From positions 124,001-188,000 of the forward strand of contig NZ_CP078091.1 of assembly GCF_025917005.1 (NCBI RefSeq): a DNA stretch of 64,000 nucleotides, written 5' to 3'. The DNA is from Porphyrobacter sp. ULC335 (GTDB taxonomy: Bacteria; Pseudomonadota; Alphaproteobacteria; Sphingomonadales; Sphingomonadaceae). Below the pieces are notes generated by a model. That model did no database searches, was not told where the DNA came from, and saw nothing but the letters and a program-made list of their open reading frames with translations. Shown piece by piece: positions 1-64,000 of this stretch (positions are counted from its first letter, which is position 1; each line of letters begins with the position of its first letter). The translations under genes and the position numbers were made by a program.

Positions 1-590
1 GCGCCGAAGCTGACGCCGGGCATGTCCTTTTCGATCACCATGCAGGTGATGCCCTTGGGGCCATCTTCGCCGGTGCGGACCATCACGACATAGACCTCGT
101 TCGACCCCGCGCCGGAGATGAACTGCTTGGTGCCGTTGAGCACGTAGTGGTCGCCGTCCCGCCGCGCGATGGTGCGAAGCGCTGCTGCGTCAGACCCGCT
201 CGAAGGCTCGGTCAGGCAATAGCTGGCAATCTGCTCCATGGTGATGAGGCTGGGCAGGTACTTGGCCTTGACCGCCTCCCCGCCGAAGCGGTCGATCATC
301 CAGGCGGCCATGTTGTGGATCGAGATGAAGGCGGAGGTGGAAGGGCAGCCATAGGCCATCGCCTCCATGATCAGCGCCGCTTCCAGCCGCCCCAGCCCGA
401 TGCCGCCCGATTGTTCGGAAACATAGATCGCCCCGAAGCCGAGTTCGGCGCTGCGCTGGATCACATCCTTGGGGAAGATGTGCTTCTCGTCCCACTCTGC
501 CGCGTGGGGCGTGATGTTGTCCGCGGTAAAGCGCTGCGCGACCTCGCGGATGGCGAGCTGATCGTCGGTGAGTTGGAATTGTCCGTGCAT
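1..590 (-). CDS. Acyl-CoA dehydrogenase, N-terminal part (runs off the window)
   Basis: The first ~196 residues of an acyl-CoA dehydrogenase flavoenzyme that would oxidise an acyl-CoA thioester at C2-C3 and pass electrons to ETF. The reading frame stays open to the window edge, so the catalytic base region is missing. The N-terminal helical domain is followed by the family signature [13 protein letters not shown] near residue 127 and [11 protein letters not shown] near 151, the FAD/substrate-contacting strand. The start is the ATG at 588-590, giving [11 protein letters not shown]. The signature resembles isobutyryl-CoA (valine-degradation) dehydrogenases, but chain-length specificity cannot be assigned from this part. 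Confidence 0.9.
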
Positions 591-716
591 GGCGACGTGC
601 TCTAGCCGCCTTGTGCGCCCGCGAAAAGAGCAGCACGCACCCATACCTCATGGAAATTTGTTAGGGCCGCCCCCACCCGCGAAACCAAACGAAGCCCTGG
701 CATCGTATCTGGACAC

Positions 717-1097
717 ATGAAAGCCGCCACACCCACCTTGTTCATGGTCTATAATGCCGATGGCGGCATCCTGAGCGCGCTTGGCGACATGGTGCACAAG
801 ATCGTGTCACCATCGACCTATCCGTGCTCGCTATGCGCGCTCACCTATGGGCCGTTTTCGATGCGGCGCGAGTGGCGGGAGTTCCTGTCAGGGCTGCGGT
901 ATGCGAAAATCTTTCTATATCGCGACGAGCTGCGCAGCGATCTGGGAATGTCCGGACTGGCACTGCCGGCAATCCTGCGGGCGTGTGGCCCGGGAGAGCC
1001 CGAAGTGCTGGTGAGCGCGGCAGAACTCGATGCTCTGGCCGATCTCGCCGCCCTGATTGCGCTGGTTGAGGCGCGGCTGGCCGAGGTCAAGAACTGA
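717..1097 (+). CDS. Hypothetical protein with a CxxC motif
   Basis: A 126-residue soluble protein that I do not recognise as a characterised family. It has a CSLC motif near residues 38-41 preceded by a Pro, which could bind metal or form a disulfide, and an Ala/Leu-rich C-terminal helix. The 3' end overlaps the convergent RidA-like gene by 11 bp. Codon use is normal for the window. No function is proposed. Confidence 0.7.
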   Translation: MKAATPTLFMVYNADGGILSALGDMVHKIVSPSTYPCSLCALTYGPFSMRREWREFLSGLRYAKIFLYRDELRSDLGMSGLALPAILRACGPGEPEVLVSAAELDALADLAALIALVEARLAEVKN

Positions 1098-1494
1098 CGC
1101 GCAGCACCGCCTCGGCCTCGATCTCCACACGCCATTCGGGGCGGCATAGCCAAGCGACGCCCGCCATCGTAGCGGCGGGCCTGGCTTCCGCGAAGAAGCG
1201 CGCGTGTACCGCGCCGACGGCATCCTGATCTGCGGGGTCGGTGAGCAACATCCGCGTGCGCACCACATCGGCGGCAGTCCCTCCCAGTTCCTCGATTGCC
1301 GCGACGATGATTGTCAGGCAGCGCTCCGCCTGTTCCGCCGCGCCGCCCGGCGTGGTCGATCCGTCAGGCTCCACCGGACCGGTTCCGGCCACGATGATCC
1401 GGTCACCCTGCCGCACTGCGCGGGCAAAGCCGAAGGTCGCCTCGAACGGCGAGCCGGAGGTCGCCCAACGGCGCGCCGAAGGCTGATCGCTCAT
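1087..1494 (-). CDS. RidA family protein
   Basis: A ~135-residue member of the RidA/YjgF/UK114 family, small trimeric proteins that in well-studied cases hydrolyse reactive enamine/imine intermediates. Seen here: the GTGPVEPDG strand, VVRTRMLLTDP in mid-protein and a family-typical C-terminal strand EIEAEAVLRV. The start at 1492-1494 is chosen because it overlaps the upstream I78-type gene stop in an ATGA arrangement, implying translational coupling. The substrate is unknown. It may be one of the RidA subgroups without deaminase activity. Confidence 0.88.
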   Translation of the reverse strand: MSDQPSARRWATSGSPFEATFGFARAVRQGDRIIVAGTGPVEPDGSTTPGGAAEQAERCLTIIVAAIEELGGTAADVVRTRMLLTDPADQDAVGAVHARFFAEARPAATMAGVAWLCRPEWRVEIEAEAVLRVSS

Positions 1495-1826
1495 CCGCAG
1501 GTGACTTCGGTGATCTTCATGTTGGCGTCGTAGCGCACGTTCACGCGGTCCTCGCGGTAGTCCATCGTCCAAGCGCCGCCGGGAGGGCCCCAGCGCAGGC
1601 TGCGCGCGCCGCTATCCTTGAGGACGGCCTCGCCCATCGACTGGGTCGCATTGTGGCCGACATGGTACTGCGCCTTCTCGGCGTTGCAAATCATCGGCAG
1701 GGGCGGCGGCGGAACCGCTTCGGCGGTGTCGGGGTCATTGTCCTCGATGCTCACCACGCAGCCTGACACACCGATCGTCGCCACCACAGCCATCGCCGCA
1801 CGCCGCGCTGTTTTCACTATCCGCAT
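1491..1826 (-). CDS. Lipoprotein with Inhibitor_I78-like domain
   Basis: A 111-residue exported lipoprotein. The signal peptide ends in a lipobox VSGC (Cys about residue 23), followed by a short Pro-rich linker. The rest matches the I78 peptidase-inhibitor fold: Cys near residue 47, an NATQSMGEAVL segment, the RSLRWGPPGGAWTMDYR strand and the closing ITEVTCG, so two Cys could form the disulfide typical of the family. It is first in a two-gene unit with the RidA-like gene (4-bp overlap). The inhibited protease is unknown. Confidence 0.82.
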   Translation of the reverse strand: MRIVKTARRAAMAVVATIGVSGCVVSIEDNDPDTAEAVPPPPLPMICNAEKAQYHVGHNATQSMGEAVLKDSGARSLRWGPPGGAWTMDYREDRVNVRYDANMKITEVTCG

Positions 1827-1913
1827 GATCTCTCCCTCGTGCCGACCGGGTTCTTCCGGCCTTACAAGATCAGGCTATCAGGCAGGGCGCGGAATTTGAA
1901 GTGGGCGCGGCGC

Positions 1914-4259
1914 TCAAGCCAGCGCCGCGACTTTCTCGGGCGGGAGCGAAGCTCCGGCCACCTTGGCGAGCGCATCGGGATCAAGCGGTCGCCCGATAAA
2001 GTAGCCCTGCGCGTAATCGCAGCCAATCGTCTCGAGGAAGGCGAGGCAGGCGGCCTCCTCGACCCCTTCGGCCACCACCTTGAGGCCCAGCTCATGGGCC
2101 AGTTGCACGGTGGAACGCACCAGCATCGCGTCGCCCTTGTCGACATGGGCCTGGGCGACGAACATCCGGTCGATCTTCAGTTCGGACAGCGGCAGCAGCT
2201 TCAGATAGTTGAGCGCCGACTGGCCCGTCCCGTAATCGTCCATCGAAATGCGGATGCCCGTCGCACGGAACCGTTCGAGCGTGGCGATGGCCGCATCGGT
2301 ATCCTCGAACTGGGCGCTTTCGGTAACCTCGAAAGTGATCCGCTGGGCCGGCGCGCCTGCGCGGACCACCAGCGCCAAGGCGCGGTTGGCGAAACTTTCC
2401 GACGTCAGCAACGCCGCCGAGATATTGACCGCAACCCCGATCGTCAGTCCGCGATCGCACCAGCCGCGCATATCCTCGAGCGCCTTGGCCAGCACGGCAA
2501 TGGTCAGATCGTCGATCCGGTTATGCTCTTCGAACAGGGGAATGAAGCAATCCGGCGGGAGCAGGCCGCGCTCCGGGTGGTTCCAGCGCACCAGCGCTTC
2601 CACTGCGTCGATTTCGCGCGTCGCAAGGTTGAGCTTGGGCTGGTAAAGCACCGTGATATTGCCGCTGCTCAGCGCATCATCAAGCTCACCGAGCAGCGAG
2701 AACTGCTGGGTCACGGCCTCGCCTGCCTCGACCGTGTGCAGGCGCCAGAACTTGCCCGCACGCTTGGCGATGCTGGCGGCATGGGCTGCATTGGCGGCAG
2801 GATCGCCGTTCTGATCCGCCACCCCGAAGGTCAGCGACACACCAAGCCTGCGCCCGGCGATCTCGAAAGGGCTACGCATCAGCGCACGGATGCCGGCAAG
2901 TTGCGGTTCGATTTCCGCCATGGGCAGCGCCGAGACCCATACGAGCGTGCGGTCCTCGGTCCGGTAGATCGTGGTACCGCCGCTGGCGACTTGCAAGCGC
3001 TCGGCGATACGGCACAACAATGTGCCGAGTCGGTCCCCTTCGGTGGCCAGCTTGAGCGCATCGAAATCATCGATCTGGGCGGCAATAACATAACGATCGG
3101 TAGCCGCAGCGGGACGGGCATCGAGCGCCTGCCGGTTGGGCAAGCCGGATTCCGGATCGATCTGTCGCTGCAGCGCCGCAAAGCGCTGGGTCAGCACGAG
3201 GTAACGGGTCAAGCCGGCAGCTCCCGCCAGCATGGTCGCGGGGACAATCTCGAACCACAGGTCGCCCGCGATCCGGGCAACCAGCCAGAGTGCCAGCAGC
3301 ATCGCCACGACGCCGCCCGTCCGCAGCATCACAACACTGCGGCGCGGGCTGGCAAGGATCGTGAACGCCACCATCGCCGCCAGCACCATCGGCAGTTCCC
3401 AGGAGCCATAGACAGGAAGGCCTGCGCCAAGTGTCTCGGCACCGAGCGCCTGGATGATCACGCCGGGAATCACGCCATGAAGCGGGACGGCATAGCGATC
3501 GCCAAATTCGATGGCGGTCGCGCCGATGATTACATCCTTGCCCGCCAAGCTGCCGGGCGGGATCCTCCCGCGCTCGATGGCGATGAAGCTGTGCCGCGGA
3601 ATGGTTGCCGGATCGATCGCGAAGTCGACCGGGAAGGCCTCGTCCACCTCTCCCGCGCGCCCGGCGACAAAGGCCGAGAGCGATGGCCGCGCGGTGGCGC
3701 TGGTCACCGTGCCCAACGGCAGCCGCCGGACATATCCGTCCGGGTCGGGCGGGACAGAGACCGAGGCGAGGTGGGCATGTTCGCGCAAGATCGGGATCGG
3801 CAGCGAATCTAGCTGGCGCATGTCTCCGGACGCGGCTTTCTGCGCAAACGTGGGCAAGGCGATTGACGCGCGGGCATTGCCGATCGCGGCGGCCAAAGCG
3901 CGGTCCCCCGCAGGGTCGGCATTGCTCGAAAAGTCGACGTCGAAGCTGATCGAGCGTACCCCCGCAGCGTCGAGCGCGGTGACGGCTCTGGCATAATGAT
4001 CGCGCGGCCAGGGCCAGCGCCGAACCGCTGCCATGCTGGCAGCATCCATCTCGACCACATGGACTTGCCCGCTCGCCTCGCGGCTGAGCATGGAGAAGGT
4101 CGCTTCCGCAAAGCGATTTTCAACAGGGCGGAAGACCCCGGCCAACGCGCCCATCGACACCATCAGTGCGAGCGCACAGATCATCGGCACACTGGTGCGC
4201 CAGCCATCGGCGGCAAGCGAAGCTGCGGCACGCGCAAGATAAAGGCGCAGAGATTTCAT
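1914..4259 (-). CDS. CHASE2 - degenerate GGDEF - EAL signalling protein
   Basis: A 781-residue membrane sensor and probable c-di-GMP phosphodiesterase. An N-terminal TM (about residues 22-45) precedes a periplasmic CHASE2 domain (~45-300). A cluster of TM helices (~305-365) leads to a GGDEF-type domain whose signature is replaced by RTEDRTLVW, so cyclase activity is unlikely. The EAL domain (~520-770) keeps EAL in VEALVRWNHP, EVTES, DDYGTGQS, LKIDRMFV and EGVE, hence probably active. It lies 19 bp downstream of the FecR gene on the same strand. CHASE2 and FecR genes are frequent neighbours, suggesting a shared envelope-sensing role. Confidence 0.9.
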   Translation of the reverse strand: MKSLRLYLARAAASLAADGWRTSVPMICALALMVSMGALAGVFRPVENRFAEATFSMLSREASGQVHVVEMDAASMAAVRRWPWPRDHYARAVTALDAAGVRSISFDVDFSSNADPAGDRALAAAIGNARASIALPTFAQKAASGDMRQLDSLPIPILREHAHLASVSVPPDPDGYVRRLPLGTVTSATARPSLSAFVAGRAGEVDEAFPVDFAIDPATIPRHSFIAIERGRIPPGSLAGKDVIIGATAIEFGDRYAVPLHGVIPGVIIQALGAETLGAGLPVYGSWELPMVLAAMVAFTILASPRRSVVMLRTGGVVAMLLALWLVARIAGDLWFEIVPATMLAGAAGLTRYLVLTQRFAALQRQIDPESGLPNRQALDARPAAATDRYVIAAQIDDFDALKLATEGDRLGTLLCRIAERLQVASGGTTIYRTEDRTLVWVSALPMAEIEPQLAGIRALMRSPFEIAGRRLGVSLTFGVADQNGDPAANAAHAASIAKRAGKFWRLHTVEAGEAVTQQFSLLGELDDALSSGNITVLYQPKLNLATREIDAVEALVRWNHPERGLLPPDCFIPLFEEHNRIDDLTIAVLAKALEDMRGWCDRGLTIGVAVNISAALLTSESFANRALALVVRAGAPAQRITFEVTESAQFEDTDAAIATLERFRATGIRISMDDYGTGQSALNYLKLLPLSELKIDRMFVAQAHVDKGDAMLVRSTVQLAHELGLKVVAEGVEEAACLAFLETIGCDYAQGYFIGRPLDPDALAKVAGASLPPEKVAALA

Positions 4260-4278
4260 GATTTTGGAGTGATAGGGA

Positions 4279-5616
4279 TCAGCGCTGGCTATAGCCCGCC
4301 GGGGTAGCCATCACCCCGAGGTCAAGACCCTGCGCGCCCGTTGCGCGGATACGCCCGCCGTTGCCATTGCCGTTACCGCCGCCACCGTTCCCGCCGCCAT
4401 TGCCCGGATCGCCGCCACCACCGTTGCCGCCCCCGCCGTTGCCGTTGCCGTTGCCGCCGCCACCATTTCCGCCACCATTGCCCGGATCGCCACCGCCGCC
4501 ATTTCCGGGACCGTCACCGCCGTTGCCGTTGCCGTTGCCGTCGTCGTCATCGCCAGGGCCGTTATCGTCACCGTCGTTCCCGTTCCCGTTCCCGTTGCCG
4601 TTGCCGTTCCCGTTCCCGTTCCCGTTGCCATCGTCGCCATCGCCATCGCCGTCGCCGCCGCTGTTACCGTTGCCGTTGCCTTTTTCGCCGCCGTCATCAT
4701 CGTTGCCGGCACCGCCATTGCCATTGCCATTGCCGTCGGAATTGCCGCCCGAGCCGCACGTCCCGTTGGCGCAGACTGGGCTATCATCGGGGCGCCCGCC
4801 CGAATTGCCGACCGGTGCCGCATTGCCGCGACCGGTGTTGTCCGACACCACCACCGCGGCGAGCACGGCAACTTCGCCCGACACAAAGCCGTTCGATACC
4901 TCGCCAAGATCACGCGGGGTGCTGACGATGGCCTGATCGATGCGTCCCTGTCCGCGGCTGCCCTGCGCTGCAGCCGGTTCGACCGCGCCCGATGCCGGGG
5001 GAGCCGCCGCCGGAGCGCCGCCGCTGCCGCGCGCAGGCGAATCGACAACCTTGCGCCCTTCGCCCTCGACCACCATCCGCAGCGGATCGCCCGCCGCGAT
5101 CATTGCGACCGCACCCGGGCGGATCAGTTCGCGCACACCGCCGTCATTCGTCGCGGCCTCGACCGCGCCTTCGGTGACTTGCAGGCTCGTCCCCTCGTCG
5201 CTCACCGTGATGACGAAGGTCGTGCCCTTCACCACCGCCGCGAGATAGGGCGTTTCCACCCCGAAGTGGGGATTGGGCTGCTTGCCGATATTGAACAGCG
5301 CACTGCCATAGTCCTGAAGAATCTGGATGATACCGCGTTCACGTACGGCAGGGGCGATACGCAGCTGGGCGTTCTGCCGCATGGTCACGAATTCGCGGCC
5401 GCGCACCAGGACTGCCGAAGCACGCGCGTCTGTGCGGATCGTCGCGCCGGGAACCAGCGCCGTGCCGACCTTGGCGGGCCGCTGCCCACTGGCGTCGATT
5501 ACTGTCACGACGCCCTTGGCCTCGCTAACAGTCCAGACCCCGCTCTGGGCAAGCGCAGGTGCGCCGCTGAAGAACAGCAGAAGTAACGGCAAGAGGAGGC
5601 GTGACAGGATGCGCAT
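4279..5616 (-). CDS. FecR-domain protein with Asn/Asp/Gly repeat tail
   Basis: A 445-residue exported protein. The start at 5614-5616 is preferred because it gives a signal peptide (MRILSRLLLPLLLLF..ALAQ) and a GGAG box about 8 bp upstream; a longer frame exists to 5715. Residues ~25-185 form a FecR-like periplasmic domain (TIRTDARASAVLVR, GSALFNIGKQ, TPYLAAVVKGT). The last ~160 residues are almost pure Gly, Asn and Asp in short NG, DG and GGGG repeats. It is co-directional with the CHASE2-EAL gene and divergent from the TpsB-type gene. The role of the tail is unknown; acidic DG runs could bind Ca2+, but no canonical RTX nonapeptide is present. Confidence 0.85.
   Translation of the reverse strand: MRILSRLLLPLLLLFFSGAPALAQSGVWTVSEAKGVVTVIDASGQRPAKVGTALVPGATIRTDARASAVLVRGREFVTMRQNAQLRIAPAVRERGIIQILQDYGSALFNIGKQPNPHFGVETPYLAAVVKGTTFVITVSDEGTSLQVTEGAVEAATNDGGVRELIRPGAVAMIAAGDPLRMVVEGEGRKVVDSPARGSGGAPAAAPPASGAVEPAAAQGSRGQGRIDQAIVSTPRDLGEVSNGFVSGEVAVLAAVVVSDNTGRGNAAPVGNSGGRPDDSPVCANGTCGSGGNSDGNGNGNGGAGNDDDGGEKGNGNGNSGGDGDGDGDDGNGNGNGNGNGNGNGNGNDGDDNGPGDDDDGNGNGNGGDGPGNGGGGDPGNGGGNGGGGNGNGNGGGGNGGGGDPGNGGGNGGGGNGNGNGGRIRATGAQGLDLGVMATPAGYSQR
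4355..4745. repeat. Low-complexity GGN/GAY repeat tract inside the FecR gene
   Basis: About 390 bp of near-tandem hexameric repeats (CCGTTG/CCGTTC and CCGCCA on the + strand) encode the NG/DG/GG tail of the FecR protein on the - strand. A longer unit (PGNGGGNGGGGNGNGNGG) occurs twice. Such tracts are prone to slippage and copy-number change. Confidence 0.85.
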
Positions 5617-5792
5617 AGGTTTCTCCGTGCCTATCCAATACACGCAAGCCGCCGACATCCCGTTTAAGCAGTTGGTTAACAAGCCCTTACGATGAAATTT
5701 GATTAACCTTTGCATTGTAGGGATCAGGCTCGATTATTGATCATGGGGGCAAACTGATCCTTCGGCCGGTTAATCTTTGCGGGAGTGCTATC

Positions 5793-7406
5793 ATGCTGCT
5801 GGCGGCGAATCCGCTGGCGGCACAGGATGCACTTGACCGGACCAATCCGGCCCAGCAGGTCAACCGCGATGATCTTGCCCCGCCCCCGCCCGATCAGGTG
5901 CGGATCGAGGTGCTCCCGGTGCTCGACACCCCGCTGGTAGGCGGCAGTTCCGAGATACTGGATGTCGGCGCAATCGTGATCGACGGGCTGGTGGCGCTCG
6001 ACCGGGCGGATTTCGCCGCCGTGATCGAGCCCTACGCTGGCAGACCGCTCGACCGCGCCGAACTGCGCCGCCTGACCGATGCCGTGGCGGCGCGCGCACG
6101 CGAGAGCGGCTATGTCCTCGCCACCGCATGGATCCCCGAACAGACCCTGCTCGGCGGCATGCTGCGAGTGCGGATCGATGAAGGCACCATAGATGCGGTG
6201 CGCATCGAAGGCAGTGATGATCCGGCGATTCGCCGCCAGCTCGAACGGCTGGTGAATGGCCAACCCGTTACCCTCGCTGCCCTCCAGCGCGAGGTGCTGC
6301 TGGCCGACGATATCCCCGGCGTGTGGATTCGCGGCACCAGGTTCGCACGGGAAGGCACGCGGCGCATTCTGGTGGTGGATGCCGGGCGCAGCGATGCTGG
6401 CGGCAGCGTGCTGGTCGCCACCGATGGCACCAAGCCGCTCGGTCCGGTTCGCGCGCGGATCGATTTCGACGCCAATGGCCTCATCTCCCCGCGCGACCGC
6501 ATTGATCTCAGCTTTTCGGCCACCCCCCTCGACCCGGAAGAGCTGGCGTTCTTCAGCGCGCGCTACACCGTGATCGTCAACGATGCCGGCACCAGTGTGG
6601 GCGCTTTCGGCTCCTTCTCGCGCACGGAACCCGGAGCCTACCTTGCCAATCGCGAGCTGCTGGGAGAGGCGTGGCAGGCAGGCATCCGCCTGCGCCACCC
6701 GCTGATGCGCACGCAATCGCGCAGCCTGTGGCTCGAAGCGAGCGGCGAAGTGCAGGACTTGCGGCAGGACAGCTTCGGCACGCTCGCGCGCTGGGACCGG
6801 ATCGCGCTGGCCCGGATCGGCTTCTACGGCTTTGGCCCGCTGGCGGGCGGCACGCTGCAGGGCCGCGCAACCGCGAGCCAGGGGCTCAACATCCTCGGCG
6901 CGACCGACAGCCGCGATCCGCTCGCCTCGCGCTGGGATTCGCAGCCCGATTTCACCACCCTGTCGTGGTGGCTCAACTGGCGGCGCGGGATCGCCCCCCG
7001 CGTCAGTCTGTCGCTTGCCACGACCGGCCAGATCTCCAACACGCCGCTGCTGGTCGGCGAAAGCTTCGCATTAGGCGGCACGGGTTTCCTGCGCGGCTAT
7101 GATTTCGCCCAGCGTATCGGGGACGAAGGCGCTGCCGGCCTCGCGGAGCTGCGTTACGACTGGCCCAAGGCGCTGGGCGCCGTGCGGCATGTACAGCTCT
7201 ATGCCTTTGCCGATGCCGGCACGGTGTCAAACCTTGCGGGAGGCACGGGCGGCGGCACGCTGGCATCGAGCGGCGCTGGCCTGCGCACAGACATCACCCG
7301 CGATCTCGATCTCGATTTCGAGGTCGCCGTGCCGCTCACCGAAGACCGCTACGATACGGGCGACAATTCGCCGCGTCTCAATCTCAGGGTCAGCCAGTCG
7401 TTCTGA
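5793..7406 (+). CDS. ShlB/FhaC-type outer-membrane transporter (TpsB)
   Basis: A 537-residue Omp85/TpsB-type protein. After a short export signal ending LAAQ, residues ~60-200 form POTRA-like modules (ATAWIPEQTLLGGMLRVRIDEG). The C-terminal two thirds are beta-barrel, including FLRGYDF near residue 437, the conserved lid-lock motif of TpsB proteins, and a terminal Phe (SQSF) suited to BAM recognition. The hydrophobic signal core is short, so translation may begin upstream at a non-ATG codon. TpsB proteins secrete one TpsA partner, but no large TpsA gene is present here. The divergent FecR protein with its repeat tail is an alternative partner. Confidence 0.85.
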   Translation: MLLAANPLAAQDALDRTNPAQQVNRDDLAPPPPDQVRIEVLPVLDTPLVGGSSEILDVGAIVIDGLVALDRADFAAVIEPYAGRPLDRAELRRLTDAVAARARESGYVLATAWIPEQTLLGGMLRVRIDEGTIDAVRIEGSDDPAIRRQLERLVNGQPVTLAALQREVLLADDIPGVWIRGTRFAREGTRRILVVDAGRSDAGGSVLVATDGTKPLGPVRARIDFDANGLISPRDRIDLSFSATPLDPEELAFFSARYTVIVNDAGTSVGAFGSFSRTEPGAYLANRELLGEAWQAGIRLRHPLMRTQSRSLWLEASGEVQDLRQDSFGTLARWDRIALARIGFYGFGPLAGGTLQGRATASQGLNILGATDSRDPLASRWDSQPDFTTLSWWLNWRRGIAPRVSLSLATTGQISNTPLLVGESFALGGTGFLRGYDFAQRIGDEGAAGLAELRYDWPKALGAVRHVQLYAFADAGTVSNLAGGTGGGTLASSGAGLRTDITRDLDLDFEVAVPLTEDRYDTGDNSPRLNLRVSQSF

Positions 7407-7422
7407 ACGGCGTTGCGCCTGA

Positions 7423-7719
7423 TTACCGGTCCTCGGGCGGGATAGCCTGCCAAGCTGCGAAATCGGGATAGATCACGGTTCCAGGCCAACGCGGATCGCG
7501 CTCAACCGACCACGTGAGGTGAACCTGCGCGACCGACCCATCATCGAGCTGGAACAGAAAATCATCATAGCCATTGCGGCGGCCTATCGCAGTTACCTTG
7601 CGGCCCGACAGCACATGGTCACGGCAAACCTCGCGGGCGAGTTCGAGCGAGAAGGCGCGTGCATCATCGGGGTTGTCGATGGCGTACCAACCGCCGTCCC
7701 AGACATGCCCTTCGGCCAT
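7423..7719 (-). CDS. Small hypothetical protein
   Basis: A 98-residue soluble protein rich in aromatic residues (VWDGGWYAID, HLTWSVERDPRWPG, YPDFAAW). No recognised domain. It lies 4 bp downstream of pyruvate kinase on the same strand and is probably co-transcribed. Its composition resembles small immunity-like or stress proteins of the DUF class, but no family can be named. Confidence 0.75.
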   Translation of the reverse strand: MAEGHVWDGGWYAIDNPDDARAFSLELAREVCRDHVLSGRKVTAIGRRNGYDDFLFQLDDGSVAQVHLTWSVERDPRWPGTVIYPDFAAWQAIPPEDR

Positions 7720-7723
7720 CGCT

Positions 7724-9196
7724 TCAGTCCTTGTGCTTGTCCAGTTCGTCGCCCGTCACGCTCACCACGTGGAGCAGGTTGGTCGCCCCCGGTGTCCCGA
7801 ACGGTACGCCTGCGAGCACGATCAGCTTTGATCCCGCCGCTGCAACCTTGTGGCGCAGCGCCATGCGCTTGCCCTTGCCGATCATCTCTTCGAAGCTGCC
7901 AATATCCTTGGTCGCCACCGCGTGCGCGCCCCACAGCAGCGCCATGCGCCGCGCAGTGCGCATCGAGGGCGTGAGCACGAGCACCGGCGTGGCGGGCCGT
8001 TCCCGCGCCACCCGCCGCGCGGTCGAGCCGCTGGTGGTGAACACCGTGATGGCGCTGATCGGCACGGTATCGGCGATCGTCATGCAGGCATGAGCCAGCG
8101 CGTCGGAGGTGGTCGCATCGGGCGGGGTATCGAGGAACCGCACCCGCGCCTTGTAGCCTTCGTCGCGTTCAACCTGTACCGCGATGCGGTCCATCATCGC
8201 CACGGATTCTTCCGGCCATGCGCCTGCCGCACTTTCGGCGGAAAGCATCACCGCATCCGCCCCGTCATAGACCGCGTTGGCAACGTCGGAGACTTCGGCG
8301 CGGGTCGGGGTCGGAGCCTCGATCATGCTTTCGAGCATCTGCGTCGCCACGATCACCGGCTTGCCCGCACGGCGCGCCATGTTGACGATCTTCTTCTGGA
8401 GCGGCGGCACCTCGTAAGGTTCAAGCTCCACACCGAGATCGCCACGGGCGACCATGATGCCGTCGGCCAATTCGATGATCGCATCAAGCCGGTGGACGGC
8501 CTGCGGCTTTTCGATCTTGGCGCAGATTGCGGTGCCATGGGTGCCGATCAACTTGCGGGCCTCGGCAATATCTTCGGGCCGCTGCACGAAGGACAGCGCG
8601 ATCCAGTCCGCCCCATGCTCGGTGGCAAAGGCGAGATCGCGGCGATCCTTTTCGGTGAGTGCCGGGATCGGCACTTCGGCATCGGGAACGTTCACGCCCT
8701 TGCGATCGGAAATCACCCCGCCCACTTCTGCGCTGCACAGGATGCGGCTCTCGTCCGCTTCCAGCACCTTCAGCCGGATCTTGCCGTCGTTGATCAGCAG
8801 ACGCTGCCCGCGTTCCATGATCCCGAACAGTTCGGGGTGCGGCAGGCAGACGCGGTTTTCGTCACCGGGCGTCTCGTCACGGTCGAGCACGAAGTGGCCC
8901 GAGTGGCGGATCACCGCCTGCCCGTCCTTGAAGGTCCCGACACGCAGCTTGGGACCCTGAAGGTCGGCAAGGATCGCGATGGGGCGGGCATATTGCTTTT
9001 CCAGCGCGCGGATGGCGTGGACGGCCGCCTCGTGATCGGCATGGTCGCCGTGGCTCATATTGAGGCGGAAGGCGTCCGCGCCTGCCCGCACCAGCCGTTC
9101 AAGCATCTCGGGCGAACGGCTCGCCGGGCCGATGGTGGCGAGAATCTTGACCTTGCGGCCGCGCGGGTCGATTCTGGACTGGTCGCGTCGTGACAT
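7724..9196 (-). CDS. pyk: Pyruvate kinase
   Basis: A 490-residue pyruvate kinase, converting phosphoenolpyruvate and ADP to pyruvate and ATP in glycolysis. N-terminal TIGPAS, RLNMSHG (substrate/K+ site) and DLQGPKLRVG are present. The catalytic-lysine region reads AICAKIEKPQAV, and the metal and active-site loop MVARGDLGVELEPYEVP is intact. The C-terminal allosteric domain is full length. Start MSRRDQSR at 9194-9196. The gene is divergent from the DUF1244 gene, so the promoter must lie in the ~65 bp between them. Confidence 0.97.
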   Translation of the reverse strand: MSRRDQSRIDPRGRKVKILATIGPASRSPEMLERLVRAGADAFRLNMSHGDHADHEAAVHAIRALEKQYARPIAILADLQGPKLRVGTFKDGQAVIRHSGHFVLDRDETPGDENRVCLPHPELFGIMERGQRLLINDGKIRLKVLEADESRILCSAEVGGVISDRKGVNVPDAEVPIPALTEKDRRDLAFATEHGADWIALSFVQRPEDIAEARKLIGTHGTAICAKIEKPQAVHRLDAIIELADGIMVARGDLGVELEPYEVPPLQKKIVNMARRAGKPVIVATQMLESMIEAPTPTRAEVSDVANAVYDGADAVMLSAESAAGAWPEESVAMMDRIAVQVERDEGYKARVRFLDTPPDATTSDALAHACMTIADTVPISAITVFTTSGSTARRVARERPATPVLVLTPSMRTARRMALLWGAHAVATKDIGSFEEMIGKGKRMALRHKVAAAGSKLIVLAGVPFGTPGATNLLHVVSVTGDELDKHKD

Positions 9197-9261
9197 TATT
9201 GGCTATCCCTATTGCGCCATGCCTATGGCACAGGCGTTTTTCAACTCAAGGAAAAGCCGCG

Positions 9262-9573
9262 ATGAATAGCAATGCCGATCCGCTCGATACGCTGGACGAT
9301 GCACAGGCCGCCGCTGCCTTCCGCCGGTTGGTGCGGCATCTGCGGCACCGCCATGATGCGCAGAACATCGAGCTGATGGGCCTCGCCGGCTTCTGCCGCA
9401 ATTGTCTCGCCGACTGGATCCGCGATGCGGGCTTCCCCGGCGACAAGGATGCCGCGCGCGAGCTGATCCACGGCATGCCCGGCGCCGAATGGAAAGCCAC
9501 CCGCCAGAGCCCCGCAACCGAGGAACAACTGGCGCGGATGGAAGCGAGTGTGGCGAAGAACGCACAGGAATAA
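9262..9573 (+). CDS. DUF1244 family protein
   Basis: A 103-residue protein of the DUF1244 family. The conserved core IELMGLAGFCRNCLADWIRDAG and HGMPGAEWKA is clear, with two Cys in CRNC. The start at 9262 (MNSNADPL) is internal to a longer open frame and is chosen because it fits the usual family length. Function is unknown; homologues sit in varied housekeeping contexts. Confidence 0.85.
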   Translation: MNSNADPLDTLDDAQAAAAFRRLVRHLRHRHDAQNIELMGLAGFCRNCLADWIRDAGFPGDKDAARELIHGMPGAEWKATRQSPATEEQLARMEASVAKNAQE

Positions 9574-9651
9574 TTCGCGCCGCCTGTTCACCGGGGCCAA
9601 GAGGCTGGCTATCGCACCGGCCAACCGATTCTCATACCTATGGAGCCCCCT

Positions 9652-9897
9652 ATGGCCGACAATGCCAATTCCACCGACGACCGCCTGCGTCTGCTGATCG
9701 AGCGCATCGAACGCCTCGAAGAGGAAAAGAAGGGCATCGCCGACGATATCCGCGACGTCTACATGGAAGCCAAGGCGGTCGGCTATGATCCCAAGATCAT
9801 GCGCCAGATCGTGCGCCTGCGGAAAATGAAGCCCGATGACCGCAGCGAGCAGGACATGCTGCTGGAGACGTACAAGAACGCGCTCGGGATGGCGTGA
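9652..9897 (+). CDS. gapR: GapR family DNA-binding protein (DUF2312)
   Basis: An 81-residue DUF2312 protein. The sequence matches GapR, the Caulobacter nucleoid protein that encircles overtwisted DNA and supports replication and topoisomerase action. It has a long amphipathic helix ([19 protein letters not shown]), the [17 protein letters not shown] basic segment and a short C-terminal helix. The start at 9652 is preferred over the ATG at 9640 because GGAG lies 7 bp before it and MADN is family-typical. Expected to be essential. Confidence 0.9.
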
Positions 9898-9973
9898 CGC
9901 CCACGGGGTTGCCATTGAATTGTCGCCAAGCCGTGTTATCTTCCTAACACAGCATCAAGAGGAGACACGACCA

Positions 9974-10321
9974 ATGGCATCCCCCTGGAAAGATTCGCGC
10001 GGCGTGATCGTCAGCACCACACCGACGCTCGAAGGCCGCCCGATTCAGGACTACCTCGGAATCGTCACCGGCGAGGTGATCGTCGGCGCGAACCTGTTCC
10101 GCGATCTCTTCGCCAATATCCGCGACATCGTCGGCGGGCGCTCGGGCAGCTACGAGCGCATTCTGGCCGACGCGCGCAAGCAGGCGATCGAGGAACTGCA
10201 GGCCGAAGCGGCCTCGCTGGGTGCCAATGCGGTGGTGGCGATCGATCTCGATTACGAAGTGATTGGCCCCAACGGATCGATGCTGATGGTGTCGGCCAGC
10301 GGCACTGCGGTGCGGGTCTAG
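9974..10321 (+). CDS. YbjQ/UPF0145 family protein
   Basis: A 115-residue member of the heavy-metal-binding/UPF0145 (YbjQ) family. Typical are the N-terminal [25 protein letters not shown], the helix [21 protein letters not shown] and the closing strand [14 protein letters not shown]. The start at 9974 follows a strong GAGGAGA ribosome-binding site. The fold forms pentamers in structural examples, but a physiological role is not established. Confidence 0.88.
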
Positions 10322-10325
10322 GCTC

Positions 10326-11069
10326 TCACCACCAGCCGTAATCCCCCGCCAGAAACACCGCATTATAGGCGGCGTGATGCGCCATCGCCGCACCCAGCCC
10401 CAGCCGGGTGCGGGTGTAGGCGAGCAGCAATCCGCCGATGGTCTGCGGCACCACCACCAGCAGGCCGAGAGGGTGGGTAAGCGGCTCGTAATTGCCCAGA
10501 TGGATCAGCCCGAACAGTAACGTCGATCCCCACACAAACCAGTGAAAGTGACGGGTGAACCATGCGGGCACAGCGGTTTCCCGGTCACGCGTGGCCAGCC
10601 AGTGGATCAGTCCGGCAAAGGACAGCGCGATGCCCACCAAGGTCATCGGGATTGCGTATAGGTCAGCAGCAAATGCACTAGCCGTCAGCAGGCCTATCGC
10701 CGCCATACCATACACACCGAACCGCAGCGCCGCGATCCGCCCGGTCAACCAGCCCCGGAACGCCAGTTCTTCCATAATCGGCGCGAAAATCAGGAATTCG
10801 AACAGATCTTCAGCAAGCGTCTTTTCGACTTCCAGCGACAATGGCAGGAAATCCGCATAGTCATCCCACGCAAGGGTGAGTTCGCCAACCAGCGTATCGA
10901 CCAGCAGATCAAGCGCAAATATCACCAGCAGCGCCAACGCCGCCGCCCGCCCCCACGCCATCGGTTGTGCAGCGAATGTCGGCCGCACCACAAACCGCGC
11001 CACATCCACAACCCGCTCACGCACGGTCATCGCCCCTGCAACGCGCGCCCTTGCATCGCCCGCGCCCAT
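10326..11069 (-). CDS. CPBP family intramembrane metalloprotease (Abi/CAAX type)
   Basis: A ~247-residue polytopic membrane protein of the CPBP/CAAX-protease (ABI) family. The glutamyl motif EELAFRG (about residues 125-131), FGLIHLGN and HHAAYN form the presumed catalytic Glu/His set, spread over about seven hydrophobic segments. The start is uncertain: ATG at 11069, ATG at 11030 (better ribosome-binding match but tight spacing), or TTG at 11120. The gene is divergent from yebC. CPBP proteins include prenyl-protein proteases and bacteriocin-immunity proteins; the substrate is unknown. Confidence 0.85.
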   Translation of the reverse strand: MGAGDARARVAGAMTVRERVVDVARFVVRPTFAAQPMAWGRAAALALLVIFALDLLVDTLVGELTLAWDDYADFLPLSLEVEKTLAEDLFEFLIFAPIMEELAFRGWLTGRIAALRFGVYGMAAIGLLTASAFAADLYAIPMTLVGIALSFAGLIHWLATRDRETAVPAWFTRHFHWFVWGSTLLFGLIHLGNYEPLTHPLGLLVVVPQTIGGLLLAYTRTRLGLGAAMAHHAAYNAVFLAGDYGWW

Positions 11070-11119
11070 CGGAGTAAGGCCGCCGCTCAAATCTCCAACA
11101 TTCCGGTGAAGTTCGTCCA

Positions 11120-11863
11120 ATGGCAGGCCATTCCAAGTTCAAGAACATCATGCACCGCAAGGGTGCGCAGGACAAGAAACGCTCGGCGATGTTCTCCAAG
11201 CTTTCGCGCGAGATCACCGTGGCGGCCAAGATGGGCATGCCCGATCCCGACATGAACCCGCGTCTGCGGCTGGCGGTCAACGCAGCCAAGGCGCAGTCGA
11301 TGCCCAAGGACAATATCCAGCGCGCCATCGACAAGGCGAGCATGGCCGGCGGCGAGGATTACGTCGAAATCCGCTACGAAGGCTACGGCCCGGGCGGCGT
11401 GGCGCTGATCGTCGAGGCGCTGACCGACAACCGCAACCGCACCGCCACCAATGTGCGCACCGCGTTCAGCAAGAACGGCGGAAACCTCGGCAGCGAAGGT
11501 TCGGTCAGCCACGGCTTCGAACGGCGCGGGCTGATCGAATATTCGGCCGCCGCAGGTGACGAAGAAAAGCTCCTCGAAGCCGCCATCGAGGCTGGCGCGG
11601 ATGATGTCGAAAGCTCCGAAGACGGCCACACCATCTGGACCGCAGCCGACGCTCTCCACGGCGTTGCGGGCGAGCTTGAGAAGGTGCTCGGCCCGGCGGA
11701 CAATGTGAAGCTCGCGTGGAAGCCGGTGCTCAGCGTCGACGTTGACGAGGCGACCGCCGGCACGCTGATGAAGCTGATCGATGCGCTCGACGATGATGAC
11801 GACGTGCAGACCGTGTGGGGCAATTACGCGATCTCTGACGAGGTGATGGAGAAGCTGGGCTGA
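11120..11863 (+). CDS. yebC: YebC/PmpR-TACO1 family protein
   Basis: A 247-residue YebC-family protein. The N-terminal [21 protein letters not shown] is diagnostic, followed by [17 protein letters not shown] and the acidic three-domain core. Members are annotated as DNA-binding regulators, and more recently as translation factors acting at proline-rich stalls (TACO1 type). Its position just before ruvC is a common bacterial arrangement. Its last bases overlap a possible small membrane ORF. Confidence 0.95.
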
Positions 11864-11952
11864 AAAAGCGCGAATGGCTGCTGGCAATAGCTTTGGGGGC
11901 TGCGTTCCTCGTTGCGATGCTGTGGCGGTTCGGCTTCAGGGTCGGGCTTTGA
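11860..11952 (+). CDS. Possible 30-residue membrane peptide with CTG start
   Basis: A short frame begins at a CTG overlapping the yebC stop (CTGA) and ends 4 bp before the likely ruvC TTG start. It reads [20 protein letters not shown] (first 20 residues, CTG read as Met), then [10 protein letters not shown]: a basic N-terminus, one transmembrane helix and a basic tail. A GGAGAAG box lies 6 bp upstream. It would fill the otherwise untranslated yebC-ruvC gap with coupled starts. CTG starts are rare and no homologue is known to me, so this is tentative. Confidence 0.35.
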
Positions 11953-11956
11953 TCCG

Positions 11957-12430
11957 TTGCTGATCCTCGGCCTCGACCCTTCACTCTCCTCGACCGGTTG
12001 GGGTGTAATCCGGGCCGAAGGCGCGCGGATCAGCCATGTGGCGAACGGGCAGATCAAGACCGATCCCGCCGCGCCGATGGCAGCGCGGCTCGCGATGCTC
12101 TCCGCAGGGGTCGCGGCTGTCATCGCCGCCCACCGCCCGACCCGCGCGGCCGCCGAGGAAATCTTCGTCAACAAGAACCCGCAATCCACCCTCAAGCTCG
12201 CTCAGGCGCGCGGGGCGGTGCTGGCGGCGTGCGGGGCGGCCGGCCTCACCGTGAACGAACACGCCGCGCGGCTGGTCAAGAAGGCCGTCACCGGCACGGG
12301 CGCGGCGGAGAAGACGCAGGTCGCCGCGATGGTCAAGGTGCTGCTGCCGGGTGTTGCCATCACCGGAAGCGACGCGGCGGACGCGCTCGCAGTGGCAATT
12401 GCAGACGCGCATCTGGCCCCGCGCCAATGA
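11957..12430 (+). CDS. ruvC: Holliday junction resolvase RuvC
   Basis: A ~157-residue RuvC endonuclease that cuts Holliday junctions after RuvAB branch migration. Conserved acidic residues are in ILGLDPS (start), AEEIF (middle) and SDAADALAVA (C-terminal pair). Family N-termini begin immediately before the ILGLDP strand, so the TTG at 11957 is favoured over the ATG at 11912, which would add 15 residues. ruvA and ruvB do not follow, as the next genes are unrelated. Confidence 0.92.
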   Translation: MLILGLDPSLSSTGWGVIRAEGARISHVANGQIKTDPAAPMAARLAMLSAGVAAVIAAHRPTRAAAEEIFVNKNPQSTLKLAQARGAVLAACGAAGLTVNEHAARLVKKAVTGTGAAEKTQVAAMVKVLLPGVAITGSDAADALAVAIADAHLAPRQ

Positions 12431-12443
12431 ACAGGAGCGACGC

Positions 12444-12791
12444 ATGATCCACCTCTACGGCATCCCCAACTGCGACACGGTGAAAAAGGCCCGCGTGTGG
12501 CTTGACGCGCAGGGGCGCGACTACACCTTCCACGATTACAAGAAGGAAGGCGCCGACCCCGCAAAGGTCGCCGCATGGATTGGCGCGGCGGGGCTCGACA
12601 CTGTCGTCAACCGCAAGGGCACGACCTTCCGCGCGCTGTCTGATGCCGACAAGGCTGCGGCGGCGGACAGTCACACCGCTGTCGCTTTGCTCGTCCAGCA
12701 GCCCAGCATCATCAAGCGGCCCATCGCCGAACATCCGGGCGGCATTCTGGTCGGTTTCAAGGAAGACGAATGGTCCGCAACCTTGCTTTGA
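12444..12791 (+). CDS. ArsC/Spx-type reductase family protein (YffB-like)
   Basis: A 115-residue thioredoxin-fold protein of the ArsC/Spx/YffB group. It opens IHLYGIPNCDTVKKARVWLD with the single active-region Cys near residue 10. The RPIAEHPGGILVGF loop, including the cis-Pro region, is conserved. The paired arsenate-reductase residues are not evident, so YffB-like thiol chemistry is a better guess than arsenate reduction. RBS AGGAG lies at 12433. It overlaps the next gene by 22 bp. Confidence 0.88.
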   Translation: MIHLYGIPNCDTVKKARVWLDAQGRDYTFHDYKKEGADPAKVAAWIGAAGLDTVVNRKGTTFRALSDADKAAAADSHTAVALLVQQPSIIKRPIAEHPGGILVGFKEDEWSATLL

Positions 12792-13831
12792 TCACGCTTC
12801 TGGCGCTGGCGGCCACTCCGGCGATGGCGCAAGGAGACGATATGCTGATCATCGCCCACCGCGGCGCGAGTGCCGAGCGGCCCGAACATACGCTCGCCGC
12901 CTATGAGCGCGCGATCGATCAGGGCGCGGATTACATCGAGCCCGATCTGGTCGCGACCAAGGATCTGGTACTGGTCTCGCGCCACGAAAACGAGCTGTCG
13001 GGCACCACCGATGTCGCCAGCCGCGAAGAATTCGAGGATCGCCGCCGCGACAAGACCATCGATGGCCGGTTGGTGGCAGGCTGGTTTGCCGAGGACTTCA
13101 CCCTCGCCGAATTGCGCACCTTGCGCGCCAAGGAACGCATCCCCTCGCTGCGCCCGGACAATGCCCGCTTCGACGGGCTGTATCAGGTGCCAACCTTCGC
13201 CGATGTGGTGAAGCTGGTGCGCGCCAAGGAGGCCGAAACGGGAAGGCGGATCGGGCTCTACCCGGAATTGAAGCACCCCACTTTCCTGCTCCAGAACGAA
13301 GGGATCGACCTTGTCGATCTGCTGCTGCGCGAGTTCCGCACCCTCGGCATCACGCCCACCGATCCGGTGTTCATCCAAAGCTTCGAGATCGCGCCCTTGC
13401 AACGCCTCAAGCAGCGCGGCGGCGGGTTCAAGCTGGTGCAGCTGGTCGCCCCCGGCGAAGGCCCGGCGGATGAACCCGCGATGCGCTATGCCGAAATGGT
13501 GACTCCCACGGGGCTGGCCGAAGTGGCGAAATATGCCGATGCGGTGGGGGCCAATACCGGCATGATTCTGCAAGACGATGGCGAGCCGACAGCGCTGGTC
13601 GCTGATGCCCATGCGGCGGGCCTTAAGGTGCACGCCTGGACGCTTCGGATCGAAAACGACTTTCTCCCAATGCGCATGCGCCGCCCCGGCGAAGGGGGAG
13701 AGGGCTGCTACAACAAGTTGTTTGCAGCGCTCCGAAAGGCCGGAGTCGACGGTGTGTTCACGGACAGCCCCAAGCAGATCGTCGCCGAACGCGAAGGCGT
13801 GATATGGAACGGTTGGTGCGCCCCTGAATGA
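12770..13831 (+). CDS. glpQ: Glycerophosphodiester phosphodiesterase
   Basis: A 353-residue periplasmic enzyme hydrolysing glycerophosphodiesters to sn-glycerol 3-phosphate and alcohol. A signal peptide (cleavage after PAMA) is followed by the GDPD core: IIAHRGASAERPEHTLAAY (catalytic His and Glu), IEPDLVATKD (metal ligands) and the second His in SRHENELSGTT. C-terminal TIM-barrel motifs IQSFE, HAWTLR and GVFTDSPK are intact. The start overlaps the ArsC-like gene. Confidence 0.93.
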   Translation: MVRNLALITLLALAATPAMAQGDDMLIIAHRGASAERPEHTLAAYERAIDQGADYIEPDLVATKDLVLVSRHENELSGTTDVASREEFEDRRRDKTIDGRLVAGWFAEDFTLAELRTLRAKERIPSLRPDNARFDGLYQVPTFADVVKLVRAKEAETGRRIGLYPELKHPTFLLQNEGIDLVDLLLREFRTLGITPTDPVFIQSFEIAPLQRLKQRGGGFKLVQLVAPGEGPADEPAMRYAEMVTPTGLAEVAKYADAVGANTGMILQDDGEPTALVADAHAAGLKVHAWTLRIENDFLPMRMRRPGEGGEGCYNKLFAALRKAGVDGVFTDSPKQIVAEREGVIWNGWCAPE

Positions 13832-13863
13832 CCGTCTCCCCAGCGCAAGCTGGGATAACGATG

Positions 13864-14601
13864 TTAAGCCCGCCGCGCGCTCAGGATATAGTTCAACGAC
13901 ATATCGTCCGACAGGTGCAGCCCCTTGCCCGGGCGCCATGCAATGCCGCGTTTGGCCGTCACGGTCAGCCCCGCGTCGGTGAGCAGGCCCTCCAGCTCGT
14001 CAGGTGTGACGAAATCCTCCCAGTGGTGCGTGCCCTTGGGGACATAGCCCACCGCCTCCGCCGCGCCGACCAGTAGCACCCGCGAAGCCGCGGTGCGGTT
14101 GGGCGTGGACATGACCAGCAAGCCATCAGGCGCCACCCGCGCCGCCACGTCGCGCAGGAAGGCAGCCTTGTCAGCCACGTGCTCGATCACTTCGACACTG
14201 GTGACCAGATCGAAAGTGCCGATATCGAGAGCGGCAACCTCACCCGCCATGTAACGGATATCGAGGCCCACGCCTTCCGCATGGGCTGCTGCCGCCGCGA
14301 CATTCTCTGCCGCCGCATCCACGCCTGTCACCGCCGCACCGAGCCGTGCCAGAGGCTCGCACACCAGCCCTGCCCCGCAACCGATATCGAGCGCGCTCTT
14401 CCCCGCTAGCGGCTTCGCAGCGCGCGCCGCCTCAGGCCAATGCGCGTCGATTGCGTCCCGGATAAACGCCATCCGCACCGGGTTGACCTGATGCAGGCTC
14501 GCCATCGGACCCTTGGGGTTCCACCAGTCCCGCGCGAGCTTGGCGAAGAAATCGGCTTCCTCGGGACGGATAGTTACATTCGATACGTTTGCGTTTCCCA
14601 T
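13864..14601 (-). CDS. ubiG: UbiG, ubiquinone biosynthesis O-methyltransferase
   Basis: A 245-residue SAM-dependent methyltransferase carrying out both O-methylations of ubiquinone synthesis. Seen: the N-terminal FAKLARDWWNPKGPMASLHQVNPVR diagnostic of UbiG, motif I LDIGCGAGLV (about residues 70-79), VTGVDAA, VEVIEHV and the MSTPNRT segment. It is divergent from lysC with ~50 bp between starts, an arrangement frequent in sphingomonads. Confidence 0.95.
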   Translation of the reverse strand: MGNANVSNVTIRPEEADFFAKLARDWWNPKGPMASLHQVNPVRMAFIRDAIDAHWPEAARAAKPLAGKSALDIGCGAGLVCEPLARLGAAVTGVDAAAENVAAAAAHAEGVGLDIRYMAGEVAALDIGTFDLVTSVEVIEHVADKAAFLRDVAARVAPDGLLVMSTPNRTAASRVLLVGAAEAVGYVPKGTHHWEDFVTPDELEGLLTDAGLTVTAKRGIAWRPGKGLHLSDDMSLNYILSARRA

Positions 14602-14650
14602 GAACCGCCCTTAACAGCCGCCGCGGACACTCACCAGCAGGAGCTTCCTC

Positions 14651-15922
14651 TTGGCCCGCATTGTGATGAAATTCGGCGGCACGTCGATGGCCGGGACGGA
14701 GCGTATCCGCCGGGTGGCCAATATTGTGCGCGCTCAGGCCGCTCGCGGCGATCAGGTCGCGGTGGTCGTCAGCGCCATGGCGGGCGAGACTGACCGGCTG
14801 GTCAACTTCTGCCGCGAAGCCAATCCGCTTTACGATCCGGCGGAATATGATGTCGTGGTCGCCAGCGGGGAGCAGGTGACCAGCGGGCTGCTCGCCCTCA
14901 CCCTTCAGGCGCTGGGCTGCAAATCGCGCAGCTGGCTCGGCTGGCAATTGCCGATCAACACCATCGAAGCCCACGCCAAGGCGCGCATCGATGCCATCGA
15001 TGCCGACGCGCTGATCGCCTCGATGGAAGCGGGCGAGATCGCAGTGATCCCGGGCTTTCAGGGCGTGTCGGACGAAGGCCGCATCACCACATTGGGGCGC
15101 GGCGGATCGGACACTTCGGCGGTAGCGGTGGCGGCGGCGATCAAGGCGGATCGCTGCGACATCTACACCGATGTCGACGGCGTCTACACCACCGACCCGC
15201 GCATCGTCGCCAAGGCGAAGAAGCAGAAGGCGGTGACTTACGAGGAAATGCTCGAACTCGCATCGGTGGGCGCCAAGGTGCTCCAGACCCGCTCTGTGGG
15301 CCTCGCCATGAAGGAAAAGGTGCGGGTGCAGGTGCTTTCGAGCTTCATCGGCGAGGGCGCCCCGCCTGCTGATGATCTGCCGGGGACGATGATCGTCTCC
15401 GAACAGGAAATGGACGAATTGGTGGAGAATGGCCTGATGGAACGCCAGCTTGTAACCGGCATCGCGCATGACAAGAACGAGGCCAAGGTGATCCTCACCC
15501 GCGTGCCCGACCGCCCCGGCGCGGTGGCCAACATCTTCGAGCCGCTGGCCGCGGCCAGCATCAATGTCGACATGATCATCCAGAACGTCGGCCGCGACAA
15601 GGGCGAGACCGACGTGACTTTCACCGTCCCGCAGTCCGACCTCGCCCGCGCGCAGGCGCTGCTGGAGGACCGGCGCGACGCGATCGGCTTCAACCGCATC
15701 ATCACCGACAGCAAGATCGCCAAGATTTCTGTCGTGGGCGTCGGCATGAAAAGCCACGCGGGCGTTGCCAGCACGATGTTCCGCGCGCTTTCGGATCGCG
15801 GCATCAACATCCAGGCGATCTCGACCAGCGAGATCAAGATCAGCGTGATGATCGACGAGGACGAGACCGAGTTGGCGGTGCGTGTGCTCCACACAGCTTA
15901 CGGTCTGGATGCAGTTAGCTGA
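14651..15922 (+). CDS. lysC: Aspartate kinase
   Basis: A 423-residue aspartokinase, the first step towards lysine, threonine and methionine. It starts with TTG (Met-Ala-Arg-Ile) preceded by AGGAG at about 14639. KFGGTSMAG, the nucleotide-binding GRGGSDTSAVAVA and the substrate loop are intact. Two ACT domains occupy residues ~265-423 (VPDRPGAVANIFEPLA, VGVGMKSHAGVASTMF), implying feedback control by lysine and threonine. Confidence 0.96.
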   Translation: MARIVMKFGGTSMAGTERIRRVANIVRAQAARGDQVAVVVSAMAGETDRLVNFCREANPLYDPAEYDVVVASGEQVTSGLLALTLQALGCKSRSWLGWQLPINTIEAHAKARIDAIDADALIASMEAGEIAVIPGFQGVSDEGRITTLGRGGSDTSAVAVAAAIKADRCDIYTDVDGVYTTDPRIVAKAKKQKAVTYEEMLELASVGAKVLQTRSVGLAMKEKVRVQVLSSFIGEGAPPADDLPGTMIVSEQEMDELVENGLMERQLVTGIAHDKNEAKVILTRVPDRPGAVANIFEPLAAASINVDMIIQNVGRDKGETDVTFTVPQSDLARAQALLEDRRDAIGFNRIITDSKIAKISVVGVGMKSHAGVASTMFRALSDRGINIQAISTSEIKISVMIDEDETELAVRVLHTAYGLDAVS

Positions 15923-15987
15923 AAGGTAGCCCGCTTCACCGGAATTAACCATTCTTGGTGACTGCGCTTTAACTTTTAAGGCCAGAA

Positions 15988-16024
15988 TGTGCGCGCTCTC
16001 GCACTGGGAGCGAAAGGGCGCACA
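15988..16024 (+). promoter_or_regulatory. Inverted repeat/hairpin over the ribosome-binding region of the PilZ-HTH gene
   Basis: TGTGCGC (15988-15994) and GCGCACA (16018-16024) are perfect arms. Inside, GCTCTC pairs with GGGAGC (one G-U). The structure ends 2 bp before the ATG and includes the GGGAG and AAAGGG stretches that would bind the ribosome. It could be a translational hairpin or an operator for the encoded HTH protein. Confidence 0.5.
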
Positions 16025-16026
16025 CC

Positions 16027-16701
16027 ATGGCCATAAAGGCCCACCTCGATTCACACGATACAGGCGAAGGCCAGCGCATTGCGCCGCGCCGTGCGCTGCA
16101 CCTTGAGACCTCTGGCTTTGCGGCCGGGGCGGAAGCCAACGTCACGATCCACAATATCTCGGCCGCGGGCCTGCTGCTCGAAACCGGGCTCGACCTTGCA
16201 ACGGGCGAGCAGCTGGCGCTTGATCTGCCAGAGGCTGGTGCGGTCACCGCCACGGTCGCCTGGCGCAGCGAGCGGCTGTATGGCTGCGCGTTCGAACAGG
16301 CTCTCGGCCCGGCGGCGCTGGCGGCGGCGCAGCTTCAGGGCTTTGCCCCGGGCGTCCCCACCCAGACACTGCAAATGCCGTCAGCGGCCGCGCTTGGCTC
16401 GAGCGAAACGCTCGGCACGCGGCTCAACCGGTTGCGGCGCGAAGCCGGGCTGACGCTCGCCGATGTCGCCACCTCTCTCGGCGTCAGCAAGCCGACCGTG
16501 TGGGCCTGGGAAAAGGGCAAGGCCCGCCCCCTGCCCGAACGGCTCGACGCGATTGCCGCTGCGCTGGGCGTGGCGCCCGATCTTCTCTCGACGAATCCGG
16601 GCCTGCGCGAGGTCGACACGGTCATTGCCGAATGCCGCCAACGGATTGCCGACGCCTGCGGCACTGCGCCAGCCGCCGTGCGGATCATGATCGAATTGTA
16701 A
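16027..16701 (+). CDS. PilZ-like domain fused to an XRE-type HTH
   Basis: A 224-residue two-domain protein. Residues ~15-105 look like a PilZ c-di-GMP domain: APRRALHLETSG for the RxxxR-type motif, then IHNISAAGLLLETG for D/NxSxxG. Residues ~128-195 are an XRE helix-turn-helix (RLNRLRREAGLTLADVATSL, SKPTVWAWEKGKARP). This suggests a c-di-GMP-responsive DNA-binding protein, an inference. A hairpin covers its ribosome-binding region. Downstream is a GGDEF-type gene after an AT-rich 180-bp spacer. Confidence 0.85.
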   Translation: MAIKAHLDSHDTGEGQRIAPRRALHLETSGFAAGAEANVTIHNISAAGLLLETGLDLATGEQLALDLPEAGAVTATVAWRSERLYGCAFEQALGPAALAAAQLQGFAPGVPTQTLQMPSAAALGSSETLGTRLNRLRREAGLTLADVATSLGVSKPTVWAWEKGKARPLPERLDAIAAALGVAPDLLSTNPGLREVDTVIAECRQRIADACGTAPAAVRIMIEL

Positions 16702-16882
16702 TTCGCAAGGGTCGGGCAACCGGCAAAACCTGCCAATTGCGCTAAATACGTATCGAAGCGACTGGCACTGTACAAATTTATGGTAAACAAAACCCAAAGG
16801 TGATTCGTTTTTTAGTCTTGTAATTTTACTAAACTAACAAGTTTACTGTTCGGTTATCGGAAAACAGGGGAACGTTTTCTTA

Positions 16883-17887
16883 TTGCCGCCTCTCGTTAGT
16901 TACCAAGTAGCATTGACTAGAAGCGAATGGACGAGTCTTTCGTTGGACCGCTGGGGCACTGTCGGTATGAGAATTGGTTTAAGTGACGTCGAAGGTCATG
17001 TTCTGCATGGTCTTTTGGAAGAGACCTCCGGCGATATAGTGATCAGGCTCGACCGGCATGGCTTCATCATTCACGCCTCCGCAAACATTGCGGAGCTGGG
17101 GCAGGACTTTTCCGCCGCACTGCTGTTGCCGCACATCACCGATCTGGCGACCCGCGACTATTCCGCTTTTCTTGGCGAGCACGTGTCTGCGGCGCTGGCG
17201 GGACAAGCACGCCTCGGCTGGGTCGAATTCCCGGTCATTGCCTGCGCGGAGCGAGAGACCTGCCGCGAGGGGCGTTGCCAGAGCTGGTATGCGCTGAGCC
17301 TGCGGCCGATGCGCGATTCGACTGGCACGCCCGATGGCGCGATGTGCCTGATGCGCTCGGTCCAGCAGGTGCGCAGCCTTGAGGGCGAGCTGCACGCCCG
17401 CGCGGTCACCGATCCGCTGACAGGCCTCGCCAACCGCCAGGCCTTCTGCGCGAGCCTGAGGCGGCACCTGGCCAAGGGCGGCGGGCAAATGGTTGCGGTC
17501 TTCGCAGTCGATGGAATGCGCGCGCTGCTGCTGCGTTATGGCCAGCGCACGGCGGATGAAGTGCAGTGGGGGTTTGCCAAGTTCCTCGAAACAATGGCGT
17601 TGCCCGGTCAGGAGCTCGCCCAGCTCGATGGCGAGCGGTTTGCGGTTCTTCTGCCGGAACTGACAGCCCGCGCAGCGCGCGAATGGGCGCAGGATGTGGT
17701 GGCAACCTTCGCAGGCCTTGCCGCACCTGCCTCCGCCAAGGCGCCGCAATTGACGGCGAGCGCGGGCCTCGCGCGGGTCGAATGCACAGTCGACTGGACC
17801 CTGCGCGAGGCAGAGCTCGGGCTGGTGATGGCGCGAGCAGGCGGCGGGCGGCAGGTGGGCGTCGCGGGGTATCACCGGGTGGCATAA
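16883..17887 (+). CDS. PAS-like sensor with degenerate GGDEF domain
   Basis: A protein of 334 residues from a TTG start (AGGGGAA about 10 bp upstream) or 306 from ATG 16967. An N-terminal PAS-like region (~30-160: DIVIRLDRHGFIIHASANI) contains a Cys pair ETCREGRC. The C-terminal GGDEF domain keeps DPLTGLANRQAF, but the signature loop reads LDGERFAVLLP in place of GG(D/E)EF, so cyclase activity is doubtful and an effector role is possible. The upstream 16,702-16,882 spacer is unusually AT-rich and probably holds the promoter. Confidence 0.83.
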   Translation: MPPLVSYQVALTRSEWTSLSLDRWGTVGMRIGLSDVEGHVLHGLLEETSGDIVIRLDRHGFIIHASANIAELGQDFSAALLLPHITDLATRDYSAFLGEHVSAALAGQARLGWVEFPVIACAERETCREGRCQSWYALSLRPMRDSTGTPDGAMCLMRSVQQVRSLEGELHARAVTDPLTGLANRQAFCASLRRHLAKGGGQMVAVFAVDGMRALLLRYGQRTADEVQWGFAKFLETMALPGQELAQLDGERFAVLLPELTARAAREWAQDVVATFAGLAAPASAKAPQLTASAGLARVECTVDWTLREAELGLVMARAGGGRQVGVAGYHRVA

Positions 17888-17905
17888 CTGGACTCACGGC
17901 GATGG

Positions 17906-19111
17906 ATGGTTAAACCCCGGCCCATGAGCCACATTGCCACCATCCTGCTGCTCGGTTCGGGCGAACTGGGCCGCGAATTCGTCATTTCCGCCAAGCGTCT
18001 CGGCGCGCGGGTGATCGCCTGTGACAGCTATGACAACGCCCCCGCGATGCAAATGGCGGACGGGCGCGAGGTGTTCTCGATGCTCGACGGTGCGGCCTTG
18101 CGCGCGGCGGCGGAAAAGCACCGGCCCGACCTGATCGTCCCTGAAATCGAAGCGATCCGCACCGAAGTGCTGGCCGATCTGGAGGCCGAAGGTTTCACCA
18201 TTGTCCCCTCGGCCCGTGCAGCGCAGCTGACCATGAACCGCGATGCGATCCGCGATCTGGCGGCGGGTGAGCTGGGCCTCACAACCTCGCAATATGGCTA
18301 TGCCGAGAGCTTTGCCGAAGCGCGGGAGGTCGCGGCGCGCATCGGCTATCCGCTGGTGATGAAGCCGGTGATGTCCTCATCGGGCAAGGGCCAGAGCAAG
18401 GTCGATTCCGCCGAGGCGCTGGAAGCCGCATGGGATTATGCCGTCGCCAATATGCGCGGCGACCGGGCGCGGGTGATCGCCGAGCAATTCATCGCCTTCG
18501 ACTATGAAATCACGCTGCTGACCGTGCGCCATACAGGCGGGATCAGCTTCTGCTCGCCCATCGGCCATCGGCAGGAGCGCGGCGATTATCGTGAAAGCTG
18601 GCAGCCTGCCGCGATGTCGCCCGCCGCCCTCGCAAGCGCGCAGGAGATGGCGGCGAAAGTCGTCATGGCGCTGCAAGGCGAAGGGCGCGGCTGGGGGCTT
18701 TATGGGGTCGAGTTCTTCGTAAAGGGCGAGGAGGTGATCTTCTCCGAGCTGTCACCCCGCCCCCACGATACCGGCATGGTCACGCTGGCCAGCCAGGACC
18801 TCACCGAGTTCGACCTCCACGCCCGCGCGATCCTCGGCCTGCCAGTGCCGGACGACATCCCTGCACGCCCCGCCGCCTCAGCCGTGATCCTCGCCGACCG
18901 GGACAGCGACAGCTTCGCCTTCGAGGGGCTGGCCGATGCGCTCGCCCTCTCTCCGCACATCGACGTGCGAATCTTCGGCAAGCCTGTCACTCGCCCCTAC
19001 CGCCGGATGGGCGTGGCGCTGGCCCGCGCCGCCGATGCTGCCAGCGCCGTCGACCTGGCCAAACAGGCTGCCGATGCGGTGCGGATTGTCTATTCGCCCG
19101 AAGCCGACTAG
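17906..19111 (+). CDS. purT: Formate-dependent GAR transformylase
   Basis: A 401-residue ATP-grasp enzyme making formyl-GAR from GAR, formate and ATP in purine synthesis. Seen: the N-terminal ILLLGSGELGREFVISAKRLG, the Glu-rich VPEIEAI, ATP-grasp KPVMSSSGKGQS and FFVKGEEVIFSELSPRPHDTGMVTL. An alternative start MSHIATI lies at 17924. It is first of three tightly packed genes; the third (purU) releases formate, the substrate of PurT. Confidence 0.95.
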   Translation: MVKPRPMSHIATILLLGSGELGREFVISAKRLGARVIACDSYDNAPAMQMADGREVFSMLDGAALRAAAEKHRPDLIVPEIEAIRTEVLADLEAEGFTIVPSARAAQLTMNRDAIRDLAAGELGLTTSQYGYAESFAEAREVAARIGYPLVMKPVMSSSGKGQSKVDSAEALEAAWDYAVANMRGDRARVIAEQFIAFDYEITLLTVRHTGGISFCSPIGHRQERGDYRESWQPAAMSPAALASAQEMAAKVVMALQGEGRGWGLYGVEFFVKGEEVIFSELSPRPHDTGMVTLASQDLTEFDLHARAILGLPVPDDIPARPAASAVILADRDSDSFAFEGLADALALSPHIDVRIFGKPVTRPYRRMGVALARAADAASAVDLAKQAADAVRIVYSPEAD

Positions 19112-19121
19112 GGCGCGGCCC

Positions 19122-20135
19122 ATGGAAACCTATCCCAAGACCGCCGCCCTCATGAAGCGCGGCACCGACTTTCTCGGCTGCGAGACCGCTATCCTGTGCG
19201 GCGCGATGAGCTGGGTGTCGGAACGCAACCTCGTCGCCGCCATCTCCAATGCGGGCGGCTTTGGCGTGATCGCCTGCGGGGCGATGACGCCCGAACTGCT
19301 CGACAAGGAAATCGCAGCGACCAAGGCGCTGACCTCCAAGCCCTTCGGCGTCAACCTCATCACCATGCACCCCGCGCTGTTCGATCTGATCGCGGTGTGC
19401 CGCAAGCATGGCGTGACCCACGTGGTGCTGGCAGGCGGCATCCCGCCCAAGGGCTCGGTAGAAGCGATCAAGGCCGACGAGAGCGGCATCAAGGTGATCT
19501 GCTTCGCGCCGACCCTTGCGCTCGCCAAGAAACTGCTGCGTTCCGGCGCGGACGCGCTGGTGATCGAGGGGATGGAAGCGGGCGGCCATATCGGCCCGGT
19601 CTCCACCTCGGTGCTGGCGCAGGAAATTCTGCCCGCTCTGGCCGAAGAACACCTGATCTTCGTCGCCGGCGGCATCGGCCGGGGCGAGGCGATCGCGAGC
19701 TACCTCGAAATGGGCGCGGCCGGCGTGCAATTGGGCACGCGCTTCGCCTGCGCGACCGAGAGCATCGCCCACCCCGATTTCAAGAAGGCCTTTTTCCGCG
19801 CCTCGGCCCGCGAGGCGGTCGCCTCCGTTCAGGTCGATCCGCGCCTGCCGGTGATCCCGGTGCGTGCGCTCAAGAACAAGGGCACCGAGGAATTCACCGC
19901 CAAGCAGCGCGAAGTCGCCGCGCTTCTGGATGCGGGCGAAGTCGACATGCTTGAGGCCCAGCTCCAGATCGAACACTTCTGGGCCGGCGCCCTGCGCCGC
20001 GCGGTGATCGACGGCGATGTCGAGAACGGCAGCGTCATGGCGGGCCAGTCGGTCGGCATGGTCACCAAGGAAGAACCCGCCGCCGATATCATCGCCGAGC
20101 TGATGGCGCAATGCGAGGCGGCGCTCGACCGCTAG
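19122..20135 (+). CDS. Nitronate monooxygenase / 2-nitropropane dioxygenase family
   Basis: A 337-residue FMN-binding TIM-barrel protein of the NMO/FabK-like family. Typical stretches: [49 protein letters not shown] (phosphate/catalytic His region), [10 protein letters not shown] and [12 protein letters not shown]. It probably oxidises alkyl nitronates, although some members are other flavin reductases. It sits between purT and purU (10-bp and 1-bp gaps), so it is co-expressed with formate and purine metabolism. The reason for that association is unknown. Confidence 0.9.
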
Positions 20136-20136
20136 A

Positions 20137-21003
20137 ATGGCCGAACCGCTGATCCTCACCCTCGCCTGCCCTGACCGGCCCGGCATTACCGCGCGGGTCA
20201 CCGGGTTCCTGTTCGAGCGCAATTGCAACATCCTCGACGCGCAGCAGTTCAATGATCGCGCCAGCAACGGCGGTGAAGACCGCTTCTTCATGCGCGTCGT
20301 GTTCGATCCCGACGGGTCCACGCCCGAAGCCTTGCGCACCGACTTCGCCAGCCTTGCGAGCGATTTCGGGATGGAATGGAAGATGGCGGCGGAAGACCGC
20401 CCGCGCCGCACCATCATCCTCGTCAGCAAGTTCGACCACTGCCTTGTCGATCTCATCTACCGCTGGCGGACGGGTGAGCTTGCCATTGATCCGGCGGCGA
20501 TCGTCTCCAATCATCCGCGTGACGCCGCGATCCGGGTGGATATTGGCGATATCCCGTTCCACCACATCCCGGTAACCCCCGACACAAAGCCAAAGGCCGA
20601 AGCCGCCTTTCGCACGCTGGCCGAGGAAACCGACGCCGAACTGGTCGTGCTGGCGCGTTACATGCAGGTCTTCTCGGACGAACAATCCGCGCATTTCGCA
20701 GGGCGCTGCATCAATATCCACCACAGCTTCCTGCCCGGCTTCAAGGGCGCGCGGCCCTACCATCAGGCGCATGCGCGCGGGGTGAAGATCATCGGTGCGA
20801 CCGCGCATTTCGTCACCGCCGATCTCGATGAAGGCCCGATCATCCATCAGGATGTCGAGCGGATCACCCATGCCGATTCCCCTGAGGATCTCGTGCGCAA
20901 GGGCCGCGATATCGAGCGCCGCGTGCTAGCGGAAGCCGTGCGGCTGTTCGTTGAGGAACGCGTGCTGATGAACGCAGGCCGCACGGTGGTATTCAGAGGC
21001 TGA
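20137..21003 (+). CDS. purU: Formyltetrahydrofolate deformylase
   Basis: A 288-residue PurU hydrolysing 10-formyl-THF to formate and THF. The N-terminal ACT domain ([19 protein letters not shown]) is followed by a transformylase-like domain with [36 protein letters not shown] and a final [19 protein letters not shown] (catalytic Asn/His/Asp set). It starts 1 bp after the preceding stop. It supplies formate for PurT. Confidence 0.95.
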
Positions 21004-21006
21004 GCC

Positions 21007-21396
21007 TTACGGCATGCCCGGCAGGCGGATATTGATCTGCGGCATGCAGGGCCGCCCGTTCTGCACCGAGTCGAACGCAGCGGCGATCGGCGGCGTCCCA
21101 TAGGAATAGACCGTGTAGCTGAACCCGCGCCCGCCATTGGCCCACAGCGGGCAGGGCTCGCTGCCATAGGCATAGGGCACCGGCGCGCTGTAGAAGCTCT
21201 GCTGGTTCTGCAAGCGGAGCAGCTGGGTGCGCTTGCGCTCCAGACACACGCTGTCGAGTCCGCGGTTGCGGCCATCCCGGTCATAAACGGTACACTGGGC
21301 GTAGTCCCCGCTCGAAAGCGCCTGCGCGGTGGCAGGGACAGCGGGCAGCACGGCTGCGGCGGCAATCGCGGCAGAGGCAAGAATAAGCGGCTTCAT
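21007..21396 (-). CDS. Small exported hypothetical protein
   Basis: A 129-residue protein with a clean signal peptide (MKPLILASAAIAAAAVLPAV, cleavage after TAQA) and an aromatic, Pro- and Tyr-rich mature part with four Cys. The start at 21394-21396 has a GGGGGAGAT box 5 bp upstream; a longer frame runs to 21795 but lacks support. It converges on purU with 3 bp between stops. Unrecognised; likely periplasmic. Confidence 0.75.
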   Translation of the reverse strand: MKPLILASAAIAAAAVLPAVPATAQALSSGDYAQCTVYDRDGRNRGLDSVCLERKRTQLLRLQNQQSFYSAPVPYAYGSEPCPLWANGGRGFSYTVYSYGTPPIAAAFDSVQNGRPCMPQINIRLPGMP

Positions 21397-21552
21397 GATA
21401 TCTCCCCCGATAGTGAGGACACCAGCCTGCCTTGGCCGCTTTGACGCCTTCCTGAACGCTTCGGTTATCTGGCAGAAAGGTTTGGAGGGGTTTATCTGAA
21501 CGGACGCTTTTGCCAGTGGCGCAAAGGCCAGCGGCGCCGCATCCTGCCGTGC

Positions 21553-21954
21553 ATGATCGTACATCGCCTTGACCATGTGAACATCATCACCGACCGGCTT
21601 GCCGAGACCGCGCGGTTCTATGCCGAACTGCTCGATCTGGAGGAGCGCGACGGCCCGCCGCCGCTGCTGCCCGAGCATGTGCGGTGGATGTACGACCACG
21701 CGGGCAATGCGATCCTGCACCTCAATTCCGTGGACTGCCCGCGCGCCTTTGATCGCGCGGTCGCTCCGGGGGCGGAGACCGGGGCGATCCACCATGTCGC
21801 GCTGCGCTGCGGTGCGTTCGACACTGTGAAAGCGCGGCTCGATGCGCGGGGCGCGGATTACACGATCAACGACCTATCATCGGTGGGCTTGCGGCAGATC
21901 TTCACTGCCGATCCCAACAACGTGCTGCTGGAGCTGAACTTCTTCGCGAGCTAG
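21553..21954 (+). CDS. VOC (glyoxalase/bleomycin-resistance) superfamily protein
   Basis: A 133-residue protein with two beta-alpha-beta-beta-beta modules. LDHVNIITDRLAETARFYAELL begins module 1 and IHHVALRC begins module 2, and the last strand reads FTADPNNVLLELNF. His near residue 8, His near 80 and Glu near the C-terminus are candidate metal ligands. The substrate cannot be inferred. It ends in a 4-bp convergent overlap with the phosphatase-like gene. Confidence 0.87.
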   Translation: MIVHRLDHVNIITDRLAETARFYAELLDLEERDGPPPLLPEHVRWMYDHAGNAILHLNSVDCPRAFDRAVAPGAETGAIHHVALRCGAFDTVKARLDARGADYTINDLSSVGLRQIFTADPNNVLLELNFFAS

Positions 21955-22403
21955 CCCTCCAGCAGGGCACGCCATGCGGCGGGGGCATTCTCGTCTTCCA
22001 GCGGGTTCCAGATAGCCGCCATCCGCGCGCGGGCCTCGGGCTCCGGCACACCGCCGGCACGGTCGAGCAGGTAGAAGAACGCGGTCACCCGCCAGTTCAT
22101 GATGCAATGCACGTGGATAGGGCCCGGCTGTGCGGCAAGCGCCTGCTCCAGCGCCGCGACATGATCGGGCGTGGGCGCATCGAAGGGCACAGGGATATGC
22201 GTGTAGGCAATCCCCTCGGCAGCCAGAAGCGCAGCCTCATCCGCCAGCGCCTCGGGGTGCGTGTTGAGCGCGAGGTTCACCACATGGCGCACGCCGATCG
22301 CGGCGAGGCGTGCGGGGTCACCGGCTTCGAGCTTGCCCGAAGTGGTGATCCCGTCGGGCCGCCGCTGCCAGTTGCGGATGTCCGCAGGATCGCCCGGCTG
22401 CAT
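21951..22403 (-). CDS. Tyrosine-phosphatase-like protein with short P-loop
   Basis: A 150-residue protein resembling the dual-specificity phosphatase fold. Its P-loop is VHCIMNWRVTAF near residues 97-108, in which only four residues separate Cys and Arg instead of the usual five. Related proteins with HC-x4-R loops exist in proteobacteria and cyanobacteria, but activity is uncertain. The start ATG overlaps the PQQ dehydrogenase stop (TGATG), so it is translationally coupled to that gene. Confidence 0.75.
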   Translation of the reverse strand: MQPGDPADIRNWQRRPDGITTSGKLEAGDPARLAAIGVRHVVNLALNTHPEALADEAALLAAEGIAYTHIPVPFDAPTPDHVAALEQALAAQPGPIHVHCIMNWRVTAFFYLLDRAGGVPEPEARARMAAIWNPLEDENAPAAWRALLEG

Positions 22404-24580
22404 CAGCGCCGGGCGACCTTCTTCGTCCCCGTCTCCAGCGCCTTGTCCTCGTTGGCGCGCTTGATGACATAGGCGCGGATTGCCTCGATCTCCGGCTTGC
22501 TGAGCGATCCGGCGAAGCTGGCCATGCCATTGTCCTTCAGCGCTCCGTCATGCACCACCGCGCTCCACGCCTGTGCGCTTTCGAGCGATCCGGCGCGGCG
22601 CAGATCGGGCAGCACGGTCGATCCCACCGCGCCCGGCGCATGGCACACGGCGCAGTAGCGGCCATATTTCATCTGCCCCACGGCAATCACCTCGGGCGAA
22701 GCGGTGCTCGGCGGCGGATCGAGCGGCAAGTCGGCCAGCGCCGGTTCGGGCGGCAGCTTCGCAGTCCCGCCGATCTTGAACACCAGCAGGCGCGAGATGT
22801 TGCGCACCGGGGCCTTGCGGTTGATCAGGTCGCCATCGACCGACAGGGCATAGGCTCCGCCCCACCCGGCCAGCACTGCGACATATTGCTCGCCATTGAC
22901 GGTGTAGGTGACAGGCGGCGCGACCACGCCGGTCTGCGCAGCGAAGCTCCAAAGCTTCTTGCCACTGCCCGCATCATAGGCGTTGAACTCGCTTCCGGTG
23001 GTGCCCTGGAACACAAGGCCCCCGCCCGTGGCCAGCAAGCCGCCGTTCCACGGCCCGGGATGCTCGACCGTCCAGCGCGGCTTTTGCGCCACCGGGTCCC
23101 ACGCCACCAGCATCCCCTTGAGCGTCCCCGCGACCTGTTTGCGGAAGCCACCGTCAGGGGGCAGATCGCCAGCACCGAGGTTGAAACCGACATTGAACCC
23201 GCGCGCGGTGTCGGGCTTCCAGTCAGCCTCGGGCGCGTACATCATCCCCGCCTCGAAAGCCGGAATGTAGACGAGGTTCTCGGTCGGGCTGTAGGCCATC
23301 GGATGCCAGTTATGCCCGCCCAGCGCGCCGGGGGTGACCAGTGCTGGCTTGCCGGTCTTGTCCACCCGCGTTTCGGGGTTCTCGATCGGGCGGCCCGTCA
23401 CAGGGTCGATGCCGCTTGCCCAATTGACGCTGACATAGGGCTTGGCGGAGATGAACTTCCCCGTCTCGCGGTCGATCACATAGAAGAAGCCGTTCTTGGG
23501 TGCCTGCATCAGCACCTTCCGCATTTTGCCCTCGATCTCCATGTCGGCGAGCATGATGTGCTGCGTGGCGGTGTAGTCCCAGGTCTCGCCCGGCGTGGTC
23601 TGATAGTGCCAGACATACTCGCCCGTCTTGGGCCGGATCGCGACGATGCTGGAGAGGTAGAGGTTGTCCCCCTCCCCCGTCCCGTCCTTGCCGGGACTGC
23701 GATAGGCGCGGTTCCACGGAGAGCCGTTTCCGACACCGATATAGAGGAGGTCGAGATCGGGGTCATAGGCCATCGAGTCCCACACGGTCCCCCCGCCGCC
23801 AATCGCGTCCGACGCGCCGAGCACGTCCATGTTCCACGTTTCGGCGGCCTTCTGGAGGTACGCGGGCTGGTCTTTCGCGTCACCGCCTTCAGGCACGGTG
23901 TAGAACTTCCACAGCTGCTTGCCGCTGTCCGCATCATAGGCGGCAACGAACCCGCGCACCCCGAACTCCGCCCCGCCATTGCCGATGATCACCTTGCCAT
24001 CGATCACGCGCGGCGCGCCGGTGATGGTGTAGCTTTTGGACTGGTCGACCGTGACTGTCTCCCACGCGACGGCACCGGTGTCCCGATCAAGCGCGATCAA
24101 CCGGCCATCCAGCGTGCCGAAGAACAGCTTGTCGCCGTAAGCCGCAAGGCCCCGGTTCACGACGTCACAGCAGGCCTTGACCGCGGTCTCGCCCGGAACC
24201 TTGGGATCATACTCCCACAGCGCCTTGCCGGTGGTGGCGTCAAACGCCTTCACCTTGCTCCACGCGGTGGTGAGGTAGAGCTTGCCATCCATCACCAGCG
24301 GGGTCGCCTCCTGCCCGCGCCCGGTGTCCATATCGGCATACCAGGCAAGGCCCAGCTGGCCGACATTCTCACGGTTCACCCCGTCGAGCGGGGAATAGCG
24401 CTGTTCGGAATAGGTGCGCCCGTGGCTGATCCAGTTGGCGCTATCGCCATCCGCGCCGACGAGCATGGCGGTGGTGATGCCCTCACCTTCTGCGCTGCCA
24501 CCGAAAATCTGGCTGCAATTCGCCAGCATCCCCGCTGACAGCAATAGCCCCGCGCCAAGCGCCCACCGCTTCAGGTCCAT
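22403..24580 (-). CDS. PQQ- and cytochrome c-containing alcohol dehydrogenase
   Basis: A 725-residue quinohemoprotein (type II). An export signal ending LLSAGMLANC is followed by an eight-bladed propeller (repeated W motifs such as GKALWEYD, GKQLWKFY, GKKLWSFAAQ). The vicinal disulfide pair in KACCDVVNRG near residue 137 is present. A C-terminal cytochrome c domain has the haem motif CAVCH near residue 645. It would oxidise alcohols in the periplasm and pass electrons to a cytochrome. The start at 24580 is chosen for the signal peptide and a GGGAGAGGG box upstream. It is divergent from the DLH gene. Confidence 0.93.
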   Translation of the reverse strand: MDLKRWALGAGLLLSAGMLANCSQIFGGSAEGEGITTAMLVGADGDSANWISHGRTYSEQRYSPLDGVNRENVGQLGLAWYADMDTGRGQEATPLVMDGKLYLTTAWSKVKAFDATTGKALWEYDPKVPGETAVKACCDVVNRGLAAYGDKLFFGTLDGRLIALDRDTGAVAWETVTVDQSKSYTITGAPRVIDGKVIIGNGGAEFGVRGFVAAYDADSGKQLWKFYTVPEGGDAKDQPAYLQKAAETWNMDVLGASDAIGGGGTVWDSMAYDPDLDLLYIGVGNGSPWNRAYRSPGKDGTGEGDNLYLSSIVAIRPKTGEYVWHYQTTPGETWDYTATQHIMLADMEIEGKMRKVLMQAPKNGFFYVIDRETGKFISAKPYVSVNWASGIDPVTGRPIENPETRVDKTGKPALVTPGALGGHNWHPMAYSPTENLVYIPAFEAGMMYAPEADWKPDTARGFNVGFNLGAGDLPPDGGFRKQVAGTLKGMLVAWDPVAQKPRWTVEHPGPWNGGLLATGGGLVFQGTTGSEFNAYDAGSGKKLWSFAAQTGVVAPPVTYTVNGEQYVAVLAGWGGAYALSVDGDLINRKAPVRNISRLLVFKIGGTAKLPPEPALADLPLDPPPSTASPEVIAVGQMKYGRYCAVCHAPGAVGSTVLPDLRRAGSLESAQAWSAVVHDGALKDNGMASFAGSLSKPEIEAIRAYVIKRANEDKALETGTKKVARR

Positions 24581-24711
24581 CGATCCCTCTCCCTGTTTTC
24601 TTTTGCGGCATGTTGCCCCGCGATTGCAGGCTTGTCCATTGCTGCTTGCGACCCGCGCCCGGCCGCGCCACAAGCTGCGGTGTGGCTGAGGGGCCAACAG
24701 GAGAGATTTGC

Positions 24712-25587
24712 ATGTGCGATGAGAGCAAGCTGGCCGATTGGGCCCGGCAAACCATCAGCCGCCGCCAGTTCGGCGCGCTGACCGGCGCGGCCGCGCTCGC
24801 CGCCTGTGCGCCCGGTGAAGGCATAGCGCAGAACAGCGCGGCGGGCCTCAAGGAAGGCGGCGTCACCTTTGCCACCGCTGACGGCACGATGGACGGGTTC
24901 TTCGTCCAGCCGGAGAGCGGCAACCACCCCGCCGTGATCCTGTGGCCCGACATCGCCAGCATCCGCGAGGCCAAGCGCGGCATCGCCCGCAAGCTGGCCG
25001 CCGCAGGCTATGCCGTGCTGGTGGTGAACCCCTATTACCGCGACGTCGCGGGCGAACAGTTCGCCGACTTTGCGGGCTTCATCGCGGGCGGCGGGTTCGG
25101 CAAGGTCGGCCCGTGGCGCAAGAAGCTGGATGCCGCCGCGATCATGCGCGACGCCACCGCGATCGTGGATTGGCTCGACGGGCAAGAGGGTGTCGACAAA
25201 AACAGGGGCATCGGCACGCAGGGCTATTGCATGGGTGGGCCCTTCACGGTGTGGAGCGCGGCGGCAGTGCCGTCCCGCATCAAGGCCGCAGCCAGCTTCC
25301 ACGGCGGCGGTCTGGTGCGCCCCGACAATCCGATGAGCCCGCACGCGCTGCTGGACAAGGTCGATGCCGCGCTGCTGATCGCCGTTGCGCAGGATGATGA
25401 CGCCGAGGCACCGAACGACAAGGCGACATTTGCCGCAGCCGCCGAAGCCGCCAAGGTCTCTGCGGTCGTCACCGTCTATCCCGGCGATCACGGCTGGATG
25501 GTGTCCGACAGCCCGGCCTACGACGCCACCGCCGCCGCGCGGGGCGAGGCCGACCTGAAAGCGCTCTACGCGAACGCGCTGGCTTAG
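24712..25587 (+). CDS. Exported dienelactone hydrolase family protein
   Basis: A 291-residue alpha/beta hydrolase. The N-terminus carries a twin-arginine-like signal (SRRQFGALTGAAALAAC), so export, possibly as a lipoprotein, is likely. The catalytic Cys of DLH enzymes is in GYCMGG (~residue 175), Asp in AQDDDAEAP and His in YPGDHGW. RBS GGAGAG precedes the ATG at 24712. Dienelactone hydrolases are usually cytosolic, and the exported variant next to a periplasmic dehydrogenase suggests a shared substrate pathway. Confidence 0.87.
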   Translation: MCDESKLADWARQTISRRQFGALTGAAALAACAPGEGIAQNSAAGLKEGGVTFATADGTMDGFFVQPESGNHPAVILWPDIASIREAKRGIARKLAAAGYAVLVVNPYYRDVAGEQFADFAGFIAGGGFGKVGPWRKKLDAAAIMRDATAIVDWLDGQEGVDKNRGIGTQGYCMGGPFTVWSAAAVPSRIKAAASFHGGGLVRPDNPMSPHALLDKVDAALLIAVAQDDDAEAPNDKATFAAAAEAAKVSAVVTVYPGDHGWMVSDSPAYDATAAARGEADLKALYANALA

Positions 25588-25756
25588 AGGTCAACCACGC
25601 AAGCCGTCCGCTTCCGGGTGATGCTCATCGACCAGCTGATGGCCGCTAATGGCTGGAGATGAGCCCGGCAGAATTTGACCCGGAGACAGGAATGCTGACC
25701 GGGAGGCGGCCCTTGCCTTCGACATCGCAATCTGCAGCCGGACAAGCCCCCAGGAC

Positions 25757-26212
25757 TTAATCCTTCTCGACGATCTTGGTGATCATAAGGTGAGGGATCC
25801 CGTTTGATGTCCGCTCGGCCGATCGTCCGTCCTTTCCGATTGTCCCTTGAACCCGGCGCCTCATATTTGAGAATGAGGCAAAGGTTACGGTGTCGACTGC
25901 CTGATCGAGCTGGATTGCAAGCCGGAGTTTCTGACCGTCTTCGGACGCGCTCACTATCCGGCCTGTGAAAGGCTGATTCATGTAACGCCCTTCCACCATC
26001 GCTCCGTGATGCAAGGTAAGAAAATCGATCTTCCGGGTGGCTGCTTCGGCCTTGGAGAGCCGCGCCACCAGCGTATTCCAGTCCTGTGCTCCCTGCTCCT
26101 TCGCGACCATCTCCAGCGCTTTGCCATGAGACAGCAACTGGCCCTTATCGGCCTCCATTTTCCGAAGGTGAACTGCCCGGGCCTTGGCCTCTTCTATCGA
26201 GTGGACGATCAT
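25757..26212 (-). CDS. Glyoxalase-related (Glyoxalase_8-like) protein
   Basis: A 151-residue protein. Its first ~50 residues (IEEAKARAVHLRKMEADKGQ, LSHGKALEMVAKEQGAQDWN) match the helical domain seen at the C-terminus of glyoxalase-superfamily and toxin-like proteins. The remainder, GRIVSASEDGQKLRLAIQL, looks like a beta barrel. The start overlaps the MATE gene stop by 4 bp. No enzymatic residues are recognisable. Confidence 0.75.
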   Translation of the reverse strand: MIVHSIEEAKARAVHLRKMEADKGQLLSHGKALEMVAKEQGAQDWNTLVARLSKAEAATRKIDFLTLHHGAMVEGRYMNQPFTGRIVSASEDGQKLRLAIQLDQAVDTVTFASFSNMRRRVQGTIGKDGRSAERTSNGIPHLMITKIVEKD

Positions 26213-27603
26213 GTTCGGGTGCTCCTCTTGCCAGCCCCGTTTCCCCGATGATCGGCGGATCCGATATGCCGAGCGAACAACATCAGGGCGACCATGAGAA
26301 CTGCGCCATCCACCACCGGGAAAGCGAACCAGAGATGATCCGGTGCCGCAAGGTTTGCAAAGGCGAAGATCGCCAGGGGCGCCAGAACAAAGGGCTTCAG
26401 CAGCATCAGTGACGCAGTTCGAGTGGGCATGCCGATTGCTTGGAAATACATCGCCAGGACAAGGATCGGCCCGGAAAAAAGGTAGAAGATCAGGATTGGC
26501 CGAATGATCATACCGACCGCGGACACGACCTGCGCGTCATCGACAAAACCTGCCCCCAACCATCCGCTTGCCGTGAAAAGACCCAGCTCAAGCAGCAGGC
26601 AATATCCAAAGGCCAGACCAACTGCTCGGGTCAGAGCCTGATCCGATCGTGCATCGAGACCCGCTCCGCTGTTGGTTCCCACGATTGTCTGGGTTGCCAG
26701 GGCAAGCGCCATCAACGGCATGAAGGCAAATCCGAGGATGCGTGTCACGATGCCATAGGCCGCGACGACGGCGTTGTGATCCTCTGCCCCGGTCCGGTTG
26801 ACTGCGCCGATTACCGCTCCAGATACCAAAGCCATGCCGATGAAGCTGAGACTGAGCGGCAGACCAAGCGCGAGGATCGCCCGCCAGCTATTCTTCCAGG
26901 GAAAACGCAGCAGCGTCGCCAGGGGCAGAAGGCGTGAATCTCGCCGCCGCAGTTCGATCAGCATAGCCAGCCCAAGGGCCTGCGCCAGCACCGTGCCCCA
27001 GGCAGACCCCGCCACACCCATTTGCAGAATGACGATCAATACATAATTGAGCGCAATGTTTGCGACTGTCACCCCAACGGACAGGATCGCCATGAAACCC
27101 GCCCGCCCTTCGCATCGCGCAGCGTCGGCGTGGAGATTCATCAGAAACTGGATGGGAGCCCCGCTGACGAGGATGAGCAGATAGGCGCTGGCAAGCGAAG
27201 CGACGTCGCCCTTGTCTTTCGCCATCGCCGCAAAACTCGAAGGGCCAAAGAGCCAGAAGACCGCAACCAACCCAAAACTGACAATCAGGCAGAGGCCATG
27301 CGCGCTGGCGAAAATCATCGCAGCCGATGTGCGGTCGCCCGCTCCCAGATAGCGCGCAAAGAGGCTCGACATTCCGCCGCCAACCAATGACCCCAAGGCG
27401 ATCAATATCATGACGCCGGGAAAGCTGAAGGTCACCGCGGCCAGTGCGTCAGGCCCCACGTAATGCCCCAGGAATGCGGCATCGACGACATTGAGCAGTC
27501 CGCTCATCCCCATGACAAATGCCATGGGCACGGCATTGGCAGCCAACAAACGCCCGATAGGGGCTGTCAGGAACGAATATTCTTCAGAAGGTACAGACGA
27601 CAT
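26209..27603 (-). CDS. MATE family efflux transporter
   Basis: A 464-residue, 12-helix multidrug/toxin extrusion transporter, probably a Na+ or H+ antiporter. The two MATE halves are visible: MGMSGLLNVVDAAFLGHYVG opens the first and LVSGAVIGAVNRTGAEDHNA the second. The start at 27603 (MSSVPSEEY) is selected for a GGAGAGTGGGC box 8 bp upstream. It is translationally coupled to the downstream glyoxalase-like gene. Substrate unknown. Confidence 0.92.
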   Translation of the reverse strand: MSSVPSEEYSFLTAPIGRLLAANAVPMAFVMGMSGLLNVVDAAFLGHYVGPDALAAVTFSFPGVMILIALGSLVGGGMSSLFARYLGAGDRTSAAMIFASAHGLCLIVSFGLVAVFWLFGPSSFAAMAKDKGDVASLASAYLLILVSGAPIQFLMNLHADAARCEGRAGFMAILSVGVTVANIALNYVLIVILQMGVAGSAWGTVLAQALGLAMLIELRRRDSRLLPLATLLRFPWKNSWRAILALGLPLSLSFIGMALVSGAVIGAVNRTGAEDHNAVVAAYGIVTRILGFAFMPLMALALATQTIVGTNSGAGLDARSDQALTRAVGLAFGYCLLLELGLFTASGWLGAGFVDDAQVVSAVGMIIRPILIFYLFSGPILVLAMYFQAIGMPTRTASLMLLKPFVLAPLAIFAFANLAAPDHLWFAFPVVDGAVLMVALMLFARHIGSADHRGNGAGKRSTRT

Positions 27604-27700
27604 CGCCCACTCTCCACAAAGAGCATTCAAAATGGGCGGGTGCCTGCGTTATCCACCTGCGAATGCTCTTCGAGGGTGAGGGTTTTGTCTGTTCCGGGCT

Positions 27701-27787
27701 TCACCGTGACTTGCGTCTGCAGGCGGCAGGTGCCCGGCACCTCGGCGCCCAATGCGGCGAGGTCATATCAATGTCAATGCTGGTCAT
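27701..27787 (-). CDS. Possible 28-residue ORF or frameshifted remnant upstream of the MATE gene
   Basis: A short frame starts after a strong AGGAGGGC box (MTSIDIDMTSPHWAPRC..) and stops after 28 codons. If two bases near 27767 are ignored, the reading continues in a protein-like frame (DLAALGAEVPGTCRLQTQV, then VKPGTDKTLTLEEHSQ) up to the MATE start. It may therefore be a decayed regulator or leader peptide. No homologue is recognised. Confidence 0.25.
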   Translation of the reverse strand: MTSIDIDMTSPHWAPRCRAPAACRRKSR

Positions 27788-27890
27788 GCCCTCCTGAAGG
27801 GGTGCCAGATGACTGCTATGGGGTAGATGGCTGCCTCGCAGCCTTTGGCCCACTCTCGGGGAAAGCAGGCGCAATAAAGGGGCCGCCCCC

Positions 27891-28862
27891 TTACCCCTTG
27901 CGCACCTTGGCCCGCTCGTTCGCCGCGCCAAAACGCCCGTGCTTGCGGTAACGCAGCATCCACTTGTCGAGGAACAGGCCGAGCGGCTTGGGCTCGATGC
28001 CGAGCTCTGCAAAGCCGCGCGCGTCCGGTGCGACGGTGCTGCCGGGCTTGAGCAGCGCCCACTGGTCGCGGCTCATCGGCGTCAGCGGCATCGCGGCAAA
28101 GGTCGCGCTGATCCCGTCCGGCATGGCGAGGAAGGTGCGCTTCCTGCCCTGTGCGGCAGCGATCCGCTCGTGGATTTCCATCATGGTGAGCTGTTCCGGC
28201 CCGCCCAGTTCATAGGTGTGCCCGCCGTGCAGCTCCGGATGTTCGAGCGCCACTGCCACCGCTTCGGCCACGTCATCGGCATAGACCAGTTGCAGCTTCG
28301 CCTGCGGCCCGAACACGGGGAGCACGGGCAGCATCTCGATCATGCCGCCGAACAGGTTGAGGAAATTGTCGTCCTTGCCGAACACGATGGAGGGACGCAG
28401 GATCGTCGCCTTGGGGAAGGCGGCGAGGACATTGGCCTCGCCCAGCCCCTTCCCGCGCGCATAGGCGGTGGGCGAGGCAGGGTCGGCGCCGATGGCGCTG
28501 ATCTGGACGAGCGACTTGACGCCGCCGGCAGCAGCCAGCCGCGCGACGGTGCCGGGCGTCTCGCCGGTCAGCTTGATGAGATCGCCATCGAAAGCGCCGA
28601 CCAGATTGACCACATGGCTCGCCCCCTCAAGCGCGGCGGCGACATGCTCCTCGTGGGTGACGTCGCAAGGCATCAGCTGAAGCTGGCCGAGATTGGCAAG
28701 CGGCTTGAGGCTCTGCGCCTTGCCGGGCGAACGGCTCGCCAATCGAACACGCGCGCCGCGCTGAAGAAGGCTCTGCGCAACGTAGTTGCCGATGTAACCG
28801 GTGCCGCCGAAAATCGTGACCAGCTGGCCGGAAAGCGGGGAGGAGATGGATGCGGAGGGCAT
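27891..28862 (-). CDS. NDUFA9-like NAD(P)-binding protein
   Basis: A 323-residue atypical short-chain dehydrogenase like the complex I accessory subunit NDUFA9. The N-terminal VTIFGGTGYIGNYVAQSL is the Rossmann nucleotide site, and ISAIGADPASPTAYARGKGLGE holds the degenerate YxxxK-like region. ATILRPSIVFGKDDNFLNLF is characteristic of the family. Alphaproteobacterial homologues are annotated as complex I NDUFA9 subunit family proteins. It probably stabilises complex I or binds NADPH. Confidence 0.9.
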   Translation of the reverse strand: MPSASISSPLSGQLVTIFGGTGYIGNYVAQSLLQRGARVRLASRSPGKAQSLKPLANLGQLQLMPCDVTHEEHVAAALEGASHVVNLVGAFDGDLIKLTGETPGTVARLAAAGGVKSLVQISAIGADPASPTAYARGKGLGEANVLAAFPKATILRPSIVFGKDDNFLNLFGGMIEMLPVLPVFGPQAKLQLVYADDVAEAVAVALEHPELHGGHTYELGGPEQLTMMEIHERIAAAQGRKRTFLAMPDGISATFAAMPLTPMSRDQWALLKPGSTVAPDARGFAELGIEPKPLGLFLDKWMLRYRKHGRFGAANERAKVRKG

Positions 28863-29055
28863 GGGGGGTGCTCGCTCTTGGTGGCTGCCTGTGTGCTGGC
28901 AGCGCTTTGCGGCAAGCGCAGCGGAGAGGCAAGGGGTGCGATGGGGGCTGTTGCGGGTCGGCGCCGCATCGTTCGCGCGCAGGCCCGCTGCCCGGGGGAA
29001 TTTTGCCCGCCGCCAGATGCCCCCTCGGCTGGACCTTGCGCGCTCCAGACCCCGG

Positions 29056-29170
29056 TTAGACCCCCTTTAGACCCCGCTTGAATCGCTCTTTAGGGTAGGT
29101 GCCGAAGGTGAGCTTCTGCTCGTTGCCGTAAATTCCCAGCTTCAGTTTCCAGAGCCCGGTCCCCGAACCG
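29056..29170 (-). pseudogene. Integrase N-terminal (DUF4102) remnant
   Basis: The frame ending at 29056 reads GTGLWKLKLGIYGNEQKLTF, then GTYPKERFKRGLKGV and a stop. The LW..KL....G..QKLTFGTYP pattern is that of the DUF4102 arm-binding domain at the N-terminus of P4-type tyrosine integrases. The catalytic domain is absent. Two copies of TTAGACCCC lie at the truncated end (about 29,055-29,075). It marks the left edge of the accessory region. The rest of 28,863-29,055 shows no gene. Confidence 0.55.
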
Positions 29171-29176
29171 CTCGCC

Positions 29177-30775
29177 TCAGCCGCGCTCGACTCCGGTAAC
29201 GGCGTTCCAATCGAGATTGAATTTGGCAAGGTATTTTCGAAGACGGTCGCCGTCATTGGTCGAGCTGCGCTGGCGCCGGGATGCGGCGAACAGACGGCGA
29301 CCAGCGTCCGCAAGGCTCGCGCTCTGGCGGCATACGGAGACGACATAGTCGAGCTGCACCCTATCAAAGGGATCGATTTCTTCTAGCTGCCCGGCAGCGA
29401 ACAACGCCTCAAGACACTGGCGGCCGAGTGTCTCGCCCGCCCACAGCCGTGCCAATCTGGCCGTTTCTGCGGCGACGGTCTCAGCGTCAATGCGGGCGCC
29501 GGGACTGAGTGTCGCCATCCGCGTGACGCTAGCCGCGAGATCCCGGAAATTGCCTGCCCAGCGCGCTGACGGGCCGGTGGCGAAGGCGAGGTAGCGCTCG
29601 CGTGCCTCCTTGTTGAAGGTCACTCGCGTGCCCTCTCTTTCTGCGAAGCGGTCGAGCTCGAAATCGAGGTTGGGTTCGATATCCTCGCGCCGCTCGGCAA
29701 GCCCCGGCAGGGTAAAGGTCCACAGGTTGAGGCGGGCGAAGAGGTCATCGCGAAACGATCCGGCTGCGACTGCGCTGACCAGATCGCGATTGGTGCCGGC
29801 GATGAGCTGGAACTCGCTCTTCGTCTCGCTGTCAGCGCCGACGGGGAGAAATCGCCCATCTTCGATCGCGCGCAGGATCATGGCCTGTTCGTCGAGACCA
29901 AGCTCGCCGATCTCGTCGAGGAACAATACGCCCTTGTTGGCGCTCTTCAGCAGGCCCGGGCGATCCTGCGCGGCGCCGGTGAACGCACCCTTCCTGTGCC
30001 CGAACAGTGCCGACATCGCGCTGTCGCCCTTCAACGTTGCGCAGTTGACCTCGACGAAGGGCCCGCTGACCTGGTGACGCAGCTTCTTCAATTCATAAAC
30101 CTTGCGCGCCAGCTGGCTCTTGCCCGCGCCGGTTGGCCCCATCAGCAGGATGGGTGCGCGGCTTCGCACCGCGACCTGCTCAATCTCCTCGATCATGCGA
30201 TTGAAGGCCGCGTTGCGGGTGTCGATACCGCTCTTGAGAAAGCTGGCGCTCTCCACGCTCGCTTCGGCAAAGCGGGTGGCGATCGAATCGTAGCGCGACA
30301 GATCGAGATCGATTGCGGCCCAGGTCCCCACCGGCTGCGGCACGCCCCGCGCCGGCTGGGTCTGCAGCAGGCGGCCGGGCAGATAACGCGCCTCGGTCAG
30401 CAGGAAGAGGCAGATCTGCGCGACGTGCGTGCCGGTCGTGATGTGGACGAGATAGTCCTGCACCTCGGGATCGAAAGGAAAGCCGCGCGCGAAATCGAGC
30501 AGCTTGCCGTAAACCTCCTCAAAGTCCCAGGCATCAGCAAAGTCCATCACGTGAGGGACGACCTCCGTCTCCGGCGAGACGCTGCGGATATCCTCGGCGA
30601 TGAACTCGGCAAGACGGCTGTGGTAGCTGCCATGGATCAGCACGAAGCGATCGACCCTCAGATCCTCCTGCATGCAAATGCTGACCGTGGGCCGCCACTT
30701 GTTCCAGCGCGAGGGCCCGAACTTGGCGGCATCAAGAGTTGAGCCGAGAAAGCCGATGACGGTCGTAGGTTTCAT
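29177..30775 (-). CDS. rtcR: RtcR, sigma-54 activator of the RNA repair operon
   Basis: A 532-residue RtcR. Residues ~1-180 are the CARF-like sensor domain (VHITTGTHVAQICLFLLTEA). Residues ~185-430 form the AAA+ sigma-54-interacting domain with Walker A GPTGAGKS (213-220), GAFTGA (263-268) and Walker B VLFLDE. The C-terminal ~70 residues contain a Fis-type DNA-binding region (LDYVVSVCRQSASLADAGRRL). RtcR is known to respond to damaged tRNA ends and activate rsr-yrl-rtcBA operons. Here it is divergent from exactly that operon, which has a sigma-54 promoter. Confidence 0.95.
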   Translation of the reverse strand: MKPTTVIGFLGSTLDAAKFGPSRWNKWRPTVSICMQEDLRVDRFVLIHGSYHSRLAEFIAEDIRSVSPETEVVPHVMDFADAWDFEEVYGKLLDFARGFPFDPEVQDYLVHITTGTHVAQICLFLLTEARYLPGRLLQTQPARGVPQPVGTWAAIDLDLSRYDSIATRFAEASVESASFLKSGIDTRNAAFNRMIEEIEQVAVRSRAPILLMGPTGAGKSQLARKVYELKKLRHQVSGPFVEVNCATLKGDSAMSALFGHRKGAFTGAAQDRPGLLKSANKGVLFLDEIGELGLDEQAMILRAIEDGRFLPVGADSETKSEFQLIAGTNRDLVSAVAAGSFRDDLFARLNLWTFTLPGLAERREDIEPNLDFELDRFAEREGTRVTFNKEARERYLAFATGPSARWAGNFRDLAASVTRMATLSPGARIDAETVAAETARLARLWAGETLGRQCLEALFAAGQLEEIDPFDRVQLDYVVSVCRQSASLADAGRRLFAASRRQRSSTNDGDRLRKYLAKFNLDWNAVTGVERG

Positions 30776-30784
30776 GCCGCATAC

Positions 30785-30798
30785 GATAAATTTTTATC
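30785..30798. promoter_or_regulatory. AT-rich palindrome upstream of rtcR
   Basis: GATAAA and TTTATC arms separated by TT lie 10 bp from the rtcR start codon. The spacer 30,776-30,917 is markedly AT-rich. A role as an operator or promoter element is inferred only from the position. Confidence 0.35.
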
Positions 30799-30917
30799 GA
30801 CTGCGATACAAGTATATCTAATTCAGGGATTGCTGCCCGAAGCGGCCCTTTCTCGCGTCCGCCATCAAGTCATTTAAAATCAGTATGATAAGAAATCTCC
30901 AAGCGTACCAAGTCGGT

Positions 30918-30934
30918 TTGGCACGCCCCATGCT
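30918..30934 (+). promoter_or_regulatory. Sigma-54 promoter of the rsr-yrl-rtcBA operon
   Basis: TTGGCACGCCCCATGCT fits the -24/-12 consensus (TGGCACG, 4-nt spacer, TTGC/T) with GG and GC exactly 12 bp apart (30920 and 30932). It faces the TROVE gene 112 bp downstream and is divergent from rtcR, whose product is a sigma-54 activator. The leader between promoter and rsr is ~100 nt. Confidence 0.88.
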
Positions 30935-31045
30935 GTAGGAAAAGTGCCGGGCGGTCGAACACCCGGCGTGATGCGGGATGAAGGGCGGCCGGAATGGGCC
31001 GGCCGCCCAAAGCCCCGCAGGACGAATTCACGATGGAGTTGGACG

Positions 31046-32593
31046 ATGGCCAACAAGACGCTCTTTTCTTCGGCGCTCTCGCGCTTCCTGCCGCGAACCG
31101 ACACGGTCAATGAGGCAGGCGGTGTCGCCTATGCTTATGGCCCCGAGGCGCTGCTTGCGCAGCTCGCCGCCACGGGTACGCTTTCGGACGGCTTCTATAC
31201 CGATGCCGAAACGCAGCTCGCCAAGGCGCTTGAGGCAGCGCGCGCGGTTGATCCGCTGTGGGTCGCCAAGTGTGCAGTTTATGCCCGCCAGTCAGGCGCG
31301 ATGAAGGACATGCCGGCGCTGCTCACCGCGGTGCTCTCGACGGCGGACCCGGACCTGATGGTTCCGGTGTTCCGGCGCGTGATCGACAACGGGCGAATGC
31401 TGCGCACTTTCGTGCAGATCATGCGCTCGGGCCAGGCCGGACGGACCTCACTGGGTTCGCGTCCGAAGCGGCTTGTGCGCGAGTGGCTGGAAAACGCCTC
31501 GACCCGCCAGCTGATGCAGGCGGCGACCGGCAATGATCCGAGCTTGGCGGACATCGTCAAGATGGTTCACCCGGCCCCGGCCTCGGCCGAGCGGCGCGCG
31601 TTCTATGGCTGGCTGATCGGCAAGCCCTATGACGTCGCCGCCCTGCCGGCGGAACTCGCGGCGTTCGAAGCATGGAAGGCGGACCGTTCGCGGCCGCTGC
31701 CCGATGTGCCCTTCGAATGGCTGACCGCCTTCGACCTCACGGCCAAGCAATGGGCTGTGCTGGCGGAGCGCATGGGCTGGCAGGCGCTGCGGATGAACCT
31801 CAACACGCTGGCCCGCAAGGGTGCGTTCCAGATCGACGGCGTGACCCAGGCGGTCGCGGCCCGGTTGTCGGACGAGACGGCGATGGCGAAGGTTCGTCCC
31901 GCGCCCTACCAGCTGATGACCGCGCTCGGCCAAGTGGGCGACGGGGTTCCGCTGCTGGTGCAGGCGGCGCTGGAAACGGCGCTCGAAGCCTCGCTGGCGC
32001 GGGTGCCGAAGCTGGAAGGTCATGTCGTGGTGTGTCCGGACGTGTCGGGCTCGATGAGCTCGCCCGCGACCGGGTACCGCAAGGGTGCGACCTCGGTCGT
32101 GCGCTGCATCGACATCGCCGCACTGGTGGCGGCCGCGATGCTGCGGAGCAATCCGCAGACCCGCGTGCTGCCGTTCGAGAACCGCGTCGTGGACGTGAAG
32201 CTTGATCCCAAAGCGCGCGTCGCGGTCAATGCGGCGAAGCTGGCGGCGGTCGGCGGCGGGGGCACCAGCGTGTCGGCGCCGCTCGAACTGCTTAACCGCG
32301 AGAAGGCCAAGGTCGATGTGGTGGTGATTGTGTCGGATAACGAATCCTGGCTCGATCCTTCCCGGCGCGGGGCAACGGCGACGATGAACGAGTGGACCCG
32401 GCTGAAGACCCGTAACCGGCAAGCGAAGCTGATCTGCATCGACATCCAGCCTTACGGCTCGACGCAGGCCAAGGACCGCAAGGACATCATGAATGTCGGT
32501 GGGTTCACCGACGCGGTGTTCGACACGATGGCGCGCTTTGCCAACGGGACGGCGCGCGACTGGGTCGAAGTCGTCAACGAAGTGGAGATTTGA
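31046..32593 (+). CDS. rsr: Rsr, bacterial Ro60 (TROVE and VWA domain protein)
   Basis: A 515-residue Ro60 orthologue. The N-terminal TROVE domain is a ring of HEAT-like repeats (residues ~5-320) that binds Y RNA on the outside and RNA 3' ends in the central hole. The C-terminal VWA domain (~325-515) has a MIDAS motif DVSGSMSS near 332. The start at 31046 has GGAG 8 bp before it. In Deinococcus and Salmonella, Ro60 with Y RNA directs PNPase or acts in RNA repair. Here it is followed directly by four Y-RNA-like genes and rtcBA. Confidence 0.95.
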   Translation: MANKTLFSSALSRFLPRTDTVNEAGGVAYAYGPEALLAQLAATGTLSDGFYTDAETQLAKALEAARAVDPLWVAKCAVYARQSGAMKDMPALLTAVLSTADPDLMVPVFRRVIDNGRMLRTFVQIMRSGQAGRTSLGSRPKRLVREWLENASTRQLMQAATGNDPSLADIVKMVHPAPASAERRAFYGWLIGKPYDVAALPAELAAFEAWKADRSRPLPDVPFEWLTAFDLTAKQWAVLAERMGWQALRMNLNTLARKGAFQIDGVTQAVAARLSDETAMAKVRPAPYQLMTALGQVGDGVPLLVQAALETALEASLARVPKLEGHVVVCPDVSGSMSSPATGYRKGATSVVRCIDIAALVAAAMLRSNPQTRVLPFENRVVDVKLDPKARVAVNAAKLAAVGGGGTSVSAPLELLNREKAKVDVVVIVSDNESWLDPSRRGATATMNEWTRLKTRNRQAKLICIDIQPYGSTQAKDRKDIMNVGGFTDAVFDTMARFANGTARDWVEVVNEVEI

Positions 32594-32605
32594 ATGAATT
32601 GAACA

Positions 32606-32706
32606 GTGCGGTCGCGGCGAATGCCGGGAAGGACTACATCCTGCAACGATGGTGGCTCTCAGCTGAGGGCGCCCGTCTTTCCCGAACCTCGTCGCCGCGA
32701 CCGCAC
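32606..32706 (+). ncRNA. Y-RNA-like RNA, unit 1 (YrlB-like, no tRNA module)
   Basis: The ends form a perfect 15-bp stem (32606-32620 with 32692-32706). The 5' strand runs into the shared box GGCGAATGCCGG (32616-32627) and GGACTACATC; the 3' strand carries AACCTCGTCGCC. The interior has a CTCTCAGCTGAGGG hairpin but no T-arm. The two boxes recur in the next three units and probably form the Ro60-binding helix. It begins 13 nt after the rsr stop. Confidence 0.85.
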
Positions 32707-32715
32707 AAACACAAC

Positions 32716-32893
32716 TTGGGAAATGGTCGGGGCGAATGCCGGTCGGGACTACATCCACCACGAAGAAGGCCCCGTCGGGCAAAGCGCCCCGGTTCCGGCA
32801 ACGGTCCGGGGAGATAGGGTTCAAATCCCTCTTGGAGCAGTAGCTTAAGGGCCGCCGTCTCGACAAATCTTCGTCGCCACGACCTTTTCCCAA
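32716..32893 (+). ncRNA. Y-RNA-like RNA, unit 2 (tRNA-like module opened in the D-loop)
   Basis: The terminal stem 32716-32735/32874-32893 pairs 18 of 20 positions with two isolated mismatches. Shared boxes GGCGAATGCCGG (32731) and CTTCGTCGCC (32869) are present. Interior tRNA-like elements in order: AAGC (32782-32785); a long anticodon-like hairpin with CCCCGG/CCGGGG and a GCAA tetraloop; a T-arm AGGG-TTCAAAT-CCCT (32816-32830); TA; and GCTT (32843-32846), which can pair back with AAGC as a D-stem. The tRNA is thus circularly permuted and opened in the D-loop. The acceptor is shortened. Confidence 0.8.
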
Positions 32894-33032
32894 CTCACGG
32901 CGAATGCCGGAAGGACTACATCGAATGTTAATCGCCTGGTCGCGGGTTCGAATCCCGCCAGGTCCACCAAATGCGGACCTGTAGCTCAGCTGGTAGAGCA
33001 GGAATGTCCTTTCAAACCTTCGTCGCCGAGAG
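32894..33032 (+). ncRNA. Y-RNA-like RNA, unit 3 (permuted tRNA with T-arm, acceptor, ACCA and D-arm)
   Basis: Terminal stem 32894-32903/33023-33032 has nine pairs and one mismatch. Inside is a strikingly intact tRNA elbow in permuted order: T-arm GCGGG-TTCGAAT-CCCGC (32942-32958); acceptor 3' strand CAGGTCC (32959-32965); a loop starting ACCA; acceptor 5' strand GGACCTG (32975-32981), fully complementary over 7 bp; TA; and D-arm GCTC-AGCTGGTA-GAGC (32984-32999). The anticodon arm is the opening. This is the YrlA topology known from Salmonella. A tRNA search may report part of it as a tRNA. Confidence 0.9.
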
Positions 33033-33052
33033 AAGCATTACTTGAACAACAC

Positions 33053-33178
33053 GCTGGCGGATGCCGGCGGGACTACATGGGTAGAGCGTCTGCGAAAGCA
33101 GAAGTTCGGCGGTTCAAGTCCGCCCCCGGGCAACCGGAGTAGCTCAGAAAAACGTCTCGCCACACCCTCGCCGTCGGC
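33053..33178 (+). ncRNA. Y-RNA-like RNA, unit 4 (permuted tRNA with GNRA-capped anticodon and acceptor stems)
   Basis: The terminal stem GCTGGCGG/CCGTCGGC (33053-33060 with 33171-33178) has two G-U pairs and the boxes are more divergent (GGCGGATGCCGG, CCTCGCCGTCGGC). The interior reads GGTAGAGC (3' half of a D-arm), an anticodon stem TCTGC-GAAA-GCAGA (33089-33102), a T-arm GGCGG-TTCAAGT-CCGCC (33108-33124), a mini-acceptor CCGG-GCAA-CCGG (33126-33137), and then AGTAGCTCAG, whose GCTC can pair with the earlier GAGC. The module is therefore opened in the D-loop, unlike unit 3. It ends 27 nt before rtcB. Confidence 0.85.
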
Positions 33179-33205
33179 ACTTTTAAAGCATAACAGGAGG
33201 TCGCG

Positions 33206-34432
33206 ATGACCCGGACGACTTACGAATACCATCAGGCAGAGGGCGGATCGCCGATCAAGATGTGGACGCGCGGCGTGCCTGTCGATGACAAGGCGCGCGA
33301 GCAGCTGGCCCGTGCGGCGCAGATGCCGTTCATCTTCAAGCATGTCGCGGCGATGCCCGATGTGCACGTGGGGATCGGCGCAACCGTGGGCTCGGTGATC
33401 CCGACCAAGGGCGCGGTGATCCCGGCGGCAGTGGGCGTCGATATCGGCTGCGGCATGATGGCGGCGCGCACTTCGCTGGTCGCCAGCGACCTGCCGGATA
33501 ACCTTGCGGCCATCCGCTCGGCGATCGAGGCGGCGGTGCCGCACGGTCGGACGGCGGGGCGTGGCAAGCGCGACAAGGGCGCGTGGGGCGAACCGCCCCG
33601 CGCGGCGGTCGATGCCTGGGCGAAGCTTGCCGAACGGTTCGGCCGGATCGTCGCCAAGCATCCGCGTCTGCGCAACACCAACAACCTGATGCACCTCGGC
33701 ACGCTGGGGACGGGCAACCACTTCGTTGAACTGTGCCTCGACGAGGAACAGCGCGTGTGGGTGATGCTCCACTCCGGCAGCCGCGGAGTGGGCAACGCGA
33801 TCGGCACGTTCTTCATCGAACTCGCCAAGCAGGACATGCGCAAGTGGCATATCAACCTGCCTGATCAGGACCTGGCCTACTTCCCGGAAGGGACCGACCA
33901 TTTCGATGACTATGTCGAGGCGGTCGAATGGGCGCAGGACTTTGCCCGGCTCAACCGGCAGGTGATGATGGCTCATGTGCTGGATGCGGTACGCAGCCAG
34001 ATTGCCAAGCCCTTCGATGCGGAGTGCGAGGCGGTGAACTGCCATCACAACTACGTGACGCGCGAGCATCACTTCGGCGAAAACGTGCTGGTCACCCGCA
34101 AGGGCGCGGTGCGTGCAGCCACGGGCGTGATGGGGATCATTCCGGGCTCGATGGGCGCGAAAAGCTTCATCGTGCGCGGGCTGGGCAACCCCGAAAGCTT
34201 CGACAGCTGCTCGCACGGGGCAGGCCGGGTGATGAGCCGGACCGAGGCGAAGAAGCTGGTGACGCTCGACGAGCACCTCGCCGACACGGCGGGCGTGGAG
34301 TGCCGCAAGGACGCGGGCGTGATCGACGAAACGCCGCGCGCCTACAAGCCGATCGAAGCCGTGATGGCCGCACAGGCCGATCTGGTTGAGATCGTACACA
34401 CGCTGAAGCAGGTGGTGTGCGTGAAGGGGTAA
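33206..34432 (+). CDS. rtcB: RtcB RNA-splicing ligase
   Basis: A 408-residue GTP- and Mn2+-dependent 3'-5' RNA ligase joining 2',3'-cyclic phosphate or 3'-phosphate ends to 5'-OH ends. The metal Cys in GVDIGCGMM is residue 82, and the guanylylated His in CSHGAGR is residue 337, the same number as in E. coli RtcB. HNYVTREHHFG and GTGNHFVEL are intact. A strong AGGAGG ribosome-binding site lies 6 bp upstream. It lies in the sigma-54 operon and would repair RNAs nicked by tRNases or toxins. Confidence 0.96.
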   Translation: MTRTTYEYHQAEGGSPIKMWTRGVPVDDKAREQLARAAQMPFIFKHVAAMPDVHVGIGATVGSVIPTKGAVIPAAVGVDIGCGMMAARTSLVASDLPDNLAAIRSAIEAAVPHGRTAGRGKRDKGAWGEPPRAAVDAWAKLAERFGRIVAKHPRLRNTNNLMHLGTLGTGNHFVELCLDEEQRVWVMLHSGSRGVGNAIGTFFIELAKQDMRKWHINLPDQDLAYFPEGTDHFDDYVEAVEWAQDFARLNRQVMMAHVLDAVRSQIAKPFDAECEAVNCHHNYVTREHHFGENVLVTRKGAVRAATGVMGIIPGSMGAKSFIVRGLGNPESFDSCSHGAGRVMSRTEAKKLVTLDEHLADTAGVECRKDAGVIDETPRAYKPIEAVMAAQADLVEIVHTLKQVVCVKG

Positions 34433-34473
34433 CCTTTCGCGGGCACCACCTGCCCAATTCCAGAGAAAGATCA

Positions 34474-35490
34474 ATGATCACCATCGACGGCTCAGAAGGC
34501 GAAGGCGGGGGGCAGGTGCTGCGTTATGCGGCGGCGCTCTCGCTGCTGACCGGGGAGCCTTTCACCATTGCCAAGATCCGTGGCGGGCGGGCCAAGCCCG
34601 GCCTGATGCGCCAACACGTCACGGCCATCGAGGCGGCGGCAGCGGTTGGCTCGGCGGAGTGCTCGGGCCTCGCTGTCGGCTCCACCGAGCTGACCTTCCG
34701 TCCCGGCGCGGTCATGCCCGGCGAATACCACTTCGCCATCGGCACTGCCGGCAGCACCGCGCTGGTGGTGCAGACCGTGCTCGTTCCGCTGATGCTGGCG
34801 GACGCGCCCTCGCGCATCGTGATCGAGGGCGGGACTCACGCGGCCTCGGCCCCGCCGTTCGAGTTTCTCGCCCACACCCTGCTCCCGGTGCTCGCCCGCA
34901 TGGGTCCGCGCCTGTCGGTGACGTTGGAGCGTCACGGCTTCTTCCCGCGCGGCGGGGGGCGGATCGTGCTGGAGATTGCGCCTGCGCCGCTCGCGCCCAT
35001 CGCATGTATCGAACGCGGCGCGTTTCGAAGTGGCAAGGTCGAGGCATTGATCGCAGGCATCCCCTTCGACATCGCCGACCGCGAGCTGAAGGCCGCGCGC
35101 AAGGTGCTGGCCGATTGGCCCGAGGACGCCTTTGGCCCGGTCCAGCTACCCGCCGACCACGGTCCCGGCAACGCGCTTCTGATCACGGCGGAATGCGACC
35201 ACGTGACCGAGGTGATGTCCGCCTTTGGCCAGATCGGCATTCCGGCCGAGCGCCTTGCCAAGACCGCCGCCAAGCGGATGGCGGGCTACCTTGCCTCCGG
35301 CGCGTTCGCCGGGCCGTACTTGCAGGACCAGCTGCTGCTGCCCTTCGCAATGGCAGGCGCGGGGGCGTTCACGACAGTCAAGCTGTCCGAACACACCCGC
35401 ACCGCTGCGGCGCTGATCGCACGCTTCACCGGGCGTGAGTTTGCCTTCAACGAGGATGCCGAGGGGCGGTTGCTGGCGAGCCTCGGGTAA
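34474..35490 (+). CDS. rtcA: RNA 3'-terminal phosphate cyclase
   Basis: A 338-residue RtcA converting RNA 3'-phosphates to 2',3'-cyclic phosphates with ATP, generating RtcB substrates. GSEGEGGGQVLRYAAALS opens the protein, HGFFPRGGGRIVLEI is the signature stretch, and the C-terminal LSEHTRTAAALIARF carries the adenylated His. The start at 34474 (MITIDGSEGEGG) is family-typical; the ribosome-binding site AGAAAG is weak. It is 41 bp downstream of rtcB in the same operon and convergent with prfH. Confidence 0.95.
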   Translation: MITIDGSEGEGGGQVLRYAAALSLLTGEPFTIAKIRGGRAKPGLMRQHVTAIEAAAAVGSAECSGLAVGSTELTFRPGAVMPGEYHFAIGTAGSTALVVQTVLVPLMLADAPSRIVIEGGTHAASAPPFEFLAHTLLPVLARMGPRLSVTLERHGFFPRGGGRIVLEIAPAPLAPIACIERGAFRSGKVEALIAGIPFDIADRELKAARKVLADWPEDAFGPVQLPADHGPGNALLITAECDHVTEVMSAFGQIGIPAERLAKTAAKRMAGYLASGAFAGPYLQDQLLLPFAMAGAGAFTTVKLSEHTRTAAALIARFTGREFAFNEDAEGRLLASLG

Positions 35491-35516
35491 GCCAGCCACC
35501 GCCATCCCAGCACACG

Positions 35517-36137
35517 TCACGCCTTCAGCTTGAAGGCAGGGCCGGCATAGACCCGCACCGCATTGCCGCGCTCGAGCTCCTGATGGGCCTGCCATTGGGA
35601 TCGGCGCGCATCGCAGAGCGCCTGCCCACGCCGTTCCTCCAGCATGATCGCGAGCTTCAGCCGCGCCAACTTGCGGTTGGCGTGCTGGGATCGCTGCTCT
35701 TGCGCCGTGGCGACAAGACCGGTGGGCAGGTGTGTCGCCCGCACCGCGCTGTCGGTCTTGTTGACATGCTGGCCGCCCGGCCCGCTCGCGCGCATGGCCT
35801 GATAGGCGACGTCGTGCTCCCCCAGATCGGGGACGGCATCGGGCTGCGGAGCCAGCGCCACGCCGACAAACCAGTTGCGGCGCTTGTGCCCTGGACGCTG
35901 GGGACTGGTGCCGATCCACTGGTTGGTGCCGACCCGCTCCATAGCAAAGGCGGACGCTCCCTCGCCCAGAATGCGCAGCAGGACGGAGGCTGGCAACGCC
36001 TCGGCCCCGTCGAGCACTTCGGCCTCCAGCCCGCTATCCCGCGCCTCCCGCGCAAAGGTGCGCGCCAGCTGCGCGACGACCCAGCGGCATTCCTGCGGGC
36101 CCTTGCCTGCCGTGATGTGAAGGATCACCTCAGCCAT
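35517..36137 (-). CDS. prfH: Peptide chain release factor homologue PrfH
   Basis: A 206-residue PrfH, a class I release-factor relative with the catalytic loop SGPGGQHVNK (GGQ at ~121-123) and a basic C-terminal helix, but without the codon-recognition domains of RF1/RF2. Published work shows PrfH rescues ribosomes with a cleaved decoding centre and works with its RtcB partner to religate the 16S rRNA. The start overlaps the RtcB2 gene by 8 bp. Convergent with rtcA (26 bp apart). Confidence 0.95.
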   Translation of the reverse strand: MAEVILHITAGKGPQECRWVVAQLARTFAREARDSGLEAEVLDGAEALPASVLLRILGEGASAFAMERVGTNQWIGTSPQRPGHKRRNWFVGVALAPQPDAVPDLGEHDVAYQAMRASGPGGQHVNKTDSAVRATHLPTGLVATAQEQRSQHANRKLARLKLAIMLEERRGQALCDARRSQWQAHQELERGNAVRVYAGPAFKLKA

Positions 36138-37248
36138 GCCGCCCCCTCGTCTTGTAGCTGAGCAGCGGGCGCAGCTGCGCGATCACACGGATCAGGCCCG
36201 CCTGCTCCAGATCGGCGATCACCATGGCGATGTCCTTGTAGGCATCGGGTGCCTCCTCGAAGATCAGGCGGCGGTCTTCGCAGATCACATGGCTGCCGAG
36301 CCCGGTGCGCTGCATGTCCGCCACGCTGAAGCGGCGCGAGAGGCGGGCGTGAGCGTCCTTGCGGCTCCATTTGCGGCCCGCACCATGCGCGAGCGAATGC
36401 AGCGCATGGTCGGCGTGATCGGCGAGCGGCTCGACCAGATAGCTGAAATCCCCGCGCGAGCCCGGGATTGTCACCAGACCACGGTCCGCAGGTGCAGCGC
36501 CCTTGCGGTGCAGCCAGCCGCCCTGATGTGGGGTCACGCTGTTGTGGCAGATATCCAGCACCTGCCTGCCATTCATGCCGAGGCACTCGAAAAAGCGCGT
36601 CGCAATGATCGCGCGGTTGACGATCCCCCACTGTAGAGCCGCATCGTGATCGGCGAGATAGGCTTGGGCTTCGGGGGTGTGGGCGATGATTCCGTGGGAG
36701 ATGTCGGCCTGCCGATGCGCCTGCTGCACGGCCTGACCCAACCCGCGCGAGCCGCTATGGACCATCATCCACACCCGGTCGTGCCGAAGCCCAAGCGCCG
36801 CAAAGCGGCCCTCGTCCGGGACCTGTTCGATCCGCAGGAATTCGACAAAGTGGTTGCCGCCGCCAATTGTGCCGATTGCCGGACTTGCAAGATCAGGCGA
36901 CAATCCGGCATCGGCCAGGGCGGCTCTCGCGTCGCCCGACCACGGCTCGTCCAGCCCCCGCAACTTGCGTTCGGCCGCAGCCAGCCTGAACTTGCGGACG
37001 AGACTATCAGTCTCCCACAGACCCATGCCGCAGCCGATGTCGCTTCCGACCAGATGCGGCCAGATCCGATCCGGCGACCAGAAGGCTGCACCAACGGCGA
37101 TGCCGTTTCCGGCGTGCAGATCCGGCAGACCCACAACACGCGCCATCCCTTCATAGCCTGCCGTTTTTTCAAGCTGGTCGACGGCAAGGGGATCGAAGCG
37201 CCGGTGGTCGGTCGCGATCAGAGTGATCGGGCTCATGTCGTCACGCAT
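36130..37248 (-). CDS. RtcB-family RNA ligase paired with PrfH (RtcB2)
   Basis: A 372-residue RtcB paralogue of the PrfH-associated clade. The metal-binding GSDIGCGMG has its Cys near residue 73, the nucleotide His is in AHGAGRKWSR, and HAGNGIAVG, GNHFVEFLR and VHSGSRGLG are present. The start at 37248 is fixed by a GGGGGAGG box 6 bp upstream; a longer frame to 37329 is ignored. It differs strongly from the RtcB at 33,206, so two non-redundant ligases exist. It is coupled to prfH and to a small upstream ORF. Confidence 0.93.
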   Translation of the reverse strand: MRDDMSPITLIATDHRRFDPLAVDQLEKTAGYEGMARVVGLPDLHAGNGIAVGAAFWSPDRIWPHLVGSDIGCGMGLWETDSLVRKFRLAAAERKLRGLDEPWSGDARAALADAGLSPDLASPAIGTIGGGNHFVEFLRIEQVPDEGRFAALGLRHDRVWMMVHSGSRGLGQAVQQAHRQADISHGIIAHTPEAQAYLADHDAALQWGIVNRAIIATRFFECLGMNGRQVLDICHNSVTPHQGGWLHRKGAAPADRGLVTIPGSRGDFSYLVEPLADHADHALHSLAHGAGRKWSRKDAHARLSRRFSVADMQRTGLGSHVICEDRRLIFEEAPDAYKDIAMVIADLEQAGLIRVIAQLRPLLSYKTRGRHG

Positions 37249-37375
37249 GGCGAGCCTCCCCCGGATGAGGATAGGCCGTGACGGCAACGACATTCGAAAT
37301 ATTGAGAAAGTGGGCGGCTTCAATGCCACCTACAGCAATCAGGCGATAGCTATCGCCCTTGAGAGAATTGCCCAT
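37241..37375 (-). CDS. Small ORF (44 aa) overlapping the RtcB2 start
   Basis: MGNSLKGDSYRLIAVGGIEA continues with AHFLNISNVVAVTAYPHPGE and ends ARHA. The composition is protein-like and the stop overlaps the RtcB2 start by 8 bp, the same overlap seen between RtcB2 and prfH. An AGGAACAG box precedes it. A second frame with a stronger AAAGGAG box (33 aa, 37,339-37,440) overlaps it upstream, so this may be one gene split by a frameshift or two leader peptides. No family recognised. Confidence 0.45.
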   Translation of the reverse strand: MGNSLKGDSYRLIAVGGIEAAHFLNISNVVAVTAYPHPGEARHA

Positions 37376-37556
37376 GCAATCTGTTCCTGAACACAGGGGA
37401 ATAGGATTTGACGGTGGTGACGGGCGAAAGTTGCACGCATGGTCTTCTCCTTTCCTTTTTCAGAACAGGCCGTTATTGGCGCGGCGGCCGGTTATCCGAG
37501 AATCGGCTCTGATACAAGCGTCTCCCGCGCGGGCATTAATCGGATCGAACAAAATC

Positions 37557-37901
37557 TTGAAAAACATCCTGTTCATCTGCAGCCAGAACCGATTGCGCAG
37601 TCCGACTGCTGAGCAGGTTTTCGCAGAGCATCCGGGAATTCAGGTTTCCTCGGCAGGAACCAACCAAGACGCCGAAAACCCTCTGACGACCGAACTGGTC
37701 GCCTGGGCCGACATTATCGTTGTGATGGAACGCCAGCACCGGACAAAGCTTCAAAAGCGCTTTCGCAATGCGCTACGTGGACAGCGCGTTATCTGTCTGG
37801 ATATTCCCGACGATTATGACTTCATGGACCCCGAACTTGTGAGGTTGCTAAAGTCGCGCATGGCTCAACATCTTCCGGTGATGGGGCCACCCCGCTCCTG
37901 A
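37557..37901 (+). CDS. Low-molecular-weight tyrosine phosphatase-like protein
   Basis: A ~114-residue protein with the LMW-PTP P-loop LFICSQNRLRSPTAE (C-x5-R-S) near residues 6-20 and a C-terminal ICLDIPDDYDFMDPELV acidic loop. The start is ambiguous: the family begins just before the first strand, which fits TTG 37557; an ATG at 37374 would add a non-conserved 61 residues. Short proteins of this class occur on mobile elements. It is unrelated in sequence to the RNA-repair genes beside it. Confidence 0.78.
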   Translation: MKNILFICSQNRLRSPTAEQVFAEHPGIQVSSAGTNQDAENPLTTELVAWADIIVVMERQHRTKLQKRFRNALRGQRVICLDIPDDYDFMDPELVRLLKSRMAQHLPVMGPPRS

Positions 37902-38132
37902 CAAATATTCATCTGACCACGCCATCCGGCATTCCCGCGGACCCATGGGAATGATCGGGATCCGGGGCGGCAGAGCTTTCATTTCAAAGGGATGGGAACG
38001 CGATATCGCGCCTCGCCAAAGCACCTGCAGGACGAGGGACATTGCAAATGGCCCCTCGGACAAAACAGACCATTTGCTAAACCGAAACGATTTGCCATTA
38101 GGAACAAGCGCATAGCCAATTCGGGGGCCCGC

Positions 38133-39536
38133 TTGGTACTATCTCTGCAGAAGATCGAGCAAATGGCACCTGACCAAGGCTCTCTTGCAGCGGCGAAGAA
38201 GCTGCTCAAGCCATCGCTCTGGCCGTCCTTGCAGGAAAATGGCGAGGGGCTGGTTTGGGGGGAATGCCAGGGCTCTGGTGCCACGCCCTACCGGATCGCC
38301 GTGACGGAGGCGGATGCAGGGTACAAGTGCACCTGCCCGAGCCGGAAGTTCCCGTGCAAGCACACTCTCGCGCTGATGTGGATGCGCGCCGACAACCGCG
38401 CCCCCTTTTCGACAGGCACGCCGCCCCAATGGGTCAATGACTGGCTGGGACGGAGGCGCGGGCCAACGCCGGGCGCAGCCGCGCCCAAGGCGGCCGAGCC
38501 TGCCGCCGACCGCCCTTCGATCGCAGCAGTGGTCGACGATGCGGCGCCCGTGCCGGATGCCGAAGCGGAAGCGCGGGCCGAGGCGCAGCGTGCGCGCAAC
38601 CGTGCGCAGCGCGAAAGTCTTATCGCCGAGGGCATTGGCGCGATGGAGCAATGGATCACCGATCAGCTTGAGCGCGGGCTGGCAGGGTTCGATCAGCGTG
38701 CCGCGCAGGACTGTGCCACACTCGCCAAGCGACTGGTCGACGCCAAGGCGGGCGGGCTCGCGAACCGCATCGCCGCGCTGCCTGCCGCGCTGTTCCGGGT
38801 GCCCGAGGACGAGCGCCCGCAAGTTGCCGCTCGCGCTCTGGCTGCCGCCTATCTCATCGGGCAAGCCTATACCCGGCAGGACAATCTGCCAGATCTGCTC
38901 AGGGCCGATGTCCGCCAGACCGTGGGTTGGAACCTGACGCGCGAGGCCTTGCTGGCGGACGCAAGCCTGCTGCGCGTCGATGGGCAATGGCGGGTACTGG
39001 CGGCGCGCGACGAAGTGCAACCCGATCGCCTGCGCCGGATCGAGACCTGGCTGCGGACTGATGCCGCAGGCGGGCATTGCGCCGTGCTGATCGACTTCAT
39101 CCCGGTCAGCGGCGGAGCGACGGGGAACCTGTATGTGCCGGGCGAGGTGCTGGACGCCGAACTGGTCTATTACCCCTCTCCCGTCCCCTTGCGCGCTCAG
39201 ATCATCGCCCATCGGGGCACGCGGGCCGCAGCGGACAGTTGGGCGGGCGAACATAACTCGCTTCCCGATGCCATCGACGCATGGCGTGGGGCGCTCGCCC
39301 GCAAGCCGTGGCTCGATACCTATCCGCTCGCCGCGTCGCAGGTGCGGGTACGCGCGGCCGGTGACCGCCTTTATGCCTGCGCAGGTGATCTCGCCCTGCC
39401 GCTCGCCGCGGCCAGTGACGAGGCGGCGCGGCCGCTCTGTACGGTCGATGCAATCAGCCTGTTCGGGTTGTGGGACGGGCGCGAATTGACGCCGTTGCTG
39501 GCGGAGACAGCGCTCGGCGAGTGGGTCGCACCGTGA
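38133..39536 (+). CDS. SWIM zinc-finger protein
   Basis: A ~467-residue protein with a SWIM motif CTCPSRKFPCKH (CxC-xn-CxH) near residues 66-77 and a Glu/Ala/Arg-rich helix after a Pro/Ala linker. The start is uncertain: TTG 38133 keeps the family-like LQKIEQMAPD lead-in, and ATG 38163 is the next choice. It is first of five genes whose stops and starts mostly overlap. SWIM fingers bind nucleic acids or proteins, and this type regularly sits beside DUF5691, MoxR, DUF5682 and VWA genes. Confidence 0.85.
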   Translation: MVLSLQKIEQMAPDQGSLAAAKKLLKPSLWPSLQENGEGLVWGECQGSGATPYRIAVTEADAGYKCTCPSRKFPCKHTLALMWMRADNRAPFSTGTPPQWVNDWLGRRRGPTPGAAAPKAAEPAADRPSIAAVVDDAAPVPDAEAEARAEAQRARNRAQRESLIAEGIGAMEQWITDQLERGLAGFDQRAAQDCATLAKRLVDAKAGGLANRIAALPAALFRVPEDERPQVAARALAAAYLIGQAYTRQDNLPDLLRADVRQTVGWNLTREALLADASLLRVDGQWRVLAARDEVQPDRLRRIETWLRTDAAGGHCAVLIDFIPVSGGATGNLYVPGEVLDAELVYYPSPVPLRAQIIAHRGTRAAADSWAGEHNSLPDAIDAWRGALARKPWLDTYPLAASQVRVRAAGDRLYACAGDLALPLAAASDEAARPLCTVDAISLFGLWDGRELTPLLAETALGEWVAP

Positions 39537-40943
39537 CGCCAGCCGCGATCCTCGACGCTCTGATGCAAGGGACCGGGCGCCGCCCGCTCCAGCCCGCTGG
39601 CGTGCTGGGGGAGGGGCTCGATGCGGGGTCGGACAACACACCCGCGCGAATGCTCGCGCTCGCCGTCCACGCGCATCTTTACGACCTGCCCGCGTCGCCT
39701 GAGCGTTTCGAAGAATCTGCCGCTGCTACCCGCGATGAGCGCCCGATCGTGCCCGAGGATGTGCGGCCGCTGATCGTGAAGCTGGTAACCGGCAAGGGCA
39801 ACTTGACCGACGATCCGGCGGCGCTGGCTCTGGCGCAGAGCCTCGATCGCCACGGCTACCGGCTCCATCCCTTCGATGTCCCGCGCCTCGCAACTTTCGT
39901 GCGCAAGCATGCGGACCTCCTCGGCATCGCACTGGCCGAAGCGGAGGGTGAAACCGGCAATCACTGGACGAGCTGGGAAACCCTCGATGAGAGCACCTGG
40001 ATGCTCGCCACACCGGCGCACAAGGCCAATTTCATCGCCGATCTGCGCCTGAGCGACCCGGCAAAGGCGCGTGCTCTCGTCGAGGCGCAATTGCCGCTCG
40101 AAAAGGCCGAAGTGAGGCTGCGCCTGATAGATGCTCTGGGCGCGGGGCTGAGCACCGATGATCGCCCCCTGCTGGAAAGCCTGGCGGGGGACCGCGCACC
40201 CACAGTCAAACGCGCGGTGACCCGGCTTCTGGCGCGACTTCCCGGCACTGGCGCGGCCGAGGCGCAGATTGCCGAGCTGCTGTCGCGGATCACACGGGGC
40301 AGCGCGGGACTTCTGCGCAAGCGCGTCACCCTGACCCTGCAAATGCCCGCCAACGTCAAATCGGCCACCGCCGAGACCGATTGGCTGGCGTCCAGTTTCG
40401 GGGGGGGTTGGCTGCTCTGCACTGGCTCAGGCATTCGGGATGACGCCCGCGGCGATGGTTGATGCCGCGCAACTTGATGCCCGCTTGATACGCGGGATCG
40501 CCTTTTCGGCCTGTGCCGAGCGCAACTGGCCGGTGCTTTCGGATATCTGCAATGGCCATGGGCCAGAGGTCTGGACCGCGTTTCTCCAAACCGGTCTTGC
40601 CAACTTCGGCCTCGTCACCCCTCGCGAACGGCTGGATTGGGCAAGCGCAGCCATTCGGGCGCAGCCGGGCCATTCGGGGCATGATCCGTTCCAGATTGTG
40701 GCGCTGCACCGCGCCATGGAGGGCCCTTTGCCGCTGGCACAGGCCCGCGCGATCTTTCAAGCCGCGACCCGATCGCGCCACATCACATCCGAAATGCTTA
40801 CCGCCGCCGTTGCCTTGATGCCCGACGGCGGCCTCGAAGAGGTCAGCCTCATGCTCGGACAGATGCCCCCTGACATAGCCGGGCGCGTGCAACTGCTCGC
40901 CAACATCCTCATACGTCTCAAGGAAGGACCTCGCCCGTCATGA
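39533..40943 (+). pseudogene. DUF5691 family protein, split by a +1 frameshift in a G8 run
   Basis: Two adjacent frames (39533-40462 and 40440-40943) together form one DUF5691 protein. The first runs to WLASSFGG and then leaves the family sequence. The second frame, read upstream of its ATG, continues GCSALAQAFGMTPAAMVDAA. They join if the run of eight G at 40,400-40,407 has seven, giving exactly 470 codons. GTG start 39533 overlaps the SWIM stop (GTGA), and the last stop overlaps the MoxR start. The cause is slippage in nature, phase variation or sequencing error. Confidence 0.85.
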
Positions 40944-42022
40944 CCAACCCTCGCCTGCGCCATAGCGCCGAAGACATCTATGCTGCCGAGCTGGACGCGC
41001 TGAAGCGCGACGATGACCGGCAGCGCCCGGCCAATTGGGCGATGTCGCCGCAGGCCGTGGTCGATTACATCATGGGCGGCACCGCCAGGGATGGCACCCA
41101 GATCAGCGCCAAGTACGTCGGCAACCGCCGCCTGATCGAAACAGCCGTGGCTACGCTGGCGACCGACCGCGCGTTGCTGCTGCTGGGCCTGCCCGGAACC
41201 GCCAAGTCGTGGGTATCCGAACACCTCGCCGCCGCGGTTTCCGGCACGTCCAACCGCGTGATCCAATGCACCGCGGGCACCGACGAGAACCAGATCCGCT
41301 ATGGTTGGAACTACGCGCTGCTGCTCGCCAAAGGACCGAGCCACGAGGCGCTGGTGCGCACCCCGCTGATGCGGGCGATGCAGGATGGCACACTGGTCCG
41401 CCTTGAGGAACTGACCCGCATGGGATCGGACGTGCAGGACACCCTGATCACGGTGCTGTCGGAAAAGATGATGCCGATCCCCGAGCTTGACGATGCGGTG
41501 CACGCGCGGCCCGGTTTCAATGTGATTGCCACCGCAAACAACCGCGACAAGGGCGTGAACGAGCTGTCCTCCGCACTCAAGCGGCGGTTCAACGTGGTGG
41601 TGCTGCCGCCCCCGGCGACGATCGACGAGGAGACCGAGATTGTCACCCGCCGCGTCCGGGAGATCGGAACGAACCTCTCGCTCCCGCCCGTCGCTCCGGC
41701 AGACAAGGAGATTGCCCGGATCGTCATGCTGTTCCGTGAGCTGCGCTCTGGCCAGACGCTTGACGGCAAGCTGCGCCTCAAGACCGTCAGCGGTTCTCTG
41801 TCGACCGCCGAGGCGATCTCGGTGGGGATCAGCGCATGGGCGGAAGCGGCGCATTTCGGCAATGGCGCGATCGATGCGTCGGCGATGGCGGCCAACCTGG
41901 TCGGCGCGATCGTCAAGGACCCGGGAGCCGACACGCTGGCGCTGGAGGAGTATCTCGAGAACGTGGTGCGCAAGCGCGATGGCTGGAAGGATCTCTACGG
42001 CGCGATCCGGGATGTGATGTAA
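40940..42022 (+). CDS. MoxR-like AAA+ ATPase
   Basis: A 360-residue AAA+ ATPase. Walker A LLGLPGTAKSWVSE lies near residue 80, a Walker B-like segment is TLVRLEELTRMG, and the sensor/arginine region IATANNRDKGVNELSSALKRRF follows, with a C-terminal helical lid. It overlaps the DUF5691 stop by 4 bp. MoxR ATPases generally work with VWA-domain proteins as chaperones or remodelers, and the VWA partner is two genes downstream. Confidence 0.93.
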   Translation: MTNPRLRHSAEDIYAAELDALKRDDDRQRPANWAMSPQAVVDYIMGGTARDGTQISAKYVGNRRLIETAVATLATDRALLLLGLPGTAKSWVSEHLAAAVSGTSNRVIQCTAGTDENQIRYGWNYALLLAKGPSHEALVRTPLMRAMQDGTLVRLEELTRMGSDVQDTLITVLSEKMMPIPELDDAVHARPGFNVIATANNRDKGVNELSSALKRRFNVVVLPPPATIDEETEIVTRRVREIGTNLSLPPVAPADKEIARIVMLFRELRSGQTLDGKLRLKTVSGSLSTAEAISVGISAWAEAAHFGNGAIDASAMAANLVGAIVKDPGADTLALEEYLENVVRKRDGWKDLYGAIRDVM

Positions 42023-42029
42023 GCCGAGG

Positions 42030-44321
42030 ATGGACTCGCGCGCGCATCTTTTCGGCATCCGCCACCATGGGCCGGGCTCGGCAGCGAGCCTAGTCGCGGC
42101 GCTCGATGCGCTCGATCCGGCGCTGGTGCTGATCGAGGGCGCGCCCGAGGCCGAGCCGCTGGCCGGATATGCCGCGCTTGCCGGAATGCAGCCGCCGCTG
42201 GCGATCCTGCATTATCAGGCAGATGATCCCGCCAATGCGATCTTCGCGCCTTTCGCGGAGTATTCGCCAGAGTGGCAGGCGATACGCTGGGCGCTCGCAC
42301 GCGGTCGACCAATCCGTTTCATCGACTGGCCTGCCGCGCATGCCCTCGCTTATGGCAAGGAGCAGGATACGCCACCGCCGGAGGGGGACGGCGATGAGCA
42401 AGATACCCCCCCTGAACCGGTCCCGCCGCCAACCTATTCCGACCCGCTCGATATGCTCGCGGCGGTCGCGGGCTACTCCGATGGCGAGGCGTGGTGGAAC
42501 GCCCTAGTCGAAAGTAGCCAGCCGGGCGCGGCGATGTTTGCTGCGATCGAGGCGGCCATCACCGAACTGCGCGGCGCAAGCGAGGCGGAAGGTGGCATTA
42601 GCCCGCAGCGCGAGGCGCGCGACAGGGTCCGCGAAGCCTTTATGCGGTTGGCTCTGCGTGCTGCGCTCAAGGACGAGCCGGGCGACATCGCGGTCGTGGT
42701 CGGCGCGTGGCATGTCCCTGCCCTGCGCGCCAAGGTGCCGCAGGCCGAGGACAAGGCGGCCATCCGTGCGTTGGAGAAGGTGAAGGTAGAATCCGCCTGG
42801 GTGCCCTGGAGCGACTCACGGCTTGCTTCGGCATCGGGGTACGGCGCGGGGGTGACGGCGCCGGGCTGGTATCGCCACCTTTGGCAGCTTCAGGGCGAGA
42901 GCGAGGCGATCTCGCCTGAAGCTTTCGCCGCCGGGTGGCAATCGCGCGTGTCGGGCCTGCTGCGCGAGGAAGGCCATGCGGTCGCCTCGGCCTCGACCAT
43001 CGAGGCCTCGCGGCTGGCCATCACGCTCGCCGCACTGCGCGGGGAGGCGACACCGGGGCTCGCCGATATGCACGATGCAACCCTCGCAGCGCTGTGTCAC
43101 GGCGACGAGATCGCCTACCGCCTGATCGAGCGCCGGCTCCTGTTCGGCGAGCGGGTGGGTGCTGTCGATCCGGCGGTGCCGCAGATGCCGCTCGCGGCGG
43201 ATCTCGAGCGCTGGCAGAAGCGCTGCCGGTTAAAGCCCGAGGATCTCGAGCGCGAAATCGCGCTCGACCTGCGCACGGAGGCCGGGTTGATGAAATCGAC
43301 CCTGCTGCACAGGTTGGCGCTGATCAACGTGCCTTGGGGCCGGCTGCTCGATGCCGAGGCCGGGCGCGGCACGTTTCGCCAGACCTGGCGCCTCGCGTGG
43401 AACCCGGGCCTCGCAGTCAATCTTGCGGAGGCGCTGGTCTATGGTGTCACCATCGAACAGGCCGCCGCGGGCAGGACGATGGCGCAGAGCCATGACACCA
43501 ATGACGTCGCGGTCCTCGCTGGGCTGGTCAAGGCCGCCCTGCTCGCCGACCTGCCCGACGCCGCCGAGCAGTGCATCACCCGGCTCCAGGCCGCCGCGGT
43601 CGGCAGCGGCGATCTGGTGCAACTGATGGATACAGTCCCCACGCTGGTCTCAATTCTGCGCTATGGCACCGCCCGCCCGATCCCGTCCGAGCAATTGAGC
43701 GCGCTCGTCTCGGCATTGGCGGCGGAGATCAATGCGGGGGCGCAGGCCGCGGCGGTGGATATCGAACCCGCTGCGGCCGAGGCCATGCGCCGGGCGATGG
43801 CGGGCTACGACCGCGCGTTGGCACTCCATGACGAGGCGCATCTCACCGAAATGTGGCACCGTGAGCTGGCCGCCATCGTCCAGCATGATCGCAGCGCGCC
43901 GGCGGTCGCAGGCCTCGCGCTGCGATTGCTGCACGACGGGCAAGTGTGGGAGGTCGAGCGCATCGCGGCCGGTTTTTCCCGGGCGCTTACCCCGCCCGCA
44001 CCTCCGGCGGCGGCGGGTGCGTTCGTCGAAAGCTTTCTGGCGGGCGGCGCGGAGGTGCTGATCCAAGATCGCCCCCTGCTCGCCGCGCTCGACACGTGGC
44101 TGGCCGAGCTCGATTCCGAGAGCTTCATCGAGTTGCTGCCGATGCTTCGGCGCGGGTTCAGCGGCTTTGCCGAGACAGGGCGCCAACGCATCATCGGGAT
44201 CATCGGCAGCGGCACAGTCGCCGCAGCCAGCGGCCCCGGCGCGCAGGACAACGATGCTTCGCCCGCCTTCATCGCCGAAGCGCTGCCGCTGCTGCGCACC
44301 ATCATGGGGATCACGCCATGA
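42030..44321 (+). CDS. DUF5682 family protein
   Basis: A 763-residue protein. The conserved N-terminus HLFGIRHHGPGSAASLVAAL with VLIEGAPEAE resembles the TraB/ChaN-like fold, in which His and Glu residues could bind metal; this is an inference. The remainder is Ala/Leu-rich helical repeat. It overlaps the VWA gene by 4 bp. Family members are found only with MoxR/VWA/SWIM partners as far as I know. No enzymatic activity is established. Confidence 0.88.
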   Translation: MDSRAHLFGIRHHGPGSAASLVAALDALDPALVLIEGAPEAEPLAGYAALAGMQPPLAILHYQADDPANAIFAPFAEYSPEWQAIRWALARGRPIRFIDWPAAHALAYGKEQDTPPPEGDGDEQDTPPEPVPPPTYSDPLDMLAAVAGYSDGEAWWNALVESSQPGAAMFAAIEAAITELRGASEAEGGISPQREARDRVREAFMRLALRAALKDEPGDIAVVVGAWHVPALRAKVPQAEDKAAIRALEKVKVESAWVPWSDSRLASASGYGAGVTAPGWYRHLWQLQGESEAISPEAFAAGWQSRVSGLLREEGHAVASASTIEASRLAITLAALRGEATPGLADMHDATLAALCHGDEIAYRLIERRLLFGERVGAVDPAVPQMPLAADLERWQKRCRLKPEDLEREIALDLRTEAGLMKSTLLHRLALINVPWGRLLDAEAGRGTFRQTWRLAWNPGLAVNLAEALVYGVTIEQAAAGRTMAQSHDTNDVAVLAGLVKAALLADLPDAAEQCITRLQAAAVGSGDLVQLMDTVPTLVSILRYGTARPIPSEQLSALVSALAAEINAGAQAAAVDIEPAAAEAMRRAMAGYDRALALHDEAHLTEMWHRELAAIVQHDRSAPAVAGLALRLLHDGQVWEVERIAAGFSRALTPPAPPAAAGAFVESFLAGGAEVLIQDRPLLAALDTWLAELDSESFIELLPMLRRGFSGFAETGRQRIIGIIGSGTVAAASGPGAQDNDASPAFIAEALPLLRTIMGITP

Positions 44322-45478
44322 CCGACACACCCGAGCGTCTGCGCCGCTGGCGGCTTGCCATGGGCGGCAATGACGACGCTGACCTCAGCGAGACCGATAA
44401 CCGGATCGACCGCGCGCTCACCGCGCTATACGCGTCCACGGGCGAGCCCGGACGACGCAAAGGCGGGCTCGGTGCCTCAGCCCCGCGGGTGGCGCGCTGG
44501 CTCGGCGATATTCGCGAATTCTTCCCCTCGCCGGTGGTCCAGGTGATCCAGCGTGACGCCTTCGAACGGCTCAACTTGAAGGCGATGCTGCTCGAACCCG
44601 AGTTCCTCGAAACGCTCGAGGCCGATGTCCACCTCGTCGCCGATCTCATCACCCTGCGCGGGGCGATGCCCGAGAAGTCCCGCGCGACCGCGCGGATGGT
44701 GGTGGCGCAGGTGGTCGGCGAACTGATGAAGCGCCTCGCGCACAAAACCACCGAGACCATTCGGGGCGCGATCAACCGCAACCAGCGAACCCGCCGCCCG
44801 CGTCATGCCGATATCGACTGGCCGCGCACGATCCGCGCCAACCTGCAGCACTGGCAGGAAGACTATCAGACTGTGATCCCCGAAGTGCTGGTCGGCCACG
44901 CGCGCAAGAGCAAGGCCAAGGCCGATCTCGACCATGTGATCATGTGCGTCGACCAATCGGGTTCGATGGCGAGTTCGGTGGTCTACGCCTCGATCTTCTC
45001 CGCGGTGATGGCCTCGCTACCAGTGCTCGACACCAAGCTGGTGTGCTTCGATACCACGATCATCGACCTGTCTGATCAACTTGCTGATCCAGTCGAAGTG
45101 CTGTTCGGCGTGCAGCTGGGCGGCGGGACCGATATCAATGCGGCGCTGGCCTATTGCGAGGGGCTGATCGGTCAACCGGCCAAAACGCATCTGGTGCTGG
45201 TCAGCGACCTCTACGAAGGCGGGAATGCCCAGCAGATGCTGGCGCGGGCAGCGGCGCTCGTCAGCAGCGGCGTCAATCTCATTGCGCTGCTGGCGCTGTC
45301 TGATGACGGGCGGCCCGCCTATGATCAGGCCCATGCCCAGGCCTTAGCTGCGCTCGGCTGCCCCGTGTTTGCTTGTACGCCCGACCAGTTCCCCGATCTG
45401 ATGGCTACTGCCCTTTCGCGGCAGGACACCGCCGCATGGGCCAGCCGGCAAGGGATAAACCTAATCCGGCCGGCCTGA
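44318..45478 (+). CDS. VWA-domain (CoxE-like) protein
   Basis: A 386-residue protein with a helical N-terminal half and a C-terminal von Willebrand A domain. The MIDAS motif DQSGSMASS is at ~212, a second metal residue lies in GGGTDINAAL, and VLVSDLYEGG provides the third. It is the last of the SWIM-DUF5691-MoxR-DUF5682-VWA cassette (4-bp overlap). The VWA-MoxR pair suggests a metal-dependent scaffold controlled by the ATPase, perhaps a stress or conflict system. Confidence 0.92.
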   Translation: MTDTPERLRRWRLAMGGNDDADLSETDNRIDRALTALYASTGEPGRRKGGLGASAPRVARWLGDIREFFPSPVVQVIQRDAFERLNLKAMLLEPEFLETLEADVHLVADLITLRGAMPEKSRATARMVVAQVVGELMKRLAHKTTETIRGAINRNQRTRRPRHADIDWPRTIRANLQHWQEDYQTVIPEVLVGHARKSKAKADLDHVIMCVDQSGSMASSVVYASIFSAVMASLPVLDTKLVCFDTTIIDLSDQLADPVEVLFGVQLGGGTDINAALAYCEGLIGQPAKTHLVLVSDLYEGGNAQQMLARAAALVSSGVNLIALLALSDDGRPAYDQAHAQALAALGCPVFACTPDQFPDLMATALSRQDTAAWASRQGINLIRPA

Positions 45479-46352
45479 TGTCAGTTTTCGCGGCAGAGGC
45501 TTTAAGCGTCAGCACGCACCGGTCGGACTCCCAGCTTTACCCCGCTCGGCATAAGCCCCGCTCCATGCCCCTGATTGTGGGGGCACGGCCTGAAACAGCG
45601 CGAAACACGCGGCATCAAAATCCAAGCAAGAATGGCAGAATTCTGCGGTTTTTTCAAGATTTTTGATGCCACTCCCGCAGGAGTTTTGGTGCCAGAAGAG
45701 AAAACAATAATAACAAGTAATAAATTGTTATTATTTTTCAATGTAGATTTGGTTTTTATCGGTGGCACAAGTGCTGGCATCACCAAATGAGGATTTTAGT
45801 GGTTCGTGTTCTCTTATCTATTCGAGCCACATGATTTCTTTAGGTTCCGATTCGTCTTACTGCAACCCATTCGGTTCCGTTTCATTTGAGCCGGTGGTGA
45901 TGAAAGGGCTAAGTTGCATGTCTGAATGCTAAGGCTTCGACCCGAATGGCACGACCCCTTGGATTGTGCTTCGGCGGCGATCTGGCAGGTACTGCTTGCA
46001 GTGGGTCCAGCTGGAGCGTGAGCTTGATGCTGGACCGTCCTGACTTTAGCCAAAGGCCGCCGCCCAGATCCAAGTGGCCGCATTGCCTATGTTCGGGTAG
46101 CATCGCGCCACAATACATTCCTGCGCTACAGACCTAGCGCCTGGTGGCAGCCGTTTCAGTTTCAGGCTTTTCCATGATCATTCTCCAGCACCACGACGGC
46201 CACCTGAATAAGGTCTGTCGGCCTGAAGATTGAACATTCTGCGACGCTCATCGACCTAGTCCTGGCCGTGCGCACCTGATTCGATAAGTCCTGAGTTCTG
46301 CCAAAAGCGGTCGCCCGCACGAGACGCAGCGGACCAACCTGCAAGTAAAGTA
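45479..46352. other. Gene-poor, partly AT-rich spacer
   Basis: About 870 bp after the VWA gene with no convincing coding region on either strand; open frames are short and lack family sequence. The part 45,640-45,790 is much lower in GC than its surroundings and contains the nested inverted repeats listed separately. The part 45,850-46,350 shows only fragmentary frames. It probably marks a junction between two insertions. Confidence 0.6.
45665..45781. repeat. Nested inverted repeats: candidate structured RNA or DNA element
   Basis: Four helices fit inside 117 bp. P1 GATGCCA/TGGCATC (45665-45671 and 45775-45781); P2 hairpin ACTCC-CGCA-GGAGT (45671-45684); P3 GTGCCA/TGGCAC (45689-45694 and 45763-45768); P4 AATAATAACAA/TTGTTATTATT with an 8-nt loop (45706-45735), followed by four T. 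P4 with its T tract could serve as a terminator for the MoxR cassette, but the outer nested stems are unexplained. Confidence 0.5.
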
Positions 46353-46631
46353 TTGCTTCTACATCGAATTGGTGAGACGATGAGATTAAATTCGGGGGGA
46401 GGTCGGCAATTGAGTAGGCGACTAAGTAGGGGCGACACCGTTCTCGTTCTAAGGGGCGACTGGAACGCACAGAGCAAATATATCCGATGGTTTCCAGACG
46501 ACCCCTGCCTCGACCGTGGGACCGACCTGAGCATGCTCCGGTCACGCCTCGGAAACCCGGTGAACGTCGGCACGATCAACGACTGCAAGTATGGCGCTCC
46601 TTATGAGGTGACACGATGCACAGTGGTCTGA
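46353..46631 (+). CDS. Uncertain 92-residue ORF
   Basis: An open frame overlapping the start of the downstream lipoprotein gene by 16 bp. It is basic (RRLSRGDTVLVLRGDWNAQS) and has no recognised motif. It may simply be leader sequence; coding is not well supported. Confidence 0.3.
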   Translation: MLLHRIGETMRLNSGGGRQLSRRLSRGDTVLVLRGDWNAQSKYIRWFPDDPCLDRGTDLSMLRSRLGNPVNVGTINDCKYGAPYEVTRCTVV

Positions 46632-48091
46632 AAAGGCACGGCCTGATTGCAGCATCGGCAGCAACTGCGGTTGCGCTGCTCGGCGGTTGCGCTCGCCCCG
46701 AGACTTACCGCTGGAGCAATCGGGAGGCGCCAATCTTCAGTGGAACGCCGACGGCACCAACCGACTCCTCATTTGGGAGTTGGCGCACCCCCGCCGTCTC
46801 GGTCTACAGCTTCGCCACCCCGTCACCGAACACGCCCGATGCCACTCTGCGAGATCTCTCCGATCGAGGTCAGGCGGCCTTGATAAAGGCGATGACGGCA
46901 GCCGGCGCGGATCCTGCGGCCATACGTGACGCGCTGCTCAAGACGCCGAAGCCGAAGAGCGAGGCAACGGAGGACGTGCTAACAGTGGAGGGCACATATA
47001 AGCGCACGCTCGTCGCGAACGTCACAAAGGGTTGGGATGCTGTTCCGGGCGAACGGCTGGTTTGGACATGGATCGACGTGCGGCCGCTCAACTTCTCGTT
47101 CGATGGCTACACCGTCCTTGCGACCGACAACCAGTTGCTGAACATCGCGCAGATTACGAACGCGACCACGGCTTCTGCAAACGCCTCGCTCGGAAAAACC
47201 GGATCAGAGACGACTGCAACGACCACGGCAGGATCGCCGATCTCCAAGGTCCTAACGGACGTTGCCGGGTCGACCGCCGGAATTGGCGGGTCACTGAGCA
47301 ACACCTACACCACGACCGCATCGATTAATCAGCAATACCTAAAGCTGAGCGCGGACATCGTTCCCGGCGAGCTCAGGATCTTCCGCGAGAGCGAACGCAA
47401 TCTGGATGTCGCGGGCAACACGTTGATCGCACTGACGCTCAAGCTCGACCCGTCAAAATGGACCGGCGTCGGCATGGAGACGTCCCTCCGCGTCTTGAAA
47501 CAGGACCTTGCAAAGCCGGATGGCACTCTCGGCGAGCCCGCGGATGTCACCTTGGAGCTTGCCCAGAACGAGGCGCCGCCCAGATGTGCGCTACAGGCCT
47601 TGGTCACTCTGCACTACCAGACGCGTCGGCCCCGAAATGGACGAAGCTACGTCGAAGGTCAGCAGACAGTCACATATGCGCGAGCGTCAACGGAACCGAT
47701 GGTCGTCGATATCGTCCCTGCTGACGAGGCTCGGAAACCGGCCTGGCGCGTCTACGCCAAAGCTGAGCCCACCATCGCTCTTCACGCATCCGGACCTTTC
47801 GAGAACAACCTGCCGATCGACTTCGCGACTTATGAACAGGCCCGCAACTTCGTGATTTGGCTGACGCGTATGGGATCGAAGATGCTAGGCAAGGACGAGC
47901 CCGCGATCGGCAAATCGGGACTTCGCCTCACGAGCGGTATCACTGACCAGCCGCTGTTCACTGGCGATTATTTCGTTAGGAAGGTGGCTGACCCGGGCGA
48001 CTTGGCCATGCAATGCGCCGGGATGCGGACCCGGGCCCTGCCGCCAGTTTCGGCACCAGCGGATGCGGCAGGCCAGGTAGGACCAAAGTGA
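46616..48091 (+). CDS. Large lipoprotein of unknown function
   Basis: A 491-residue protein with a signal peptide and lipobox LLGGC (Cys ~25), so probably anchored in the outer membrane. A long Thr/Ser/Ala-rich stretch (~195-240) is followed by a beta-rich C-terminal region with the paired segments VPGELRIFRESERNLDVAG and SKMLGKDEPAIGKSGLRL. It does not match a family I can name. It lies in the AT-richer part of the island beside two convergent envelope genes. Confidence 0.78.
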   Translation: MHSGLKRHGLIAASAATAVALLGGCARPETYRWSNREAPIFSGTPTAPTDSSFGSWRTPAVSVYSFATPSPNTPDATLRDLSDRGQAALIKAMTAAGADPAAIRDALLKTPKPKSEATEDVLTVEGTYKRTLVANVTKGWDAVPGERLVWTWIDVRPLNFSFDGYTVLATDNQLLNIAQITNATTASANASLGKTGSETTATTTAGSPISKVLTDVAGSTAGIGGSLSNTYTTTASINQQYLKLSADIVPGELRIFRESERNLDVAGNTLIALTLKLDPSKWTGVGMETSLRVLKQDLAKPDGTLGEPADVTLELAQNEAPPRCALQALVTLHYQTRRPRNGRSYVEGQQTVTYARASTEPMVVDIVPADEARKPAWRVYAKAEPTIALHASGPFENNLPIDFATYEQARNFVIWLTRMGSKMLGKDEPAIGKSGLRLTSGITDQPLFTGDYFVRKVADPGDLAMQCAGMRTRALPPVSAPADAAGQVGPK

Positions 48092-48199
48092 GTGGAACCG
48101 CCGTCAGCGGTTCAACATGAAACCGGCATATACGAACTAGCTTAGTCTCGGCTCCATCACTGCGCACTTCGCGGCGGAGACATAGCGATGCGGCTCGAC

Positions 48200-48784
48200 C
48201 TAGAAGGTGAGGCTGGTCTCCCCTAGGATCGGCTTACAGGGAGGTGCGTTCAGTACATCCAAGGGGCTCTTGATAACGGGGCACACAGCAACACCTGACG
48301 ACCCGGCGCGCGGAAACAGCTTAACGACCCGCTCATCATTTGAACGAATTGGGCTTTGAGACCGCTCCAACGTAATGACGAGGGTCTGGGTCGGATCCAA
48401 TTCCGCTTCTAGGGTTATGACGCTGTCGGCTGATCCGACGATCGGCAGCTTCAAGCCCGTCGCGGGAAACACCAGAACCCCTTCTATGCCAACGGTCCGC
48501 CCGGCCCCGTCACGGTCTTCCTTCAAGATCGTAAGTTCGGCGTAGCGACCCGCGACTGGACCTCGCCAAGTTCCGACGTATCGATCGATCGGGTCGATGT
48601 AGAGCCATCGGTAGAGCTGGTCTGGCGAGATCAGAGCGGCCGCCAGGTATCCACCGATGGCGGTTATGACGCCGACGGCAATGGTTTTCCCGATGTCGCT
48701 TGAAAGGGCGGCTGAAAGACGAGCTGTCCAAGAGCTCAGAAGTTTCGTGTCAGGGACATGAGATGATGCCGTTGGTTCAGTCAT
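48200..48784 (-). CDS. Single-TM hypothetical protein
   Basis: A 194-residue protein with one TM helix (IAVGVITAIGGYLAAALI, ~residues 34-52) and a predicted beta-sandwich ectodomain beginning DRYVGTWRG, a pattern like small lipocalin- or DUF-type extracellular domains. It overlaps the upstream glycosidase-like gene by 8 bp, so the two form a unit. No family recognised. Confidence 0.7.
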   Translation of the reverse strand: MTEPTASSHVPDTKLLSSWTARLSAALSSDIGKTIAVGVITAIGGYLAAALISPDQLYRWLYIDPIDRYVGTWRGPVAGRYAELTILKEDRDGAGRTVGIEGVLVFPATGLKLPIVGSADSVITLEAELDPTQTLVITLERSQSPIRSNDERVVKLFPRAGSSGVAVCPVIKSPLDVLNAPPCKPILGETSLTF

Positions 48785-49526
48785 TTTCAGGCTCCGCGCA
48801 GAGGTATGAAACTATCTTTCCATTCGTGGCAGACACCGAACGCTGACCCGCAACCTTTATGAATGCCGAGGGGCCGCCATCGAAAGCGAGTAACCAGTCG
48901 ACCTTGCGCGGCGTGAGCGCTCCGACATCAACTGCGAACTGACGAAGGGTTACAGCGGACATACCTCCTCGGCTGCCGTTGAATGCCATCACCATGAAAA
49001 TCTGCCCATCGACATACTTGCCGAGCGCTATCCGGTTCGCCTTGCCCTTCTTGAATGTCCCATCGATCTTGCCATCGAAGATCAGAATTGGCTGCGAGTA
49101 GATCTGGCTCGTCAAGGGCGACGCAGGTTGGACGGCGCTCCGGCGAACGAGGCTGGCCTGCGATCCGCGGATGTCTAAGACACCGCCATCCATGCGTGTA
49201 GTATGGGGGCTGACCTGTCGACCGTCGATGACGATCAGGCCTTCTGGGGCCGCCCGGCTCTTCAACGAATAGCCGCCGGTCATCGCGATCCCGGCGCACT
49301 GCACGTTCGTGTCCGCGTCTTGGACGTTGAATGGTCGAGGCACGCGTATTTTAAGGCGGAAGTTGTGCGGCACGTCCACCCACACGTAACCGATATCACG
49401 CACCTCCCTCGCGGAAATCTTCGGCACTGCTGGTTGGGAAGTCGACACCGACTCTGCTCGCACTCCTGTGAGCGTCAGCATTGCCGCGATGAATAACAGA
49501 ATGGATCGAAGGTCTTGACTAGCCAT
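48777..49526 (-). CDS. Exported phosphodiester glycosidase-like (NAGPA-like) protein
   Basis: A 249-residue protein with a signal peptide (cleavage after VRA). Its C-terminal half has the order of NAGPA-type domains: RIALGKYVDGQIFMVMAFN, SAVTLRQFAVDVGA and DWLLAFDGGPSAFIKVAG, the last resembling the DGGGSS active-site loop but with Pro and Ala substitutions. Phosphodiester alpha-N-acetylglucosaminidase-type activity is plausible, not shown. It is coupled to the TM protein gene. Confidence 0.65.
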   Translation of the reverse strand: MASQDLRSILLFIAAMLTLTGVRAESVSTSQPAVPKISAREVRDIGYVWVDVPHNFRLKIRVPRPFNVQDADTNVQCAGIAMTGGYSLKSRAAPEGLIVIDGRQVSPHTTRMDGGVLDIRGSQASLVRRSAVQPASPLTSQIYSQPILIFDGKIDGTFKKGKANRIALGKYVDGQIFMVMAFNGSRGGMSAVTLRQFAVDVGALTPRKVDWLLAFDGGPSAFIKVAGQRSVSATNGKIVSYLCAEPEND

Positions 49527-49567
49527 GTTCGGGCCCCTTCGGACACGACAATAACTCAGGGCAGGTT

Positions 49568-49602
49568 AGACTGCCACATATTTGGCTCCGCTGTGGCAGT
49601 CT
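49568..49602. repeat. Perfect 11-bp inverted repeat
   Basis: AGACTGCCACA (49568-49578) and TGTGGCAGTCT (49592-49602), loop 13 bp. It lies in the 223-bp spacer between the divergent NAGPA-like gene and the antitoxin-like gene, and no T tract follows on either strand, so an operator or structured leader is more likely than a terminator. Confidence 0.55.
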
Positions 49603-49749
49603 CGCCTGGACGAAGCTCAATGCGCCGCAAAGACTTGCAGCCCGCCCCAAAGTTTCTTTCCTCAGATAATGGTCTTGCCCACATTCCTTTAGCTCGACTT
49701 CTTTCAATGAAGGCTGGTGCGAGCTCGACTAGGCGGCTAACCTTGTGAG

Positions 49750-49992
49750 ATGAGCAAGACCCCGCCAAAGTCGACGACGACTACGATCCGAGACTCAAAA
49801 TCGGGTCGGCTGGTGACTGTCAAAGGTCTGGGTGCCCTCAAAGGGAAAATGAAAATCAGCAAGAACGTTGATCTTACGAAACCAATCTCCGGCCCAGCTT
49901 CAAGCGGTAAGTGGTCGTTAAAGGGCGGCAGTCGCTCTGCCGGGGAGTCGATCCACGGCAAAGGTGCGAACCGCACTTCTGCAAAGTGCTAA
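49750..49992 (+). CDS. Putative antitoxin preceding a VapC-like gene
   Basis: An 80-residue basic protein with TTTTIRDSKSGRLVTVKGLG and ALKGKMKISKNVDLTKPIS, which resembles short proteins I recall preceding PIN-domain toxins in sphingomonads. The C-terminal 30 residues look non-conserved. It lies immediately before a PIN gene whose probable start falls 3 bp after its stop. Assignment as an antitoxin rests on this context and a vague family resemblance. Confidence 0.55.
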   Translation: MSKTPPKSTTTTIRDSKSGRLVTVKGLGALKGKMKISKNVDLTKPISGPASSGKWSLKGGSRSAGESIHGKGANRTSAKC

Positions 49993-49994
49993 TT

Positions 49995-50432
49995 TTGGCG
50001 GGCATTTTACTCGACACGCACGCCTTATTCTAGCTTGTGAGCGGGGAGGCCAACCTTCCTGAAGAGGCGTTGGTTGCGATCGGCGAAAATCAGCAAGCTG
50101 GCACGTTACATGTCTCGCCAACCACTTGCTGGGAGTTATCAGTCGCGACTCAGAAGGGTCGTGTGGCAGGCCGCCCACATTTGGGCGAGCAACCAGTGGC
50201 ACGATGGTTCCGCGAAGCGATATCGGTGACTGAGGCCAAGATCATCCCAATCAAGCAACGGATTTCTTGCGAGGCAGCACAGGTTGTTGTCACAACCGGC
50301 CACAAAGACCCAGGAGATTGCTTCCTTATGGCGACCGCGCGCGTTAGCAAGCTATCGCTTGTAACGCGCGACGGCATAATAAGGCAGATCGCAGGCGCCG
50401 ATCCGAACTACCTCGACATCGTGGTATGCTGA
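49995..50432 (+). pseudogene. VapC-like PIN-domain toxin interrupted by an amber codon
   Basis: Reading from TTG 49995 gives AGILLDTHALF, then TAG at 50031, then LVSGEANLPEEALVAIGENQ. VapC proteins have LDTHALLWW at this point, so a Trp codon TGG has become TAG. The rest is intact: EALVAIG, TTCWELSVA, HKDPGDCFLMATARVSKLSLVTRDG (the PIN acidic residues) and the C-terminus. A GTG at 50037 could restart translation but would lose the catalytic Asp. The toxin is probably inactive. Confidence 0.75.
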
Positions 50433-50497
50433 CCTAACCGCTCGCTGCGCTCGCCAAGATCGGCAACCTCGAAGACGTGAATTTCACTTCGAGGCGC

Positions 50498-50767
50498 TCA
50501 ACCAGTGCATTCGGGCAACGACAGGAGATTGTCGTTCCACTTGCCGTCAGCATAGGTCCGGAGATACTTGCCGTTCGGTCCATTGACGACGCCGATGTTG
50601 CCGCGATTGCCCGCAACCTTCGTGTAAAAGGTATTGGTCTTGGCTTCGATGGAGTCGATGACTTGCTTGCGCGTCCAGCGCCAGCCTGAACCGCCTAGGT
50701 GGGTGATGCCTTCGTGGGTGTTGTCGCGGGGCTGCTTGTTAATGCAGGTGACTTGAACGTCAGCCAT
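50498..50767 (-). CDS. DUF3892 family protein
   Basis: An 89-residue protein. The DUF3892 core is visible: VTCINKQPRDNTHEGITHLG, GWRWTRKQVIDSIE, and GNIGVVNGPNGKYLRTYADG. Function unknown; common on plasmids and islands. It is transcribed with the two small genes upstream. Confidence 0.85.
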   Translation of the reverse strand: MADVQVTCINKQPRDNTHEGITHLGGSGWRWTRKQVIDSIEAKTNTFYTKVAGNRGNIGVVNGPNGKYLRTYADGKWNDNLLSLPECTG

Positions 50768-50790
50768 TTGAGAGGGTACCTTTCTGATTT

Positions 50791-50979
50791 TTAGGAATTT
50801 GGGCCGTCACGGCCATCGGGTTCTTTGGCGACACCTTTGAACGGCGTCCCACCATTCTTGACGCTCATAAACTCGCCGGTGCGTTCGTTGCGCTTCTGGT
50901 AGTTGCCATCAGGGCGCTGGAACTGGGTGCGGCCGGTGACTGCGCCGCGGCGAAAGTTGTTTCCGGTATTCTTGGCCAT
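50791..50979 (-). CDS. Small basic hypothetical protein
   Basis: A 62-residue protein rich in Gly, Asn and Arg (NNFRRGAVTGRTQFQRPDGN) with an AGGAG box 6 bp before its ATG. It may bind nucleic acid. The start at 50979 is favoured over the longer frame at 51030. It lies between the DUF3892 gene and the next small gene. Unrecognised. Confidence 0.7.
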   Translation of the reverse strand: MAKNTGNNFRRGAVTGRTQFQRPDGNYQKRNERTGEFMSVKNGGTPFKGVAKEPDGRDGPNS

Positions 50980-50995
50980 GAAAACTCCTGTGACC

Positions 50996-51256
50996 TTAGC
51001 TGAATGAGTAACGCTTCCACGGGATCGCACTGATCGGCATCCGGGCTAGGAAGTTGGCGATGTCGCGGCGGCCAAAATAGGTGGGGCGCCCCCGCGAGTC
51101 TTGCGACATCAGGACAATCGGCATGCCAGGGAAATAGCGACCGAAGCTTCGCGTCGCTCTCTCCGCCTCATGCTGACTCTCTGTGATATGACGCTTCACC
51201 ACCACGACCGCGAAGGTCTGGCCTTGTTCCTTAATTACAGCACCTTCGATCTGCAT
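50996..51256 (-). CDS. Small hypothetical protein
   Basis: An 86-residue protein (QTFAVVVVKRHITESQHEAE, YFPGMPIVLMSQDSRGRPTYFGRR) with mixed alpha/beta character and no named family. It is first of three co-directional small genes and is divergent from the XRE regulator at 51,417, whose operators lie between them. Confidence 0.7.
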   Translation of the reverse strand: MQIEGAVIKEQGQTFAVVVVKRHITESQHEAERATRSFGRYFPGMPIVLMSQDSRGRPTYFGRRDIANFLARMPISAIPWKRYSFS

Positions 51257-51336
51257 GGCAGCTCCTTTCTACGGGGGCCTCGGTGAAATCCCTTGGCACG
51301 AATCGCTATATGCCAAGGATCCAAAATGACGTCAAT

Positions 51337-51376
51337 GCAAACATGCTGTATGTTTGCTAAGCAAACTAATGTTTGT
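51337..51376. promoter_or_regulatory. Two palindromic operators before the XRE-ImmA/IrrE pair
   Basis: Site 1: GCAAACAT (51337-51344) and ATGTTTGC (51350-51357). Site 2: CAAAC-TAAT-GTTTG at 51362-51375. Both share CAAAC/GTTTG arms. They sit 41-80 bp before the XRE start and beside TTGACA at 51381, in a good position for autorepression by the XRE protein and possible control of the divergent small genes. Confidence 0.7.
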
Positions 51377-51416
51377 GATGTTGACACTCTCGGTGTTGAG
51401 CGACTAAGGCGAAGGA

Positions 51417-51770
51417 ATGGATGAACGCGCAATCTATGACGCGCTTGGCGAAGCGATGCTGGTTCGGCGGAAGCGCCTCAAACTGACCCAGGCACAAGTC
51501 GCCAAGAAAATAGGTGTTTCGCGAGAGTCAGTTGCCAATATGGAGGCGGGGCGCCAGCGAGTGTTGCTTCATCATGTCTACGGATTGATGCAGGCGCTTG
51601 AGCTGAAGGCGATCACGGATCTCATCCCGGCAAATTTGCCAAAAGCTTTGGGCGAAACTGCAATGGTGCTTGAGGTGTCCGGCGACCCTGTTTCCGATAC
51701 ACAAAAATCAGAAATCGAACGTCTTCTTAGCCAAGCGCTTGGCGACCGATCTGCGAGCGTGTCGCCGTGA
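51417..51770 (+). CDS. XRE-family transcriptional regulator
   Basis: A 117-residue regulator with an XRE helix-turn-helix (RRKRLKLTQAQVAKKIGVSRESVANMEAGRQ, residues ~17-47) and a helical tail. It overlaps the ImmA/IrrE gene by 4 bp. XRE-ImmA/IrrE pairs are damage- or stress-responsive switches in which the protease cleaves the repressor. Two operators lie upstream. Confidence 0.88.
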   Translation: MDERAIYDALGEAMLVRRKRLKLTQAQVAKKIGVSRESVANMEAGRQRVLLHHVYGLMQALELKAITDLIPANLPKALGETAMVLEVSGDPVSDTQKSEIERLLSQALGDRSASVSP

Positions 51771-52291
51771 CTTCATTCAAGCAAACTGCTCGCGAATATG
51801 CAAAGGCAGTCCTCGCTGAATTTGGGGTGGAGAATGCCCCGGTCCCCGTCGAGAGGATCATAAAGCGTCGTAATATCAAGGTTCAATTCTCGCCGCTCGA
51901 CAAAGAGCTGTCAGGCATGGCGCTCATCAAGGATGGTGTTGCAATCATTGGAGTGAATGCCCTTCACCATCCGAACCGCCAACGCTTTACAATGGCGCAC
52001 GAGCTCGGCCACCATGTGATGCACCGCGAAGCGATCACCGGAACTGTGCACGTGGATAAAGGGTTCGCCATGATCCTGATGCGTGATGATTTGGCCTCGC
52101 AGGGCACCGACCGCATGGAAATCCAAGCCAATGCATTCGCTTCTGAACTCCTGATGCCAGAATCGATCTTGGAGAAAATGCTCGACGTCAGCTCGGTCGA
52201 TCTTGACGACACAGAATCACTTCAAGCCATTGCAAGGAAATTCAAGGTTAGTTTATCTGCGCTACAGTATCGGCTTATGGCATTCACGTAA
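51767..52291 (+). CDS. ImmA/IrrE-type metallopeptidase
   Basis: A 174-residue zinc peptidase with HELGHHVMH (HExxH, near residue 79) and a downstream Glu in EIQANAFASELLMP that completes the metal site. It presumably cleaves the XRE repressor encoded just upstream. The gene is followed 15 bp later by the ExoI-like nuclease, so all three may form one operon. Confidence 0.9.
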   Translation: MTSFKQTAREYAKAVLAEFGVENAPVPVERIIKRRNIKVQFSPLDKELSGMALIKDGVAIIGVNALHHPNRQRFTMAHELGHHVMHREAITGTVHVDKGFAMILMRDDLASQGTDRMEIQANAFASELLMPESILEKMLDVSSVDLDDTESLQAIARKFKVSLSALQYRLMAFT

Positions 52292-52306
52292 GCGAAGGAG
52301 TCCCCG

Positions 52307-53689
52307 GTGGGTTTTGTTTTTTACGACACCGAAACCACCGGAACAGATAGATTCTTCGATCAGATTCTTCAGTTCGCTGCCATCAAGACGGACGAGAATT
52401 TGAATGAACTTGATCGATTTGAGATACGCTGTCGCTTGCTTCCCCACATTGTCATGGCTCCAGGGGCGATGCTCGTTACGGGCGTAACGATCGAACAAGC
52501 TACCAATCCAAACCTGCCAACACACTATAACATGGTTCGGGCCATTCGAGAAAAGCTTCAGGAATGGTCTCCAGCGATATTCGTTGGCTACAACAGCATG
52601 GCATTTGATGAGGAACTGCTGCGCCAGGCGCAATACCAGACCTTGCACAATCCATACCTGACGCAGCGTCAAGGCAACGGCCGTGCGGACGCCATGATGC
52701 TTGTGAAGGCCATTTCGCAGTTCGAACCGGATTGTCTAACTGTTCCGGTAAAGCCAAACGGAAAACCCGTCTTCAAGCTCGACCAATTGGCTCCTGCAAA
52801 TGGCTTTGATCATAGTAACGCCCATGATGCCATGGCTGATGTCGAGGCCGTCATCCACCTTTGCCGAATCGCGGCAGATCATGCCGACTCTGAATGGTCC
52901 AACTTCGTCCGATTTTCACAGAAGGCCGCTACCGATGCTTTCCTGATGGAGGGCGAGCCCGTCTTATTGACTGAATTCTATAGTTTTGGTGGTCAGAAGC
53001 ATTACCCAATCATTAGAATCGGGGCAGATGCTGAGCAGCCAACGAAACACCTGTGCTACGATCTAAGCCATGACCCCAGCATATTCCGCTCGTTGTCTGA
53101 CGCCTCTCTCCTGAAATGTTTTTCTAGCCAGCCCAAGCCCCTTCGGAAGGTCAAGAGCAACGCAGCGCCATCGCTACGAAACCTAGATGAGGCGCCTGCA
53201 TGGTGTTTGAGTAACCTGACGGAAGCACAGCTCATTGACCGGGCCGAAAGTGTGGTTGCCGACGACGAACTCGTCGCTCGCCTAGTCGGGATCTATGAGC
53301 AATCAAAGATTGTCTATCCGGCCTCCGAGCATGTCGAGGAGCAAATCTACAGCGGCTTCCCGACGCCTGCCGATGAAGCCCTGATGGAAAGATTCCATGC
53401 AACGCCTTGGGCGGCACGTCACCAGCTGATTCCGCAGTTCGCTGATGAGCGCCTTTCTTTTCTGGCCGCCCGCCTAATCTATGTCGAGGATCCAAGCCAC
53501 TTGCCGGGTGAGCTTCGCCAAACCGTTCAGGCGCATATCCGTGGCCGCGTGCACTTTGCGGGCGAGTGCAAATGGGGGACCGTGGCAAAGGCCATTGCCG
53601 AATGCGATGAGAAGCTAATGACCGCTGCGGGCGAGCAGATTGAAATGCTGCAGCGATACAAGGCGCATTTGCAAATCGCATATCTTTGA
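52307..53689 (+). CDS. Exodeoxyribonuclease I-like DnaQ-family exonuclease
   Basis: A 460-residue protein from GTG 52307. The N-terminal DEDD exonuclease core has FVFYDTETTG (first DxE), GYNSMAFDEELLRQA (second D), and NAHDAMADVEAVIHL (HxAxxD). The C-terminal ~250 residues have the SbcB-like SH3/helical extension. ExoI degrades single-stranded DNA 3'-5'. A host sbcB normally lies elsewhere, so an island-borne copy next to XRE-ImmA suggests an accessory defence or repair role. Confidence 0.87.
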   Translation: MGFVFYDTETTGTDRFFDQILQFAAIKTDENLNELDRFEIRCRLLPHIVMAPGAMLVTGVTIEQATNPNLPTHYNMVRAIREKLQEWSPAIFVGYNSMAFDEELLRQAQYQTLHNPYLTQRQGNGRADAMMLVKAISQFEPDCLTVPVKPNGKPVFKLDQLAPANGFDHSNAHDAMADVEAVIHLCRIAADHADSEWSNFVRFSQKAATDAFLMEGEPVLLTEFYSFGGQKHYPIIRIGADAEQPTKHLCYDLSHDPSIFRSLSDASLLKCFSSQPKPLRKVKSNAAPSLRNLDEAPAWCLSNLTEAQLIDRAESVVADDELVARLVGIYEQSKIVYPASEHVEEQIYSGFPTPADEALMERFHATPWAARHQLIPQFADERLSFLAARLIYVEDPSHLPGELRQTVQAHIRGRVHFAGECKWGTVAKAIAECDEKLMTAAGEQIEMLQRYKAHLQIAYL

Positions 53690-53832
53690 AACACGAAGCG
53701 GTTGCTCACACTCAGTTCTTGTAAAGGTCTGATGAGCCAACTGATCGCGCGGGGAGCAACGGCGGTCCAACAATGAATTTCGGACTGTGAGTGGCAATGC
53801 GCCGGCGTGGTATTCTCGCGATTTCGCTTAGC

Positions 53833-54138
53833 TCAGATTGCTGGCTCTGGAACCCGGGTGACGTTGATTAACGCAGCTTCATGTTTCGCTTGAGCCAAGT
53901 CGTGTGCCGACTGCATGCGAAGCATGGTAGCCGCCGATATACCGAACGCCTTCTCAAACCGAATTGCCATGCCAGGCGTAAGCGCAGCCCGGCCATTCAA
54001 GACCCGACTTAGTGCGGGACGGGTCACCTTGAGATGCTCAGCCGCGCTCGATACCGTCATCCCATACGGCTTCACAATCTCCTCAAGCAGCCATGGCCCT
54101 GGGTGGATCGCAAAGCTCTCATGCAGCGTGATAGCCAT
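53833..54138 (-). CDS. higA: HigA antitoxin
   Basis: A 101-residue HigA of the Xre class. IHPGPWLLEEIVKPYGMTVS and AAEHLKVTRPALSRVLNGRAALTPGMA mark the HTH region. It overlaps the toxin gene by one base (TGATG), the toxin-first order typical of higBA. It should bind the upstream palindromes together with HigB. Confidence 0.93.
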   Translation of the reverse strand: MAITLHESFAIHPGPWLLEEIVKPYGMTVSSAAEHLKVTRPALSRVLNGRAALTPGMAIRFEKAFGISAATMLRMQSAHDLAQAKHEAALINVTRVPEPAI

Positions 54139-54419
54139 CAGTGATAGTCCTCCAGATCGAGGTCGGCGACCGTGGTGTCGTCGATCAATGTAAATGTCAG
54201 CCGCCAGTTTTTGGTGACCGTCATAGCGTAGTGCCCTTCGCGATCTCCGGTCAGGGCATGGAAGCCAAAGTTCGGTGGCACAGCCAGTTCCTCTACGCCT
54301 TCAGCCGCAGCTATATACGCGAGCATCCGCATCAGGCGGTCGGCTTCCATCAGGCCTTTCGGCTTCCCAGACTCTGCGAACTTGCGGAGAGCCTTGTGCC
54401 TGATACTGCCAATCTCCAT
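54138..54419 (-). CDS. higB: HigB toxin (RelE/ParE family)
   Basis: A 93-residue RelE-fold toxin, expected to be a ribosome-dependent mRNA endonuclease. It begins MEIGSIRHKALRKFAESGKP. ALTGDREGHYAMTVTKNWRLTFTL matches the HigB core, including the Arg/Lys/Tyr active-site region, and ADLDLEDYH is the family's usual end. The start at 54419 lies adjacent to the operators; a longer frame to 54539 would run through them. Confidence 0.92.
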   Translation of the reverse strand: MEIGSIRHKALRKFAESGKPKGLMEADRLMRMLAYIAAAEGVEELAVPPNFGFHALTGDREGHYAMTVTKNWRLTFTLIDDTTVADLDLEDYH

Positions 54420-54423
54420 AAGG

Positions 54424-54479
54424 GTGTAATGCCACGCGTTACACCTAGAGTCAATGCGAATGTAATGCGTCGGGTTACA
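54424..54479. promoter_or_regulatory. higBA operator palindromes
   Basis: Two dyads: arms GTGTAA/TTACAC spanning 54424-54444, and arms TGTAA/TTACA spanning 54461-54479, 36 bp centre to centre. A further half-site ATGTAAC follows at about 54488. They lie immediately upstream of higB, as expected for autorepression by HigA. Confidence 0.8.
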
Positions 54480-54573
54480 CCCGGTGATGTAACCGCTGCC
54501 TGATTTACGACGACCTCGGGCACTTGGCCCCACTATCAACGATGCGATCTAATGGCTACCATGGTCGGTCTGA

Positions 54574-55317
54574 TCAGTTGCCGACCATGACAGAGCAGCG
54601 AACCGGAGCGCCCGTCTTTTCGGCTTTCGTCTTGCATGCTGACAACGCCTCGCGGTTCTGCGTCTCAATTTGAGCGCCAAACTGCATCGCCTTCCAGCCT
54701 ACCGGGTCTTGCGACCGGATCAGCCGGACTCCTGCCTCCGCCACAGTAGGCGCATCGACCATTCTGGCCGCCATGCGCTCCGGCAACTGCCAGCTGTCGG
54801 GTAAGGCACGGGCAATAGTACCTGGCATAAACGACCATATCAAGGCCCCCGCCAGCGCGCCTGCGATTGCCGTCCGCAACACGATTGCGCGCTGATCGGC
54901 GGATGTGCGCACCGTGTTCGTGATGGCGCGAAGCTCCCGTGTCGCATATTGCAATTCGGTCCGGCTCTGAACAATCTGATCCTGGTCTGCGCGACGTGCC
55001 GATTGCGCCGCGACAGCAATACGATCGGCGACGGTTTCCGGGGTCAGCTGCATCGCCGGATGCGCTGTCATGGCCTTCAGGTATCCGCCGACTGCGCCAA
55101 GCTGTTTTGCCATCTCTTTCAGTGTAGGATCGTAATCAGGAATAACGATGTCAGCACGCTCAGCGGCGAGTTGCTGAACGGCTCGGCGCATCAGCGCCAT
55201 TTCTTCTTCGAGGCGTGTGAATGCGGCAGCAGCCGGATCAATATCTGCGTCCGTTGGCTGAGGAGCGGCCTTGGGTTCAATCGCAATTTCGATATGGTCA
55301 TGTTCGGTATTCGTCAT
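54574..55317 (-). CDS. DUF6118 family protein (mobilisation-associated)
   Basis: A 247-residue protein with an acidic N-terminus, a long coiled-coil (residues ~30-150, MALMRRAVQQLAAERADIVI), one TM helix (AIVLRTAIAGALAGALIWSF) and a small C-terminal domain with two Cys. This layout is that of DUF6118 proteins found next to TraA-type relaxase genes. It is 10 bp downstream of the relaxase gene and co-transcribed. Function is unknown; an inner-membrane tether for the relaxosome is one possibility. Confidence 0.83.
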   Translation of the reverse strand: MTNTEHDHIEIAIEPKAAPQPTDADIDPAAAAFTRLEEEMALMRRAVQQLAAERADIVIPDYDPTLKEMAKQLGAVGGYLKAMTAHPAMQLTPETVADRIAVAAQSARRADQDQIVQSRTELQYATRELRAITNTVRTSADQRAIVLRTAIAGALAGALIWSFMPGTIARALPDSWQLPERMAARMVDAPTVAEAGVRLIRSQDPVGWKAMQFGAQIETQNREALSACKTKAEKTGAPVRCSVMVGN

Positions 55318-55327
55318 TGTGCTTCTC

Positions 55328-58222
55328 CTAAATTTCCATGCCGAGAGTGCGGCTGCGTTTCATGGTCAGTGAGGCGGTAAGGTCGCGGGTCAGATTGCAA
55401 CCCGGATCCATGCTGATCCCAAGCTCGCGGCTGCGACCCCGCAGCAGCGATTCCATTTGCGGATCGCGTTCGAGGCTCTTCGCCATGCCGGCCATCTGGC
55501 GGGAGACGTTGCTAGCGTCGGCTCCATTGCCCTCACGCAGAAGCGCATCGCGCGCCCTGCTAAGGCGCTGCCAGTCACTGACGAAGCGGTTGGCGCGCTG
55601 GGCAGGATCGGTACGGATTTCAGCTTCGAGCTGCATTTCGCGGATTGCGGTTTGTGTTCGGCCAGCGGCAGCCTCGCGCATCAGTTCAGGCTGACGTTTC
55701 AAAGCGCTGGAAAGATCGGCTGCAGCATCCGGACGGATCACGTCGAGTGCTCGCCCTGCCTTCTCCAGGGCGTCGCACTGGTGCGGAAGCACAGGCAAGC
55801 CTCGCTGACGCATCTCGGCAATGTCGACGGCGGCGCGCGCATAACGTTCGACGGCGCGCCTTTGATCGGGCGCTCCGATCTCGTTGTTCACTGCCGCGGA
55901 AGGCTGGCGCGTCGGTGGGCGGAAATTGGCGAAGATCGAACGTGCCTTCTCGGGCACCTTGCGAACGACCTCGGCGACGCGTTCGCGGAACGTGATCCCG
56001 CGCCGTTCGGCGAAGGTCTGCGCCGCATCGGTGTGCGCGTAATCAGAGGCCATGTCCTTGCCGCGCTCGCGGCTGAGCGTGCGGACCAGTTTCCCCTGAT
56101 CAGCAAAGTCATCCTGACCGTAATGCAGCGCAACGCTGTCACGGTGGCGCGACATCGCCACATAGGCCCCGTGACTATCCATGCCCGGCGACGCCAGCAC
56201 ATGCGCCCGGTCCACGGTCATGCCCTGCGCCTTGTGGATCGTGGCAGCGTAACCGTGATCGACATGCGAATAGTCCTTGAGGTCGAAAGCAAGGCTGCGC
56301 CCGTCATCGACCCGTACGGTCATGCGCTGCGGCGTCACATGTTCAACCGTGCCGAGCGTGCCGTTCTTGACCCCAAGCTCGCGGTCATTGCGCAGGAACA
56401 TGATGCGGTCACCGCTGGCAAACTGCCGCTGGCCGCGCTCAGTACTGATGGCCACATCATCCCCAAGCTCGGCCGCATCGCGCAGCCGCTCTCGCGCCGC
56501 TTCATTGAGTGCGCGCACCTCATCATTGGTGTGCGTGAGGATGATCTGCTTATCGCTGAGGCTAGCCTGCCGCTCGCGGTCCCAACGCTCGATCAGTTCG
56601 CCGCGCGCCGCATCGCGCGTGTCGGCGGCATGCACCATTCCTCGCTCGTCATATGCGGCGATCGCAAGTCCCGTGCGCCCCGTGGCAAGCTGCCGGGTCG
56701 CATCGCGCTGCCAGTCCTCGCGCTGCCGCCGCACCTCGGTGATCTCGACCCCGCCGTGGCGCTCGTGAATGGCGCGGAACGCCGCGCCCGCTTCGATCGC
56801 CTGGAGCTGCTGGGGATCGCCGACCAGCACGACCTTTGCGCCAGCACCGGCGGCATGGGCAAGCACGCGCTCCATCTGGCGCGTGCCGACCATGCCGGCC
56901 TCGTCGATCACCAGCACATCACGCGAAGTGAGCAATTCGCGGCCTTCGCTCCACTGATGTTCCAAGCTGGCGATCGTCCGCGAGGCAATGCCTGAACCGT
57001 TCTCCAGCCCTTCAGCTGCAATGCCCGACAGCGCCGCGCCGCGCACATTGTAGCCCGCGCTCTCCCAGGCCTCGTGTGCAACTCCGAGCATCGCGCTCTT
57101 GCCAGTCCCGGCATAGCCGACCACCACGCTGAGGCCGCGCTCGCCGGTCACATGCTCGAACGCGGCGCGCTGCTCGCCGGTGAGGACCAAACCCCGCTCT
57201 GCGCCACGTACGAGCGCCATGTCGCGGCCACGCTCATTGACCGCATGCTGCCTGCGCTCAGCCATCAGCTCCGACGCACGCTGCAAGCGCTGCTCGGTGT
57301 CGATCATCTGGCGCGAGGTGAACCGCTCCTCGCCGCGTCCGTCCTTGCCTAACGCGACCAAGTCGGGCGCGTTGCGCACCGCACTCATCACCGCATCGAA
57401 CTGATCCTTGCCGTCGCTGTGACGGTGAACAAAGCGCGCAAGATCGCGGGTTGTGAAGGTGGCCTGCTGGTGCGTGATCGCATCGAGCGCGATGGTCGGA
57501 TCGGCAATGATCCGTGCGCCATTGCGCTCGGCAATCGCGCGGTGTTCCTCGATGCGTTCCGCCTCAAGCCCGCGCCCCTCCATCCGCGAGGCGGCAGGGC
57601 CGATCTTGTCCTGTGGCTCCAAGCCAATGCCCTGCGCTTCCAGACTGCGGTGATCGATGCGCGCATCAATATCGAGCTCCGCCAGCCGCTGGTTGACGTG
57701 CTCTGCCCAACGCTCGCGCCAGTGCTCGACCAGTTCGGTGCGGTTCCAGTCGCGCACCTTTGCACCGAAGCCATCAGCATTAACCTCGCGCATCGTCAGC
57801 ATGACATGCGCGTGCGGCTTGGCCAGGCCATCGGCCCCGATGTCCCAGTGCACATTGAGATCGGCAATCATGCCCCGATCGACGAACTCACGTTCGACAA
57901 AATCACGGGCGAGGGCGATGCCCTGTTCCTGATTCAGCTCTCTGGGGATCGCAAACTCGACCTCGCGCGACAGCTGCGCGTCCTTGCGTTTCTCGGATGC
58001 CTCGACCGCGTTCCACAATTGCTCGCGGTCCGACAGATGCTCGGGCGCCCCTTCGGGTAGCAGCACCTCCGAATGAACCACACCGCCCTTGTTGGTGAAG
58101 TCGTGGTCGCGATCGATCCGCTCGTCATGTAGCCGGCCGGCGCAGCGATAGGCAGCCGCCGCCACAGCGCTGCGCCCGGCCGAGCGGCTGATGACCTTCA
58201 CGGAGAGATGGTAGATTGCCAT
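55328..58222 (-). CDS. traA: TraA/MobA-type conjugative relaxase with helicase domain
   Basis: A 964-residue MOBQ-type relaxase-helicase. N-terminal MobA/MobL domain: YHLSVKVISRSAGRSAVAAA and YRCAG (catalytic Tyr candidates), and PHAHVMLTMRE for the HUH metal site. A RecD/TraA helicase follows (Walker A VGYAGTGKSAML at ~367, VLIDEAGMV, GDPQQLQAIE, YAATIHKAQGMTVDRAHVL). The C-terminus is helical. The start at 58222 gives the family N-terminus MAIYHLSVKV. An oriT lies just upstream. Confidence 0.95.
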   Translation of the reverse strand: MAIYHLSVKVISRSAGRSAVAAAAYRCAGRLHDERIDRDHDFTNKGGVVHSEVLLPEGAPEHLSDREQLWNAVEASEKRKDAQLSREVEFAIPRELNQEQGIALARDFVEREFVDRGMIADLNVHWDIGADGLAKPHAHVMLTMREVNADGFGAKVRDWNRTELVEHWRERWAEHVNQRLAELDIDARIDHRSLEAQGIGLEPQDKIGPAASRMEGRGLEAERIEEHRAIAERNGARIIADPTIALDAITHQQATFTTRDLARFVHRHSDGKDQFDAVMSAVRNAPDLVALGKDGRGEERFTSRQMIDTEQRLQRASELMAERRQHAVNERGRDMALVRGAERGLVLTGEQRAAFEHVTGERGLSVVVGYAGTGKSAMLGVAHEAWESAGYNVRGAALSGIAAEGLENGSGIASRTIASLEHQWSEGRELLTSRDVLVIDEAGMVGTRQMERVLAHAAGAGAKVVLVGDPQQLQAIEAGAAFRAIHERHGGVEITEVRRQREDWQRDATRQLATGRTGLAIAAYDERGMVHAADTRDAARGELIERWDRERQASLSDKQIILTHTNDEVRALNEAARERLRDAAELGDDVAISTERGQRQFASGDRIMFLRNDRELGVKNGTLGTVEHVTPQRMTVRVDDGRSLAFDLKDYSHVDHGYAATIHKAQGMTVDRAHVLASPGMDSHGAYVAMSRHRDSVALHYGQDDFADQGKLVRTLSRERGKDMASDYAHTDAAQTFAERRGITFRERVAEVVRKVPEKARSIFANFRPPTRQPSAAVNNEIGAPDQRRAVERYARAAVDIAEMRQRGLPVLPHQCDALEKAGRALDVIRPDAAADLSSALKRQPELMREAAAGRTQTAIREMQLEAEIRTDPAQRANRFVSDWQRLSRARDALLREGNGADASNVSRQMAGMAKSLERDPQMESLLRGRSRELGISMDPGCNLTRDLTASLTMKRSRTLGMEI

Positions 58223-58251
58223 AGCGGCAATCCAGTTACACCGCACAAGCC

Positions 58252-58279
58252 ACGTCGGCACGACGTATAAGCGCGCCCT
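58252..58279 (-). other. Predicted origin of transfer (oriT)
   Basis: The perfect inverted repeat ACGTCG-GCA-CGACGT (58252-58266) is followed after one base by TAAGCGCGCCCT (58268-58279). RSF1010 has the same architecture, an inverted repeat then the nick core TAAGTGCGCCCT; only one core base differs. Ti plasmids carry a similar ACGTATAA..GCGCCCT sequence between traA and traC, where this one also lies. The nick would be expected between G and C in GCG/CCCT. Confidence 0.8.
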
Positions 58280-58391
58280 CACATGATAAAATCCTGTTCG
58301 GGACTACCCGGTCTCAATCGGTCCCGACGACCCTAAAGCCCTGAGGGCGTTCACGATCTACAATCAGCGCATCACCCCGAAACGGAGAACC

Positions 58392-58700
58392 ATGATGCGC
58401 AAACCAAGAGACATCGATGCCGAGCTCAAGGCGCTCGCCGAGAAGACCAAGCAGCTCAAGGAACGCCGTGTGCTGCAGCTCGGCGAGCTGGTAATCGCCA
58501 CCGGTGCCGACATCATCGACGCCGAGACCCTGGCCGGTGCACTGCTGGTCATCGCCGAGACCACGGATCCCGCCAAGAAGGAGAGCTGGCGCAAACGCGG
58601 CGCTGCGTTCTTTCAAGGCAAGAGCAGTAACGCTGGCAAAGGAGCTCAAGGCCAGCCGGACAGCACTCGCACGCCTGACAGCAACGCGGCACCGGCTTGA
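58392..58700 (+). CDS. TraC-like conjugal transfer protein
   Basis: A 102-residue protein with coiled-coil-like helix IDAELKALAEKTKQLKERRV and LQLGELVIATGADIIDAETLAG, the core of TraC/TraD-type relaxosome accessories. Divergent from traA with the oriT between, as in Ti plasmids. The C-terminal 25 residues (GKGAQGQPDSTRTPDSN) look degenerate, so a late frameshift is possible. Confidence 0.75.
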   Translation: MMRKPRDIDAELKALAEKTKQLKERRVLQLGELVIATGADIIDAETLAGALLVIAETTDPAKKESWRKRGAAFFQGKSSNAGKGAQGQPDSTRTPDSNAAPA

Positions 58701-58722
58701 GGCCCGCAAGGCCCGCACCGAC

Positions 58723-58944
58723 ATGCGCGACTGGCAGATCAAGCGACGGACACGCACCAAACAGCTGATCGAACTCGGTGGGCTGGTCCAGAAGGCCGGG
58801 CTGATCGAACTCACCGATGATGATCTCCCTGTGCTGCTGGGCGCGTTCCTCGCCATTGCTGCCAAATTGCAGGGCGAGGAACGCGAGCAGGCATTGGCGC
58901 TGTGGCGACGCCGCGGCAAACGCGCCTTTGAACAAACAGAGTAA
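58723..58944 (+). CDS. TraD-like conjugal transfer protein
   Basis: A ~73-residue protein: MRDWQIKRRTRTKQLIELGG followed by LVQKAGLIELTDDDLPVLLGAF matches TraD of Ti-type systems. The ATG at 58723 is chosen; coding-like sequence (ELKASRTALARLTATRHRLEA) continues upstream in frame to ~58,624 and may start at a CTG. It overlaps no other gene in frame. Confidence 0.75.
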   Translation: MRDWQIKRRTRTKQLIELGGLVQKAGLIELTDDDLPVLLGAFLAIAAKLQGEEREQALALWRRRGKRAFEQTE

Positions 58945-58990
58945 GAACAAAGGTGCGAGCCGACTCCGGCTTTGCTACACTCATCTGACC

Positions 58991-59932
58991 ATGCGCACCG
59001 ACCTTGATCATCTGCCCCCGCAAAAGCAGCGCGAGCTGGAGCGCGTGGTGCAGCTGATCTTCGAGGAGTTCGACGACGCCTTCGCGCTCGCCAAACACGA
59101 ATGGAAGAAGGCCGGACGCATCCTCAAGGTGATCCTCTACGGGAGCTATGCGCGCGGCACCTGGGTTGATGAGCCCCACACCGCCAAGGGTTACCAGTCC
59201 GACTTCGATCTCCTGATCATCGTCAGCGACAAGCGGCTCACTGACCGGGTGAAGTACTGGGCCAAGCTCGATGAGCGGCTGATGCGCGAGTACGGTCTCA
59301 CCGGCACCCTGCGCACGCCGGTCAACTTCATCGTCCACACCTTGCAGGAGGTGAACGACGGGCTCGCGCATGGTCGCTACTTCTTCATGGACGTGAAAGC
59401 CGAGGGGATCGCGGTCTACCAGTGTGATGACACGGAGCTGCACACGCCCAAGCCCAAGACGCCGACACAGGCGCTCGCGATGGCGCAGGAGTACTTTGTA
59501 GAATGGATGACGGCGGCCCAAGGTCGAGCGAAGCTTGCAAGGTATGCCGTTAATGAGGGCATGAACAAGCACGCGGCATTCGAATACCATCAGGCCACCG
59601 AAGGCCTCTATCACTGCGTGCTACTAGTGATGACCTTCTACACCCCTCATGTTCATAATCTCGCGTTCCTGCGCACCCAGGCTGAGCGGATTGATCCTCG
59701 CCTCACCTATGTCTGGCCGCGCGAGCTAAAGAAGGATCGCGCACGGTTCGAGAAGCTCAAGGACGCCTACGTCAAGGCCCGCTACTCGAAGCACTATCGC
59801 GTGACCAAGGAAGAGCTCGAATGGCTCGGCGCACAGGTCGAGGAACTCGGTCGCGTCGTGCACGAGGTCTGTTCAGAGCGGATCGAGAAGCTCAAGGCTG
59901 AGGCGAAGGCGAAGCCTGACAAGGTTCGTTGA
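58991..59932 (+). CDS. Nucleotidyltransferase-HEPN fusion protein
   Basis: A 313-residue protein. An N-terminal MNT-type nucleotidyltransferase has VILYGSYARGTWV followed by DFDLLIIV (GS...DxD, about residues 52-80). A HEPN domain follows (~150-270). The C-terminal part is Lys/Glu-rich with a coiled coil. Separate MNT and HEPN proteins form toxin-antitoxin pairs, so a single chain could be self-restraining. The HEPN RNase motif Rx4-6H is not clear, only RYSKH. Adjacent to the mobilisation genes. Confidence 0.85.
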   Translation: MRTDLDHLPPQKQRELERVVQLIFEEFDDAFALAKHEWKKAGRILKVILYGSYARGTWVDEPHTAKGYQSDFDLLIIVSDKRLTDRVKYWAKLDERLMREYGLTGTLRTPVNFIVHTLQEVNDGLAHGRYFFMDVKAEGIAVYQCDDTELHTPKPKTPTQALAMAQEYFVEWMTAAQGRAKLARYAVNEGMNKHAAFEYHQATEGLYHCVLLVMTFYTPHVHNLAFLRTQAERIDPRLTYVWPRELKKDRARFEKLKDAYVKARYSKHYRVTKEELEWLGAQVEELGRVVHEVCSERIEKLKAEAKAKPDKVR

Positions 59933-59974
59933 TCGAACCTCGCAGGGCTAAACTCGCCAGCCCCAAATTTCGCC

Positions 59975-60682
59975 TTATCGAACAATCGCCCGGCGATATC
60001 CTGCAGCCTGGGCCTCAGCCTCTGTGCAGAAATAGGCCTCCGCGCGGGTCACGTCGTAGTAGGGCATGCCCGGCAAGTGATAGATCCACTCACCGCGCCG
60101 GGAATGATTGCCCTTGATCAGGCACTGGCCATTGCCTTCGTAGCGGTGTGCGCGCCCCGCAGGTCGCAACGAGGCTTGCGCCGTTCGCGGCTGCGGGTCG
60201 GCCTGCTGGCTCGCCCGGTAATCTTCCGGCATCTGGAAGTCCCATTGCCAGATGCCGGCACGTGCAGCGCGCGCGCGCATCTCGGCGGCAACATAGTCAT
60301 CGCCATATCGCCGAAACGCTGTGGCCCAGCCCGCTTCCACGAGTGCTTCGCCGATATCCACGCCGGATATCTGGCAGGTTGCCACGATCCGGCCATAGGT
60401 GTCCGTATCGCGCGGCTGACAGGCCAGAACTGAGTTTCCGATCAGTCCAGCAAGTACGTCCTTCGCCATCGCACCGCACGCGACCTCCGAGCCATTGCTG
60501 TAACAAGCTTGCGAGAATTCCGGGGCATCGACGCCGAACAGGCGAACCTCGGTTCCAGCGACACGCAAGGAGTCGCCATCAATGACTTCGGCAGGGCCTT
60601 CAATAACCTGCGCTGCGGCAAAGGACGGTGCACCCAGCGCTGCAAGCGCGGCGAGGATGTAGCGAATGTGTGTTCTCGGCAT
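59975..60682 (-). CDS. Exported staphylococcal-nuclease family protein
   Basis: A 235-residue protein with signal peptide (cleavage after SFAAA). The SNase domain (~25-150) includes EVIDGDSLRVAGTEVRLFGV, DAPEFSQAC and ACGAMAKDVLAG, with Arg and Glu of the active site in YGRIVATC and GEALVEAGWA. The C-terminal domain NGQCLIKGNHSRRGEWIYHL, with FCTEAEAQAAGYRRA, is a common extension in alphaproteobacterial homologues. It converges on the NTase-HEPN gene. Confidence 0.88.
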   Translation of the reverse strand: MPRTHIRYILAALAALGAPSFAAAQVIEGPAEVIDGDSLRVAGTEVRLFGVDAPEFSQACYSNGSEVACGAMAKDVLAGLIGNSVLACQPRDTDTYGRIVATCQISGVDIGEALVEAGWATAFRRYGDDYVAAEMRARAARAGIWQWDFQMPEDYRASQQADPQPRTAQASLRPAGRAHRYEGNGQCLIKGNHSRRGEWIYHLPGMPYYDVTRAEAYFCTEAEAQAAGYRRAIVR

Positions 60683-60905
60683 TGCGGATTTCCGGGTAAC
60701 GATGCAGCGCGGCCTTATGGCGGGCCGGTTTACGATCTCGCGATTTTGCCAAGTGAGGCTTAACATTCCGGCCAATCCGTAAACTTTCGATATGCAAAGG
60801 ATCCGCCCCGTCGCTTTGCACGTTCTTGTGACGTGCAAAGGAATCCTGCTTTTCTTCACATGTCGCATGATGCGCGGGGAGGCGTCACTGGCACATGCCC
60901 TTATG

Positions 60906-61017
60906 TCCCGTTCGGGAAATTTTCCGGAATCTCGTCGGGTCGGATGGCAAAATATCCCGTTCGGGAAATTTGACTTGCTTTTGAGCTAATCCGCGCGTAT
61001 CTTTCCCGATCGGGAAA
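60906..61017. promoter_or_regulatory. Three hipBA operator palindromes
   Basis: TCCCGTTCGGGA at 60906-60917 and 60955-60966, and TTTCCCGATCGGGAAA at 61002-61017, the last ending 12 bp before hipB. Spacing is about 49 and 48 bp. They occupy the spacer between the nuclease gene and hipB (60,683-61,029), which otherwise has no gene. HipB dimers are expected to bind them cooperatively. Confidence 0.82.
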
Positions 61018-61029
61018 GGACGTGTTCAC

Positions 61030-61287
61030 GTGCTCACTGTCACCACCATTGGCGCCATCATTCGCGACGAGCGCAAGGCGCTCGGCCTGCGGCAGGACGA
61101 GCTCGCGGCAGCGAGCGGCGTGGGCCTGCGGTTTCTGGTCGAGCTGGAGCGGGGCAAGCCCACCGTGCAGATGGGCAAGGTTCTCGATGTCCTCGCTGCC
61201 CTCGGATGCGATTTGCAAATCCTCGGCCCTGCCGGCGATGCCATTGTTCCGCAACCACCGGCATCTGTCAGGAGTTCAGGCGAATGA
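61030..61287 (+). CDS. hipB: HipB antitoxin/repressor
   Basis: An 85-residue XRE protein from GTG 61030. The HTH DERKALGLRQDELAAASGVG and RFLVELERGKPTVQMGKVLD with the strand CDLQIL is the HipB pattern. It overlaps hipA by 4 bp and is preceded by three palindromes. Confidence 0.93.
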   Translation: MLTVTTIGAIIRDERKALGLRQDELAAASGVGLRFLVELERGKPTVQMGKVLDVLAALGCDLQILGPAGDAIVPQPPASVRSSGE

Positions 61288-62555
61288 CGCCGCCGATCCT
61301 CGATACTCTCAGGGTCTGGTGGGACCGGCGCCAGGCAGGCGAGCTTGCTATCGACAAGGGCGGCGCAATGCATTTCGCCTATTCGGCTGAATGGCTGGCG
61401 GATGACAGCGCACCCCCACTTTCGCAGGCCCTGCCCAAGCGAGGCGAAGCCTTTGACGATCACGTATGCAAGGCAGTCTTCGGAGGCCTCCTGCCTGAAG
61501 AGAGCCAGCGGACGGCGATAGCGCGCGCGCTCGGCGTGTCGCCGGACAATCCATTCCGCCTGCTTCAGGCTCTTGGCGGCGATGTGGCGGGAGCACTTTC
61601 GTTCCTGCCTGCGGGCGAGGAGCCCCTCCAGGACGAAACCAATGGTGATGCCGAGCCGCTCGATGAGGGGGAGCTGGCGGCCCTGCTCGACCGCCTCCCG
61701 GCGGCGCCCATGCTTGCCGGTGAAGGCGGGCCACGGCTGAGTCTGGCCGGTGCACAAAGCAAGCTCCCGGTGGTCCTGACAGCAAATGGCCGGATCGCGG
61801 TCCCGCGCCCGGGTGAACCTTCGACACACCTCATCAAGCCGGAGCCGGAGCGATTTGCCGGCCTTGCAGCGAATGAAGCCTTCTGTCTTGCTCTGGCCAG
61901 CGCGGTAGGTCTCGATACAGCCAGAGCCGAATGGCGGGAGGTAGACGGCAGGCCGCTGCTTCTCGTCGAAAGATACGACCGCGTATCGGTCGGAGGCAGG
62001 ACGCAGCGCCTGCATCAGGAGGACTTCGCGCAGGCACTGGCGGTGCCTTCGAACAGGAAATACGCAGCCGAAGGCGGTCCGACATTCCTCGACAGTTTTG
62101 CGCTCCTGCGGAGCGCTGCGACGCGCCCGGCACGCGAAGTGCTGAAGCTCGCCGATGCGGCCATTTTCAATCTCATTGTCGGAAATGCCGATGCCCACGC
62201 CAAGAACTACAGCTTGCTGCGCCTGCAGACGGGTGAGGTCGTTCTTGCACCGCTCTACGATCATGTGGCCACCCATATGTGGAAAGAGCTGTCGCCCAGT
62301 CTGGCGATGCGATTTGGCCGGGCGGCCACGATAGAGGAACTCGGGAAGGACAATCTGGAACGATTTGCTGAGGATGCGGGGCTGCCCGCTCCTTTCGTGA
62401 AGCGAAGACTGTTCCAGATCGCGGTAGCCCTGAGCAGGGAGATCGCAAAAGGAGTGTTCGTGCGCGGTCTCGACGACCAGAATGCCATCGCACCAGTGGC
62501 AGAGGCGGTCGCGATGAGGGCAGCATACGCTCGCGATGGGCACCCGAGCACGTAG
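61284..62555 (+). CDS. hipA: HipA serine/threonine kinase toxin
   Basis: A 423-residue HipA. The N-terminal couple_hipA region (FAYSAEWLADDSAPPLSQAL) is followed by the kinase core: SLAGAQSKLPV (P-loop-like), HLIKPEP, NEAFCLALAS, VERYDR, and the catalytic stretch VGNADAHAKNYSLL with LAPLYDHVAT (activation and DFG-like region). Known HipA proteins phosphorylate aminoacyl-tRNA synthetases or other targets. Intact and full length. Confidence 0.93.
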   Translation: MTPPILDTLRVWWDRRQAGELAIDKGGAMHFAYSAEWLADDSAPPLSQALPKRGEAFDDHVCKAVFGGLLPEESQRTAIARALGVSPDNPFRLLQALGGDVAGALSFLPAGEEPLQDETNGDAEPLDEGELAALLDRLPAAPMLAGEGGPRLSLAGAQSKLPVVLTANGRIAVPRPGEPSTHLIKPEPERFAGLAANEAFCLALASAVGLDTARAEWREVDGRPLLLVERYDRVSVGGRTQRLHQEDFAQALAVPSNRKYAAEGGPTFLDSFALLRSAATRPAREVLKLADAAIFNLIVGNADAHAKNYSLLRLQTGEVVLAPLYDHVATHMWKELSPSLAMRFGRAATIEELGKDNLERFAEDAGLPAPFVKRRLFQIAVALSREIAKGVFVRGLDDQNAIAPVAEAVAMRAAYARDGHPST

Positions 62556-62760
62556 CCTGATCCTCTGCCAGCATCCGTATGCCGGGATAGACAATCTTGA
62601 TGAGGCCAAGCTGGTCGAGGTTGGAGTTGGTGAAGCGCCAGCCCCTTCGCAGGTCATTCCATACCCGCTGCATCGATTTTTGCAGCAGGTGAGCGTCTAT
62701 TGGAAATTGGGCAATTTGACGGATGCAAGTTTGTCGCGGCGCTGATGGCGGTGGGACGGA
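62556..62760 (-). pseudogene. Fragment of a large helicase-type gene
   Basis: The - strand reads RQIAQFPIDAHLLQKSMQRV, then WNDLRRGWRFTNSNLDQLGL and IKIVYPGIRMLAEDQ. The GWRFTNxNLDQLGLI stretch resembles an internal segment of very long DEAD/DEAH helicases from defence loci, from recollection of family sequence. No start, no flanking domains, and the fragment ends at the hipA 3' end. It is therefore a leftover of a larger gene deleted or overwritten by hipBA. Confidence 0.4.
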
Positions 62761-62848
62761 CCAGTCGGAAAGACTGGCGCCTGTCATTACATCCGGAGCA
62801 CGGATCGGGGGCTCAGATTGGCAAATGATCCAGTGAACCACTCCCCTC

Positions 62849-63100
62849 TTATGATGGTTCTCCCTTCCCCTTCAACTCCAGCACGCGCTTGGCATCGGCC
62901 CGAAGCTCCCCGGGTGCCAAAACGGCGAGGCACGCATTCAGCCCCGGTCTGCAATCCCGGGCACCCGAGATGCTGTCCTGATAGATCCGCTTGGGATCAA
63001 CGCCTGCGGCAATGAGCGCATCGCGCTGCAGGTCATGGACCTGCCTGCCATCGGCTTTCGATACGCGGGTGTATCCGATCATTGATACGTTTTCGGCCAT
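62849..63100 (-). pseudogene. Serine recombinase N-terminal fragment
   Basis: An 83-codon frame opens SMIGYTRVSKADGRQVHDLQ (catalytic Ser in RVS) and continues RDALIAAGVDPKRIYQDSIS, GARDCRPGLNACLAVLAPGE. After that point the resolvase sequence (the VVWKLDRLGR block) is missing and replaced by an unrelated basic tail. The protein lacks most of the catalytic domain and the DNA-binding HTH. It signals past transposon or invertase activity. Confidence 0.65.
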
Positions 63101-63200
63101 TTGAGCCCTTGGTCTCAACCGGACGGACACGCGGGTGTGGTAAAGCTGATCGTTCCGGCTAACAGACAGACGGTAAAGTTTTAGGCAGTCAGGCAGACAC

Positions 63201-63539
63201 ATGGCCCGCAAACATTCCAAACGAGAACAGTATCGCGAACTTCCGGAAAAGGAGGAGACTGAAGCTTCGGCGGCGCCGTGCTGGCTGTGTGGTCGGCCTA
63301 CCGGCAAGACCATTGTGTGGCACCACCCCGTGCCCAAGAGCCGGGGTGGGCGCGATGTTGTGCCCATGCACTCCATTTGCCAGCAGACGCTGATCGCCAA
63401 CTTCACCAATTCTGAACTGCAGCGCCATGGGACGGATGTCGAAAGTCTGCTGGCCTACCCGGCCGTCCGCAAATTCGTCGACTGGGTAGCCAACAAAGCC
63501 CCGGATTTCACCGCCACCATCTCCAAGAAGCCTCGCTGA
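63201..63539 (+). CDS. HNH-like zinc-binding protein
   Basis: A 112-residue protein with CWLCGRPTGKTIVWHHPVPK followed by SRGGRDVVPMHSICQQTL. The CxxC, HH and HxxC spacing is that of an HNH/McrA-type fold with a structural zinc. The His-His pair could be catalytic. The basic N-terminus may contact DNA. No neighbouring terminase or methylase is present. Confidence 0.7.
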   Translation: MARKHSKREQYRELPEKEETEASAAPCWLCGRPTGKTIVWHHPVPKSRGGRDVVPMHSICQQTLIANFTNSELQRHGTDVESLLAYPAVRKFVDWVANKAPDFTATISKKPR

Positions 63540-63673
63540 TCAGATTGGACTTTTCCGCGTTGATGCCGCTTGTTGCTCGCTCACATTGGCGGCGCGTGAG
63601 CCATATGCAGACTGTTCACTTCAGGCGTGCACGTGACGAGCAGGATTTGGCAGCTCGCAGGCGCGCCAAATCA

Positions 63674-64000
63674 TCACACGCTCCATTCGGCAGGATTGGC
63701 ATCGTTACCAATCAGCGCAAGGCCATGAGCAATGGACGTAAGCTCCCCGCCGGTGGCGATTTGCTCAGGCCTGAACCGCCGTTCAAACAGAGCCCGGATT
63801 GCCGGGATGAGTGACGAGCCGCCGGTCAGGAAAACCCGATCAATGGCGGCAGGCTCCAGTTCGGCTTTCATCAGTGCGGCATCCATTGCTGCTTCGATCC
63901 GCCGCAAATCTTCGGCGATCCATTGCTCGAACTCTCGCCGACTGACGATCGCATTGATCTCAACGCCGCCGCCAGCAAATGCGAACTGCGCTTCATCACT
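63674..64000 (-). CDS. Hsp70-family chaperone, C-terminal part (runs off the window)
   Basis: The last ~108 residues of an Hsp70/actin-fold protein: SRREFEQWIAEDLRRIEAAM, VFLTGGSSLIPAIRALFERR (the phosphate-binding motif of the second half), and ELTSIAHGLALIG. The protein ends shortly after the ATPase domain, so it lacks the substrate-binding domain, as in YegD-type Hsp70-like proteins. The start is beyond the window. Confidence 0.9.
   Translation of the reverse strand, partial: SDEAQFAFAGGGVEINAIVSRREFEQWIAEDLRRIEAAMDAALMKAELEPAAIDRVFLTGGSSLIPAIRALFERRFRPEQIATGGELTSIAHGLALIGNDANPAEWSV

Follow-up and report, generated by a model that had tools for sequence, protein, structure and literature searches.

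Three of the four Y RNAs predicted between rsr and rtcB in Porphyrobacter sp. ULC335 appear, from sequence comparison, to hold tRNA parts in at least two different scrambled orders, unit 3 having every one of them. Comparison with related loci argues well for tRNA-like bodies in units 3 and 4, and less well for one in unit 2. An earlier reading of this DNA, made from the letters and their open reading frames (the sequence-only reading), had recognized four tandem Y-RNA-like units, but had missed both the tRNA parts in unusual strand order that form the bodies of units 2, 3, and 4 and the anticodon-type stem-loop that is carried by units 1 and 3. Throughout, "the window" denotes the whole stretch of 64,000 nucleotides that was analysed; coordinates are collected in Table 1.

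The rsr-rtcB spacer

The rsr stop and the rtcB start enclose a spacer of 612 bp (32594-33205). We assign the product of the gene at 31046-32593 to Rsr, as a prediction built on its Ro60 vWA domain, on its best solved relative (2NVO, Rsr from D. radiodurans; 7.7e-14 over residues 18-502), and on an NCBIfam Rsr match of 71.9 bits, under that model's cut-off of 900; a TROVE domain was not found in it at 1e-3 with Pfam. A motif similar to the sigma-54-type element upstream of rsr was present in 36 of 46 loci, i.e., the window's and the 45 relatives described below.

As the sequence-only reading had stated, four tandem units lie in this spacer; its further statement that they fill the spacer completely went slightly too far, as the units cover 544 of the 612 bp and leave 12, 9, 20, and 27 nt outside them. 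Its description of the unit ends proved accurate. Counted outward from the GCGA/UCGC core, the terminal stems comprise 15 of 15 pairs in unit 1, 18 of 20 in unit 2, 9 of 10 in unit 3, and 8 bp with two G-U pairs in unit 4. All four units lie beside rsr, with paired ends and with GCGAAUGC and UCGUCGC-type boxes (in unit 4, GCGGAUGC and a CCGUCGGC end), and units 2 and 3 are contiguous, the one ending at 32893 and the other starting at 32894. The placement of Y-RNA-like units inside an rsr-rtcB operon was borne out by the Rfam match of unit 3, the Pfam matches of the neighboring genes, and the match of Rsr to 2NVO, and the claim of covarying stems by changes on both sides found in alignments of related loci. 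The Rfam match, the folding z-scores of units 1-4 (-6.7, -2.6, -2.3, and -3.2, respectively), and recurrence in 40 of 41 Sphingomonadales loci show the array to be more than chance.

That Y RNA covariance models would recognize the spacer turned out to be true of unit 3, and untrue of units 1, 2, and 4, which stayed under any Y RNA cut-off. Unit 3 matched YrlA (RF02553) at 73.5 bits, above the gathering cut-off of 69, while units 1 and 4 reached 24.3 bits each and unit 2 had no YrlA or YrlB match among those listed up to E = 10; because their scores were under the cut-off or none was listed, these three units were not filed as YrlA. Unit 1 also matched YrlB (RF02565) at 22.3 bits, below its gathering cut-off of 97. 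In the whole genome, no second place besides unit 3 scored above the YrlA cut-off, and a tandem tRNA junction of the same genome gave a weak match below it (29.4 bits). No tRNA gene in normal order was found in the window by ARAGORN. The tRNA model RF00005 scored 24.6 bits over unit 4 against a threshold of 29, with Y-stem bases taken as the acceptor, and the permuted tmRNA model RF04321 scored 27.1 bits on unit 3, under its cut-off of 47. Rfam cut-offs and a tRNA finder, in other words, pass over three of the four RNAs in this spacer. The domain order of YrlA (T arm, acceptor, D arm) is that of unit 3 only; the order in units 2 and 4 is 3' D half, anticodon-position arm, T arm, acceptor part, 5' D half.

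Table 1. Features of the rsr-rtcB locus, in window coordinates, with the basis of each call
Feature	Coordinates	Strand	Basis
rtcR, divergent regulator	29177..30775	-	Pfam RtcR 5.3e-80, Sigma54_activat 2.7e-49
Sigma-54-type -24/-12 element GG-N10-GC, upstream of rsr	30920..30933	+	sequence
rsr (predicted Ro60 orthologue)	31046..32593	+	Pfam vWA_Ro60 8.9e-17; match to 2NVO
Unit 1: Y-RNA-like, 15-bp terminal stem, without T arm	32606..32706	+	stem count, MFE, YrlA/YrlB below cut-off
Unit 1 anticodon-type hairpin CAUC-CUGCAAC-GAUG, 7-nt loop, U33/A37 frame, triplet GCA	32637..32651	+	unconstrained MFE, enrichment test
Unit 2: Y-RNA-like, 18/20 terminal stem, predicted D-loop-opened tRNA-like body, class C	32716..32893	+	
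Unit 2 element X: UCCACCA, probably acceptor 3' strand and CCA	32754..32760	+	
Unit 2 3' strand of D stem, AAGC + G	32782..32786	+	
Unit 2 anticodon-position arm capped by GCAA (GNRA)	32787..32811	+	MFE, class-wide GNRA test
Unit 2 T arm	32816..32830	+	
Unit 2 element Y: UGGAGC, probably acceptor 5' strand	32833..32838	+	
Unit 2 5' part of D arm GUAGCUUAA	32840..32848	+	
Unit 3: YrlA (RF02553), body with all parts of a predicted permuted tRNA	32894..33032	+	Rfam match, complementarity
Unit 3 upper anticodon stem and loop CGA-AUGUUAA-UCG, triplet GUU, positions 29-41	32922..32934	+	
Unit 3 positions 42-43 (CC), variable loop UGGUC, first two T-stem bases	32935..32943	+	
Unit 3 T arm	32942..32958	+	
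Unit 3 acceptor 3' strand CAGGUCC + ACCA, positions 66-76	32959..32969	+	
Unit 3 acceptor 5' strand GGACCUG, 7 bp with 3' strand	32975..32981	+	
Unit 3 D arm	32982..32999	+	
Unit 3 GG, positions 27-28	33001-33002	+	
Unit 4: Y-RNA-like, predicted D-loop-opened permuted tRNA, class B	33053..33178	+	alignment, own-tRNA score
Unit 4 3' part of D arm GGUAGAGC	33080..33087	+	
Unit 4 anticodon-position stem with GAAA tetraloop	33089..33102	+	MFE
Unit 4 T arm	33108..33124	+	RNAalifold, MFE
Unit 4 acceptor stem closed by GCAA	33126..33137	+	RNAalifold, MFE
Unit 4 5' part of D arm UAGCUCAG, 3' of T and acceptor arms	33140..33147	+	
rtcB	33206..34432	+	Pfam 2.6e-130
rtcA, after rtcB	34474..35490	+	Pfam RTC 1.5e-71

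Related loci and classes of unit

A scan of genome contigs for Rsr yielded 45 loci, by title 40 from Sphingomonadales, three of Lysobacter type, one from Myxococcales, and one from a deltaproteobacterium; since they were found by likeness to the window's Rsr, they are biased toward its kin (the nearest Rsr, in an Erythrobacteraceae genome, is 94% identical). With the window's own locus, these 46 loci hold 187 units. Among the 41 Sphingomonadales loci (window included), three units were scored in 4, four in 17, five in 18, and six in 1; the one remaining locus, L029, ends at rsr, and L013 ends before rtcB and already holds four. Five units without a recognized 3' box were kept in class N, and the Sphingomonadales counts are still three to six without them. 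Because 40 of the 41 loci hold three to six units, four is an ordinary number here: three to six are usual in the Sphingomonadales loci fetched, so that the expanded family suggested by the sequence-only reading is not peculiar to this genome.

A covariance model of class B (R1) had a match at E <= 1e-6 in 15 of 296 genomes of the order, the window's own genome included, and the distribution of the array is therefore patchy. In a phylum search the tally of R1 was 67 of 398, which is not a count of Y RNA arrays because weak matches (about 30-40 bits) include ordinary tRNA genes, such as those in L062, L063, and L065, three such loci that were read by eye. The same search led to the arrays L115 (six plausible units), L116 (seven), L117 (five), and L120 (five), where plausible units are rows that, by eye, do not resemble protein-coding sequence. 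A viral scan returned one weak partial relative of 29 residues (L126).

Units were classed by the order of their tRNA landmarks, by script and then, for six units, by hand and, for one, by a default rule; a further rule moved units into class B, which rose from 24 to 28. Class A (T arm, acceptor, D arm) has 66 units and 3 doubtful ones; class B (3' D half, anticodon-position stem, T arm, acceptor, 5' D half), 28; class C (the B order with another acceptor layout), 38 and 2 doubtful; class M (T arm present, D arm absent), 33; and class N (T arm absent), 12 in addition to the 5 without a 3' box. The window's array is made up of one unit each of classes N (unit 1), C (unit 2), A (unit 3), and B (unit 4). 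Alignments comprised 27 of the 28 class B units (A1; L038.3 is identical to L026.3), 38 of the 40 class C units (A2), and 27 of the 33 class M units (A3). The shuffle tests below ignore relatedness, and unique regions were used for the X-Y, anticodon-loop, and looser GNRA tests.

Strand order of the tRNA-like bodies

From 5' to 3', unit 3 consists of Y stems, CGA, AUGUUAA, UCGCC, UGGUC, and a T arm, followed by CAGGUCC-ACCA, AAUGC, GGACCUG, a D arm, A, GG, and Y stems again. In tRNA numbering its 5' portion reads 29-31, loop 32-38, 39-43, variable loop 44-48, and T arm, and its 3' portion reads acceptor 66-72, 73-76, a 5-nt linker, 1-7, the D arm from 8, 26, and 27-28. This is the order of a circularly permuted tRNA whose anticodon stem is opened between 28 and 29, at the point where the Y stem is inserted. 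As judged by complementarity, its tRNA anatomy includes a 7-bp acceptor, a D stem GCUC/GAGC, a 5-bp T stem, and NCCA; the anticodon stem is 5 bp long, split 3 + 2 across the opening, and carries a 7-nt loop with U33 and A37, and the variable loop has 5 nt. Compared with the genome's own tRNAs (40 of 41 were used), unit 3 scored 97 against two joined copies of tRNA-Met(CAU), relative to 54 for a single copy and a shuffled maximum of 35; such nearest-tRNA labels draw on the tRNAs of a single genome and are a weak guide to identity. The unconstrained MFE structure of unit 3 contained the 7-nt loop on CGA/UCG, the CCUG/CAGG pairing, the T arm, and the acceptor; a canonical D stem was not found in this single-sequence fold, which gave the D-arm strands other partners.

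The plan of unit 3 was found in 27 of the 69 class A units (unit 3 and 26 relatives), which are 27 distinct but mutually related sequences; shuffling takes no account of descent. The loop triplet varies among them. The outer anticodon-stem pairs, 27-28 with 42-43, are formed in 27/27 (GG/CC in 17, GC/GC in 10). The variable loop has 5 nt in 21 units and 4 nt in 6, the acceptor has seven pairs in 24, six in 2, and five in 1, NCCA stands exactly at 73-76 in 18, and the gap between the acceptor strands is only 4 nt in five. A reading of class A in which the Y stem replaces the anticodon arm does not hold for 27 of the 69 units, in which the stem-loop is kept and only split.

Unit 4, by contrast in strand order, is predicted to be a tRNA whose opening lies in the D-loop and whose anticodon loop gives way to a GNRA tetraloop. 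When given 27 class B sequences and no structure, RNAalifold returned both Y stems and a 4-bp D stem closing a multiloop, together with an anticodon-position stem and a T stem of 5 bp each and an acceptor stem of 4 bp. In the alignment 99.3% of cells pair, as against 30-53% for slid structures, and 12 pairs change on both sides, as against 4.3 after shuffling (0/500). The D stem itself has no both-side change within these 27 sequences. By eye, the same strand order was seen in other arrays, with a D stem GCGC/GCGC (L115 and L116) and also with tRNA-Leu-like halves (GGUAGACGC and GUGGCGGAA) and a long variable arm. Leu-like bodies scored 42.5 (L115) and 50 (L116) against tRNA-Leu, relative to shuffled maxima of 33 and 34.5; a body in L120 that looked alike by eye gained no support, its own-tRNA score being 30.5, best with Lys, at a shuffled maximum of 30. 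The nearest own tRNA of unit 4 is Phe (joined copies 55, single copy 50.5, shuffled maximum 27.5), and because a single copy already scores this high, the strand order rests on the position of the 5' D half rather than on the score. The single-sequence MFE of unit 4 paired the D strands with other partners. By script, a GNRA loop occupies the anticodon position in 17 of 28 class B units, one of the class being scored as a 7-nt loop; a looser test on unique segments found it in 13/23 (B), 23/31 (C), and 5/19 (M), relative to shuffled means of 0.7, 2.1, and 0.1 and maxima of 4, 10, and 1, respectively.

In class C, to which unit 2 belongs, the two strands of the D stem were placed by pattern matching and pair in all 39 units that could be read, a count that omits L033.1, which is without the GUAGC landmark. 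This stem covaries, as AAGC/GCUU (30), GAGC/GCUC (7), GAGC/GCUU (1), and AUGC/GCAU (1). The outer helix varies as well (GGCCC/GGGCC in 16, GGUCC/GGACC in 10, and others), taken as the best stem of two short stretches with no control. Strand X follows directly after ACUACA and is often followed by CCA, and Y lies between the T arm and the 5' D half; in unit 2, UGGA of Y can pair with UCCA of X. A register-limited test of this pairing (10 nt after ACUAC versus the last 8 nt before GUAGC) gave 7.84, relative to 6.37 after shuffling (sd 0.25; 0/2000), over 31 unique pairs with 3-6 bp. An unrestricted test (longest stem anywhere, 38 rows) gave 8.55, relative to a shuffled mean of 8.27 and a maximum of 9.26, and was not significant. 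The X-Y helix would cross the D stem, yielding a non-circular strand order with a pseudoknotted acceptor, which we call only probable because the restricted test was designed after the unrestricted one had been seen. Neither the D stem nor X-Y was returned by RNAalifold on 38 class C sequences or by the single-sequence MFE of unit 2, in which the D-arm strands have other partners; since neither fold shows them, unit 2 is the weakest part of our account. Without X-Y, unit 2 would be a D-loop-opened body like unit 4, and for this reason we claim "at least two" orders. Comparison with the genome's own tRNAs was uninformative for unit 2 (30 versus 28 shuffled), and the mean gain from joined tRNA copies was 25.7 in class A, 8.1 in B, 1.8 in M, and 0.2 in C. 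Of 38 class C units, 24 gave no simple hairpin when scanned by script for anticodon-arm loops.

Anticodon-type loops

Unit 1 is best described, from its predicted fold, as an anticodon-type hairpin on a Y stem. Hairpins were scored as anticodon-type if at least three Watson-Crick pairs closed a loop of 7 nt with U33 and A37. This fixed test was devised after a free search for the best 5' hairpin, whose outcome was mixed (a 7-nt loop in 23 of 85 regions, no hairpin in 14) because longer stems with G-U pairs were preferred. In classes A and N, 33 of 72 unique 5' regions contained such a hairpin, relative to a shuffled mean of 0.77 and maximum of 4; three of the 33 matches are the T loop itself, leaving 30. 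The signal is specific to loop length, with 33 at 7 nt versus 0-1 at 4-6 and 8-10 nt, and U33 and A37 occur in 33 of the 44 hairpins with a 7-nt loop. The stems change on both sides (AUC/GAU, CGA/UCG, GGA/UCC, GGC/GCC, CGU/ACG, CAC/GUG, AGA/UCU, ACC/GGU, and AAC/GUU). Within the loop, U33 and A37 are constant and positions 34-36 variable, the triplets being GUC, GUU, UGU, UCU, UCA, GCA, UGC, and UCC, as well as GCC, GCU, GCG, GAU, CUU, CCA, AUU, and AUC. Elsewhere the same test matched 3/33 (C), 0/22 (B), and 3/24 (M), at shuffled means of 0.2-0.3 and maxima of 3. By the fixed test, at least one anticodon-type loop occurs in only 30 of the 46 loci; nine loci have two, whose triplets differ within the locus and which are too few to weigh. 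The triplets in the window are GCA (unit 1) and GUU (unit 3).

Discussion

Y RNAs with a permuted tRNA domain are already known, and the YrlA domain is one circular permutation; the structure 6CU1 has been superposed on tRNA as circularly permuted, using ARTEMIS (PMC11472068, available text). The units described here resemble YrlA (RF02553, 6CU1) in their location beside rsr, in a GCGAAUGC/UCGUCGC-type base stem, and, for unit 3, in the succession of T arm, acceptor, and D arm. They differ in that (i) the short stem that Rfam draws at the place of the anticodon stem leads to the Y stem, whereas the anticodon-type hairpin of unit 3 is an insertion outside the model, and (ii) the D arm of units 2 and 4 is split around the body, an order absent from the model. 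The available text on the Salmonella rsr-yrlBA-rtcBA operon describes a similar gene content under RtcR and sigma-54 control (PMC7790460, PMC9879122), but with two Y RNAs, as compared with four here and three to six in Sphingomonadales loci. The consensus of YrlB (RF02565) contains a CAUC/GAUG hairpin that is also present in unit 1, although with a loop of 6 model positions rather than the 7-nt CUNNNAC loop found here.

In circularly permuted tRNA genes, the 3' half lies upstream of the 5' half, with a short linker across the acceptor. The same half order, joined across the acceptor by a short linker, is seen here; the opening, however, is in the anticodon stem or the D-loop and is occupied by the Y stem, and the present array does not imply a mature tRNA. 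Unit 2 would share the non-circular order of the TYMV tRNA-like structure (PMC11472068, available text) if X pairs with Y, although unit 2 is a bacterial Y RNA and its X-Y pairing, of only 3-6 bp, is a candidate. In our literature search, which missed the main bacterial Y RNA papers, we found no account of Y RNAs that are opened in the D-loop, that contain a whole tRNA complete with an anticodon-type loop, or that bear loops with a variable triplet; because those papers were outside the search, this absence is not proof of novelty.

The reading that we put first, and hold tentatively, is that the four predicted Y RNAs, likely bound by Rsr, are likely tRNA stand-ins, or decoys, made when tRNAs are cut. 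In published homologues, RtcR binds 5' tRNA fragments with a cyclic phosphate and the operon is induced (PMC7790460, PMC9879122, available text). By analogy, RtcR would sense such fragments here and fire the sigma-54 promoter, and the four Y RNAs would likely be made together with Rsr, RtcB, and RtcA upon tRNA cutting. Rsr, again by analogy with homologues, would bind the conserved base stem of the units, and the tRNA-like bodies, with varied or no anticodon-type loops, could compete with real tRNAs for tRNA-cleaving nucleases, or could hold nucleases or tRNA fragments near Rsr and the repair enzymes. A function of the array, whether as a decoy for tRNA or as a tether for enzymes, is inferred throughout. 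Decoying would fit a possibility considered in the available text of PMC7790460, namely that the tRNA-like domain of YrlA is a competitive inhibitor of an anticodon nuclease. Since loop size, U33, and A37 are constrained and the triplet is free, the anticodon-type loops may constitute a set of anticodon-loop mimics; the GNRA-capped units 2 and 4 fit general tRNA-body decoys or handles. A single role against an anticodon nuclease fails for the whole array because units 2 and 4 are without an anticodon loop, and a version in which the decoy is itself cleaved as bait finds no support in the same text, which reports that tRNA cutting brought no detected fragments of YrlA.

It is also possible, and we give the idea some weight, that no nuclease is decoyed and that each tRNA-like body instead recruits a tRNA-binding enzyme (or PNPase) to the Rsr ring, so that the array would give RoRNPs of differing specificity. 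The D. radiodurans Y RNA is reported to tether Rsr to PNPase (PMC4726728, PMC7790460), YrlA is reported to be a substrate of DusA and TruB (among PMC7790460, PMC4726728, and PMC8394870, all as available in part), and bodies without an anticodon loop suit a handle as well as a decoy; the conserved 7-nt loop with U33, A37, and a variable triplet in classes A and N is not what such recruitment predicts. That loop, along with NCCA, would also be left unexplained if the bodies merely blocked or tuned the Rsr cavity and their tRNA likeness were a structural convenience, a proposal that we judge improbable even though Y RNAs are described as regulators of access to Rsr (PMC4726728, available text).

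Another unlikely course is that unit 3 is a permuted tRNA gene and that tRNA-end-processing enzymes cut its acceptor loop, producing a Y-tethered tRNA that ends in a true CCA and could be charged or modified. The 7-bp acceptor, ACCA at 73-76, and 5-nt linker of unit 3, and NCCA in 18 of the 27 units of its plan, are as this would require, but NCCA is missing there in 9 of 27, five have only 4 nt between the acceptor strands, and the acceptor of unit 4 is closed by GCAA. Finally, the Y stem may be all that matters, the bodies being captured pieces of tRNA junctions that drift unselected. The wide differences of the bodies among species and the weak YrlA match to a tandem tRNA junction of this genome (29.4 bits) would suit this account; the changes on both sides of pairs in the alignments of classes B, C, and M, the outer pairs in 27/27, and the constraint on loop length and on U33 and A37 speak against it, and we regard it as already disfavored and very improbable.

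The decoy reading can be extended, doubtfully, to a proposal that, in Sphingomonadales and some other Proteobacteria, RNA-repair operons encode a library of Ro-bound permuted tRNAs, with at least three openings, with origins in several tRNA identities, and with toxin decoys that evolve in their triplets. The openings named for such a library are the anticodon, the anticodon stem, and the D-loop; the loop, with U33 and A37 conserved and the triplet free, would be evolving like a specificity site against tRNA-cutting toxins. The array bears on the role of Y RNAs in RNA-repair operons. Should a single operon carry several tRNA mimics that differ in opening and in anticodon-type loop, that role could be tested through changes to their loops or bodies, and, if the strand orders proposed here are true, a single small-RNA scaffold would have accepted tRNA in more than one strand order.

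A second RNA-repair module beside rtcA

Adjoining rtcA, on the basis of window coordinates and family matches above cut-off, are overlapping genes for PrfH and a second RtcB, and this pair constitutes a predicted second RNA-repair module. An RtcB2-PrfH operon, together with colicin E3, is the subject of PMC9223846. The gene row that also neighbors the RNA-repair genes, encoding SWIM zinc finger, DUF5691, and MoxR-type AAA proteins, looks like a MoxR-type system.

Features near rtcA (window positions)
Feature	Position	Strand	Family match
PrfH	35517-36137	-	TIGR03072, 211.4 bits (cut-off 166.65)
Second RtcB, release-factor-associated	36130-37329	-	TIGR03073, 408.9 bits (cut-off 271.8)
SWIM zinc finger, DUF5691, MoxR-type AAA proteins (consecutive genes)	37992-42022 and on	+	
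763-aa ORF, next after this row	42030-44321		

Unit variants and a possible origin of permuted tRNAs

Among the rsr loci of other genomes, unit 5 of L003, L005, and L007-L010 is short, with a T arm and a long acceptor-like stem capped by GCAA, and lacks a D arm. In unit 3 of L001, L006, L007, and L039, the linker from CCA to the acceptor 5' strand is ~30-41 nt, whereas that of most CCA-bearing relatives is ~5 nt. The spacers of two Lysobacter-type loci (L040 and L042) contain, as judged by eye, an ORF-like stretch amid the Y RNA units.

Within the Porphyrobacter sp. ULC335 genome itself, the YrlA model gave a weak match (29.4 bits, below cut-off) at C1:1993714-1993830 (-), where a tRNA-Met and a tRNA-Pro gene, arranged in tandem, meet. 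Because the model weakly matches this junction, we suggest that tandem tRNA genes offer a possible route by which such permuted tRNAs could arise.
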